Shown piece by piece: positions 1 to 41,669 of a stretch of DNA of 41,669 nucleotides. The DNA lies in contig JTLC01000040.1 in the NCBI GenBank assembly GCA_000798955.1, positions 1 through 41,669 of the forward strand, given 5' to 3'. The stretch comes from Firmicutes bacterium ZOR0006. GTDB taxonomy: Bacteria > Bacillota_I > Bacilli_A > Culicoidibacterales > ZOR0006. Within the stretch, counting starts at the first letter, position 1. Each line of letters opens with the position of its first letter. Position numbers and translations under genes: made by a program. A model generated the notes under the pieces. The model saw nothing but the letters and a program-made list of their open reading frames with translations. It was not told the DNA's origin and ran no database searches.

Positions 1-59
1 TTTTTTTCAATATTTTTTTTGGAAAAAGTTTACTAATTTTAATATAAAAGTTTAGTCTC

Positions 60-175
60 AGTGTGGAAAGAGTGTTTCAGTAAACTTTCAGGTCATAAAC
101 GTCTGGGGAGTTTAGCGAGAGTAAACACTGAAAATACAAGTTTCCTAGGAAACACTCAGGAAAAATATTTTTTTC
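60..175 (+). other. possible structured leader region upstream of trmK
   Basis: This A/T-rich stretch carries nested inverted repeats. GAGTGTTTC at 70-78 is the exact complement of GAAACACTC at 149-157, and TAAACT at 81-86 pairs with AGTTTA at 109-114. AAACACT occurs at 123-129 and again at 150-156, and both copies can pair with AGTGTTT at 71-77, so two exclusive folds are possible. A 14-base perfect palindrome (GTTTCCTAGGAAAC) lies at 140-153 and a T-rich run at 166-174. No known riboswitch class was recognised. A 5' regulatory RNA or the remains of an upstream terminator region are both possible. Confidence 0.25.
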
Positions 176-260
176 GCGAAAACGGCAGTAATTGTAGTGC
201 GAGACAAATAAAAATATGCTATTATGTCAATATTAGAAAGAGAATGATAGGAGTAATAAA

Positions 261-953
261 ATGATACCAATTTCACAACGTTTACAAATGATTGCGAGTT
301 ATTTACCACCGCACACACGAATGGCGGATATTGGCACTGATCATGCGTATTTACCGTGTTTTGCCATTCAAAATGGGTTTGCGAGTTATGCCGTTGCTTC
401 TGATGTAGTTGTCGGTCCCTATGAATCAGCACGCCAAACAGTGGCAGATTACCAACTGACACAGAAAGTGGATGTTCGTTTAGGGAGTGGCATCCAAACA
501 CTTCGAGCGGAAGACAAGATTGAGACGATTACAATTTCCGGGATGGGTGGCAAGTTAATTACTGATATTTTAAATGATACTGAGCATTTATTTGCAGTAG
601 AGACGCTGATTTTACAGCCAAATATGGGTGCGCATTTCGTGCGAACATGGCTACAAATGCATAATTTTATGATCACAGCTGAAACTATTGTCCATGAAAA
701 TGAAAAGTTTTACGAAATTATTGTTGGTAAAAAACAAGCAACAGTCGCACCGTTAAGCTCAGCGGAACTACAATTCGGTCCGCATTTATTGCGCGAAAAA
801 TCAGCCGAATTTCAAGCGTTTTGGCAACAAGAAATTGCAAAACGACAGTATCAAATCGCACAAATGCAAGCAAGTGGTTCCCAAGCAGCACAGCTGAAAG
901 CGAGCGAAATGCAGGCTGAAATCGAGAAAATTGAGGTGGTATTACATGGCTAA
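261..953 (+). CDS. trmK: tRNA (adenine(22)-N1)-methyltransferase TrmK
   Basis: TrmK transfers a methyl group from S-adenosylmethionine to N1 of adenine 22 in tRNA, in the cytoplasm. The protein is 230 residues, the usual family size. The N-terminus (ISQRLQMIASYLPP) and the SAM-binding stretch MADIGTDHAYLP near residues 21-32 are typical, and SGMGGKL near residues 93-99 is the family's second conserved glycine-rich motif. The C-terminal third is a Gln/Glu/Ala-rich helical region, as in the family's coiled-coil tail. An AGGAG sequence sits just before the ATG. The gene overlaps the following Nif3-family gene by 8 bases, a pairing also found in B. subtilis (yqfN-yqfO), so the two are probably translated together. 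Confidence 0.93.
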   Translation: MIPISQRLQMIASYLPPHTRMADIGTDHAYLPCFAIQNGFASYAVASDVVVGPYESARQTVADYQLTQKVDVRLGSGIQTLRAEDKIETITISGMGGKLITDILNDTEHLFAVETLILQPNMGAHFVRTWLQMHNFMITAETIVHENEKFYEIIVGKKQATVAPLSSAELQFGPHLLREKSAEFQAFWQQEIAKRQYQIAQMQASGSQAAQLKASEMQAEIEKIEVVLHG

Positions 954-2073
954 AACAACCTTAGTTGGCCAAGAGCTAATTCGGTATTTAGAGACGTATT
1001 TTCCCCAAACATATGCGATGGAGAATGATCCAGTTGGCTTGCAAATTGGTACCCTTAATAAAAAAATTAAAACCATTTTGGTTGCGCTTGATGTTGATCA
1101 ACGAGTCTGCGATGAAGCTATTGCTAAGGGTGTTGATCTCATCATTGCCCATCATCCTTTCTTATATCGACCGCTGACGAAAATTGCAACCGATACACCA
1201 AAAGGGAAAATTGTGATGCAATTAATCAAAAATGATATTGCCGTCTATGCTGCACATACGAATCTCGATATCGCTCCAGGGGGATTGAATGATTGGCTCG
1301 CACAAAAGCTCGGGCTCACGGGAACACGAGTTTTGTCCCCAACGGGAGCAACACAACTGCAGAAGTTTATTGGTTATGTGCCAAAAACACACCTTGAACA
1401 TGTCCGGGAAGCAGTTATGGCTGTTAATCACCGGGAAGTTCACGGATATCGGCACTGTGTTTTTACGAGTCCAGGAACGGGAAGTTTTGAACCGCTTGAA
1501 ACGGCAAGCCCATTTATTGGCGAAAAACAGCAACTGAATTTTGTAGAAGAAATTCGATTGGAATTTTTAGCACAAGCAAGCGATATGGAGGCGATTATTA
1601 GTCGCTATTGTGACGCGCACCCGTATGAAGTACCAGCATATGAAACGGTAACAGTCGAACAAACAGGATCAAGCTATGGTCTTGGTCGGATTGGTGAGTT
1701 GCCACAAGCCGTCTCATTCAATAAATTTATCAGCACTTTAAAAAAAGCATATCGTTTAGATGGCGTTCGCGTCGTTGGTGCGAAACCGGATCAACAAATT
1801 CGCCACGTTGCGATTCTTGGTGGGTCAGGAAGTGGCTATTGGCGAGATGCTAAGCGTCAAAAAGCGGATGTTTATTTGACGGGTGATATTGGCTATCATG
1901 ATGCACAAGAAGCTGTCGAAGCCAAAATGATGCTCGTCGATATTGGCCACTATGCTGAACATGTATGTAAGGAAAATTTACATAAAATGATTACTCATTT
2001 CCTAGAGGAACAACACTATGATGCGCAAGTACTCACAACGACGAGCGAAGTTGATCCATTTGAAATGTGGTAA
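946..2073 (+). CDS. Nif3-like dinuclear metal-centre protein (YqfO family)
   Basis: This is a Nif3/DUF34 family protein with a predicted dinuclear metal centre, often annotated as GTP cyclohydrolase 1 type 2. Its true substrate is not settled. At 375 residues it is the long form: a Nif3 core split by a central inserted domain (roughly residues 125-235). Metal-ligand motifs visible are IIAHHPF near residue 66, AAHTNLD near 103 and DIGHYAEH near the C-terminus (about 327-334). I chose the ATG at 946 because GAGGTGG at 933-939 is correctly spaced from it; the reading frame is open further upstream to a TTG. It overlaps the end of trmK by 8 bases and is expected to be cotranscribed. Confidence 0.9.
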   Translation: MAKTTLVGQELIRYLETYFPQTYAMENDPVGLQIGTLNKKIKTILVALDVDQRVCDEAIAKGVDLIIAHHPFLYRPLTKIATDTPKGKIVMQLIKNDIAVYAAHTNLDIAPGGLNDWLAQKLGLTGTRVLSPTGATQLQKFIGYVPKTHLEHVREAVMAVNHREVHGYRHCVFTSPGTGSFEPLETASPFIGEKQQLNFVEEIRLEFLAQASDMEAIISRYCDAHPYEVPAYETVTVEQTGSSYGLGRIGELPQAVSFNKFISTLKKAYRLDGVRVVGAKPDQQIRHVAILGGSGSGYWRDAKRQKADVYLTGDIGYHDAQEAVEAKMMLVDIGHYAEHVCKENLHKMITHFLEEQHYDAQVLTTTSEVDPFEMW

Positions 2074-2106
2074 TGATAGGGATCTCAAAAAGAGGAGGGG
2101 TTTTCA

Positions 2107-2301
2107 ATGAAAGTGAAAATTTTTAAAATGACTGCTGATTTTGAAAAGTTAGAAAAGGATATTGAAGTATTTGCCGATACAGTTGAGAGTGATGGTTATC
2201 GTGTCAAAGAAGTGAAATATTCAACGGAATTTACGCCGAGTGCTGGAGAGTTATATTCAGCGATGGTTATTTATGAAGTAGTTGACTTTTTTACGAGTTA
2301 A
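2107..2301 (+). CDS. small hypothetical protein, Cse60-like
   Basis: A 64-residue acidic protein with a strong AGAGGAGGGG ribosome-binding site, 33 bases after the Nif3 gene and followed at once by a terminator, so it is the probable last gene of the trmK operon. The pattern (KVKIFKM at the N-terminus, a central VKEVKYS strand, and a C-terminal YSAMVIYE strand) suggests a small alpha/beta fold. It resembles, from memory only, the small Bacillus protein Cse60, whose function is not established. I see no signal peptide or membrane segment. The coding call rests on the ribosome-binding site and operon position, and the family name is tentative. Confidence 0.6.
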   Translation: MKVKIFKMTADFEKLEKDIEVFADTVESDGYRVKEVKYSTEFTPSAGELYSAMVIYEVVDFFTS

Positions 2302-2306
2302 CAAGA

Positions 2307-2334
2307 AACGGAGTGCCCAGCATTCCGTTTTTTT
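2307..2334 (+). terminator. Rho-independent terminator after the trmK operon
   Basis: AACGGAGTG (2307-2315) pairs with CATTCCGTT (2321-2329) through one G-U pair around a 5-base loop, and T residues run to 2334. Confidence 0.85.
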
Positions 2335-2340
2335 AATCTT

Positions 2341-2392
2341 AATCGTAATCAAGGGCGAATTGCTTGCGAAATATTCATTTTAATCGTAAAAT
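2341..2392 (+). promoter_or_regulatory. zur promoter with two Zur-type half-sites
   Basis: A sigma-A type promoter is visible: TTGCGA at 2364-2369, 17 bases, then TAAAAT at 2387-2392. Two direct copies of a Zur-box half-site flank it: AATCGTAAT at 2341-2349 and AATCGTAAA at 2382-2390, the latter overlapping the -10. Known Bacillus Zur operators have the core TCGTAATNATTACGA. Here the second arm of each palindrome is poor. The half-sites are 41 bases apart, close to four helical turns. Zinc-dependent autoregulation is inferred. Confidence 0.5.
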
Positions 2393-2426
2393 AAAGCTAT
2401 AAATCGGAATGAAGGATTGGAACGTC

Positions 2427-2867
2427 ATGACCTTAGAAGAATTATTAGAAATGTTAACAGCAAAAAAATTTAAACATACAAAACAGCGCGAACGTTTTTT
2501 ACAATTGTTTATTCAAAGTGATCACTCTTCGTTATCAGCTCGTCAAATTAAAGAAAGTTTTTTGGCTCAATTTGAGACGAATGTGAGTTATGATACTATT
2601 TATAAAAACTTGACGCTCTTTACCGAATTGGGAATTCTTGATGAGTTGATGGTTGACGGTGAACGTCGCTATCATATTGCCTGTTTAAAAAATCATGATC
2701 ATCACCATCATGTTATTTGTACAGCCTGTGGTAAAACTGATGTAATTCATTTTTGTCCAATGGACTACATGTCAACTTATATTGGAAACGGATACAAAGT
2801 CACAAATCATAAATTTGAAATTTATGGCATCTGCCCAGAATGCCAGGGTCAAAAAGCAACTGTTTAA
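2427..2867 (+). CDS. zur: zinc uptake repressor Zur (Fur family)
   Basis: Zur is a dimeric repressor that binds DNA when loaded with zinc and shuts off zinc-uptake genes. The 146-residue protein has an N-terminal winged helix (TKQRERFLQLF, then VSYDTIYKNLTLFTELGIL) and a C-terminal metal domain. The latter shows a HDHHHH cluster, the structural zinc pair CTAC, and the ending HKFEIYGICPEC. FCPMD and HKFEIYG match B. subtilis Zur more closely than Fur or PerR as I recall them. I prefer the ATG at 2427, because AAGGATTGG precedes it, over the in-frame ATG at 2409, which has no ribosome-binding site. The gene is monocistronic, bounded by terminators on both sides. No zinc transporter gene is nearby. 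Confidence 0.88.
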   Translation: MTLEELLEMLTAKKFKHTKQRERFLQLFIQSDHSSLSARQIKESFLAQFETNVSYDTIYKNLTLFTELGILDELMVDGERRYHIACLKNHDHHHHVICTACGKTDVIHFCPMDYMSTYIGNGYKVTNHKFEIYGICPECQGQKATV

Positions 2868-2880
2868 GTTGCTTTTTGAC
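2848..2880 (+). terminator. terminator overlapping the zur stop codon
   Basis: A perfect 14-base-pair stem: 2848-2861 pairs with 2867-2880 around the loop gttta. The stem starts inside the last zur codons and the TAA stop (2865-2867) lies in the loop and second arm. The T run is inside the stem (2872-2876), so termination strength is uncertain. Confidence 0.6.
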
Positions 2881-2976
2881 ATTAATAGGGAATAAATTAG
2901 AGCATTTTTATAGCTTTTTAAGAGGGTTTTCGGTTAAAATAAAAAGGAAGACAACACTTGAGGGGAGCTATTTTTT

Positions 2977-4194
2977 ATGTCTGTACAGTTAAAAGAAGGG
3001 ATTTATTGGGTTGGGGCAATTGATTGGAAATTGCGCAATTTTCATGGATTCATTACACCACGCGGAGGCACATACAATGCCTACTTGATTATCGATGAAA
3101 AAGTGACATTAATTGATAGTACAAAACCAGAATTTGGTCCAGAATTATTACGACGAATTCGTGAAATTATTGATCCGAGTGAAATTGATTATGTGATTTG
3201 TAATCATGCGGAGATTGATCATTCAGGAAGTATTCCAAGTGTGATGGCTGTCGCGCCAAAAGCAAAAATTATTACTTCAACAAAAGGAAAAGCGATTTTA
3301 GAGCGCCATCATAAACAAACGTGGGAATACGAACTAGTTCGTACAAATGATGAATTATCAATTGGGAAGCGCACGCTTAAATTTGCGACGATTCCAATGG
3401 TTCATTGGCCAGATAGTATGGTAACATATGCGATTGAAGATAAAATTTTATTCTCAAATGATGCATTTGGTCAACAAATTGCTACGTGGGAACGTTTTGC
3501 CGATGAAATGTCAATGGATATCGTTATGGAAGAAAATCAGCGGTACTATGCAAATATTGTGATGCCATTTGCCAATCCAGTCAAAAATGCATTGAAATTG
3601 GTTGGCGGGTTAGAATGTGAGATGATCGCCCCAGCACATGGAGTGATTTTCCGGACACCAGAACATATTGCTGCAGTATTAGAATCATACCGGAAGTGGT
3701 CCAATCATGAAGCAGATAATCGTGCAGTGATTGTTTACGACACAATGTGGCAATCAACGACGAAAATGGCAGAAGCAATTCAAGCAGCCTGTGAACAGCT
3801 GAATATTTCATATACGATTCATAATTTATCAGAAGATAATCTATCATTAGTCACACACGAAATGATGGTGTCAAAGTATGTGTTCGTTGGTTCACCAGTC
3901 CTCAACAATGGATTAATGCCCCAAGTGGCAGCATTTTTACACTACATGAAAGGCTTTGCACCAAAGAAAAAAGTTGGAATGGCATTCGGGTCGTACGGTT
4001 GGTCAGCGCAAAGTGCGAAAATTATTAATTCAACATTTGAAAAATTATGTTGGGATATTTTACCGAGTATCGAGATTGATTATTTTCCCGATACAGAAGA
4101 ATTAGAAGCGATGACGGCAACAGTTATCAAAAATTTACAAGCAGATCCAGAGCAATTTGCTCATGCAAATCCTGGTGAATGTGAATTACTCTAG
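2977..4194 (+). CDS. flavodiiron protein (FprA family oxygen/NO reductase)
   Basis: Flavodiiron proteins reduce O2 to water or NO to N2O in the cytoplasm, using a diiron site and FMN. The 405 residues split into a metallo-beta-lactamase-like domain (about 1-250) and a flavodoxin domain (about 253-400). The iron ligands are visible: NHAEIDH gives H77, E79 and D81, with further ligands in MVHWPDSM, SNDAFG and APAHGV. The FMN phosphate loop is DTMWQSTTKMAEAI, near residue 256. GAGGGGAG precedes the ATG. No rubredoxin is fused or adjacent, so the electron donor is not encoded here. Its presence suggests a microaerophilic or facultatively anaerobic life with O2 or NO exposure. Choosing between O2 and NO as substrate is not possible from sequence. 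Confidence 0.9.
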   Translation: MSVQLKEGIYWVGAIDWKLRNFHGFITPRGGTYNAYLIIDEKVTLIDSTKPEFGPELLRRIREIIDPSEIDYVICNHAEIDHSGSIPSVMAVAPKAKIITSTKGKAILERHHKQTWEYELVRTNDELSIGKRTLKFATIPMVHWPDSMVTYAIEDKILFSNDAFGQQIATWERFADEMSMDIVMEENQRYYANIVMPFANPVKNALKLVGGLECEMIAPAHGVIFRTPEHIAAVLESYRKWSNHEADNRAVIVYDTMWQSTTKMAEAIQAACEQLNISYTIHNLSEDNLSLVTHEMMVSKYVFVGSPVLNNGLMPQVAAFLHYMKGFAPKKKVGMAFGSYGWSAQSAKIINSTFEKLCWDILPSIEIDYFPDTEELEAMTATVIKNLQADPEQFAHANPGECELL

Positions 4195-4301
4195 GTGCGT
4201 TGTTGGCAATAGCTGCAATTCAAGTGACGCAAGAGCGATGTGTTTACGAATATTTCGCCAATCAATTGTGAAGGTTGACAAAAAGAATAACTTTGAAGAT
4301 T

Positions 4302-4333
4302 AAAAACACTCGCTTTTGCTAGTGTTTTTTTTT
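4302..4333 (+). terminator. terminator after the flavodiiron gene
   Basis: AAAAACACT (4302-4310) pairs with AGTGTTTTT (4321-4329), with an inner GC/GC pair around tttt, and T residues continue to 4333. The stretch 4195-4301 before it has no convincing gene. Confidence 0.8.
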
Positions 4334-4338
4334 GAAAT

Positions 4339-4347
4339 TGCTATAAT
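4339..4347 (+). promoter_or_regulatory. extended -10 promoter of the photolyase-ATPase operon
   Basis: TGCTATAAT gives a perfect -10 hexamer (4342-4347) with the TGn extension. I see no good -35 at 17 bases. It lies between the preceding terminator and the photolyase ribosome-binding site, and appears to be the only promoter before the photolyase, ATPase and RCK genes. Confidence 0.6.
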
Positions 4348-4381
4348 AACAGACACTTTTCGGAACGAAGGAGGGGTATGA

Positions 4382-5710
4382 ATGGGGTATATTCAACTCA
4401 TGAATGAGCAACCATGGCAAGAACAAGGAGCGTATGTGCTATATTGGGCACATGCGGCAATTCGCGTGCGCTATAACTTAGCGCTACTGCAAGCATTAGA
4501 ACTTGCTCGTGAGCAACAGAAACGCTTGTGTGTTGTGTACCAACTCGTACCGCAGTATCCTCAAGCAAATCGTCGTCATTTTGCATTTTTATTGCCTGGA
4601 TTGGCAGAATTTGGCGATCAACTGCAGAAACTCGGTTGTGATGTCGAAATTATTTGTGAACAAACAAATGAACAATTGCTCAAAAAATGTGAATTGGCAT
4701 GTGCTGTTGTGAGTGATACAAGTTATTTACGCTACTTTCGTGAAAAACAAGCCTTCATTGCGAAGCAAGTACCGTGTCAGTTTTATGCTGTTGAAACGAA
4801 TGTCGTAGTTCCTGTTCAAGAAGCAGCCGATAAACAAGCTTATAGTGCGGGGACTTTTCGACCGAAAATTACTAAGCAACTGAGTACGTATTTGCAACCA
4901 ATGCGTGATGTCAAAAGACTAGCTAAGCAGCACGGAAGCATCCGAGGAATGGAATGGTTGGATTATCAATATTTTTGCGAAACATGGGGATTAGCGACAA
5001 AAGTATTACCGGTCGCGAGTATTGGCGGTGAGCAAGCAGCACAGAGCCAACTTAGCCGTTTTCTCCACGAAGGTTTGGCAAAATATGGTCAAATCGCCAC
5101 GACTTTTGATGAAAGTGCAAGTTCACAATTGAGTGCATACTTACATTTTGGCCATATTAGCCCACTAGATATTGCTTTGCAAGTACAAAATTATCCAGCT
5201 TCACAACAAACAATTGATATATTTTTAGAACAATTAATTGTCCGGCGGGAATTAGCCATTAATTTTGTATATTACTGTGAAAAATATGATTGTTACCCCG
5301 AGGCGTTACCGAAATGGGCCCAAATCACACTAGCAAATCATGAACATGATCACCGAGAATATCTTTACGAGTATGAGTCATTTGCGCAAGCTGATACGCA
5401 TGATCCGATTTGGAACCAGGCCCAGAAACAATTATTAGTGACAGGACGCATGAACAACTACATGCGAATGTATTGGGGGAAAAAAGTAATAGAATGGACA
5501 GCAAGTTACGAACAGGCTTGGGAGTATTTGCTGCGCTTAAACGATACGTATGAACTCGATGGTCGTGACCCCAATGGTTATGTTGGAGTAGCTTGGTGTT
5601 TTGGTTTGCATGATCGTGCCTGGGCAGAACGTGAAATTTTTGGCAAAGTCCGCTATATGAATGAAACCGGTATTTATAAAAGGCAACGAGCAGCCAAACA
5701 AAAGAACTAA
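4382..5710 (+). CDS. deoxyribodipyrimidine photolyase, class II type
   Basis: Repairs UV-induced cyclobutane pyrimidine dimers using blue light, with FAD as catalytic cofactor. The 442 residues have the N-terminal alpha/beta photolyase domain (to about 145) and the helical FAD domain. Class II signatures are clear: FLEQLIVRRELAINFVYY, MRMYWGKKVIEW, and DGRDPNGYVGVAWCFG starting near residue 394, followed by HDRAW and FGKVRYMN. Class I enzymes look different in this region. The ATG at 4382 follows AAGGAGGGG with good spacing. The P-type ATPase gene starts 26 bases downstream without a terminator, so the two are probably cotranscribed. Class II photolyases are less usual in Bacillota than class I, which makes lateral acquisition possible. 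Confidence 0.9.
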   Translation: MGYIQLMNEQPWQEQGAYVLYWAHAAIRVRYNLALLQALELAREQQKRLCVVYQLVPQYPQANRRHFAFLLPGLAEFGDQLQKLGCDVEIICEQTNEQLLKKCELACAVVSDTSYLRYFREKQAFIAKQVPCQFYAVETNVVVPVQEAADKQAYSAGTFRPKITKQLSTYLQPMRDVKRLAKQHGSIRGMEWLDYQYFCETWGLATKVLPVASIGGEQAAQSQLSRFLHEGLAKYGQIATTFDESASSQLSAYLHFGHISPLDIALQVQNYPASQQTIDIFLEQLIVRRELAINFVYYCEKYDCYPEALPKWAQITLANHEHDHREYLYEYESFAQADTHDPIWNQAQKQLLVTGRMNNYMRMYWGKKVIEWTASYEQAWEYLLRLNDTYELDGRDPNGYVGVAWCFGLHDRAWAEREIFGKVRYMNETGIYKRQRAAKQKN

Positions 5711-5736
5711 GAAATTTGCACTGTAGGGGTGAGTGT

Positions 5737-8502
5737 ATGACGATTTTAGAACGAATGACAGCTTCGCCAGTCGATGACTGTCTAGAAGAATTTCATGTTG
5801 ATGGTCAACAAGGACTGACAAGTAGCCAAGTGGATATACAGCAAAAAAAATATGGTGAAAATATTTTGGCAAAACCCAAAAAAACACCAGGAATTTTGAT
5901 TTTTCTACGTAATTTTACACATTTGATGGCAATTTTATTGTGGGTTGGGGGGAGTGTTGCCTTTTTTGCTGGGATGCCACAACTCGGAATTGCTGTTTAC
6001 CTTGTCAATGTAATCAATGGGAGTTTTAGTTATTGGCAAGAACGCCAAGCCTCAAAAGCGAGTGAAGCACTGGCTAATATGCTACCGAATTATGTTCGTG
6101 TGCTTCGAAACGGCCATGATCAAAAGATTTTGGCACAAGAAGTTGTTCCCGGGGATATTTTACTATTAGGTGAAGGGGATAAAATTAGTGCTGATGCGAG
6201 ATTATTGGTAGCCGATGATTTACAAGTTGATCAATCAACACTCACTGGTGAAAGTCAAACTGTCCGCAAAAACCCACAACACCTTGCTGAAACTAAGGTG
6301 TCAATTGCAGAATATGCCAATATTGTGTACGCAGGGACAAATGTTGTCCAAGGGAGTGCGAAAGCAATGGTTTTTGCTAGCGGAATGGAAACCCAATTTG
6401 GTTCGATTGCCGCCCTCACTCAAGGAACAAAAGAAGAAATCTCGCCGTTACAACAACAATTAAACCGTTTGACAAAACAAATTTCATTAATTTCAATTTC
6501 TTTAGGTGTAATCTTCTTTTTAGCCGCTGTCTTTTTTGTTCAAGAGCCAATTGCGCTCGCCTTTATTTTTGCATTAGGAATGATTGTTGCCTTTATTCCG
6601 GAGGGCTTGTTGCCAACAGTGACACTTTCATTAGCAATGGCAGTTCAACGAATGGCAAAAAAACAAGCACTCGTAAAAAAATTATCGGCTGTTGAAACCT
6701 TAGGCAGCACAAGTGTGATTTGTACTGATAAAACAGGGACACTCACACAAAATGAAATGACAATTTCCCGTATTTTTAGCCAGGGAACTGAGTACCTCGT
6801 TTCAGGAATCGGTTATGATCCTCAAGGCGAAATTACCACAGTGACTGGTCTGAATGTTGATCAAGATAGTCAGATTCAAACCTTGATTCGGATCGGGGCA
6901 CTGTGTACAAATGCGCGAATTTTACAACCAACAGCCGAAAATCCACATTATCAAGTTTTAGGTGACCCAACAGAAGCGAGCTTACTAGTTTTAGCCGAAA
7001 AAAATCAGCAACAATTACAGCAACTTCAGCTACAGTATCCACGCCTACGGGAGTTAGCTTTTGATTCGCGTCGAAAACGGATGTCAACGATTCATCAAGG
7101 CGAGCAACACGAATATTTGTACTGCAAGGGGGCACCAAAAGAGGTACTGGAATTGTGTTCAAAAGTGCAAATGCGTGACGGCCTGACACCAATGACGGAT
7201 CAGAAATTTGTAGAAATTATGAACATGAATGATCAATATGCTCGCCAAGGCTTGCGGGTATTAGCACTAGCATATCGCGATTTACAAGCGGTTGAATTAC
7301 CGAAGCAAAAAAGTAAATACACACCAGAGTTACTTGAGCAAGATATGATTTTTGTTGGATTAGTAGCGATGAGTGATCCACCAAGACTTGAAGTAAAAGC
7401 AGCAGTTGAAAAATGCCATCAAGCAGGAATAAAAATTATTATGATGACTGGTGACTACGGATTAACGGCTGAAAGTATTGCACGCCAAATTGGTATTGTT
7501 GATACACCAGATGTTCAAGTTGTTTCAGGAATTGAATTAGCAAATATGAGTGAATCAAAACTTGAAGGTGTGTTACAGCAACCTGTTATTTTCGCCCGTG
7601 TAGCACCGGAACAAAAATTACGAATTGTTGAAGCACTGCAAGCACGAAAACAAATTGTGGCCATGACTGGTGATGGTGTCAATGATGCACCAGCATTGAA
7701 AAAAGCTGATATTGGCGTGGCGATGGGAATTAGTGGCAGCGATGTGGCAAAAGAAAGTGCAGATATGATTTTATTAGATGATAATTTTGCGAGCATTGTC
7801 GCTGCTATTGAAGAAGGGCGGACCGTGTATCGAAATATACGAAAATTCATTTTGTATATTTTAAATTCAAATGTACCTGAAGCAGTCCCAAGTGCAATGT
7901 TTTTACTTTCACGTGGGTTTATTCCGCTACCATTGACAATTATGCAGATTTTGGCTATTGATTTAGGAACAGATATGGTTCCAGCTTTAGGACTTGGAGT
8001 GGAAAAAAACGAAATTGATGTGATGAATCAACCACCACGGCCACCGCAAGAACGACTATTAAATCGGAACGTTTTAGTGAAAGCATTTCTTTGGTATGGC
8101 ATGCTCGAGGGTGTGGTCCTAGCATTGGCTTACTTTTTCATCAATTGGAATGCAGGCTGGCCAACTATCCCACTAGCAAGTGGAACAGATATCGTGTATT
8201 TGAAAGCAACAACGATGGCACTTGGAAGTATTGTCTTTTCACAAGTTGGAATGGTTATGAATTGTCGAACACAAACACAATCAGTTTTTTCTGTTGGTTT
8301 ATGGAGTAATAGCCGCATCAATTTAGGAATTGGTATTGAATTGGTACTATTTGCACTCATTGTGTATGTACCATTTTTGCAAACTATTTTTCATACTGCA
8401 CCGCTTGATCTCATCGATTGGCTCTTCTTATGTATTTGGCCATTTGTTATTGTTGGAATCGAAGAACTGCGAAAAATGTTTGTTCGCCGAGTAAAAAAGT
8501 AA
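5737..8502 (+). CDS. cation-transporting P-type ATPase, P2C (Na,K-ATPase-like)
   Basis: An ATP-driven cation pump of 921 residues in the cell membrane. Order: cation-ATPase N domain; TM1-2; actuator domain with TLTGES; TM3-4 with IPEGLLPTVT near residue 287; phosphorylation site [12 protein letters not shown] (aspartate near 331); nucleotide-binding domain with KGAPKE; MMTGD; GDGVNDAPALKKADIG; and six C-terminal membrane helices. PEGLL plus VETLGSTS before the phosphorylation site, and IDLGTDMVPALGLGVE near residue 741, match the Na,K-ATPase group. Ca2+ pumps have GCTS instead. The two aspartates of DLGTD correspond to Na,K-ATPase cation ligands. The ATG at 5737 follows TAGGGGTGAG. It is followed 14 bases later by two RCK genes, which suggests K+ or Na+ transport. 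The ion is inferred. Confidence 0.88.
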   Translation: MTILERMTASPVDDCLEEFHVDGQQGLTSSQVDIQQKKYGENILAKPKKTPGILIFLRNFTHLMAILLWVGGSVAFFAGMPQLGIAVYLVNVINGSFSYWQERQASKASEALANMLPNYVRVLRNGHDQKILAQEVVPGDILLLGEGDKISADARLLVADDLQVDQSTLTGESQTVRKNPQHLAETKVSIAEYANIVYAGTNVVQGSAKAMVFASGMETQFGSIAALTQGTKEEISPLQQQLNRLTKQISLISISLGVIFFLAAVFFVQEPIALAFIFALGMIVAFIPEGLLPTVTLSLAMAVQRMAKKQALVKKLSAVETLGSTSVICTDKTGTLTQNEMTISRIFSQGTEYLVSGIGYDPQGEITTVTGLNVDQDSQIQTLIRIGALCTNARILQPTAENPHYQVLGDPTEASLLVLAEKNQQQLQQLQLQYPRLRELAFDSRRKRMSTIHQGEQHEYLYCKGAPKEVLELCSKVQMRDGLTPMTDQKFVEIMNMNDQYARQGLRVLALAYRDLQAVELPKQKSKYTPELLEQDMIFVGLVAMSDPPRLEVKAAVEKCHQAGIKIIMMTGDYGLTAESIARQIGIVDTPDVQVVSGIELANMSESKLEGVLQQPVIFARVAPEQKLRIVEALQARKQIVAMTGDGVNDAPALKKADIGVAMGISGSDVAKESADMILLDDNFASIVAAIEEGRTVYRNIRKFILYILNSNVPEAVPSAMFLLSRGFIPLPLTIMQILAIDLGTDMVPALGLGVEKNEIDVMNQPPRPPQERLLNRNVLVKAFLWYGMLEGVVLALAYFFINWNAGWPTIPLASGTDIVYLKATTMALGSIVFSQVGMVMNCRTQTQSVFSVGLWSNSRINLGIGIELVLFALIVYVPFLQTIFHTAPLDLIDWLFLCIWPFVIVGIEELRKMFVRRVKK

Positions 8503-8516
8503 AGTGAGGGATAATT

Positions 8517-9173
8517 ATGAAAGTAATTGTGATTGGTGCCGGACGGCTAGGACTAGGAGTTTTTTGGCAACTTCGTGCGCAACATTATCAAGTTATCATG
8601 ATTGAAGCAGATGGACAAAAAGCCAAGCTGCTTCAAAAACAAGCCCCTGAATCGCTAGTCATAGGTCCGTTATTTGCCCAAAAAACGCTTGAAGTAGCTG
8701 GGATTGCGACCTGTGATGCTGTTATTGTCTGTACACCCGATGATGAGGTCAATGCTGTTCTTGCACGAGTTGCAAAACAGACCTATCATGTGCCTAAAGT
8801 TATTGCGCGATTATACGATCCGTTAAAAGCTGATATTTATTCAGCACTAGGCATCCAAGCCTTAGCAACGACACTCTGGGGAGTAGAACGTGTCCTCGAG
8901 TTAGTGACGTATTCTCATCTCGATAGTATTTATGAATTTAATCATGGTGATGTTCGCCTTGTGCGGGTAGCTGTACCAACATTTTGGTGGGGAAAAACGA
9001 TTACAAATTTAAATTATAATCAAGAAATTCAAGTGGTTGCGATTCAACGGGAGAATCGCGCCTTTATTCCACAACCGACAGAGCTGTTTTCGCCACATGA
9101 TTTTGTTTATCTGACAGTGACAAATTTTGCCAGTGATCGACTCCAAACAATGTTAGGGTTAAAGGGGGAATAA
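8517..9173 (+). CDS. TrkA-type RCK protein (RCK_N + RCK_C)
   Basis: A 218-residue cytoplasmic regulatory subunit of the TrkA/KtrA type. Residues 1 to about 118 form a Rossmann RCK_N domain with the nucleotide-binding GAGRLG (residues 7-12) and an acidic residue at the end of strand 2 (IEAD). Residues about 135-215 are an RCK_C domain of the kind that binds small ligands such as c-di-AMP. Such proteins normally gate K+ channels (TrkH, KtrB) in response to nucleotides. No pore gene is present. The upstream neighbour is the P2C ATPase, 14 bases away, and the downstream neighbour is a second RCK protein. The three genes look like one transcription unit. Confidence 0.88.
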   Translation: MKVIVIGAGRLGLGVFWQLRAQHYQVIMIEADGQKAKLLQKQAPESLVIGPLFAQKTLEVAGIATCDAVIVCTPDDEVNAVLARVAKQTYHVPKVIARLYDPLKADIYSALGIQALATTLWGVERVLELVTYSHLDSIYEFNHGDVRLVRVAVPTFWWGKTITNLNYNQEIQVVAIQRENRAFIPQPTELFSPHDFVYLTVTNFASDRLQTMLGLKGE

Positions 9174-9176
9174 GTG

Positions 9177-9605
9177 ATGAAAGTATTGATTATCGGTGGT
9201 GGTGAACTTGGCGGCCATGTTTTACAAGCATTGCCAAGAACAACAGAGTGTTGTGTGATTGAAATTGATGAAGAGAAATGTCGGATATTACAAGAAAAGT
9301 TTCCAGACGTGACAATTCTACAAGGAAGTGGCAGTGATGTTGCTTTACTTGAAAGTGTTGAATGTGAACAGATGGATGTTGTTTTAGCAATGAGTAATCG
9401 TGATGAAGTAAATCTTGTTGTAGCAACGATCTGTAAATTTGATTTTGGTGTGAGTCAAGTTATTGCACGAGCAAATGAAAGTGAGCATCGTTGGCTCTTC
9501 ACAGCAGAAAATGGTGTTGATGCGACGATTGTGCAAACTGATTTGATTGTTCAAGGAATGATTCAACGACTTCAAGAAATTATGACAGCAGCACAATTTG
9601 ATTGA
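9177..9605 (+). CDS. RCK_N-only TrkA-type protein
   Basis: A 142-residue protein that is essentially one Rossmann RCK_N domain: GGGELG at residues 7-12, acidic EID at the end of strand 2, GSGSD, and the RCK-typical VVLAMSNRDEVNLVVA. Unlike its neighbour it lacks an RCK_C domain, so it should bind nucleotide but not the RCK_C ligand. It begins three bases after the upstream RCK gene, with AAGGGGGAA as ribosome-binding site; a GTG at 9174 is a possible alternative start. Tandem RCK pairs are known in other bacteria (CeoB/CeoC in mycobacteria) and can form mixed assemblies. A heteromeric complex is inferred here. It has diverged strongly from the first copy. Confidence 0.85.
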   Translation: MKVLIIGGGELGGHVLQALPRTTECCVIEIDEEKCRILQEKFPDVTILQGSGSDVALLESVECEQMDVVLAMSNRDEVNLVVATICKFDFGVSQVIARANESEHRWLFTAENGVDATIVQTDLIVQGMIQRLQEIMTAAQFD

Positions 9606-9630
9606 CAAAATGAGAAGAGACTCCTAAAAT
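9602..9630 (+). promoter_or_regulatory. sigma-A promoter of the carbonic anhydrase gene
   Basis: TTGACA at 9602-9607, 17 bases, TAAAAT at 9625-9630. The -35 overlaps the stop codon of the second RCK gene, so carbonic anhydrase can be expressed independently of the ATPase-RCK unit. Confidence 0.75.
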
Positions 9631-9672
9631 AAAGATAATAGTTTGAATTTAAAAGTAATTGAGGAGGATCTT

Positions 9673-10251
9673 ATGAAAAAAGAGCATACAGCAGGAGTAC
9701 ATGCACATGTTGAAATGTTTTTAGCAGCAAATCGTGAATTTGTGGAGCAGCGACACTATGTCGAGTATCCGGCGTCTAAATTTCCCGCACAAAAAACATT
9801 AATTTTATCATGTATGGATGCCCGCCTCTCAGCGCTTTTACTCCCAGCCTTAGGTTTGAAAAATGGAGAAGTAAATGTCATTAAATCAGCGGGAGCTGTC
9901 ATCACTGATCCTTACGGATCGTTGATGCGTTCAGTACTCGTTGCGATTTACGAATTCGATGTTGAACATATCTTTGTCATTGGACATGATGATTGTGGCA
10001 TGGCGCATTTAGATGGCTATCAAATGGTGGAAAAAATGCAGCAACGTGGAATTAGTAAAGCCGTTATTGATGCAGTTCATCATCATGTTGACCTCGAGAA
10101 TTGGCTGCAAAAAATTGGTCATAGTGAAGCCAGCATCGGAAGAACTGTAAAGCTCATCCGAGACCACCCGTTACTCCCAAGGAATGTAAAAACACATGGG
10201 TTATGCTTAAGTCCAGAAACGGGTGCATTACGTGTGGTTGAGAATGCGTAA
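9673..10251 (+). CDS. beta-class carbonic anhydrase
   Basis: Interconverts CO2 and bicarbonate in the cytoplasm, supplying bicarbonate for carboxylases and helping pH balance. The 192-residue protein shows the beta-class zinc motif CMDAR (C47, D49, R51) and HDDC (H105, C108). Its size and the KSAGAVITDPYGS segment resemble the small Bacillus YvdA-type enzymes. The ATG at 9673 follows GAGGAGG at 9661-9667; an upstream in-frame TTG lacks a ribosome-binding site. It has its own promoter and a terminator downstream, so it is monocistronic or the optional end of the preceding operon. Confidence 0.9.
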   Translation: MKKEHTAGVHAHVEMFLAANREFVEQRHYVEYPASKFPAQKTLILSCMDARLSALLLPALGLKNGEVNVIKSAGAVITDPYGSLMRSVLVAIYEFDVEHIFVIGHDDCGMAHLDGYQMVEKMQQRGISKAVIDAVHHHVDLENWLQKIGHSEASIGRTVKLIRDHPLLPRNVKTHGLCLSPETGALRVVENA

Positions 10252-10266
10252 AGTCTCATCATAAAG

Positions 10267-10312
10267 AAAAAACGCGACATGACACTAGAAAGTGAAGATG
10301 TGGCGTTTTTTT
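10267..10312 (+). terminator. terminator after carbonic anhydrase
   Basis: An imperfect hairpin in which AAAAAACGC and ACAT on the left pair with ATGT and GCGTTTTTT on the right. The T run ends at 10312. Confidence 0.8.
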
Positions 10313-10323
10313 GAATGTCGATA

Positions 10324-10383
10324 TTGACAAGTAAAAAAATTTCTGGGAAAATATTTTTAGCACTAAGATTAAGAGAGTGCTAA
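10324..10383 (+). promoter_or_regulatory. htpG promoter with CIRCE (HrcA operator)
   Basis: TTGACA at 10324-10329, then 17 bases to GAAAAT at 10347-10352, with TG at 10344-10345 giving an extended -10. The CIRCE element follows: TTAGCACTA (10357-10365), nine bases, GAGTGCTAA (10375-10383). Known CIRCE is TTAGCACTC-N9-GAGTGCTAA, so only one base of the left arm differs. It sits at the expected transcription start. Control of htpG by the HrcA heat-shock repressor is a strong inference; hrcA itself is not in this window. Confidence 0.9.
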
Positions 10384-10411
10384 AAAAGTCGCTATAAGGA
10401 GGATTATTTTG

Positions 10412-12247
10412 ATGGAAAAGCATCAATTTAAAGCAGAATCAAAACGTTTATTAGACATGATGATTCACTCAATTTATTCAAATAAGGAAATATTTTTACG
10501 TGAATTAATTTCAAATGCGAGTGATGCAACGGATAAAATGTACTATCGCTCATTAACAGACGACAAGCTCCAGTTTGATCCGCAAGCATACGAAATTCAG
10601 ATTATTCCTGATGAAACAACACGAACATTGACGATTCAAGATACTGGTATTGGGATGACAAAAGCAGAATTAGAAGCGAATTTAGGAACGATTGCCAAAA
10701 GTGGCTCGCTTGCTTTTAAAAACACAACAGAAGCGAGTGATGGCTATGATATTATTGGCCAATTTGGTGTTGGGTTTTATTCAGCATTTATGGTAGCTGA
10801 TAAAATTCGAGTAACAAGCCGCCATGTTGATAGTAGTGAAACGTATGTGTGGGAGTCTGATGGTGCAGATGGCTATACTATTGGCCATGGTCCACAGGGG
10901 GAAATTGGGACAACAATTGTCTTACACTTGAAAGCAAATACTGATGATGTGAACTACGATGAGTATTTACAGGCCCAGCGACTCCAAGCTATTATCAAAA
11001 AGTATTCTGACTTTATCCGCTACCCAATCCGTCTGCAAATGCAAGATGGTGAAGGAGCTGCGGAACTTCAAACGGTTAATAGTATGGTGCCATTATGGCG
11101 AAAAAATCCAAAAGAAGTGAGTAACGAAGAGTATACCAACTTTTACCAAGAGAAACATTATGGGTTTGATAAACCACTTAAGCATGCGCATATCCAAGTC
11201 GATGGAAATATTAGCTATCAAGCCATTTTATATATTCCGGAAACAATGCCTTTTGATTATTACTCAAAAGAGTATGAAAAAGGGTTAGAGTTATATGTGA
11301 ACGGTGTTTTGATCAAAGAAAAAGCCGAAGAACTCTTACCTGACTATTTTAGTTTTGTGAAAGGAATGGTAGATTCACAAGATTTATCACTCAACATTTC
11401 ACGTGAAATTTTACAACAAGATCGACAATTAAATTTAATTGCCAAAAACATCAAGAATAAAATTAAGGCCCTCTTACAAAAAATGTTAAAGAATGAACGT
11501 GAACTATATAGTCAATTTTTCCAAACCTTTGGGCGACAATTAAAATTTGGTTTATACAATGACTTTGGCATGCACCGTGATGACTTGCAAGATTTAATTT
11601 TATTCCGTTCTTCAGCAAGTGATACCGATGTGACGTTAGCTGAATACGTGGAACGTATGCCAGAAACACAAACACATATTTATTATGCAACTGGTGATTC
11701 GCTCGCACGAATTGAGCAGTTACCACAGTTAGCTGTAGCAAAAGAAAAAGGCTTTGAAGTACTCTATTTTGTCGAAGAAATTGATGAATTTATCACAAAA
11801 GTTTTAATGCAGTATCAAGAAAAATCATTCCAATCGATTGTGAGCGCTGATTTCCAATTGGATGAAGAAGAAGCACAAGAAAATGAAACACATAAGGATT
11901 TATTTGCGGCACTGGCAACTATGCTCGATGGCAAAGTATCGGCGGTACGAGCGAATACTCATTTGCAAGCGAATCCTGTCTGGTTAACAGCAAAAGGTGA
12001 TATCTCATTGGAAATGGAAAAGACGTTAAATGCGATGCCAGATGGTGGTGGTGTGAAAGCTGAAAAAGTTTTAGAGTTGAATCCAACGCACCCGTTATTT
12101 GCGACACTTGTCAAAAAATTTAGCGAACAACCAGACACTTTAGCTGCTTATGCAAACGTCTTATATAATCAAGCATTATTATTAGAAGGTTTACCGATTG
12201 AAGATCCAATTGCTTTTGCGAATGATGTTGCTAGTTTAATTAAATAA
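10412..12247 (+). CDS. htpG: molecular chaperone HtpG (Hsp90)
   Basis: Bacterial Hsp90, an ATP-dependent cytoplasmic chaperone acting as a dimer. At 611 residues it is normal for the family. The N-terminal GHKL ATPase domain has EIFLRELISNASDA (Mg/ATP-binding Glu and Asn), DTGIGM and GQFGVGFYSAF. The middle domain contains LYVNGVLI and SLNISREILQQ, whose arginine contacts ATP in the family. The C-terminal part mediates dimer formation. The ATG at 10412 follows AAGGAGGA; a TTG one codon upstream is less likely. It is monocistronic between a CIRCE-controlled promoter and a strong terminator. In B. subtilis htpG is not in the CIRCE regulon, so control here differs from that model. Confidence 0.96.
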   Translation: MEKHQFKAESKRLLDMMIHSIYSNKEIFLRELISNASDATDKMYYRSLTDDKLQFDPQAYEIQIIPDETTRTLTIQDTGIGMTKAELEANLGTIAKSGSLAFKNTTEASDGYDIIGQFGVGFYSAFMVADKIRVTSRHVDSSETYVWESDGADGYTIGHGPQGEIGTTIVLHLKANTDDVNYDEYLQAQRLQAIIKKYSDFIRYPIRLQMQDGEGAAELQTVNSMVPLWRKNPKEVSNEEYTNFYQEKHYGFDKPLKHAHIQVDGNISYQAILYIPETMPFDYYSKEYEKGLELYVNGVLIKEKAEELLPDYFSFVKGMVDSQDLSLNISREILQQDRQLNLIAKNIKNKIKALLQKMLKNERELYSQFFQTFGRQLKFGLYNDFGMHRDDLQDLILFRSSASDTDVTLAEYVERMPETQTHIYYATGDSLARIEQLPQLAVAKEKGFEVLYFVEEIDEFITKVLMQYQEKSFQSIVSADFQLDEEEAQENETHKDLFAALATMLDGKVSAVRANTHLQANPVWLTAKGDISLEMEKTLNAMPDGGGVKAEKVLELNPTHPLFATLVKKFSEQPDTLAAYANVLYNQALLLEGLPIEDPIAFANDVASLIK

Positions 12248-12258
12248 AAAGTCACATG

Positions 12259-12290
12259 AAAAAGTTGTCCGAATTCGGGCAACTTTTTTT
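12259..12290 (+). terminator. terminator after htpG, probably bidirectional
   Basis: AAAAAGTTGTCC pairs with GGGCAACTTTTT through one wobble pair, with the alternating GAATTC at the apex. T residues run to 12290. The A run on the left gives a T run on the other strand, so it may also end transcripts of the convergent small membrane gene. Confidence 0.85.
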
Positions 12291-12360
12291 GTTTGTTTAG
12301 TGAAAATAAGGAGCTTATTCATCTCTAAGGAGTGAGCTCAAACCAGTATGTTTTTCCCAT

Positions 12361-12389
12361 TTGACATTTGGTCGTGAGGTGCGTATAAT
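12361..12389 (+). promoter_or_regulatory. perfect-consensus sigma-A promoter
   Basis: TTGACA (12361-12366), exactly 17 bases, TATAAT (12384-12389), with no mismatch to the sigma-A consensus. The first plus-strand gene downstream is the RibD-C reductase homologue at 12765. The predicted transcript therefore crosses the whole minus-strand small membrane gene (12418-12696) as antisense RNA before reaching it. Confidence 0.8.
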
Positions 12390-12417
12390 CGAAGCAATTT
12401 TACGGTGAAGCGTGGTA

Positions 12418-12696
12418 TTAGACACCAAAAAATTGATAGGAGAGAACCGTCCCGATAAAACTACACAGGTAGCAAGCAAAGGCAATTTTTACTGCTGGAT
12501 GCCATTTTCTCCGTGTTTGTCCTCGTAGTTTTTCATTTCGCTCACGAATAACTGTTTGTAAATTATCGTCAAGATATGGATTGGAAAACTGGGCTTGTGG
12601 TCGGCCAGAATCGAAATGAAAGTGAGCCATGAGGCCGAGAAAAGCGATAAAACTGAAAATTGTTATGAAACCAAGTACATTTGTTAAAAAGCTCAT
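12418..12696 (-). CDS. small membrane protein of unknown function
   Basis: A 92-residue protein with two predicted membrane helices, about residues 3-23 and 68-90. A polar, positively charged middle (with RERNEKLRGQTRRKWHP) joins them and is probably cytoplasmic. I do not recognise the family. The start at 12696 is chosen because AGGGAGGG precedes it on the minus strand; the open frame extends upstream but no ribosome-binding site supports it. It has its own minus-strand promoter (12721-12749) and lies wholly opposite the transcript expected from the consensus promoter at 12361. Mutual control with that transcript is possible. Confidence 0.6.
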   Translation of the reverse strand: MSFLTNVLGFITIFSFIAFLGLMAHFHFDSGRPQAQFSNPYLDDNLQTVIRERNEKLRGQTRRKWHPAVKIAFACYLCSFIGTVLSYQFFGV

Positions 12697-12720
12697 CAAA
12701 TATCCCTCCCTGTTCTTTTC

Positions 12721-12749
12721 ATTGTAGAAAAAATAAAACAAAAATACAA
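12721..12749 (-). promoter_or_regulatory. minus-strand promoter of the small membrane gene
   Basis: On the minus strand TTGTAT (12744-12749) is followed after 17 bases by TACAAT (12721-12726). It lies in the 68-base gap between the small membrane gene and the divergent reductase gene. Confidence 0.55.
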
Positions 12750-12764
12750 GAATGGAGTGAAAAA

Positions 12765-13676
12765 ATGTTACCAACAACAACTTTACCAACAACAGCTAAG
12801 CTCACAAGTGTTTTTTATCACGAGCACGACAAACACGCAATGGGAATTGTGCATCCTGATTTTGAAGCTATTTATCAATACAATTTGTGGTTTGAGCAGC
12901 ATGATCCGCAAAGACCACTGCTATATGCTTCTTTTGTCACATCGATTGATGGGAAATTGGCTTTTCCCGATCAGCCACAAGGACCATTAATTGCTCGCGA
13001 GAATCATGTTGATTCCGATGGTGCCGCATTGGATTGGTGGATTTTGAACGCATTACGGACGAGTTGTGATGGCTTGATTTTTGGCATCAATACATTACGC
13101 AAAGAACCAGAACTGACCGGACATATTTATGATGGTTTATTGCAACAGATTCGCCAAGATATACATCAACAAGCCATTCCTTGGAATATTCTCATCACAC
13201 ACCATAGTGACCAGTTGCCATTGACACATCAAACATTTTATCAGCAAGCGATTCCGCTTATCATTATTACAACGGCAAGTGAACAAGCAAGCTGTGTTCA
13301 AAGCTTGCAAGCATGTGGACGGACAGTCCAACTACTCGGACTTGAACAGCAGCTTCCCCTCCAACCAACTGTGACCTACGTGATTCCATTGCTCGATCAT
13401 GGGCTCACAGTCGTGTTGCGGATGCTGAAGCGACTTGGTTTACATAAAATTCTTGTTGAGTCACCAACACTGGCACATATTTTGATTGCGGAACAGTGTT
13501 TAGACGAATTATTTATGACTCAATCTGGTGTTTACATTGGTGGTGATGCCGTGAGCATCGGGCAAACACAAACGGCGTTTACCAGTCGCTATCACCCACA
13601 TACGAAACTCATCAGTATTCATCAACACGAGCAATCATTTCTCTATTTTCGTTATCGAATGATCTATAATAAATGA
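12765..13676 (+). CDS. RibD C-terminal-domain (DHFR-fold) reductase homologue
   Basis: A 303-residue protein of the RibD_C/dihydrofolate-reductase-like superfamily, which reduces pterin- or pyrimidine-like substrates with NADPH. The family start is visible in LLYASFVTSIDGKLAF (about residues 46-61). It is followed by LRTSCDGLIFGINTLRKEPELTG split across about 100-124, and the C-terminal LHKILVESP and FMTQSGVYIGGDA. The deaminase half of RibD is absent and no riboflavin genes are adjacent, so a role in riboflavin synthesis is not supported. The ATG at 12765 follows GGAGTGA; the open frame extends upstream without a ribosome-binding site. Its best promoter is the consensus one at 12361. The substrate is unknown. 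Confidence 0.75.
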   Translation: MLPTTTLPTTAKLTSVFYHEHDKHAMGIVHPDFEAIYQYNLWFEQHDPQRPLLYASFVTSIDGKLAFPDQPQGPLIARENHVDSDGAALDWWILNALRTSCDGLIFGINTLRKEPELTGHIYDGLLQQIRQDIHQQAIPWNILITHHSDQLPLTHQTFYQQAIPLIIITTASEQASCVQSLQACGRTVQLLGLEQQLPLQPTVTYVIPLLDHGLTVVLRMLKRLGLHKILVESPTLAHILIAEQCLDELFMTQSGVYIGGDAVSIGQTQTAFTSRYHPHTKLISIHQHEQSFLYFRYRMIYNK

Positions 13677-13699
13677 AAGAAATTTCATCAAAGAAACCG

Positions 13700-13728
13700 T
13701 TTACAACATTTTTATGAAATGTTACACT
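13700..13728 (+). promoter_or_regulatory. promoter of the coiled-coil gene, with inverted repeat in the spacer
   Basis: TTTACA (13700-13705), 17 bases, TACACT (13723-13728). The spacer is itself an inverted repeat, ACATTT-ttatg-AAATGT (13706-13722), which could be a repressor site or chance in A/T-rich DNA. Confidence 0.55.
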
Positions 13729-13773
13729 AAAACTATAAAGACAATGCTTTTGCAGTTGAAAGGAGTTTTACCA

Positions 13774-14256
13774 ATGGGGAAATTACGTACACTACTTACA
13801 CAAGTCGAACAAAAAAGCCAAAAATTAGAACAAACAACAACACAATTACAAGGTGTGAATCAAAAGTTGTTGATTACAACGGATCCCAACAAACTACAAC
13901 ACATTACCGCTGAATATGAGCAATTAACACGAGTGATGCAATTAATTGAACATGATTTAATCAGTTTGGAAAAAGAATTGAAAGCCGAAATTGAGGTAGC
14001 GGAAGATACGCTTGAGCATGAACGACAAGCACATAAAGATTTTGTCAATTTACTCGCAGAAGTCGAAATGAATCATCTTCACGAACATGAAGAGCTAAAG
14101 AAAATGGACGATTTGAACCATGAACTTGTCAACTTGCTTGCTGAATCGGAATTAGAACATTTACACGAAGATCATGAAATTCATCAGCTTGTTCAAGAAC
14201 ATAAAACGTTAGTGAACTTAGTAGCGGAAACACAACTCGAACAAAATTTCTCATAA
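13774..14256 (+). CDS. coiled-coil protein with 28-residue repeats
   Basis: A 160-residue, highly charged protein predicted to be almost all alpha-helical. Heptad-like spacing of Leu/Val runs through residues 1-80. The second half has three copies of a repeat with core VNLLAE, VNLLAE and VNLVAE starting at residues 91, 119 and 147, exactly 28 residues (four heptads) apart. The linking segments are rich in His and Glu (HLHEHEEL, HLHEDHEI). I see no membrane segment, signal or catalytic motif. AAAGGAG precedes the ATG at 13774. It is monocistronic, with its own promoter and terminator. A structural or scaffolding role, or metal binding through the histidines, is speculation. I do not recognise the family. 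Confidence 0.75.
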   Translation: MGKLRTLLTQVEQKSQKLEQTTTQLQGVNQKLLITTDPNKLQHITAEYEQLTRVMQLIEHDLISLEKELKAEIEVAEDTLEHERQAHKDFVNLLAEVEMNHLHEHEELKKMDDLNHELVNLLAESELEHLHEDHEIHQLVQEHKTLVNLVAETQLEQNFS

Positions 14257-14286
14257 AAAAAGCGCAGACAGGTGTCTGCTTTTTTT
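14255..14286 (+). terminator. terminator after the coiled-coil gene
   Basis: GCAGAC and GTCTGC (14264-14279) form the stem core, flanked by an A run on the left and a T run to 14286 on the right. The next gene is convergent, so it may act on both strands. Confidence 0.8.
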
Positions 14287-14288
14287 GT

Positions 14289-14885
14289 CTACACGAATTC
14301 GGATAATTTATAAATGTGGAAAGCGTGGCGAGTATCGTGAGGATGACAAGCTACTGTGAGTTGCTGTGTAAAAGGTGTGCAATCATCTAAGAAGTGACAA
14401 TACTCCTGGCTTGGATAATATAGAATAATTGTGATGGCGCGGGGGTGTTCGTAATAACTCGTGAGAATCCTAGACACGACTTCTTGAAAAATTCGCTTGT
14501 TGAATGGATTGAAAAAATAAAAACAATTTTGCGCAGCGGTAATCGCATAATCTTGAGCTAAGGAACACGAAAAATCAACCGTTGCATGGGGGAAATAAGC
14601 TGAAAATTGTTGCCGATTGCTACAGGCAAGTGCGTATAGTTGTGGATCCATTTCAATCCCGATGCTCGGATAACCTAGAGCAGCAACGAAGAAATTAAAG
14701 CGTCCTTTTCCACAACCAAAATCAAGAAAGCTCGCGTCAGAATCGGGATGATACAGTGAGAATAATAATTCGAAATCAGCATAAGGAGTGGCCTCATAGC
14801 GGTGATAGTGTGTGTCGGCTGGAAACAGTTGTTGATGTCCCGTCGTTTGAATATGAAGATACTGTTCCCATTCTTGTTCAGTCAT
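14289..14885 (-). CDS. class I SAM-dependent methyltransferase
   Basis: A 198-residue Rossmann-fold methyltransferase. Motif I is FLDFGCGKGRFNFF (about residues 52-65), followed by the acidic end of strand 2, GIEMDPQ, and a motif IV-like stretch CFYFFNPF near residue 125. NPF in place of the NPPY of N-methyltransferases leaves the substrate open. The start at 14885 is chosen because GAGGAGG lies about 10 bases before it; an in-frame ATG 30 bases upstream has no ribosome-binding site. It has its own minus-strand promoter and is convergent with the coiled-coil gene and divergent from the antiporter gene. It has no specific family name I can support. Confidence 0.8.
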   Translation of the reverse strand: MTEQEWEQYLHIQTTGHQQLFPADTHYHRYEATPYADFELLFSLYHPDSDASFLDFGCGKGRFNFFVAALGYPSIGIEMDPQLYALACSNRQQFSAYFPHATVDFSCSLAQDYAITAAQNCFYFFNPFNKRIFQEVVSRILTSYYEHPRAITIILYYPSQEYCHFLDDCTPFTQQLTVACHPHDTRHAFHIYKLSEFV

Positions 14886-14917
14886 AGCATCAGCGCCTCC
14901 TCTCAATAAGTCCATTT

Positions 14918-14946
14918 AGTGTACTATATTCAGTGGCTCCTGTCTA
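14918..14946 (-). promoter_or_regulatory. minus-strand promoter of the methyltransferase gene
   Basis: On the minus strand TAGACA (14941-14946), 17 bases, TACACT (14918-14923). Confidence 0.55.
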
Positions 14947-14994
14947 GGAAAGAAGCGGTGTAATTTGTTGCAAAGCCGATAATTTGCTATACTA

Positions 14995-15003
14995 GGTGAT
15001 GGA
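14995..15003 (+). promoter_or_regulatory. extended -10 promoter of the antiporter gene
   Basis: TGCTATACT, with -10 TATACT at 14998-15003 preceded by TGn. No good -35 is seen. Confidence 0.5.
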
Positions 15004-15023
15004 AAATGAAAGGATGAGGAAAG

Positions 15024-16235
15024 ATGGCAGGAGTGAGCTTCATAATAATCTTGATTTTTATTTTAGTTGGTGCCCATTATTTTGGTAAGGGAGCGGAACG
15101 AATGAAGCTACCAAGCTTGTTAGGAATGATGGGTTTTGGTTTACTTATTGGTCCAGCATTGCTGAACATCTTACCAACAGTGACTTTGAATCAAGCTGGT
15201 TTTTTTAAAGATACTGCCTTGGTGATTGTCTTATTTATTGCTGGACTGGGCATTAGTTGGCAACAAATGAAAACAATTGGTCGCCCCGCGGTCTTACTTA
15301 GCAGTGTTCCCGCACTGCTTGAAGGATTTACCATTGCCGGATTGGCTATGTGGTTATTTGATTTTAACTTTGTGCAAGGTGCGATTCTAGGCTTCATTAT
15401 TGCTGCGGTTAGTCCAGCTGTGCTAATTCCAGCAATGATTGATCTCGTTCAGCGGCGCTATGGTGAAAAAAAAGCAATTCCACAAATGCTTTTAGTTGGT
15501 GCATCGGCAGATGATACAATTGCGATTACCTTTTTTACCATGTTTTTGACGATTTATACACAGCAAGCTCAGGGCTTAACAGCGAATCCATGGCAGCAAT
15601 TACTCCAAATTCCACTGATGCTCATCGTGAGTATTAGTGTGCCATTTCTGTTGGCCAAATTGCTCCACCCGTTGCTGAAAAGGATGAATCATCCACTTTT
15701 GCTTGTGGGAGTGACCTTTTTCTGTGCCTATATAATGCGTGTCGTTGAGACAACTACACATACACCAATTTTCAATTCACTCCTAGCAGTGATGATGTTT
15801 GGTTTCTTCTTGCGCTTTGATTTTGAAGCGAAAGCTATTTTAGTTCAGGTACAGATGCAACGACTTTGGCAATATGGGAAAGTGTATCTCTTTGTTTTTG
15901 TTGGTGCTGCAATTGATCCATTTTTAGTCGGCAACTTTTTCTTGAGTGGTGGGCTGATGTTGCTCATTTCTTTAACAGTGCGTTCGTTGGGGGTTTATCT
16001 CTCACTGATAGGGACCAACTTAACTTGGAGTGAACGTTTCTTTTGTGCAATTGCGTACTTACCAAAAGCAACGGTACAATCGGCAAAGGCTGGTGTCCCG
16101 TTACAAGCGGGCGTTGCTGGTGGTGAAGAGATGCAAGCATTAGCAATTTTGAGCGTTCTCATTACGGCGCCAATTGGTGCAATCGGGATTAAATATTTTG
16201 CTCCCAAAATTTTAGAACAAGCTGTAGATGAATAA
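15024..16235 (+). CDS. monovalent cation:proton antiporter (CPA family)
   Basis: A 403-residue integral membrane protein with about 11-13 hydrophobic helices and no cytoplasmic C-terminal domain. It matches the Na+/H+ exchanger fold: LPSLLGMMGFGLLIGPALL near residue 30, ISWQQMK near residue 76, and AVSPAVLIPAMI near residue 131. The ion-binding pair in GASADDTIAITFF (about residues 158-170) is Asp-Asp. Such transporters exchange Na+ or K+ for H+ to control pH and salt. A start ATG follows AAGGATGAGG. It is monocistronic, between an extended -10 promoter and a terminator. It lacks TrkA-N domains, unlike KefB/KefC types. Na+ versus K+ is not decidable here. Confidence 0.87.
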   Translation: MAGVSFIIILIFILVGAHYFGKGAERMKLPSLLGMMGFGLLIGPALLNILPTVTLNQAGFFKDTALVIVLFIAGLGISWQQMKTIGRPAVLLSSVPALLEGFTIAGLAMWLFDFNFVQGAILGFIIAAVSPAVLIPAMIDLVQRRYGEKKAIPQMLLVGASADDTIAITFFTMFLTIYTQQAQGLTANPWQQLLQIPLMLIVSISVPFLLAKLLHPLLKRMNHPLLLVGVTFFCAYIMRVVETTTHTPIFNSLLAVMMFGFFLRFDFEAKAILVQVQMQRLWQYGKVYLFVFVGAAIDPFLVGNFFLSGGLMLLISLTVRSLGVYLSLIGTNLTWSERFFCAIAYLPKATVQSAKAGVPLQAGVAGGEEMQALAILSVLITAPIGAIGIKYFAPKILEQAVDE

Positions 16236-16242
16236 GAGTTCG

Positions 16243-16270
16243 AAAAAGTACGCGTGGTCGTACTTTTTTT
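16243..16270 (+). terminator. terminator after the antiporter gene
   Basis: AAAAAGTACG pairs with CGTACTTTTT around the loop cgtggt, followed by more T residues. Confidence 0.85.
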
Positions 16271-16379
16271 ATTAGTAAAAAAAAATTCAAAAAAATTTCA
16301 GCGAAAAATAACGGAATAATGAGCACTTTTCCGGTCTGAAAGGGGTATAGTTAAGAAAATAGCGGAGGAGAAGTAGGTG

Positions 16380-16925
16380 ATGATGGTGAAGGAGCACGAG
16401 TACTATTATTGGTCGAAAGTAACGAGTGTGATAGCGAGTAGTGTGGTGATAGGAAAAAGCATGTGGTATTTGCTGACACAATTTATTTTTGGCGTAGCAA
16501 ACGGCTACTATTGGCCACAACCTTATTTGGCAGCGAAAGATTTGCCAGCAATGGCAACTGACAGTCCATTAATGCTAAATGAAGTAGGGAGTGCCGGAGC
16601 TGGCACTGATGCCATGCCGATGGCACCAGAGCTGATCGTCACCTCTGATCTGTATGCTCTTTTCGCTACGGTTCAGTCCATCCTGACGATTGTAGCCGTC
16701 TTAGTTATCATTTTATGGGCAATTTTTTTACTGTATCAAAGTCAGCGACTGACAAAAAAACGGAGTAACTGGCAACTAGTCCTTTTTTGGGTAACGGCCG
16801 TTGGCGCTTTTATTAGTAATTTTTGGCTAATTGGTAGTTTTTATTTTTTAAGTGGTGCCTGTTTAAGGTTTGCGCATCAACAGCAAAAGACAAAAGGAGG
16901 GACGAGCGATGAAAGTGACCTTTAA
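16380..16925 (+). CDS. unknown three-helix membrane protein coupled to copA
   Basis: A 181-residue membrane protein that I do not recognise. Hydrophobic segments lie at about residues 14-40, 95-119 and 131-160. The stretch between the first two (about 41-92) holds four methionines (M58, M65, M79, M81), among them the pair MPM, plus acidic residues. If outside the cell, it could bind copper. The C-terminus is basic then acidic. Its last 17 bases overlap copA (start 16909), so the two are translationally coupled and a role in copper handling is inferred. GGAGGAG at 16364-16370 precedes three tandem start codons (GTG 16377, ATG 16380, ATG 16383); I chose the middle one. A -10-like TATAGT lies at 16346-16351. 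Confidence 0.7.
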
Positions 16926-19320
16926 TATCCAAGGGATGAGTTGTGCGAACTGTGCGACTACGATTGAAAAGACGCTCCAAAGTATGAGTGGCGTTGAGAC
17001 CGCAAGTGTCAATTTCGCCTTAGAAAAAGTATATGTGAGCTATCAGGCCCCAGCGACAGTTGCGAAAATGCAAGCGGCATTTATAACGTCAAATTATCGG
17101 CTCCAACCGGAGATGCCACTCTATACGGCACAATTTACGATTATTGGGATGAGCTGTGCGAATTGTGTGAATACAGTTGAACAAGCAGTTACAGCAGTGC
17201 CGGAACTTGAAAGTGCTGTTGTTAATTTCACGACCGAAATTTTGACCGTTACAAGTGTGGAACCGATTGATGAAGCCCGTTTAGTACAAGTAGTCGCGGA
17301 GAATGGTTATCAAGCTGAAAAATTAGCTTTTACGAATGCTACTCAGCAACAACAAAGCCGTGAAAGTCAGAAGCGCCAAGAGTTTGCGCAGATGAAGCAA
17401 CGACTCAGATGGATGAGTATTTGTACCATTCCGTTATTTATCTTAGCGATGTTACCAATGTTTGGCGTAATGATTCCCCTTGATTATCGCCTTCAAATAG
17501 TATTGCAATTTGGACTCGTAGTACCAGTCATGGTACTAGGCTGGCATTTTTACCGTACTGGCTTTCAGCGATTGATTCGCTTTGATCCAAATATGGATTC
17601 ATTGATTGCATTAGGAACAAGTGCAGCATTTATTTATAGCCTTTGGCTTGCTTGGGAAACATGGATGATAACGAGTCATCAAGGTCACCCAAGTGTCCAT
17701 TTATATTTAGAAACAGTGGCAGTGATTCTGACTTTAATTCAATTAGGTAAATGGTTAGAAGCCCGTTCAAAATATCAAGCATCAGCAGCGATTGAACAAC
17801 TTATCGCACTAGTGCCGACAACGGCAACCCAGTTGCTTGCAGAACAGTCGCAAGAAATTGCGGTGAGTGAGATTGTCCACGGGATGCACTTGCTTGTAAA
17901 ACCAGGCGAAAAAATTCCGGTTGATGGTCTGGTGCTGGATGGGCAATCTGCTGTCAACGAAGCCATGTTAACGGGTGAAAGTTTACCAGTTGAAAAGTAT
18001 CAAGGCGCAAAAGTGAGTGCTGGGACAGTGAATACAACAGGGCGATTAGTTATTGAAGCAACCGGTGTTGGTAGTGAAACGACAGTCGCACAAATTATTG
18101 CCTTAGTGAGCCAGGCACAAGCACAAAAACCGCCAATTGCACGGTTAGCAGATACAATTTCTCGTTATTTTGTCCCAACAGTGATGATAATTGCGCTCGT
18201 TACATTCATTGGCTGGTTTGTATTTGGTCAAGAGCCATTTGATTTTGCCCTTCAAGCCGCGATAGCAGTCCTTGTCATTGCGTGTCCATGTGCATTAGGG
18301 CTAGCGACACCAACATCGATTATGGTTGGTACTGGTCGTGGAGCCAAACAAGGGATTTTAATCAAAGGTGGTGAATCATTAGAGTTACTCCACACGATTG
18401 AAACAGTTGTCTTTGATAAAACCGGAACCTTAACACAAGGTGAGTTAGTTGTGACCGATGTTCTTGGTGACAAAGAAGCACTTGAATTAGCAGCAAGTGC
18501 AGAAGTAAATTCGGAACATCCAATTGCCAAAGCAATCATCCGCTATGCTAAAGAACAGAATTGGGTATTGCAACCAGTTGAGAGTTTTGGTGCACAAATT
18601 GGAGCTGGTGTTGAAGCGCAAATTGCCAATCAAAGCGTTTTTGTTGGTCAATGTGAGTTCACAGAAAATTGGATTCAACACCAACAACGTTTGGCACAGG
18701 AGGCGAAAACTGTCATTGCGGTTCAGATCAACCAAGAGATTCAAGCAGTGATTGCCCTGGCAGATACGTTGCGCCCAACGAGCAAGGCGGCAGTAGAAGC
18801 ATTACAAACACTCGGGTTAGAAGTAGTGATGTTGACCGGTGATAATCAGCAAACAGCAGCACAAATTGCGACAGAATTAGGTGTCGATCACGTGTTTGCG
18901 CAAGTATTACCAACGCAAAAAGCGCAAAAAATCCAATTGTTACAAGCACAACATAAACGTGTAGCGATGGTTGGTGATGGGATGAATGATGCACCAGCAT
19001 TGGCTCAAGCAGATGTTGGAATTGCTTTAGGAGCTGGAACTGATGTTGCTATTGAATCTGCAGATGTAGTCTTGATGAAAAGTGATCCGTTTGCAGTTGT
19101 TCAGGCTTATCAGTTATCGCGAGCAACAATTCGGAACATTCAACAGAATTTTTTCTGGGCATTTATCTATAATATTATTGGTATCCCAATCGCTGCTGGA
19201 ATTTTAGTCCTCTTTGGTGGTCCAGCACTAGATCCGATGTTTGCCGCCTTAGCGATGGCATTCAGCTCAGTTTCAGTTGTTTTAAACGCATTGCGATTGC
19301 GATATCTCAAACTAAAATAA
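16909..19320 (+). CDS. copA: Cu+-exporting P1B-type ATPase CopA
   Basis: Exports Cu+ across the cell membrane using ATP. The 803 residues have two N-terminal heavy-metal-associated domains, each with GMSCANC (about residues 8-14 and 79-85). Eight membrane helices follow, with the actuator domain TGES, the transport motif ACPCALG near residue 459, the phosphorylation site DKTGTLTQG near 503, the class-specific SEHP, and [23 protein letters not shown] and [14 protein letters not shown] near the end carry the YN and MxxSS residues of the P1B-1 (Cu+) subgroup. The ATG at 16909 follows GGAGGG. No copZ chaperone, csoR or copY regulator is adjacent, and I found no TACAnnTGTA operator upstream. Confidence 0.93.
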
Positions 19321-19358
19321 CATAAAAAGCCGCTGTCAATCGACAACGGCTTTTTATG
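19321..19358. terminator. bidirectional terminator between copA and the SDR gene
   Basis: CATAAAAAGCCG (19321-19332) pairs with CGGCTTTTTATG (19347-19358), with an inner TGTC/GACA stem around aatc. The A and T runs suit both strands, and the flanking genes converge on it. Confidence 0.88.
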
Positions 19359-19363
19359 AGCGC

Positions 19364-20122
19364 TTAATCCCGCGTTACAGCTTTAGCAACGCGTGCTAGG
19401 AGTGGACGAGGTACGAATTTTGTCGCAACTACAAGTGCCTGATTCATTTTTCCAGGGATAATCGTGTGTTTTCCGCGTAAAAATTGTTTGTAAGCAATTG
19501 AGACCACTTTTTCAGCTGCCATTGGTACAGCGAACATTTTCGTTTTTTCAACACGAGCGACTTGGGCGAAATTTGTTTTTGTAGCACCAGGTGCAAGGAC
19601 GCTAATTTGAATTGGCGTCCCACGGTATTCTTCAGCTAAAGCTTGTGAGAAAGAGAGAACAAACGCCTTTGTTGCATAGTAAATTGCCATCATTGGTCCA
19701 GGTAGATAACCGGCAACCGAGGCAACATTGAGAATTTTCCCACCACCTTGTGCTTCCATATCACCAAGAAAGAGATAACTTAGCTCAACGAGTGAGGTCA
19801 TGTTCACTTGCATCATCGCTAATTGTTGAGTCAAACTGAGAGCGTGAAATTCACCCATCAGACCAAATCCCGCGTTGTTAATTAAAATATCGACTGTAAG
19901 CTTGCGACGATGAATAGCTTCATAGAGCAGGGTTGCTCCATTTTGGCTACTTAAATCTTGCTGGATGATTGTCCACTGTTCTTGCGGATAGTCAGCAACT
20001 AACGCTTCAAGTTGTGCTAAATTGCGGGCGGTGACGATGACGTGATAGCCATCTTTTAAAAATTTTTGGGCGAAAATAGCGCCAAGGCCACTTGATGCGC
20101 CGGTAATTAAAACTGTTTGCAT
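19364..20122 (-). CDS. short-chain dehydrogenase/reductase
   Basis: A 252-residue classical short-chain dehydrogenase, an NAD(P)H-dependent oxidoreductase. The cofactor motif is TGASSGLG near residues 7-14, with the structural NNAG near 86. The catalytic serine lies in LNVASVAGYLPG, and YYATK is the active-site Tyr/Lys motif. The C-terminal tail (RPLLARVAKAVTRD) is basic. The substrate is not evident. The start at 20122 follows AAAGGAG; the longer open frame upstream has no ribosome-binding site. It lies 53 bases after the ArsC-like gene on the same strand and is probably cotranscribed with it. Confidence 0.87.
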   Translation of the reverse strand: MQTVLITGASSGLGAIFAQKFLKDGYHVIVTARNLAQLEALVADYPQEQWTIIQQDLSSQNGATLLYEAIHRRKLTVDILINNAGFGLMGEFHALSLTQQLAMMQVNMTSLVELSYLFLGDMEAQGGGKILNVASVAGYLPGPMMAIYYATKAFVLSFSQALAEEYRGTPIQISVLAPGATKTNFAQVARVEKTKMFAVPMAAEKVVSIAYKQFLRGKHTIIPGKMNQALVVATKFVPRPLLARVAKAVTRD

Positions 20123-20175
20123 AGAAAAACTCCTTTGATAAAAGTACACACAGCGATTGATGCTGTTATGCAAAA

Positions 20176-20529
20176 TTAGTGCTGAAATTGCTCCCATTCA
20201 GCTTCTTTAAAGCCAACAACAACGGCTGTTTCGCTGATGAGCAGTGGTCGTTTGATTAGCATTCCATCACTGGCGAGTAATTCAAGTTGCTCGTGTTCAC
20301 TGAGTGTTGGGAGTACGGTTTTTAATTGCCGTTCGCGATAAGCTAATCCGCTCGTATTAAAAAATTTTTTTAATGGTAGACCAGAACGCTGCCAAAAATC
20401 ATGAAGTTGTTGAGCCGTTGGCGGTTGCTCGTGAATTGGAATAGCTTGATAGGGCAAATTGTGCGTATCTAACCACTTTTTTGCTTTTTTACAAGTGCTG
20501 CAATTAGGATAATGATAGAAAATAAGCAT
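20176..20529 (-). CDS. ArsC/Spx-family thioredoxin-fold protein (YusI-like)
   Basis: A 117-residue protein of the ArsC/Spx superfamily. The N-terminal active site reads YPNCSTCKKAKKWL, with a CxxC pair at residues 10 and 13. The ending LLISETAVVVGFKEAEW is typical of YusI/YffB-type members. Arsenate reductase activity is often annotated but unproven for this subgroup, and Spx proteins instead bind RNA polymerase and have other C-terminal features. TAAGGAG precedes the ATG. It starts directly after the hairpin and T run that end the acylphosphatase gene, so expression probably depends on read-through. Confidence 0.85.
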   Translation of the reverse strand: MLIFYHYPNCSTCKKAKKWLDTHNLPYQAIPIHEQPPTAQQLHDFWQRSGLPLKKFFNTSGLAYRERQLKTVLPTLSEHEQLELLASDGMLIKRPLLISETAVVVGFKEAEWEQFQH

Positions 20530-20543
20530 TGTGTAGACTCCTT

Positions 20544-20568
20544 AAAAAAGGGAATGCGTCGCATTCCC
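20544..20568 (-). terminator. terminator between acyP and the ArsC-like gene
   Basis: On the minus strand GGGAATGC pairs with GCATTCCC around 3 bases, followed by TTTTTT. The T run is followed within a few bases by the ribosome-binding site of the next gene, so no promoter fits between. It may be leaky. Confidence 0.8.
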
Positions 20569-20577
20569 ACATAATTG

Positions 20578-20844
20578 TTAGTAAAATGAAAATCGTTGAT
20601 AATATTTTGCTGTTTCAGCGGATGAAACGAGATGGTCAATCCGCGAAAAGCCGTTACCGATGCGTAACCGATTGATAAACGCCTCAAGATTTTTTGCTGG
20701 ACCTTCAATCCAAATTTCAACTTCCCCAGACGGTAAGTTTTTGGCATAGCCATAGATACCGAGTTCAGCTGCAATTGCTACGCAGAAAATGCGTAAGCCA
20801 ACACCTTGAACGGCGCCAGTTACTCGTAATAACCGTGCTTCCAT
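20578..20844 (-). CDS. acyP: acylphosphatase
   Basis: A small cytoplasmic hydrolase of acyl phosphates such as acetyl phosphate. The 88 residues match the family size. VTGAVQGVGLR holds the phosphate-binding loop and catalytic arginine (R18), and GYAKNLPSGEVEI holds the catalytic asparagine (N36). The more common wording is GRVQGVGFR and GWVRN, so this copy varies slightly but keeps both key residues. AAGGAGGGG precedes the ATG. It follows the alcohol dehydrogenase gene by 20 bases on the same strand, which suggests one transcript ending at the hairpin at 20544-20568. Confidence 0.9.
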   Translation of the reverse strand: MEARLLRVTGAVQGVGLRIFCVAIAAELGIYGYAKNLPSGEVEIWIEGPAKNLEAFINRLRIGNGFSRIDHLVSSAETAKYYQRFSFY

Positions 20845-20864
20845 ACAATCCCCTCCTTTTTCTT

Positions 20865-22052
20865 TTATTCGAGTGATGCGAAAATTTGGTGCAAATCAGC
20901 TGCTGTCAATGGTAAGAAATGACCAACAGACGGTTGTCCCAATAATGTTTTTGTCGTTAAATCAGTAAGAATGTCAGTTGATGTCAATTGGAGATCACGC
21001 AATTTTGTTGGTGCTCCAAGTTGACGCCAGAAATCACTTAACGCTGTGATACCGGCATGGGCAGTCGCAATATCATCTGCTAATGGTTGAATCGCAAAGA
21101 CTTGGGTTGCCATTTTTGCTAAGAGCGGCGCGGTTGTCTCCGGATCTTTTGTTAAGACGTAATGCATCCAATGGGGGAAAACAATGGCTAACCCAGCACC
21201 GTGTGGGATGTCATAAACAGCTGATAAGGCATGTTCGATTTGGTGAGAGGCCCAATCACCATTTGAGCCAATTCGTAAAACGCCGTTAAGGGCATAGGTA
21301 CCGCAAATCATCATTGTTTCGCGGGCGTGATAATCATTGAGATTAGCCAAGAGATCCGGTGCAGTCGCAATGACTTGGCGTAAAGTTGTTTCAATCAAGG
21401 CTTCCTGATATGGATTTTGAACTGTCAGTGGATTTTGCCGGAAATACTGTTCAAATAAATGACTCATAATATCAATAATGCCATATAATGTATGATTATG
21501 TGGAACAGTAAATGTGTTTTGTGGATCGAGTAACGCAAACTTTGGTAAAACTAGTGGTGAACCCCAGCCTTTCTTTTCACTAGTTGCTAAGTTCGTAATA
21601 ACTGAACCAGAATTCGTTTCGGAACCGGTCGCAGCGAGCGTGAGAATAGTACCAAGTGGTACGGCTGTTTGGATAACAGCTTTGCCTAAAACAATATCCC
21701 ATGCATGCCCTTCGTGATAAATTCCAGCAGCGATGAGTTTGGCAGCATCGATGACACTCCCGCCACCAACTGCAAGAACAAAATCAACACATTCGTGCCG
21801 AGCAATTGCAATCGCTTCCTCGACAGTTTCAACACGTGGATTTGGTTCAATACCACCAAATGAAATGTAGTCAATATGTGCTGCTTCAAGTAACGCAGTC
21901 ACTTCATCGTATAAGCCGTTGCGGCGAATACTGCCCCCACCATAAGCAAGTAAGACCTTCTTTGGGTGATGAAGTGCGGTGACAAGATGTTGTTTGACAA
22001 CATCGCGACCGAAAAAAAGTTGTGTCGGTACTGAAAAACTAAAATTTTCCAT
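20865..22052 (-). CDS. iron-containing alcohol dehydrogenase (butanol dehydrogenase type)
   Basis: A 395-residue group III alcohol dehydrogenase that reduces aldehydes to alcohols with NAD(P)H, typical of fermentative metabolism. The N-terminus FSFSVPTQLFFGRD is characteristic. LAVGGGSVIDAAK near residue 95 binds the cofactor. Iron ligands lie in DIMSHLFEQYF and SHQIEHALSAVYDIPHGAGLAIVFPHWMHY. The long YugJ/BdhA-like form fits best. The start at 22052 follows AGGGGG on the minus strand with somewhat long spacing; the upstream open frame lacks a better site. The acylphosphatase gene follows in the same direction. Confidence 0.9.
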   Translation of the reverse strand: MENFSFSVPTQLFFGRDVVKQHLVTALHHPKKVLLAYGGGSIRRNGLYDEVTALLEAAHIDYISFGGIEPNPRVETVEEAIAIARHECVDFVLAVGGGSVIDAAKLIAAGIYHEGHAWDIVLGKAVIQTAVPLGTILTLAATGSETNSGSVITNLATSEKKGWGSPLVLPKFALLDPQNTFTVPHNHTLYGIIDIMSHLFEQYFRQNPLTVQNPYQEALIETTLRQVIATAPDLLANLNDYHARETMMICGTYALNGVLRIGSNGDWASHQIEHALSAVYDIPHGAGLAIVFPHWMHYVLTKDPETTAPLLAKMATQVFAIQPLADDIATAHAGITALSDFWRQLGAPTKLRDLQLTSTDILTDLTTKTLLGQPSVGHFLPLTAADLHQIFASLE

Positions 22053-22159
22053 AAATGAGAAACCCCCTATATTAATTGAATGTGTAACAAGTATACTGCA
22101 TTTCTTCATTTTGTGGTAGAATAAAACAATGAAAATATTCCAAAGAGGAGGTGAAGAAG

Positions 22160-22693
22160 ATGAGCAGCCAAAAAATTACCGTTTTTGATTTTGAAACGAC
22201 AGGATTTAAAGAAAACCGTGCTGTTTCACTTGGCATGGTTGTCTATGAAGATGGTCGGAAAATTGTTGAAATTTATCAAATGTTCCGTCCAGGAGCTGCA
22301 ATTGAGCCTGGTGCACAACGTGTCCATGGTATTCGTGCGAGTGATGTGGCAATGAAACCGACATTTGACCAAATGTGGCCAGCTATTCGCCCTTATCTTG
22401 AAAATCATCTCGTAGTCGCCCATAATGCGAAATTTGATTTAGGTGTTTTAGCTCGAGAATGTCTCGCCTATGATTTAGACTGTCCCCCATTGCAGACGTT
22501 TTGTACATTGGCATATGCAAAACAGCATGTCACAACACCAACGCGGAAGCATAACTTAGCAACGCTCGCAGATTACTATGGCATTGACCTGAGTAATGCC
22601 CATAATGCGTTGGATGATAGCCGTGCAACTGGAGAACTACTCTTTAAAATGGTCCAAACACCAATTCAGGCGGAGTGGTGGTCATGTCGATAA
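22160..22693 (+). CDS. DnaQ-like DEDDh 3'-5' exonuclease
   Basis: A 177-residue exonuclease domain protein of the DnaQ/epsilon superfamily, degrading DNA or RNA from the 3' end with two metal ions. Motif Exo I is VFDFETTG (D10, E12), Exo II is VVAHNAKFDLGVL, and Exo III is HNALDDSRA with the catalytic His and Asp. It is a stand-alone domain. The ATG at 22160 follows AGAGGAGG; the GTG at 22151 overlaps that site and is unlikely. Its end overlaps the recD2 start by 10 bases, so the exonuclease and helicase are probably made together. Confidence 0.88.
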   Translation: MSSQKITVFDFETTGFKENRAVSLGMVVYEDGRKIVEIYQMFRPGAAIEPGAQRVHGIRASDVAMKPTFDQMWPAIRPYLENHLVVAHNAKFDLGVLARECLAYDLDCPPLQTFCTLAYAKQHVTTPTRKHNLATLADYYGIDLSNAHNALDDSRATGELLFKMVQTPIQAEWWSCR

Positions 22694-25068
22694 TGAAAAG
22701 TGAGGAAGGTACTGTGGAAAATTTTGTTGAAGGAACCATTGAACATGTTCGTTTTGCCAATGAAGAATCAGGCTACCAAGTAGCTGTCATTCATGTTGAA
22801 CAAGCAAGTGAAAATTGGGTACATTTAGAAAAAACTGATTTGAAAGTTGTTGGTGTGATGCCGATTGTACTACAAGTCAATCAACATTATCATTTTTGTG
22901 GTGAGTTAACACAAAATCCGACATATGGTGAACAGTTTGATGTTACGCAAGTGAAACAAGCAAAAAAACAAACGAAAGATGCGTTAGTCCAATATTTATC
23001 GAGTGACCTTTTTTCAGGAATCGGGAAAAAAACAGCTGAACAGCTCGTGGCGCAACTCGGCGAGAACTTAATTGATGAAGTGTTACTCAATATGGAACTA
23101 CTTGATGACCTCCCAATCAAAGGCTGGACGAGTCGCAAAGCTGAACAATTCTACGATCAATTAGTAGAGCATGCCGGAAATGAGCAAGCACTCGTCTTTT
23201 TAACCGAACATGGTCTTTCGATTCGGCAGGCACAAAGTATTTATCAAGTTTTTGGTGTGGAAACGATTGGTCAAATTCGTGCGAATCCCTATATTGTTAT
23301 TGAAAAGGTACCAAGAATAGGATTTCGTCTCGCTGATCGTCTGGCATTTTCCTTAGGATTAGAGCCACTCGATGAACGTCGGTTATTAGCGGGGATTCAG
23401 ACAACAATGCAAGAATTTTGCCAACAAAATGGGCATACCTACATGTTAAAGCAAGAAATTGTTCAAGAAGTTCTGCGAATTTTGCAATTAAATACACAGG
23501 CACAGCCGGAAATTGAAGCCCAACTCGCACAGCTCCAAACCCAGCAACGATTAATTGCCCTTGGAGCAGACGAATATGTTTTACCGCTCTTTATGCAAAC
23601 CGAACAAGCAATTGCAAAACAACTGCTGCAAATCAACGAGCGTGCGATTGAAGTACCGGATCCACTGGATGTGGAACATTATATTCACCAATGTGAACAG
23701 CGTTTAGGTATTCAGTATGCTGTCCAACAAAAGCAAGCAATTGTGCAAGCATTGCAAGTACCAATTAGTATTTTAACGGGTGGGCCGGGAACGGGAAAAA
23801 CAACTGTTATTCAAGGGATTATTGATGCCATGTGTCAAAGTTATGACATTAACGCTGATTTAGCTGATTATGAAAACCCGAGTGACTTTCCAATAGTATT
23901 ATTAGCGCCAACAGGAAAAGCAGCCAAACGGATGAAAGCAGCGACAGGCTATGAAGCGATGACGATTCATCGGTTTTTACGGTATGACTTACATACGAAT
24001 AAGTTTCATTTTAATGATGACAATCCTCTCGACGATGTTGAATTTGTTATTGTAGATGAAACATCGATGCTTGATATTTGGGTGCTACACTCGTTAATTA
24101 AAGCATTGCCGAATCTCCAACACTTTATTTTTGTTGGTGATAGTGATCAACTCCCTTCAGTTGGGGCGGGGAACGTCCTACAAGATTTGATTACGAGCCA
24201 AAAATTTGTCACCAATCAGTTAACGACCATTTTCCGTCAAGCTGATGGTTCGAAAATTATTGATCTGGCTCAAGCCGTCCGAACAGGGAATGTCAGCCCT
24301 GGTTTCTTCCAACGTGCCAATGATTATAGCTTTATCGAACGTCCAACCCAACAGTTGTCACAAGTCATTGGCCAAATCGTGATGAACGCTGTCAATAAAG
24401 GCTATGATTTACTCGATATTCAAGTGTTAGCACCAATATATAAAGGCGTAGCTGGGATTCATTATTTAAATGAACAACTACAGCAGTTGTTGAATCCAGC
24501 AGCAGCCGATAAAAAAGAATTAACATTTGGAACGTTAACGTTTCGGGAAGGGGACAAAGTCCTCCAACTCAAAAATTTGCCAGATTTAAATATTTATAAT
24601 GGCGATGTTGCTGTCATTGAGGCAATTATTCAGGAAAAAGGGAAAGATCAAAAACTCATTCTCAATGTTGATAATGAGGAGATTGAATATCCAAGTGAAC
24701 ACTTCGATAAATTACAATTGGCCTACTGTATTTCAGTACATAAATCACAAGGAAGTGAGTTTCCGATTGTCATTATGCCACTCAGTCTTTCTTATCATGT
24801 TATGCTCTATCGCAAACTCCTCTATACAGGAATGACCCGAGCAAAACGGTCGTTAATTCTTTGCGGTGATTCACAAGCACTCACCCAAGCGATTATGAAC
24901 CACAATGATAAACCGCGGCGAACACTCTTAGCAGAGTTACTCGTTCATCAAGGTGAGCAAAATGTCCCGGAACTCGAAGTGGAACTGCTAGAATTAGGAG
25001 AATATGACATGGAAACTGTCTCACCGTTTGACTTTATGGAAAGTGAAGTAGTTGGCCCGTTTTTGTAG
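22684..25068 (+). CDS. recD2: ATP-dependent 5'-3' DNA helicase RecD2
   Basis: RecD2 (YrrC type) is a superfamily 1B helicase working in DNA repair without RecBC. The 794 residues include an N-terminal OB-like and helix-hairpin-helix region (to about 330) with FSGIGKKTAEQLV, as expected for the D2 subtype. The helicase core has Walker A GGPGTGKTT near residue 366, Walker B VIVDETSMLD, GDSDQLPSVGAG, and motifs V-VI AYCISVHKSQGSEF and YTGMTRAK. The ATG at 22684 follows CGGAG. It overlaps the DnaQ-like exonuclease gene upstream. The alaS operon follows, as it does next to yrrC in B. subtilis. Confidence 0.94.
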   Translation: MSIMKSEEGTVENFVEGTIEHVRFANEESGYQVAVIHVEQASENWVHLEKTDLKVVGVMPIVLQVNQHYHFCGELTQNPTYGEQFDVTQVKQAKKQTKDALVQYLSSDLFSGIGKKTAEQLVAQLGENLIDEVLLNMELLDDLPIKGWTSRKAEQFYDQLVEHAGNEQALVFLTEHGLSIRQAQSIYQVFGVETIGQIRANPYIVIEKVPRIGFRLADRLAFSLGLEPLDERRLLAGIQTTMQEFCQQNGHTYMLKQEIVQEVLRILQLNTQAQPEIEAQLAQLQTQQRLIALGADEYVLPLFMQTEQAIAKQLLQINERAIEVPDPLDVEHYIHQCEQRLGIQYAVQQKQAIVQALQVPISILTGGPGTGKTTVIQGIIDAMCQSYDINADLADYENPSDFPIVLLAPTGKAAKRMKAATGYEAMTIHRFLRYDLHTNKFHFNDDNPLDDVEFVIVDETSMLDIWVLHSLIKALPNLQHFIFVGDSDQLPSVGAGNVLQDLITSQKFVTNQLTTIFRQADGSKIIDLAQAVRTGNVSPGFFQRANDYSFIERPTQQLSQVIGQIVMNAVNKGYDLLDIQVLAPIYKGVAGIHYLNEQLQQLLNPAAADKKELTFGTLTFREGDKVLQLKNLPDLNIYNGDVAVIEAIIQEKGKDQKLILNVDNEEIEYPSEHFDKLQLAYCISVHKSQGSEFPIVIMPLSLSYHVMLYRKLLYTGMTRAKRSLILCGDSQALTQAIMNHNDKPRRTLLAELLVHQGEQNVPELEVELLELGEYDMETVSPFDFMESEVVGPFL

Positions 25069-25194
25069 GAGAATTGTTGAGAAAATAACGCTGAGTCGTC
25101 CCGTGATTCGAAAGGATTGCTCACTTTTGTAGATGAGAGAAAAGAAAAAAGTAAAAAATGGCAGTTGATAGATATCGCGCCATTTCATTATTTA

Positions 25195-25203
25195 TGCTAA
25201 AAT
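25195..25203 (+). promoter_or_regulatory. extended -10 promoter of alaS
   Basis: TGCTAAAAT, with -10 TAAAAT at 25198-25203. I see no good -35. There is no T-box leader in the 172-base gap before alaS. Confidence 0.5.
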
Positions 25204-25240
25204 AGAAAAGATAAAAGATAACTTTATAGGAGCTGAAAAA

Positions 25241-27880
25241 ATGAAAAAATTAACTAGTTCACAAATTCGCCGAATGTATTTAGATTTTTTTGCGGCGAAA
25301 GGACACATGATTGAACCGAGCGCATCACTTGTACCACATGAAGACCCGACGTTACTTTGGATTAATAGTGGTGTTGCTGCTTTGAAAAAGTACTTTGATG
25401 GGAGCGAGGTGCCAAATGCACCACGAATTACGAATGCCCAAAAATCAATTCGAACAAACGATATTGAAAATGTTGGATTGACGGCTCGTCACCATACATT
25501 CTTCGAAATGTTAGGGAACTTTTCAATTGGTGATTATTTCCGCCAAGATGCTGTGAAATGGGCATGGGAATTATTAACGAGCCCAGAGTGGTATGCGTTT
25601 GATAAAGACTTACTCTATGTAACAATTCACCCAGCAGATGAAGAAACGTATGCCTTATGGCTAGAATTAGGGGTTGACCCAAGCCATATTGTCCGTTTAG
25701 AAGATAACTTCTGGGAAATTGGTGAAGGACCGTGTGGGCCAAATACGGAAATTTTCTATGATCGTGGACCAGCATATACGTTTGATACACCGACAGAAGA
25801 AATGTATCCTGGTGGGGAAAATGAACGTTATTTAGAAGTATGGAACGTTGTTTTCTCACAATTTAACTCAACACCTGGTTTAGAACGGTCGCAGTATCCT
25901 GAACTACCAGCTAAAAACATTGATACCGGGATGGGATTGGAACGAATGGCATCGATTATTCAAGATGTGCCAACGAATTATGATACTGACTTATTCATGC
26001 CAATTATCCATCATGTCGAAAAAATTAGTGGTCAAAAATACCATGTCGATGCGACAACTGATATCGCCTTTAAAATTATTGCTGACCATATCCGAACAGT
26101 AACGTTTGCAGTTGCCGATGGTGCGTTACCTTCAAATGAAGGACGTGGCTATATTTTACGTCGTTTAATCCGCCGTGCTGTGCGCTGGGCGAAAAAACTC
26201 GGATTAGAAAAACCATTCATGGCCCAACTTGTACCAACAGTTGCTGACGTCATGGCAGATTACTATCCATATGTGACAGAACATATTCCGTTCATTCAAA
26301 AAGTGATTACGAATGAAGAAGAACGTTTCTTAGAAACGTTAAATGATGGTTTAGCAATTTTAGCAACTTTTATGGAAACAGCAAGTAATCAAACAATTCA
26401 AGGAACAGATGCGTTTAAATTATATGATACGTACGGATTCCCAATTGAATTAACACAAGAATACGCTGCTGATCATAACTTCACTGTTGACCTTGCCGGA
26501 TTTGAAGCCGAGATGGAAGCACAACGAACACGTGCTCGTAACGCTCGTGAAGATATGGATTCAATGCAAGCACAAAATCCAGTTTTACGGAACTTCACAG
26601 CACCGACAACATTTGTTGGTTATGATGGATTGAGTGGTGAGGGCGAAGTACTCTTAATGTTACAAAATGGTGAAGCTGTAAATCGCGTTCTCGCTGGTGA
26701 AACGGCGCAAATCATCCTGTCACAAACGAGTTTCTACGCCGAGAGTGGTGGACAAGTTGGTGATACGGGACAAGTTACGAGTGCCACGATGAAGGCGCGC
26801 GTTCTTGACACGAAGAAAGCACCAAATGGACAGCCATTACACACAATTGAAGTAATTGATGGGACGCTTGAGTTACACGAACAGGTGACAACGACGGTCG
26901 AAACACAAACGCGTTTGGCAACAATTAAAAACCATACGGCAACGCATTTACTACATAAAGCGTTAAAAGAAGTTTTAGGAACTCATGTCAACCAAGCAGG
27001 ATCGCTTGTAAAACCAGAAATGATGCGTTTTGACTTCACGCATATCGCTAGCTTATCAGCTGAAGAACTTGCTGAAGTTGAACTTAAAGTCAATCAAGCA
27101 ATTTGGCAAGCATTGCCAATGCACATTGCTGAAATGCCAATTGCTCAAGCAAAAGAAGTTGGTGCTATGGCCCTTTTCGGTGAAAAATATGGTGATGTTG
27201 TACGTGTTGTTCGTGCTGGTGAATACTCAGTTGAGTTATGTGGTGGTTGCCATGTCACAAACACAGCTGAAATCGGGATGTTTAAAATTATTTCTGAGTC
27301 TGGAATTGGTTCAGGTGTCCGCCGCATTGAAGCTGTCACAGGAGCTGGAGCGTATACTTATACACAAGAACAAGCCAAAAAATTACAAACAGTCGCACAG
27401 TTAGTAAAAGTTAATCATGTTGATCAAATTTCTCAACGTGTCCAACAATTATTGCAAGAAACGAAAGAAACTGCACGTGAACTTGAAGGATTAAAGGCAA
27501 AATTTGCCCAAGCAGAGGCAGCACAATTAATTTCACAAGTGGAAACGGTGAATGGCTTCGAAGTCTTAGCAGTTCAACTTTCAGGGTTAGAAATGAGTGA
27601 ACTACGTGAATTAGTAGACCGCTTTAAAGAACAATTGACAACAGGAGTTGTTGTGTTATTATCTGATTATGAAGGCCGTGTTAATATTTGTGCAGGAGCA
27701 ACAAAAACCGCTGTTGCCAATGGAGCACACGCTGGACAGTTAATCAAAGAAGTTGCAACGATTTGTGGCGGAAAAGGTGGCGGACGTCCAGATATGGCAC
27801 AAGCTGGTGCCAAAGATGCTCAAGCAATTACAGAAGCAATCGCTTATGTACACACATATGTCACAGGACTCGCAAAATAA
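25241..27880 (+). CDS. alaS: alanine--tRNA ligase
   Basis: Charges tRNA-Ala with alanine and edits mischarged serine or glycine. The 879 residues are full length. The class II catalytic domain opens with [17 protein letters not shown] and contains [19 protein letters not shown] and GMGLERMA. The editing domain zinc site is [11 protein letters not shown] near residue 566 and CGGCHV near 666. A C-terminal coiled coil and the glycine-rich C-Ala domain ([16 protein letters not shown]) complete it. AGGAG precedes the ATG. It is the first gene of the unit with ireB, ruvX, two DUF1292 genes and mltG. Confidence 0.97.
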
Positions 27881-27903
27881 CAAAGAGACGAAGGTGAGTA
27901 GAA

Positions 27904-28152
27904 ATGAGTATTGATTTAACACAAAAATATAATTTTGATGAATTACGCAGCCAAGAGGTACGTTCAATTTTAGAACAAGTATTTGCTGCCTTGCAAGATA
28001 AAGGATATAACCCAATCAATCAAGTTGTTGGGTATTTGTTATCGGGAGATCCAGCGTATATTCCTCGTCATCAAGATGCTCGTAACTTAATCCGGAAGTT
28101 AAACCGTGATGAAATCATTGAAGAGCTTTTAAAAAGCTATTTAGGAGAATAA
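27904..28152 (+). CDS. ireB: IreB family regulatory phosphoprotein
   Basis: An 82-residue protein of the DUF965/IreB family. In Enterococcus faecalis IreB is phosphorylated by the PASTA kinase IreK and affects cephalosporin resistance; its wider biochemical role is not settled. The motif [30 protein letters not shown] is split here across residues 37-66 and is nearly invariant in the family. The start region holds Ser/Thr residues ([11 protein letters not shown]), where phosphorylation is known in the family. It lies 23 bases after alaS and ends one base before ruvX, the conserved order in Bacilli. Confidence 0.93.
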
Positions 28153-28153
28153 G

Positions 28154-28567
28154 ATGCGAATTATCGGATTAGATGTCGGAACAAAAACGGTTGGTATTGC
28201 TATTAGCGATGCCATGGGCTGGACGGCGCAAGGTGTTGATACCGTGCGCTTCCGGAGTGAGCAATATGAGGATGCCGTGCAAGCGGTTTTAGCACATATT
28301 GCTACATTAAAGCCTGAACGAATCGTGATCGGTATGCCAAAAAACATGGATGGCTCAATTGGTCATGCTGGGGAAAGAACCCAATTGTTTGCAGAACTAT
28401 TAGCACAACAAAGTGAGTTGCCAATTGTTTTTTGGGACGAACGATTATCGTCGATTCAAGCAGAGCGCATGTTGCTAGAAGCTGATTTGTCACGCAAAAA
28501 GCGGAAACAAGTTATTGATAAAATGGCAGCAGTCGTTATTTTAAAAAGTTATCTTGACAGTCTGTAG
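28154..28567 (+). CDS. ruvX: RuvX/YqgF RNase H-fold nuclease
   Basis: A 137-residue RNase H-fold protein (YqgF/RuvX). It is annotated as a putative Holliday-junction resolvase, and in E. coli it acts in 16S rRNA 5'-end processing. The catalytic acidic residues appear in GLDVGTKTVGIAISD near the start, WDERLSS near residue 95, and DKMAAVVIL near the end. GMPKNMDGS fits the family loop. It begins one base after ireB and is followed 12 bases later by the first DUF1292 gene. Confidence 0.93.
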   Translation: MRIIGLDVGTKTVGIAISDAMGWTAQGVDTVRFRSEQYEDAVQAVLAHIATLKPERIVIGMPKNMDGSIGHAGERTQLFAELLAQQSELPIVFWDERLSSIQAERMLLEADLSRKKRKQVIDKMAAVVILKSYLDSL

Positions 28568-28579
28568 GAGGGCGCAACA

Positions 28580-29125
28580 ATGGAAAAAGAATTACTGACA
28601 ATCATTGATGAAAACGGAACTGAGGTCTTATGTGAAGTCTTATTTACATTTGATTCAGCAGATTTCAATAAAAGCTATGTTATTTACTATCCGTTCGGTG
28701 TTGAAGAAGATGAAGATGGAAATTTACCATTATATGCTGCTTCATTTGATCCGGAAGTAGGAACAGATGGAAAACTTTTACCAGTTACAACTGATGAAGA
28801 GTGGGATATGATTGAAGAGCTTGTTGCGACATTCCTTGAAGAAGAAGAGGAAGAAGAAATTACGGCAGCGGAGCGTGCAATGCTTGATGGTGACATGGAT
28901 GTTGAAGCATTGATTACACCAGAAGAAACAGAAGAGGTGATTTCAGCTGAAGAAATCGCACAAGAATTAGCGACTTTAAAAGCTGAATTTGATGAAGCAG
29001 TGGAACAAACAATTGATGAAGCACCGAATTCAATGACAGCAGATGAAGCAGTGGAACAATTAAAGCAATTGAAAGTTGAATTCGATGAACTTGTTTCGCA
29101 AGCAATTGCAAATCTTTTGAAATAA
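28580..29125 (+). CDS. DUF1292 protein with acidic C-terminal extension
   Basis: Residues 1 to about 90 are a DUF1292 domain (YrzB family) of unknown function: [19 protein letters not shown] is the typical start here, read across residues 6-24 with minor variation. The rest (about 91-181) is an extra Glu-rich helical tail with two related segments, each containing [11 protein letters not shown] or [11 protein letters not shown]. The usual family size is about 90-100 residues, so this copy is nearly double. A GGAGG precedes the ATG. A second, normal-sized DUF1292 gene follows 17 bases downstream. Tandem duplication and later extension of this copy is inferred. Confidence 0.85.
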
Positions 29126-29142
29126 ACGGAGGTTTTTCGACA

Positions 29143-29430
29143 ATGGAAGAACAAATTTTAATCGTTACTGATGAAAAAGGCAATGAAATTGAATGTGAAA
29201 TTTTAATGACATTTGAAGCCAAAGAATATGGTTCACACTATGTTGTGTACTACCCAATCGATGCCGATGAAGATGAAGAAGAAATCTTAATGGTAGCGAC
29301 ATATAACCCTGAAGATGGGATGGATGGTCACTTAGACCCAATCGACCCAGAAACAGTGCATCCTGCTGAATTAGAAATGATTGAAGATCGTATCAACGAT
29401 TATCTTGATAGTTTAGATGAAGAAGAATAA
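29143..29430 (+). CDS. DUF1292 protein (YrzB family)
   Basis: A 95-residue acidic protein of the DUF1292 family, the normal size. It starts EEQILIVTDEKGNEIECEIL and continues with the family's YVVYYPIDADEDEEE-like stretch, then ends in acidic residues. The function is unknown; it accompanies ruvX and mltG in most Bacilli. GGAGG precedes the ATG. It overlaps mltG by 14 bases. It is related to, but shorter than, the upstream gene, with which it shares the domain but not the C-terminal tail. Confidence 0.9.
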   Translation: MEEQILIVTDEKGNEIECEILMTFEAKEYGSHYVVYYPIDADEDEEEILMVATYNPEDGMDGHLDPIDPETVHPAELEMIEDRINDYLDSLDEEE

Positions 29431-30484
29431 AAAAAGCCGCTGGAAAATCGTGATTGGGAGTATTCTTGCTACCGTAGCAGTTATTGCCGTAGTGATTTTG
29501 ACAATTGGTTACTTATTATTTGGGCCGAGTGAATTATTCAATGGACAACAAAAACGTTATATTGTTTCGGAAACAACAACGATCACAACAATTGCTGATG
29601 AGTTAGAAGAAATGGGAATTATTCGCAGCAGTGCTGGACTCAAGCAATGGTCGAAAATGACGGGGCGTGAAGAAATTCCGACCGGTATTTATGTTTTCAC
29701 GACACAAATGCCTGTTTTTGAAGTCGGTGATATTTTAACTGATGGACGAGATTCAAATGAACGAATTTTAACACTTTTCGAAGGGGATACAGTTCCACAA
29801 GTAGCGGAAAAAATTGCTACAGTCTTGGAAAAATCACCAGCGGAAGTGTTGCAAGTACTTGATAATCACGAGTGGTTAAAAAGCTTACAGCCGACATATT
29901 GGTTTTTAACAGATGCTATCTTTACTGAAGGAGTCAAGCACCCGTTAGAAGGCTATTTAGCAGCTGACACCTATTTTGTTCAAGCTGATAGTAGTGTTGA
30001 AGCAGTAATCGAACGTTTACTCGAACAAATGGCGATTATTTTAGAACCGTATGAAACGGCAATTGCCAATGATGCGTTTACAATCCATGAAACTTTAACG
30101 CTTGCATCGATTGTTGAACGTGAAGCGAGCACTTTTGCTGATCGACAATTGATTGCTGGGGTTTTTCGTAATCGTATTCAGCAAGAAATGCCACTAGGTA
30201 GTGATGTCACAGTTGCTTATGCAGTTGGAAAAGTTGCTTTGAACTTTACGATGGCTGAATTGCAAACAGAATCACCATATAATACTTATGTGATTACTGG
30301 TTTGCCAGTTGGCCCTGTTGGAAATCCGAGTGCTGAAGCAATTGAAGCAGTCATTGATTATGAAGCCAATGATTATATCTATTTTTTAGCGGATGTGTGC
30401 AGTGATGGTACCGTTTATTATGCGAAAACATACGAAGAACACTTAGCATATCGCGATCAATATTTAGGATGTATTGATGAATAG
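29417..30484 (+). CDS. mltG: endolytic transglycosylase MltG
   Basis: A membrane-anchored endolytic murein transglycosylase that cuts nascent peptidoglycan strands. The 355 residues have a short basic cytoplasmic start (KKNKKSRWK), one membrane helix at about residues 10-33, and an extracytoplasmic YceG domain. The catalytic Glu is in LASIVEREAS near residue 232, and SPYNTYVITGLPVGPVGNPS is the other conserved motif. It starts inside the end of the upstream DUF1292 gene, with no clear ribosome-binding site, so translational coupling is likely. A strong terminator follows, ending the alaS-to-mltG unit. Confidence 0.94.
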   Translation: MKKNKKSRWKIVIGSILATVAVIAVVILTIGYLLFGPSELFNGQQKRYIVSETTTITTIADELEEMGIIRSSAGLKQWSKMTGREEIPTGIYVFTTQMPVFEVGDILTDGRDSNERILTLFEGDTVPQVAEKIATVLEKSPAEVLQVLDNHEWLKSLQPTYWFLTDAIFTEGVKHPLEGYLAADTYFVQADSSVEAVIERLLEQMAIILEPYETAIANDAFTIHETLTLASIVEREASTFADRQLIAGVFRNRIQQEMPLGSDVTVAYAVGKVALNFTMAELQTESPYNTYVITGLPVGPVGNPSAEAIEAVIDYEANDYIYFLADVCSDGTVYYAKTYEEHLAYRDQYLGCIDE

Positions 30485-30511
30485 CTGTCTACCGAGTAGA
30501 CAGCTTTTTTT
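30483..30511 (+). terminator. terminator after mltG
   Basis: AGCTGTCTAC (30483-30492) pairs perfectly with GTAGACAGCT (30496-30505) around 3 bases, followed by T to 30511. It overlaps the mltG stop region. Confidence 0.9.
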
Positions 30512-30581
30512 GATGTGCGAAAAACTTTTGAAAGAAAACGTGAAAATGCAGATTATTTAACAAGTTTATATAGCAAAAAAG

Positions 30582-30610
30582 TTGACTTTTAATGCAAAAA
30601 CTCGTATCAT
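30582..30610 (+). promoter_or_regulatory. sigma-A promoter of the trmR-U32-udk operon
   Basis: TTGACT (30582-30587), 17 bases, TATCAT (30605-30610). The leader that follows contains a GCGCCTTTC direct repeat (about 30651-30669). Confidence 0.7.
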
Positions 30611-30699
30611 GTTTGACAGTATGAAAAGCAATTTTCAACTCGGACTTTTGGCGCCTTTCAGCGCCTTTCGTTTTAGTCTATTTGGAGAGGAAGACAATC

Positions 30700-31311
30700 A
30701 TGGAGAATCGGAAGCAAGTAATTACAGCGATGGAAACGTATGCGAAAGAACATCAGGTGCCAATTATTGATACCGAAAGTTTACGTTTTCTAGTTGATTT
30801 CTTTGCCAAAAACCAAGTAACATCAATTTTAGAAATCGGCAGTGCAATTGGCTATTCGGCAATTCAATTTGCTGATCAATTAGGTGCGAAAGTTGTTACT
30901 GTTGAGCGTGATGAGCAGCGTTTTGAGCTTGCTCAACAAAATGTCCTTCAAGCTGGCCTTGAAGATCAAATTGAGTTACATCTTCACGACGCTTTAGAGT
31001 GGGATTTTGCGGCAGCGTATCCGCAAGCCCAATTTGATGCCTTGTTTATCGATGCAGCGAAGGGAAAGAACTTACAAATGTTCGAAAAATTTGCACCTTA
31101 CGCGAAGAAAATTATTATTACAGATAATGTCTTATATCATGGTTTAGTTGAGACGACGGACCATATCCGTAATCGTCGTACGCGACAAATGATTCAGAAA
31201 ATCCGTACATATAACGAATGGGTTTTAAATAATCCTGAGTTTGATTCATATTTAGAACGAATTGGTGATGGTTTGATTATCACACTGAGAAAGGATGAAA
31301 ATCATGTTTAA
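30700..31311 (+). CDS. trmR: tRNA 5-hydroxyuridine methyltransferase TrmR
   Basis: A 203-residue O-methyltransferase of the YrrM type. In B. subtilis TrmR methylates 5-hydroxyuridine at tRNA position 34 to 5-methoxyuridine. SAM-binding motif I is ILEIGSAIGYSAIQFA (about residues 39-54), the acidic residue of motif II is in TVERDEQRF, and LFIDAAKGKN and TDNVLYHG are the metal-dependent O-methyltransferase motifs. The ATG at 30700 follows GGAGAGGAA. The next two genes are the U32 pair that makes the 5-hydroxyuridine substrate, so the pathway order is complete. It overlaps the next gene by 8 bases. Confidence 0.92.
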   Translation: MENRKQVITAMETYAKEHQVPIIDTESLRFLVDFFAKNQVTSILEIGSAIGYSAIQFADQLGAKVVTVERDEQRFELAQQNVLQAGLEDQIELHLHDALEWDFAAAYPQAQFDALFIDAAKGKNLQMFEKFAPYAKKIIITDNVLYHGLVETTDHIRNRRTRQMIQKIRTYNEWVLNNPEFDSYLERIGDGLIITLRKDENHV

Positions 31312-32230
31312 ACCAGAATTAGTTGTCACACCAGTAGATGTTGACCACGCAAAAACCGTCTTGGCAAGTGGTGCTGATGCGATTGTTGTTGGTGAAGAAC
31401 GCTTTGGCTTACGCTTAGCAGGGAATTTTTCGCAAACAGCAATTCAAGAACTTTGTCACTACGCTCACGAGCAAGAGAAAAAAGTCTATGTCTCAATGAC
31501 AGGGATTTTCCATAATGAAGAATTGGCAGCAGTCAAAGAATATTTAGCAATAATCGCTGAATTTCAACCTGATGGTATTATTTTTGGCGATCCAAGTGTC
31601 TTAATGTATGCCAAAGAATTAGCGTTGACAATTCCATTACAGTGGTCGACAGAAACACTTGGTACGAACTGGTATAGTATTAACTACTGGGGACGTAAGG
31701 GAGCAACACGTGCTGTTCTTGCGAAAGAAGTCACGCTAGATTCAGTATTAGAAATGCAAGAACAAGCAACAGTTGAAATCGAAGTCCAAGTACACGGAAG
31801 TTTATGTATGTTCCAGTCACGCCGGACGTTATTAGAAAACTATTTCTTGTATCTTGCGCGCCAAGAAGCTAAGGCACTGAAGCAAGAAACGGGCTTGTTA
31901 TTAATTGATGAAGAGCGTGAAAGTAAATACCCAATTTTCGAAGATTACCACGGTACGCACATTTTAAGTGCTGCGGATGTGTGTATGATTGATGAATTAC
32001 CAGCATTTATTGATGCGAAAGTCGCTTCACTGAAAATTGAAGGTCTAGGAAAATCACGGGAATATATCACGAAAATGACGGAGCTGTATGCTCAAGCAAT
32101 TACGCTCTATCAAACGCAACCAGAAAGCTATCATCAGCAAAAACGTGATTTTGTGCAAACAATTGAAGCAATGCAACCGCACTATCGACCATTAAATAAA
32201 GGCTTTTTCTTTAAGCCGACTGTGTACTAG
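31304..32230 (+). CDS. U32 peptidase-family tRNA hydroxylation protein (TrhP1/YrrN)
   Basis: A 308-residue U32-family protein. In B. subtilis YrrN and YrrO work with prephenate-dependent tRNA U34 hydroxylation. The U32 core is seen in FKPELVVTPVDVDHAKTVLASGADAIVVG, split here across residues 2-30, and in VQVHGSLCMFQSRRTLLENYF. The iron-sulphur cysteine cluster of the long form is missing apart from one Cys, as in YrrN, so this should be the partner subunit. The ATG at 31304 lies 9 bases after AAAGGA; the ATG at 31295 directly abuts that site. It overlaps trmR and is followed 10 bases later by the long U32 gene. Confidence 0.88.
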   Translation: MFKPELVVTPVDVDHAKTVLASGADAIVVGEERFGLRLAGNFSQTAIQELCHYAHEQEKKVYVSMTGIFHNEELAAVKEYLAIIAEFQPDGIIFGDPSVLMYAKELALTIPLQWSTETLGTNWYSINYWGRKGATRAVLAKEVTLDSVLEMQEQATVEIEVQVHGSLCMFQSRRTLLENYFLYLARQEAKALKQETGLLLIDEERESKYPIFEDYHGTHILSAADVCMIDELPAFIDAKVASLKIEGLGKSREYITKMTELYAQAITLYQTQPESYHQQKRDFVQTIEAMQPHYRPLNKGFFFKPTVY

Positions 32231-32240
32231 GAGGGAAACT

Positions 32241-33506
32241 ATGGCGAAACGAGACGTATCACAAATCATTAATGGTAAACGTGTGATTACCAAAAAACCA
32301 GAGCTCTTAGCACCAGCTGGAAACTTAGAAAAATTAAAAGTCGCAGTAATGTATGGAGCAGATGCCGTTTTTATCGGTGGACAAGAATTTAGCCTGCGCT
32401 CAAACGCCGGAAATTTTACAATTGCCGATATTACTGAAGGTGTCGCATTCGCAAAAGCATATGGCGCGAGCATATATGTCACAACCAATATTTTCTGCCA
32501 CAATGAAAATATGGATGGCTTAGAACCATATCTACAAGCACTTGAAACCGCAGGTGTGCGTGGAATTATTGTCGCCGATCCATATATTATTGAAACTTGT
32601 CAGCAAGTTGCACCGCAATTAGAAGTGCATTTAAGTACACAACAGTCATTAATTAATTATAAAGCGGCACAATTTTGGCAAGAACAAGGATTAGAACGTC
32701 TAGTACTTGCTCGCGAAGCAACAAAAGCGGAAATTGCGGAAATTATCGAAAATGTTGATGTGGAGATTGAAGTCTTTGTCCATGGTGCGATGTGTATTGC
32801 CTACTCAGGGCGTTGCACGCTTTCAAATCATATGACAGCACGTGATTCAAATCGTGGTGGATGTTGTCAAAGTTGCCGTTGGGAATATGACCTCGTCAAA
32901 ACTGATGAAACTGGCGATTTAATGCCATTAGCACATGATGATGAAGCGCAATTTGCGATGAGTCCAAAAGATTTAAACTTAATCCAATCAATTCCAGAAA
33001 TGATTGAGCTCGGTGTAGATAGCTTAAAAGTTGAAGGACGAATGAAATCAATTCACTATGTAGCAACAGTTGTCAGTGTCTATCGGAAGGTGATTGATCG
33101 CTATTGTGCTGATCCTGATAATTTTACGATTACAGCCGAATTTATTGCTGAATTAGAAAAGTGTGCGAATCGTGAAACGGCACCAGCGTTCTTTGCTGGG
33201 ATTCCATCATTTAATGAACAATTATTTGACCACCGTGATGAGCATCCAACGAAAGAATTTATCGGTGTTGTTCAAGCATATGACCCAACAACGCAAATAG
33301 CGACGATTCAACAACGAAACTATTTCAAACCTGGGGATGAAATTGAATTTTTTGGTCCGAAAATTGAGAATGTGACAATGACAGTGGAAGCAATTATTGA
33401 TGAAACTGGTGAAGCAATTGATGCGGCACGTCATCCATTGCAAATTTTACAATTAAAGGTTCCACATCACGTGAATCCAAACGATATGATGCGAAAGGTA
33501 CGATAG
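32241..33506 (+). CDS. U32 peptidase-family tRNA hydroxylation protein (TrhP2/YrrO)
   Basis: A 421-residue long-form U32 protein, the YrrO/TrhP type, acting with its smaller neighbour in tRNA uridine 34 5-hydroxylation. KKPELLAPAGNLEKLKVAV starts the domain. The cysteine-rich signature CIAYSGRCTLSNH followed by RGGCCQSCRWEY (about residues 180-215) is expected to hold a 4Fe-4S cluster. SLKVEGRMKS is also conserved. The C-terminal beta-barrel part (about 340-421) includes FFGPKIEN. Despite the old name, protease activity is not expected. AGGAGGG precedes the ATG. udk follows after three bases. Confidence 0.9.
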   Translation: MAKRDVSQIINGKRVITKKPELLAPAGNLEKLKVAVMYGADAVFIGGQEFSLRSNAGNFTIADITEGVAFAKAYGASIYVTTNIFCHNENMDGLEPYLQALETAGVRGIIVADPYIIETCQQVAPQLEVHLSTQQSLINYKAAQFWQEQGLERLVLAREATKAEIAEIIENVDVEIEVFVHGAMCIAYSGRCTLSNHMTARDSNRGGCCQSCRWEYDLVKTDETGDLMPLAHDDEAQFAMSPKDLNLIQSIPEMIELGVDSLKVEGRMKSIHYVATVVSVYRKVIDRYCADPDNFTITAEFIAELEKCANRETAPAFFAGIPSFNEQLFDHRDEHPTKEFIGVVQAYDPTTQIATIQQRNYFKPGDEIEFFGPKIENVTMTVEAIIDETGEAIDAARHPLQILQLKVPHHVNPNDMMRKVR

Positions 33507-33509
33507 AGG

Positions 33510-34148
33510 ATGAACAACGAAAAAATCAAACCAGTAATTATTGGAATTGCAGGCGGATCTGCTTCGGGAAAAACGACAGTCGCTGATAAAATTATTGAAA
33601 ACTTTGGTCATACATCATCAGTGACATTAATTCGTCATGATGACTATTACAATAATCAAGATCATTTAACAATGGATCAACGGCTTTTAACAAACTATGA
33701 TCATCCGTTGTCGCTCGATAATGAATTATTAGCGAAGCACCTAGAAGAATTATTAGCGGGAGAAACGATTTCAAAACCAATGTATGACTTTAAAAATCAT
33801 ACTCGGGCACAAGAAACTGAGGAAATGGCACCAACGCAAATTATTATTCTTGAAGGGATTCTTGTTTTGGAAGACCAACGGTTACGTGATTTAATGGATA
33901 TTAAGATTTTCGTGGATACGGATGCTGATATTCGCTTTATTCGTCGTCTAAAACGTGATATCGCTGAACGTGGTCGTACGTTTGAATCAGTAGTAGAACA
34001 ATACTTAGGGACAGTTCGTCCGATGCATAATCAGTTCGTTGAACCATCAAAGCGTTTCGCAGATTTGATTTTGCCTGAAGGTGGAAGTAACTTTGTTGCG
34101 ATTGATTTAATTAGCACCAAAATTCAAAGCATCTTAGATAAGAAATAA
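33510..34148 (+). CDS. udk: uridine kinase
   Basis: Phosphorylates uridine and cytidine to UMP and CMP in pyrimidine salvage. The 212 residues match the family. Walker A is [14 protein letters not shown] near residues 12-25. RHDDYY holds the catalytic Asp and substrate Tyr, YDHPLSLD binds the nucleoside, and [21 protein letters not shown] form the lid and base contacts. The start is the ATG at 33510, three bases after the upstream U32 gene, with AGAGGA within the last codons. This is the conserved last gene of the trmR operon. Confidence 0.94.
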
Positions 34149-34179
34149 GCGCTTAAGTAATAAAAAGATTAGAATATAT

Positions 34180-34208
34180 TTGAAATTTAAAGATAAATAG
34201 TGTAAACT
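34180..34208 (+). promoter_or_regulatory. sigma-A promoter of greA
   Basis: TTGAAA (34180-34185), 17 bases, TAAACT (34203-34208). Confidence 0.65.
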
Positions 34209-34218
34209 ATTGAACTAT

Positions 34219-34270
34219 AGCGCAGAGGGGTAAGAGCTTTCTTCAAGCTCTTTTTCCCATCTTTAGCGCT
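34219..34270 (+). promoter_or_regulatory. structured greA leader with terminator-like hairpin
   Basis: AAGAGCTT (34232-34239) pairs with AAGCTCTT (34245-34252) and is followed by TTT then CCC. GGGG at 34227-34230 can pair with CCC at 34256-34258. An outer AGCGC (34219-34223) can pair with GCGCT (34266-34270). The hairpin lies between the greA promoter and the coding start, so it could be an attenuator or a terminator for udk transcripts. E. coli greA has a regulatory leader (GraL), which makes autocontrol plausible but unproven here. Confidence 0.5.
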
Positions 34271-34299
34271 TGGAAGTCTTATTTAGAGGTGAAGGAACC

Positions 34300-34770
34300 A
34301 TGCAAGAAAAAAAATATCAAATGACAGCTGAAGGAAAAATTCAGCTTGAGCAAGAATTAGAATATACAATCCAAGTGAAACGTCCAGAAGTAATTGAGAA
34401 ATTACAAGTTGCGCGTTCATTCGGTGATTTATCAGAGAACTCAGAATATGATGCTGCCAAAGACGAGCAAGCACAAGTTGAAGCACGAATTGTTCAGTTA
34501 GAAGCAATGCTTCGCAATGCGGAAATCGTTGAAAAAGCATCAACTGATGTAATTGGATTCGGATCAACAATTGAATTTGTTGAAGTTGGTGAAGAAGATA
34601 TTGAAGAAGTAACAATTGTCGGAAGTGCAGAGGCAGATCCACTTGATGGGAAAATTTCAAATGACTCACCACTTGCGATTGCTTTAATTGGAAAAGCCGT
34701 TGGTGATGAAGTAGAAGTTACATTACCAAATGGTACGATTATGGCGATTGCTGTTAAAGCAATTAAATAA
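34300..34770 (+). CDS. greA: transcription elongation factor GreA
   Basis: GreA enters the RNA polymerase secondary channel and triggers cleavage of backtracked RNA. The 156 residues have the N-terminal antiparallel coiled coil (to about 75) with [15 protein letters not shown], the tip residues that act in the active site, and a C-terminal FKBP-like domain with [19 protein letters not shown] chose the ATG at 34300, after GAGGTGAAGG; the longer frame has no support. It has its own promoter and structured leader. mtnN follows after 20 bases with a good ribosome-binding site and no terminator. Confidence 0.95.
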
Positions 34771-34790
34771 CTGATTGAGGAGGATGAACG

Positions 34791-35480
34791 ATGCGAATTG
34801 CGATTATTGGAGCAATGGAAGAGGAAGTTCAGTTACTCCGTGCTCAATTAACGGAGCGACAAACAGACCACTTAGCTGGATTTGAATTTTATGTTGGAAA
34901 ATTAGCGGGGAAGGATGTTGTTGTTTTACGCAGTGGAATTGGGAAAGTCAATGCGGCAGTTTCGACAACACTCTTACTCAATCATTATGATATTTCAGCA
35001 GTAATTAACACAGGAAGCGCTGGAGGGGTTAATCAGAGCTTGAATGTTGGGGATATCGTGATTGCTACGGAAACAACCTATCATGATGTTGATGCAACGC
35101 ATTTTGGTTATGTCCACGGGCAAGTACCACAGATGCCAGCACACTATCTAAGTGACCAAACGCTTGTGCAAGCTGCACAACAAGCCTTGGCTACGACAGC
35201 CTTTCATGCGGTGACAGGGGTTATTGCTACGGGTGATTCATTCATTGGTCGTGAGGAACAAATCACTGCGATTGTTGAACGTCAGCCAGTGTTGAGTGCT
35301 GTTGAAATGGAAGCTGGTGCCGTAGCACAAGTCTGTCATATTTTCAACAAACCATTTGTGATTGTCCGTTCAATCAGTGATGTTGCCGGAAAAGAGTCAC
35401 ACCTTTCGTTTGAACAGTTTTTACCATTAGCAGTAGAACAATCAACATCGATGATTATGGCGATGTTGCCATTAGTATAA
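34791..35480 (+). CDS. mtnN: 5'-methylthioadenosine/S-adenosylhomocysteine nucleosidase
   Basis: Removes adenine from methylthioadenosine and S-adenosylhomocysteine, recycling the by-products of methylation, in the cytoplasm. The 229 residues match Pfs/MtnN. GAMEEEV at the start, NTGSAGG near residue 76, GDSFI near 150, and SAVEMEAGAVAQV with the ribose-binding Glu residues near 173 are all visible. SDVAG near residue 200 carries the catalytic Asp. GAGGAGG precedes the ATG. It is probably cotranscribed with greA and ends at the terminator at 35493. Confidence 0.95.
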   Translation: MRIAIIGAMEEEVQLLRAQLTERQTDHLAGFEFYVGKLAGKDVVVLRSGIGKVNAAVSTTLLLNHYDISAVINTGSAGGVNQSLNVGDIVIATETTYHDVDATHFGYVHGQVPQMPAHYLSDQTLVQAAQQALATTAFHAVTGVIATGDSFIGREEQITAIVERQPVLSAVEMEAGAVAQVCHIFNKPFVIVRSISDVAGKESHLSFEQFLPLAVEQSTSMIMAMLPLV

Positions 35481-35492
35481 ATACAAGTAATG

Positions 35493-35518
35493 AAAAAGTG
35501 GCTGATGCCACTTTTTGT
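35493..35518 (+). terminator. terminator after mtnN
   Basis: AAAAAGTGGC (35493-35502) pairs perfectly with GCCACTTTTT (35507-35516) around a 4-base loop. Confidence 0.85.
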
Positions 35519-35546
35519 TGTTTACCGGCTTAAATTTTGTTAAAAT
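35518..35546 (+). promoter_or_regulatory. promoter of the surface-protein/yqeG unit
   Basis: TTGTTT (35518-35523), 17 bases, TAAAAT (35541-35546), with TG at 35538-35539 as extended -10. The -35 touches the end of the preceding terminator. Confidence 0.5.
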
Positions 35547-35579
35547 AAAACAGAAGTTAAATAGTAAGGGTGAGAGATT

Positions 35580-36257
35580 GTGAAAGTAAAAGTTTTGATG
35601 CTTGTGATGTTCATCATGAGTCTCGTAATTCCGACGACAACAACAGCAACAACAACCGATACCCAAACAGCACTTTCATGTGTGGAAGTTGGCTGGGTTG
35701 TTGAAGACGGGGCGAAATTTGGGATTCGTAATCGCTGTGATCAACGTATTTATGTGAAAATTTTTGATCAACAAACACAAGTCAATAGTGAGTTTTTAGA
35801 TCGAAGCCAGTGGTTTCCGATTCAACAAGGGCGAAAAATTGAACTTTTTGCAAATGAAAGTAATTACCAAGCTGGAAGTGTTGATCGGACAGTTGAACTG
35901 ACACAGGATATCTACTGTCAAACGTTACCTGAAGGTAAGCAAGTAAGTGAGTGTGAGGGCTATGTGGCTCCGCCAGTTGTGGCACCGGTGGAACCAACAC
36001 CAGAAACACCACCAGTGGTGAGTCCACAACCAGAAGAACCGGTCGAAACACCGACACCAGAATCAACACAACCTTCAGGGAATCTTTCCCAATTAATCAC
36101 AAACTTATTGGCACAACCATATGCCGTTGCCGGTTTGATTTTTATCGCTGTGATTATAGTTGGTGGATTGCTGGTAATGCTCGTGCCCAAAATTGGTAAC
36201 CGCAAACCAAAAAGTATTTACGTGCGGAGTAATCGCCGGCGCTATCGTAACCGTTAA
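35580..36257 (+). CDS. unknown secreted membrane-anchored protein with proline-rich stalk
   Basis: A 225-residue protein not recognised by family. It has a signal peptide (about 1-25), then an extracytoplasmic domain of about 100 residues with four cysteines (C34, C53, C113, C125) that could form two disulphides. A stalk rich in Pro, Glu, Thr and Val follows (about 129-167), then a membrane helix at about 181-203 and a basic tail ending in SNRRRYRNR. It looks like a type I membrane protein with its domain held off the membrane. There is no LPXTG motif and no lipobox. A GTG start follows GGGTGAG. The yqeG gene comes 28 bases later without a terminator. The four cysteines are unusual for a Bacillota surface protein. 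Confidence 0.75.
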   Translation: MKVKVLMLVMFIMSLVIPTTTTATTTDTQTALSCVEVGWVVEDGAKFGIRNRCDQRIYVKIFDQQTQVNSEFLDRSQWFPIQQGRKIELFANESNYQAGSVDRTVELTQDIYCQTLPEGKQVSECEGYVAPPVVAPVEPTPETPPVVSPQPEEPVETPTPESTQPSGNLSQLITNLLAQPYAVAGLIFIAVIIVGGLLVMLVPKIGNRKPKSIYVRSNRRRYRNR

Positions 36258-36285
36258 GGAAGATTATGCGAAAAGGAGAATTTCA

Positions 36286-36783
36286 ATGAAAAAATTGTAT
36301 CCCACGCAAATACTGACACACTTTCGCGAGCTGAACCTGGATCATTTGCAAGCGAATGGCATTAGAATGATTTTAAGTGATTTAGATAATACGTTAGTCC
36401 CAAATGGGGTTATCGAATGTTCGCGGGAATTACAAGAATGGATTCATGAACTGACACGGCGGCAAATTGTGCTCATCATTGTTTCAAACAATACTGAAAA
36501 TCGTGTCAAAAAATTTGCTGAACCACTTGGTTTAGAGTATTATTATGACGCGAACAAACCACAAACAGCTATTTTTGAACATATTTTTGCAAAGCATAAT
36601 TATCCACCAACGCAAGCCATCATGATTGGTGATCGGCTCTTGACGGATATTTATGGGGGAAATAAAATGGGGATGCACACCGTCTTAGTCGAACCAATTG
36701 ATCCACGAGTTTCAAAGCGGCTGAAAATCAAGCAGTTGGCTGAACAAGGTTTGCTAAAGTGTCTACACTGCCTGAATCTATAA
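36286..36783 (+). CDS. YqeG family HAD IIIA phosphatase, copy 1
   Basis: A 165-residue haloacid-dehalogenase superfamily protein of the YqeG type, a phosphatase of unsettled substrate. Motif I is ILSDLDNTLVP with the nucleophile Asp. Motif II is IIVSNNTEN, the motif III lysine is in ANKPQ, and motif IV is GDRLLTDIYGGNKMGMHTVLVEPID. AAAAGGAG precedes the ATG at 36286; the upstream frame extension runs into the preceding gene. A second yqeG follows 131 bases later. Both keep the catalytic residues. The C-terminal tail here (ending LLKCLHCLNL) differs from copy 2. Confidence 0.88.
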   Translation: MKKLYPTQILTHFRELNLDHLQANGIRMILSDLDNTLVPNGVIECSRELQEWIHELTRRQIVLIIVSNNTENRVKKFAEPLGLEYYYDANKPQTAIFEHIFAKHNYPPTQAIMIGDRLLTDIYGGNKMGMHTVLVEPIDPRVSKRLKIKQLAEQGLLKCLHCLNL

Positions 36784-36828
36784 GAATATGAGTAACAAAA
36801 TAGGATGAGAATTCTGAAAAAGTCTGTC

Positions 36829-36885
36829 TGTTCGCAGCACTCGTCATGCTCGCGAAACCGCTAAGTAGCTGATGCTACTTTTTTT
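36829..36885 (+). terminator. two hairpins ending in a terminator between the yqeG copies
   Basis: A first hairpin pairs TTCGC with GCGAA, with GCA/TGC inside (about 36831-36857). The terminator proper has AAGTAGC (36863-36869) pairing with GCTACTT (36874-36880) and T to 36885. The paired hairpins look like a deliberate separation of the two yqeG genes. No promoter for copy 2 was identified with confidence. Confidence 0.65.
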
Positions 36886-36914
36886 CACGTCAGAAAGACG
36901 AAAGGAGACGAGCA

Positions 36915-37403
36915 ATGAAACGATTTTATCCAACACAAGCAGTAGCCCATTTTCGAGATTTGAATTTGAATCACTTACAGGAACAAGGTATTACCATGAT
37001 TTTAAGTGATTTGGATAATACCCTCGTTAAGGATGGTGAAATTGAGAGTTCAAGTGAATTAGTAGCTTGGTTACAGCAATTAGCTGAGAGAAATATTAAA
37101 ATTATTATTGTATCAAATAATAAAAGCGAAAAACGTGTAAAAGACTTTGCCGAACCGCTCGGTTTAGAGTATTATTATAAGGCAGGGAAACCGAACCCGA
37201 AGGTCTTCGAACATATTTTTCGAAAACACCAACAAACACCGGAGCAAACAGTGATGTTAGGCGACCGTCTCACAACTGATGTGTATGGTGGAAATAAGCT
37301 AGGAATGCACACTGTTCTTGTTGAACCAATTGATCCGCATGAACCATTTGGTATTCGGCTGATGCGAATCATTGAACGCACAATAAGAATTGGGATGAGA
37401 TAA
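36915..37403 (+). CDS. yqeG: YqeG family HAD IIIA phosphatase, copy 2
   Basis: A 162-residue YqeG paralogue of copy 1, sharing the start (M-K-x-x-YPTQ), ILSDLDNTLV, KxFAEPLGLEYYY and VYGGNKLGMHTVLVEPIDP. Motif III is in AGKPNPKVFEHI and motif IV in GDRLTTD, so it should be active. It directly precedes yqeH, the usual partner in Bacilli, and is therefore the likely orthologue; copy 1 is then the extra gene. AAAGGAGACG precedes the ATG. The C-terminus (IRLMRIIERTIRIGMR) is basic, unlike copy 1. Confidence 0.9.
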   Translation: MKRFYPTQAVAHFRDLNLNHLQEQGITMILSDLDNTLVKDGEIESSSELVAWLQQLAERNIKIIIVSNNKSEKRVKDFAEPLGLEYYYKAGKPNPKVFEHIFRKHQQTPEQTVMLGDRLTTDVYGGNKLGMHTVLVEPIDPHEPFGIRLMRIIERTIRIGMR

Positions 37404-37438
37404 AGCATATTTGAGAAAGAAAGCAGAGGAATAAGAAA

Positions 37439-38539
37439 ATGGACGACTTACGTTGTATCGGCTGTGGAGCTACAATTCAAAGCCAAGACCAGACAAAAGC
37501 AGGTTTTGTACCGGCAAAAGTATTGGAAAATAACACGAATGAAGCGCTCGTTTGTCGGCGTTGTTTTCGCATTAAACATTATAATGAGTTAAATGATGTC
37601 GAATTGAATGATGATGACTTTTTACGGCTCTTGCATGGGATTGGTGATCGTGAGGCATTAGTGGTCATGGTCGTTGATATTTTTGACTTTAATGGAAGTT
37701 GGATTAACGGAATTAACCGCTTTGTAAATGGCAATCCTGTGTTACTTGTCGGAAATAAAGTCGATGTACTACCACATTCTGTCAAACAAAGTAAATTGAA
37801 ACATTGGATGACAAAAGAAGCACGCTCGATGGGCTTAGTACCGATTGATGTTGCGCTTATGAGTGCAGGCAAAGGGATTGGCATTGATGAAGTAACGGAT
37901 TTAATCCATGAATATCGTCAAGGGCGGAATGTGTATGTCATTGGGTGTACGAACGTTGGGAAATCAACTTTTATCAATGCCTTACTGAAACGCTTTGCCA
38001 ATGAAACGAAAGATATTATTACGGTTTCTAATTATCCCGGAACAACATTAGACGTTATTGAAATTCCCTTTGATGAAACATCGGCGATTATTGATACACC
38101 AGGGGTTATTAACCGTGACCAAATGGCACATCATGTCGATCGCGATGCACTAATGCTGATTAGTCCCAAAAAAGAAATCAAATCTAAAACGTATCAATTA
38201 AATCAACAGCAAACGCTATTCTTCGGTGGATTAGCACGCTTTGATTACATTGAAGGTGGAAAAAATAATTTCACGACCTATGTAGCCAATGAAATTCATG
38301 TTCATCGGACAAAGCTTGAGAATGCAGATGAATTATTTGCGAATCATGCTGGTGAGTTATTACAACCAATCTCACATTCACGACTTGTCCGCCATGAATT
38401 CCAGCTACGAGCAAATGATAAAGTTGATTTAGTCATTTCAGGACTCGGTTGGATTAGTGTCTTCACAACAACGAAAACAAAAGTTGCTGTCCATGCACCG
38501 GTCGGTGTTTCGGTATTTTTACGTGAGGCACTCATCTAA
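37439..38539 (+). CDS. yqeH: circularly permuted ribosome-biogenesis GTPase YqeH
   Basis: A 366-residue GTPase needed for 30S ribosome assembly. An N-terminal treble-clef zinc finger is seen in CIGCG and CRRCFR (residues 5-45). The GTPase motifs are in permuted order: G4 as VGNKVD near residue 104, G5 as MSAGKGIG near 141, G1 (P-loop) as GCTNVGKST near 170, then G3 as DTPG near 219. A C-terminal RNA-binding domain follows. The start is the ATG at 37439 with CAGAGGAA before it. aroE begins one base after its stop codon. Confidence 0.94.
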   Translation: MDDLRCIGCGATIQSQDQTKAGFVPAKVLENNTNEALVCRRCFRIKHYNELNDVELNDDDFLRLLHGIGDREALVVMVVDIFDFNGSWINGINRFVNGNPVLLVGNKVDVLPHSVKQSKLKHWMTKEARSMGLVPIDVALMSAGKGIGIDEVTDLIHEYRQGRNVYVIGCTNVGKSTFINALLKRFANETKDIITVSNYPGTTLDVIEIPFDETSAIIDTPGVINRDQMAHHVDRDALMLISPKKEIKSKTYQLNQQQTLFFGGLARFDYIEGGKNNFTTYVANEIHVHRTKLENADELFANHAGELLQPISHSRLVRHEFQLRANDKVDLVISGLGWISVFTTTKTKVAVHAPVGVSVFLREALI

Positions 38540-38540
38540 G

Positions 38541-39269
38541 ATGCGACGATTTGGCTTACTTGGGGCAAACATCTCATATTCACGTTCACCCCTAATTCAT
38601 CAGCAGTTGTTTCAGTTGCTTGGGCACGAGGCAACGTATGAATTGGTGGATTGTGCGACTTTTTCACGTGAGCAACTCCAACAGTTCGCTGGGTTAAATG
38701 TCACAATCCCTCACAAAGAACAGATTTTGCACTGTGTTGATCGCTGTGATGAACATGTGCAAGCAATTGGGGCGACCAATACTATCGTTTGGGACGGTGA
38801 TGAATTAGTTGCTCATAATACTGATTGGCTTGGCTTTTTACATAGTATTGAGCCAGAGCAATGGCGATCGCGAAAAGTGCTCTTGCTTGGTGCCGGTGGT
38901 GCGGCCAAAGCGGTGTATTATGCGTTATGCCAATTGACTGATACAATTAGTATCGCGAATCGTACTTATGAACATTGTCTGTTTGTCGCACCCCAAACCC
39001 CAATTTTAACATTAGCGGAAGCGGAAATGACGATCCAACAGTATGACTATGTCGTACAAGCAACAAATCAAGATTTTTCGTGGCTGAATCAAGCAAAATA
39101 TGTGTATGATTTACGCTATACGACAACAAATTGTCAGCAAAATGGTTTGCTGATGCTCATCCATCAAGCGATTGTGGCCCAAAGTTACTTTTGGGACCAA
39201 CCAATCACGAATCATCGTGAGCTTGCTCGGATTATTGAAAGGAAGATAAAAAATGAACTTAACAAGTAA
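38541..39269 (+). CDS. aroE: shikimate dehydrogenase, short form
   Basis: Reduces 3-dehydroshikimate to shikimate with NADPH in aromatic amino-acid synthesis. Visible are the substrate-binding YSRSPLIHQ near the start, LNVTIPHK with the catalytic Lys, GATNTIV and NTDWLGF with the catalytic Asp, and the cofactor motif GAGGAAKAV with NRTYEH. At 242 residues it is about 30 shorter than usual. The region after DLRYTTTN jumps to NGLLMLIHQA and lacks the usual TPLLxxA segment. The key residues remain, so activity is expected. The ATG at 38541 is one base after yqeH. The end overlaps yhbY by 17 bases. Confidence 0.9.
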   Translation: MRRFGLLGANISYSRSPLIHQQLFQLLGHEATYELVDCATFSREQLQQFAGLNVTIPHKEQILHCVDRCDEHVQAIGATNTIVWDGDELVAHNTDWLGFLHSIEPEQWRSRKVLLLGAGGAAKAVYYALCQLTDTISIANRTYEHCLFVAPQTPILTLAEAEMTIQQYDYVVQATNQDFSWLNQAKYVYDLRYTTTNCQQNGLLMLIHQAIVAQSYFWDQPITNHRELARIIERKIKNELNK

Positions 39270-39552
39270 ACAAACGCGATTTTTGCGTTCAAAGGCACAA
39301 ACAATTAAACCGATTTTCCAAATTGGAAAAGAAGGGGTCAATCAAAATCAAATCAATTCGATTATCGATGCTCTTGAAGTCCACGAATTAATTAAAGTGA
39401 GTATCCTTCAAAGTTATGCGGGAACAAAGCAAGAGGCAGCACAACAAGTTTCAGAACAAACACATGCTGCATTAGTGCAACTAATCGGTAAGACTATTGT
39501 TTTGTACCGTCCGTCAACAAAAAATCCAGTTATTCAATTACCAAAAAAATAA
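39253..39552 (+). CDS. yhbY: YhbY/CRM-type RNA-binding protein
   Basis: A 99-residue CRM-domain protein (YhbY in E. coli, YqeI in B. subtilis) that associates with pre-50S ribosomal subunits. It starts MNLTSKQTRFLRSKAQ, contains PIFQIGKEGV, and ends IVLYRPS, all typical of the family. GAAAGGAAG precedes the ATG. It overlaps aroE by 17 bases and is followed by a terminator, so yqeH-aroE-yhbY form one unit. Confidence 0.93.
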   Translation: MNLTSKQTRFLRSKAQTIKPIFQIGKEGVNQNQINSIIDALEVHELIKVSILQSYAGTKQEAAQQVSEQTHAALVQLIGKTIVLYRPSTKNPVIQLPKK

Positions 39553-39560
39553 TTTTTGCT

Positions 39561-39597
39561 AAACAAGCAGTTGCCCAATGCCGCTGCTTGTTTTTTT
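39561..39597 (+). terminator. terminator after yhbY
   Basis: AAACAAGCAG (39561-39570) pairs with CTGCTTGTTT (39584-39593), with T to 39597. Confidence 0.85.
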
Positions 39598-39632
39598 GAT
39601 GATGAATGAGAGTAGTCTTTCTGAAATGACTA

Positions 39633-39694
39633 TGCTAAAATACATGAGAAATGACTTTGCGCAGAACATATCAACTCTAGTTTGCGTGCAAAGT
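39633..39694 (+). promoter_or_regulatory. nadD-yqeK promoter and leader hairpin
   Basis: TGCTAAAAT is an extended -10 (hexamer 39636-39641). In the leader, ACTTTGC (39654-39660) pairs exactly with GCAAAGT (39688-39694), and the GC-rich bases inside can extend the stem with bulges. The hairpin ends about 20 bases before the start codon. Whether it is regulatory is unknown; no NAD-sensing motif was recognised. Confidence 0.45.
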
Positions 39695-39714
39695 GATGAA
39701 AGGAACGAACGCAA

Positions 39715-40827
39715 ATGAAAATAGGTTTATTTGGTGGAACATTTGATCCCATTCATAATGGTCATCTCGCGATGGCACAAGTAGCTCAAACAGCACTCCA
39801 ACTCGATAGTGTTTGGTTTATTCCGGTTTACACACCACCACATAAAGAACGCACAGGTTTAACAAGTGGTGCACACCGGTTAAAGATGATTGAACATGCC
39901 ATTGCACATGAACCAACCTTTAGTGTGAGCAAAATTGAATTAGAGCGTGAACGGACATCCTATACCTACGAAACAATTCAACAGTTACGTCAGCAGTATC
40001 CCGAAGCTGAATTTTATTTTTTACTAGGTGCGGATAATATTGCTGGACTTGGTTCGTGGAAAGAACTCGCATACTTATTGAATGAAGTGACTTTTGTCGC
40101 ATTTGCTCGCCCTGATCATGACACGACGACAACCTATCCCGTTATTTGGTTAGACATGCCACTCCAAGCAGTAAGTTCAACTGCGATTCGCAATTTTCAA
40201 GCGTATAACTATCTGAATCCACAAGTACTCCATTATATGTTACGACATCATTTATATGGCTTAACTGCCATTCATGAACTTGTTTTTCACGAAATGAGCT
40301 ATCAACGCTTTGTCCATACGATGGGAGTTGTGGAAACAGCAGTTGCTTTAGCGCGCTGTCATGGTCTGAATGAACGTCAATGTCATGTCGCAGCATTATT
40401 ACATGATTATGCCAAAGCTACTCCGAAAGCAGAACTGCATGATTACATGAGTCACTACTTTCCAGAAGAACCATTTATCGCCCCAATCGCCCATGCGTAT
40501 GTTGGTTCAATTACGATTCAAGAAGACTTATGCATTACTGATCCTGAAGTCATCGATGCGGTCCGCTACCACACGACTGGACATCCGGACATGGGCGTAG
40601 TAGCAAAATGTATTTTCATTGCTGATTATATTGAACCAAATCGGCAGTTTCCTGGTGTTGAACAGGCACGTCAGATTGCCTACGCTGATCTTGAAGCGGG
40701 ATTGCGGCATGCACTTGCACAAACGAATGCCTATTTACAAGCAAAGGGCAAAATGATTCACCCTGATTCACACGCCTTATTCGAAAAATTACAACAATTA
40801 CCAGTTGAAGGAGAAAAAGAATGTTAA
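39715..40827 (+). CDS. nadD: fused NadD-YqeK: nicotinate-nucleotide adenylyltransferase and HD-domain Ap4A hydrolase
   Basis: One 370-residue protein joins two enzymes that are separate, adjacent genes in B. subtilis. Residues 1 to about 190 are NadD, which makes deamido-NAD: GLFGGTFDPIHNGH at 4-17 is the nucleotidyltransferase motif, and SSTAIRNFQ near 153 the second. Residues about 195-370 are YqeK, an HD hydrolase shown in other bacteria to cut diadenosine tetraphosphate. HTMGVVETA near 201, LLHDYAKA near 229 and HTTGHPDMG near 282 supply its metal ligands. I see no stop or frameshift between them. AAGGAACG precedes the ATG. The methyltransferase yqeM overlaps its last bases. rsfS, normally between yqeK and yqeM, is absent. 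Confidence 0.93.
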   Translation: MKIGLFGGTFDPIHNGHLAMAQVAQTALQLDSVWFIPVYTPPHKERTGLTSGAHRLKMIEHAIAHEPTFSVSKIELERERTSYTYETIQQLRQQYPEAEFYFLLGADNIAGLGSWKELAYLLNEVTFVAFARPDHDTTTTYPVIWLDMPLQAVSSTAIRNFQAYNYLNPQVLHYMLRHHLYGLTAIHELVFHEMSYQRFVHTMGVVETAVALARCHGLNERQCHVAALLHDYAKATPKAELHDYMSHYFPEEPFIAPIAHAYVGSITIQEDLCITDPEVIDAVRYHTTGHPDMGVVAKCIFIADYIEPNRQFPGVEQARQIAYADLEAGLRHALAQTNAYLQAKGKMIHPDSHALFEKLQQLPVEGEKEC

Positions 40828-41558
40828 GTTATGGACAATTTGCAAAATTTTATGATGAGCTCATGGCAGATGCTCCCTATGAACAATGGATTGCGTTTGT
40901 ACAGTCACAAGTTGAACAAGCAGCTATTCCAACCGAGACGCTCGTTGATTTAGGGTGTGGGACCGGGACAATCACGATTCCGTTAGCAGAGTTATTTACA
41001 AACGTGATTGGTGTTGATTTGTCGGCAGAAATGTTGACGATTGCCCAAGAAAAATTAACAACACAACAGCAGATTCAATGGATTGAAGCGGATATGTCAG
41101 AAATGGTGTTTGCAAATGAAAGTGTTGATTGCATTACGATTTTATGTGATTCACTGAATTATGTCATTGATCAAGAAGACGTACAAACAACGTTGACGAA
41201 TTGTTATCGGGCTTTAAAACCGGGAGGGATGTTAATTTTTGATGTCCACACGATGACGAAAATTCATGAGGTGTTTGATGATTTTAGCGAAAATGTGATT
41301 GGCGAGGATTTTAGTTATATTTGGAATAGTTTTGTTTTAGGTGAAGGTGAAGTCGAGCATGAATTGACATTTTTTGTCGAAACAGATAGTGGTCTCTATC
41401 AACGTTTTGACGAACTTCATCACCAAAAAACGTATTCAGAAGAAGATTATAAAACAATGATTTCTGAAAGTGGTTTCAGCAAAATTTGCACATATGATAG
41501 TCATGAAGTTGGATTTTTCGAGCCAAATATGCGAAAATTCTTTGTTTGTCGAAAATAA
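40821..41558 (+). CDS. yqeM: class I SAM-dependent methyltransferase (YqeM)
   Basis: A 245-residue methyltransferase of the YqeM type. SAM motif I is LVDLGCGTGTITIPLA near residue 40, and the acidic end of strand 2 is in GVDLSAEML. Motif IV is CITILCDSLNYV near residue 108, and LKPGGMLIFDVHT is the post-motif strand. The N-terminus YGQFAKFYDELMADAPYEQW is typical. The substrate is not established. GAAGGAG precedes the ATG. It overlaps the nadD-yqeK fusion gene by 7 bases, keeping B. subtilis order minus rsfS. No clear terminator follows before the window ends; 41559-41669 holds no gene I can support. Confidence 0.9.
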   Translation: MLSYGQFAKFYDELMADAPYEQWIAFVQSQVEQAAIPTETLVDLGCGTGTITIPLAELFTNVIGVDLSAEMLTIAQEKLTTQQQIQWIEADMSEMVFANESVDCITILCDSLNYVIDQEDVQTTLTNCYRALKPGGMLIFDVHTMTKIHEVFDDFSENVIGEDFSYIWNSFVLGEGEVEHELTFFVETDSGLYQRFDELHHQKTYSEEDYKTMISESGFSKICTYDSHEVGFFEPNMRKFFVCRK

Positions 41559-41669
41559 ATGAAGAAAATCAAAAAAATATAGCCCTAAATTGGAATAACA
41601 AATTGCACTATTTTCCAATACCATTTATTTGATTGATTATACAATGTTATTAAGTTCGATTTTGAATGC

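Follow-up and report, generated by a model that had tools for sequence, protein, structure and literature searches.

A Na,K-ATPase-like P-type ATPase gene conserved with two RCK genes in Bacillota and Chloroflexota suggests a pump governed by a K+-channel-type control ring

RCK proteins are gates of channels and secondary transporters. The locus described here raises the question of what such proteins do when their genes directly follow the gene of a primary pump. In the window, by which we mean the whole stretch of 41,669 nucleotides analysed from Firmicutes bacterium ZOR0006, a Na,K-ATPase-like P-type ATPase (5737..8502, plus strand; 921 aa; ATG at 5737, stop at 8500-8502) is followed on the same strand by RCK1 (8517..9173; 218 aa) and RCK2 (9177..9605; 142 aa; ATG at 9177, stop at 9603-9605). 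The spacers are 14 nt between the ATPase and RCK1 and 3 nt from RCK1 to the ATG of RCK2, and an alternative GTG start of RCK2 at 9174 lies directly after RCK1. An earlier note on this DNA had described the three genes, and their coordinates, order, spacing and quoted motifs were all confirmed.

The locus and its pump

Upstream of the three genes, a photolyase gene (4382..5710, plus strand) ends 26 nt before the ATPase, so the transcript of the trio may begin further upstream. The photolyase probably lies outside the ATPase-RCK system, and as a neighbour it is common only to G001, a genome of the same genus. Downstream, a carbonic anhydrase-like gene is preceded by TTGACA-17-TAAAAT (9602..9630, plus strand), a consensus match only and a possible start of the next transcript. 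The earlier note had given this next gene its own promoter; the site is plausible and is the best promoter-like site found, but such sites occur in the region at chance number (14 found vs 14.1 expected). Neither the photolyase nor the carbonic anhydrase neighbour was found at trio loci outside the window's genus; since the flanking genes differ there, the conserved unit is the trio. A CPA antiporter gene is located 5.4 kb downstream in the window.

The ATPase exceeded the Pfam cut-offs for E1-E2_ATPase, Cation_ATPase_N and Cation_ATPase_C, and a HAD hydrolase domain is also present. Its phosphorylation motif DKTGT occupies residues 331-335, and the motifs IPEGLLPTVT, VETLGSTS and IDLGTDMVPALG were all found. 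The ion-site acids of the window pump are E289 in M4, E715 in M5, D742 and D746 in M6, and E868 in M9, together with S711, N712 and Q836. In an alignment of the RCK-linked pumps, these columns were kept at E289 (32/32), E715 (33/33), D742 (33/33), D746 (30/33), Q836 (33/33) and E868 (29/33). Thus all four K+-site acids equivalent to E327, E779, D804 and D808 of the Na,K-ATPase are present in the window pump, and each is kept in at least 30 of 33 linked pumps (32 of 32 for the E289 column). At Na+ site III, the equivalents of Q923 and E954 are kept, and the D926 position is Met in the window pump and Asn in most relatives. In the reading favoured here, the pump is a monovalent-cation ATPase of the Na,K-ATPase type, probably moving Na+ out and K+ in.

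It is possible, if somewhat doubtful, that the pump instead exports Na+ without K+ counter-transport or pumps Ca2+, either of which would be compatible with control by the RCK proteins. Exiguobacterium aurantiacum has a known P-type Na+-ATPase (Ueno et al. 2000, cited in PMC2928168), the D926 position is Met or Asn and not Asp, and the window pump scored about equally against the PMR1-type Ca model (639.1 bits, under the 798.3 cut-off) and the Na,K-type model TIGR01106 (632.3 bits, under the 946.1 cut-off). However, the K+-site acids of the Na,K-ATPase are all kept, while the D742 column carries the Ca-pump asparagine in 10 of the 15 RCK-free relatives. The closest PDB relative of the pump, by sequence and by fold, is the Na,K-ATPase alpha subunit, and the RCK partners themselves hint at K+.

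Linkage of the RCK pair to the pump

Genome searches based on the ATPase showed that RCK1 and RCK2 lie directly 3' of the pump, on the same strand and in the same order, in 31 of 34 close relatives (ATPase identity of at least 43%) from Bacillota (13/13 pumps) and Chloroflexota (18/21), so that the linkage, whose absence from relatives the earlier note would have counted against its inference, is conserved. Among the checked pumps at about 42% identity or less, none of 15 had an RCK pair downstream. Chance adjacency is ruled out by this linkage (31/34 vs 0/15) and by the different flanking genes outside the genus. The median spacing was 4 nt between the ATPase and RCK1 and 13 nt between RCK1 and RCK2, with frequent overlaps, often of 4 nt. 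Across 33 loci the only constant partner of the RCK pair was the pump. The trio was also found in two Actinomycetota, the metagenome-assembled genome L012 and, from its annotation, Streptomyces fungicidicus. No natural ATPase-RCK fusion was seen.

The RCK proteins are not essential, as close relatives of the pump exist without them. RCK-free pumps include three from Chloroflexota within the linked clade, others on Lactiplantibacillus plantarum plasmids (53% identity) and others on cyanobacterial plasmids (44-46% identity); a universal requirement for RCK proteins is ruled out by these pumps. The pump tree, which took in bacterial relatives only, calls for several gains or losses of the RCK genes.

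In Pfam searches, RCK1 matched TrkA_N (78.9 bits, cut-off 23.8) and, below threshold, TrkA_C (24.6 vs 27), while RCK2 matched TrkA_N alone (80.5 bits, cut-off 23.8). The RCK_C domain is missing from RCK2 in the window and in several Chloroflexota, and is present in RCK2 of most relatives. The best solved relatives of both proteins are TrkA or TM1088A/B. In the RCK tree, pump-linked RCK1 and pump-linked RCK2 each had a clade to itself (SH-aLRT 87 and 88), and KtrA, tandem TrkA and the split TrkH-linked pairs fell outside both. The two window proteins were placed inside the pump-linked clades, and the pump-linked pair is of split-TrkA type, sister to the TrkH-linked split pairs. For an RCK1-RCK2 read-through model, the TrkA gating ring was the best match, confident and in sequence order, but the relative placement of the domains failed to superpose on TrkA (TM 0.32); because of this misplacement the model carries no information on an RCK1-RCK2 heteromer.

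All 66 pump-linked RCK proteins contain the GxGxxG motif. The earlier note had also suggested regulation by c-di-AMP. The signature of c-di-AMP-binding RCK_C domains, (I/L)(I/L)X2DX1RX5N(I/L)(I/L), was taken from PMC10117811 and occurred in none of the 66, also with a loosened pattern; control of these proteins by c-di-AMP thus has no sequence support.

Pump or pore as the target of the RCK pair

The earlier note's statement that there is no Trk/Ktr pore holds for the operon and the window, but not for the genome, in which three adjacent TrkH/KtrB genes are located on contig C43 with no RCK neighbour. No other clear RCK gene was found in this genome, which also has two 2TM channels and a Kup. 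G001 has two TrkH genes without RCK neighbours. Among 16 trio genomes, TrkH genes without an RCK were found in the window's genus only, as was Kup, and KdpA had no match in any. No TrkH/KtrB gene was found in 8 of the 16, and in 6 every TrkH is adjoined by its own RCK. In family f7, from which 10 genomes were drawn regardless of TrkH or trio, the two genomes without TrkH both had the trio, and the seven without the trio all had TrkH. This complementary distribution is suggestive in a sample that is too small and whose members are related.

The earlier note had counted an orphan trkH elsewhere in the genome against control of the pump. Such genes are present in the window's genus, where service to TrkH in trans is possible, and in this genome the RCK pair could gate the three orphan pores as a split TrkA, with the pump a mere neighbour of related task. 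We consider this unlikely. It would account for three RCK-less TrkH genes in a genome with no other clear RCK gene, for the similar state of G001, and for the kinship of the pair to TrkH-linked split pairs. However, the pair stays with the pump in the eight genomes lacking TrkH/KtrB and in the six with a separate RCK beside each TrkH, and the window RCK proteins fall in the pump-linked clades. As a general explanation, dedicated TrkH service is ruled out by these 14 genomes, the window's genus excepted. Together with the presence of the trio in three phyla and the RCK clades of its own, the distribution supports the earlier view of an RCK pair tied to the pump and not to a pore.

A mere K+-homeostasis neighbourhood without direct contact, in which the RCK proteins serve some other transporter in trans (for instance a 2TM K+ channel, a cation/proton antiporter or a KimA-type permease), seems improbable on a survey that covered TrkH/KtrB, KdpA, Kup and 2TM channels: genus g8 has a convergent 2TM K+ channel gene (160 aa, TIGYGD filter) adjoining RCK2, the actinomycete Nonomuraea has a related RCK pair beside an APC-type permease and away from the pump, and the window has its CPA antiporter, but no operon outside g8 includes a 2TM channel gene, no such channel was found in five of the eight TrkH-less trio genomes (G041, G236, G329, G363 and G364), and the pump is the sole constant partner.

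Taken together, the recurring trio suggests a pump governed by a K+-channel-type control ring. We think it fairly likely that the trio works as a single unit, in which a Na,K-type ATP-driven pump is regulated from the cytosol by a two-subunit RCK assembly. What the computations show is a conserved, tightly spaced gene unit whose pump keeps the ion-site residues and whose RCK proteins form separate clades, together with 8 of 16 trio genomes that lack TrkH/KtrB; that the RCK proteins touch the pump, which ligand they bind, which way control runs and which ions are moved we infer. RCK1 and RCK2 would most likely form a heteromer like TM1088A:TM1088B or the TrkA gating ring, adenine nucleotides (ATP/ADP or NAD(H)) would bind at the GxGxxG sites, and the nucleotide-bound assembly, presumably recruited from the Trk type, would turn the pump on or off. 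More tentatively, and with slightly less than even confidence, we propose that a P-type pump took over a K+-channel gating ring as its regulatory subunit and so became a nucleotide-gated Na+/K+-type ATPase, which in several TrkH-less bacteria might import K+ in place of Trk/Ktr, Kdp and Kup.

Relation to known systems

In agreement with the earlier note, which knew of no such arrangement, our literature search, which covered open-access papers, turned up none in which RCK proteins are described as subunits of a P-type ATPase. If true, an RCK-controlled primary pump would extend RCK proteins to a new class of machine. The operon offers a short bacterial case for prokaryotic relatives of the Na,K-ATPase, with natural RCK-free variants as controls and with some genomes in which TrkH/KtrB, KdpA and Kup were not detected.

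KdpFABC is likewise a K+ P-type ATPase with extra subunits, but it belongs to another ATPase class and has no RCK proteins, and KdpA is found in none of the 16 trio genomes. KhtTU and CpeAB pair a K+ transporter with a soluble RCK_C-containing partner (PMC10117811); there, however, the transporter is an antiporter and the partner carries the c-di-AMP signature that is missing here. Mycobacterial CeoB/CeoC and similar split RCK pairs are also two adjacent TrkA-type proteins. The description of CeoB/CeoC in PMC13163235 names no pore subunit, but no P-type ATPase is reported with that pair, and a related actinomycete pair lies beside the APC-type permease. Thermotoga maritima TM1088A:TM1088B (PDB 3L4B) is a two-subunit octameric gating ring whose RCK proteins, of 218 aa and about 143 aa, match RCK1 and RCK2 in size; in its description it gates a TrkA K+ channel, without a pump. 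TrkA/TrkH and KtrA/KtrB share the RCK_N domain with GxGxxG, and a single tandem TrkA subunit is the counterpart of RCK1 and RCK2 taken together, but the RCK proteins here form separate clades and are co-encoded with a P-type ATPase instead of a TrkH/KtrB pore.

The pump itself resembles the P2C Na,K-ATPase in its fold, DKTGT, PEGLL in M4 and the acids equivalent to E327, E779, D804, D808 and E954, plus Q923. A review of P2C pumps (PMC10654040) lists other accessory subunits without mentioning TrkA and regards the role of archaeal P2C pumps as an open question. In contrast to the Na,K-ATPase, the pump scores under the TIGR01106 cut-off, the D926 position is not Asp, and the trio operon, which has no beta or gamma subunit gene, encodes two RCK proteins together with the pump.

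Linkage of the ATPase and the RCK pair

In the window (contig C42 of a 1.97-Mb genome rated 100% complete), the P-type ATPase gene (5737-8502) is followed by RCK1 (8517-9173) and RCK2 (9177-9605), and re-reading of the sequence bore out the coordinates and spacing of the trio in the earlier note. RCK1 and RCK2 share one frame with just one TAA and a GTG codon (at 9174) between them, and no terminator-like site was found there. The top promoter-like site of the region (9602-9630) lies right after RCK2, although the region has such sites at no more than chance number. The window also encodes HtpG and, at a distance of 5.4 kb from the RCK pair, a Na+/H+ exchanger-type antiporter (PF00999; 15024-16235) that has no regulatory domain. 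Another P-type ATPase (16870-19320) is of heavy-metal type, with HMA domains.

An RCK search of the same genome gave a clear score for RCK1 and RCK2 only, three further matches being marginal. At the loci of the best five RCK1 relatives in the class, the trio was found in the same order in all five. An ATPase-based search independent of the RCKs returned 19 strong matches from 344 genomes of the phylum: the RCK pair lay downstream of 13/13 pumps at about 46% identity or more, and of 0/6 at about 42% or less. In Chloroflexota (301 genomes), the pair accompanied 18 of the 21 pumps at ≥43% identity and none of the nine checked below 43%. Pooled, the ATPase-based searches gave linkage for 31/34 close pumps versus 0/15 more distant ones; two extra trio loci (L011, L012) were reached via the RCK search. 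Median gaps over 33 loci were 4 nt (ATPase-RCK1) and 13 nt (RCK1-RCK2). Since the neighbouring photolyase (4382-5710) and carbonic anhydrase-like (9673-10251) genes are common to the window's genus only, the trio itself is the unit that persists.

An annotated trio with 4-nt overlaps (WP_338058027.1, WP_121549000.1, WP_121549001.1) is carried by Streptomyces fungicidicus plasmid p1 (L147, 1142-10544), amid universal stress protein, Hsp20, nitroreductase and nicotinate phosphoribosyltransferase genes. These surroundings bring to mind the DosR regulon of mycobacteria, of which the P-type ATPase CtpF is a member (PMC3573892). In the single-contig genome G026, the pump gene is in two frames, split near residue 370 (L084, 7877-10701), either a broken gene or an assembly error. 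In G001, which belongs to the window's genus, the N-terminal 30 codons of the pump are in a different frame (L080, ~9240), an indel that is either real or from assembly.

Ion site and pumps without RCKs

Residue equivalences were taken from an alignment of the pump with Na,K-ATPase and from background knowledge of the ion sites. Nearly every linked pump retains the residues at the positions equivalent to E327, E779, D804, D808, Q923 and E954. The D804-equivalent is Asp in 33/33 linked pumps and Asn, the Ca-pump state, in 10 of the 15 RCK-free relatives; the D926-equivalent of the pump is not Asp. Judged from these residues, the ion site would work as it does in P2C pumps. An AlphaFold2 model (pLDDT 81) matched Na,K-ATPase best, with a good fit to SERCA too, and family models placed the pump between Na,K and Ca types. 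Because SERCA also fits and both family cut-offs were missed, the pump was not assigned to TIGR01106. What P2C pumps do in archaea is an unsettled question according to a review of P-type ATPases (PMC10654040).

RCK-free pumps include three Chloroflexota members within the linked clade (L114, L115, L130), those of Lactiplantibacillus plantarum mobilizable plasmids (L150, L151; 53% identity) and cyanobacterial plasmid-borne pumps (44-46% identity). On a pump tree that includes these, presence or absence of the RCKs switches no fewer than four to five times. Hence, the RCKs are not essential to the pump but an accessory that has been acquired or shed. In G653 (L144, 6087-9640), an RCK-free family pump is followed by a 4-nt-overlapping gene whose product start resembles a Sir2-type deacetylase.

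Potassium transporters in genomes with the trio

The earlier note pointed out that the operon has no Trk/Ktr pore. This extends to the whole genome in 8/16 trio genomes, which lack TrkH/KtrB (G008, G041, G235, G236, G239, G329, G363, G364), but not in the window's genus, where TrkH genes without RCK neighbours number three in the window's own genome (tandem, 433-443 aa, no RCK gene nearby; L009, contig C43, 4222-8407) and two in G001. In this genus, the pump-linked RCKs might act for the orphan TrkH genes as well. In the six other trio genomes, an RCK gene lies beside every TrkH. Among the 16, KdpA was not found, and Kup was found only in G001 and the window's genome. No 2TM channel was found in G041, G236, G329, G363 or G364. 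G008 has a 160-aa 2TM K+ channel gene (TIGYGD; L082, 5763-6245) on the opposite strand, ending beside RCK2, and there are signs of the same convergent arrangement near the operon in G235 and G239. TrkH is also absent from 13/20 Chloroflexota pump genomes, whose completeness is not given. The survey covered TrkH/KtrB, KdpA, Kup and 2TM channels; K+ import by the pump alone is a hypothesis.

Origin of the RCKs and proposed control

A tree built from 132 RCK domains places pump-linked RCK1 (SH-aLRT 87) and RCK2 (88) in one group each, adjoining the split RCK pairs that accompany TrkH and standing apart from single KtrA and both tandem-TrkA halves. This is consistent with a pump having taken over a split ring of TrkA type. 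In Nonomuraea gerenzanensis (L149, 2843-6327), a related pair is divergent from an adjoining APC-type permease gene (AA_permease_2); thus, such split pairs seem to switch from one transporter to another.

RCK_C was lost from RCK2 at least twice, in the window's genus and in one Chloroflexota group. GxGxxG is kept in 66/66 pump-linked RCKs; the RCK_C signature for c-di-AMP (PMC10117811) occurs in 0/66, and the c-di-AMP control raised earlier is not supported. Most likely, an RCK heteromer senses adenine nucleotides and in this way sets pump activity. The sequences show the gene unit, the RCK clades and the ion-site residues; the RCK-pump contact, the ligand, the sign of control and the ions moved are what we infer. 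No description of a P-type ATPase with RCK subunits was found in the open-access literature, and the review giving accessory subunits per class does not mention TrkA (PMC10654040). RCK1 and RCK2 of the window (218 and 142 aa) match in size TM1088B and TM1088A, respectively, the two subunits of an octameric ring seen in a crystal structure (PDB 3L4B).
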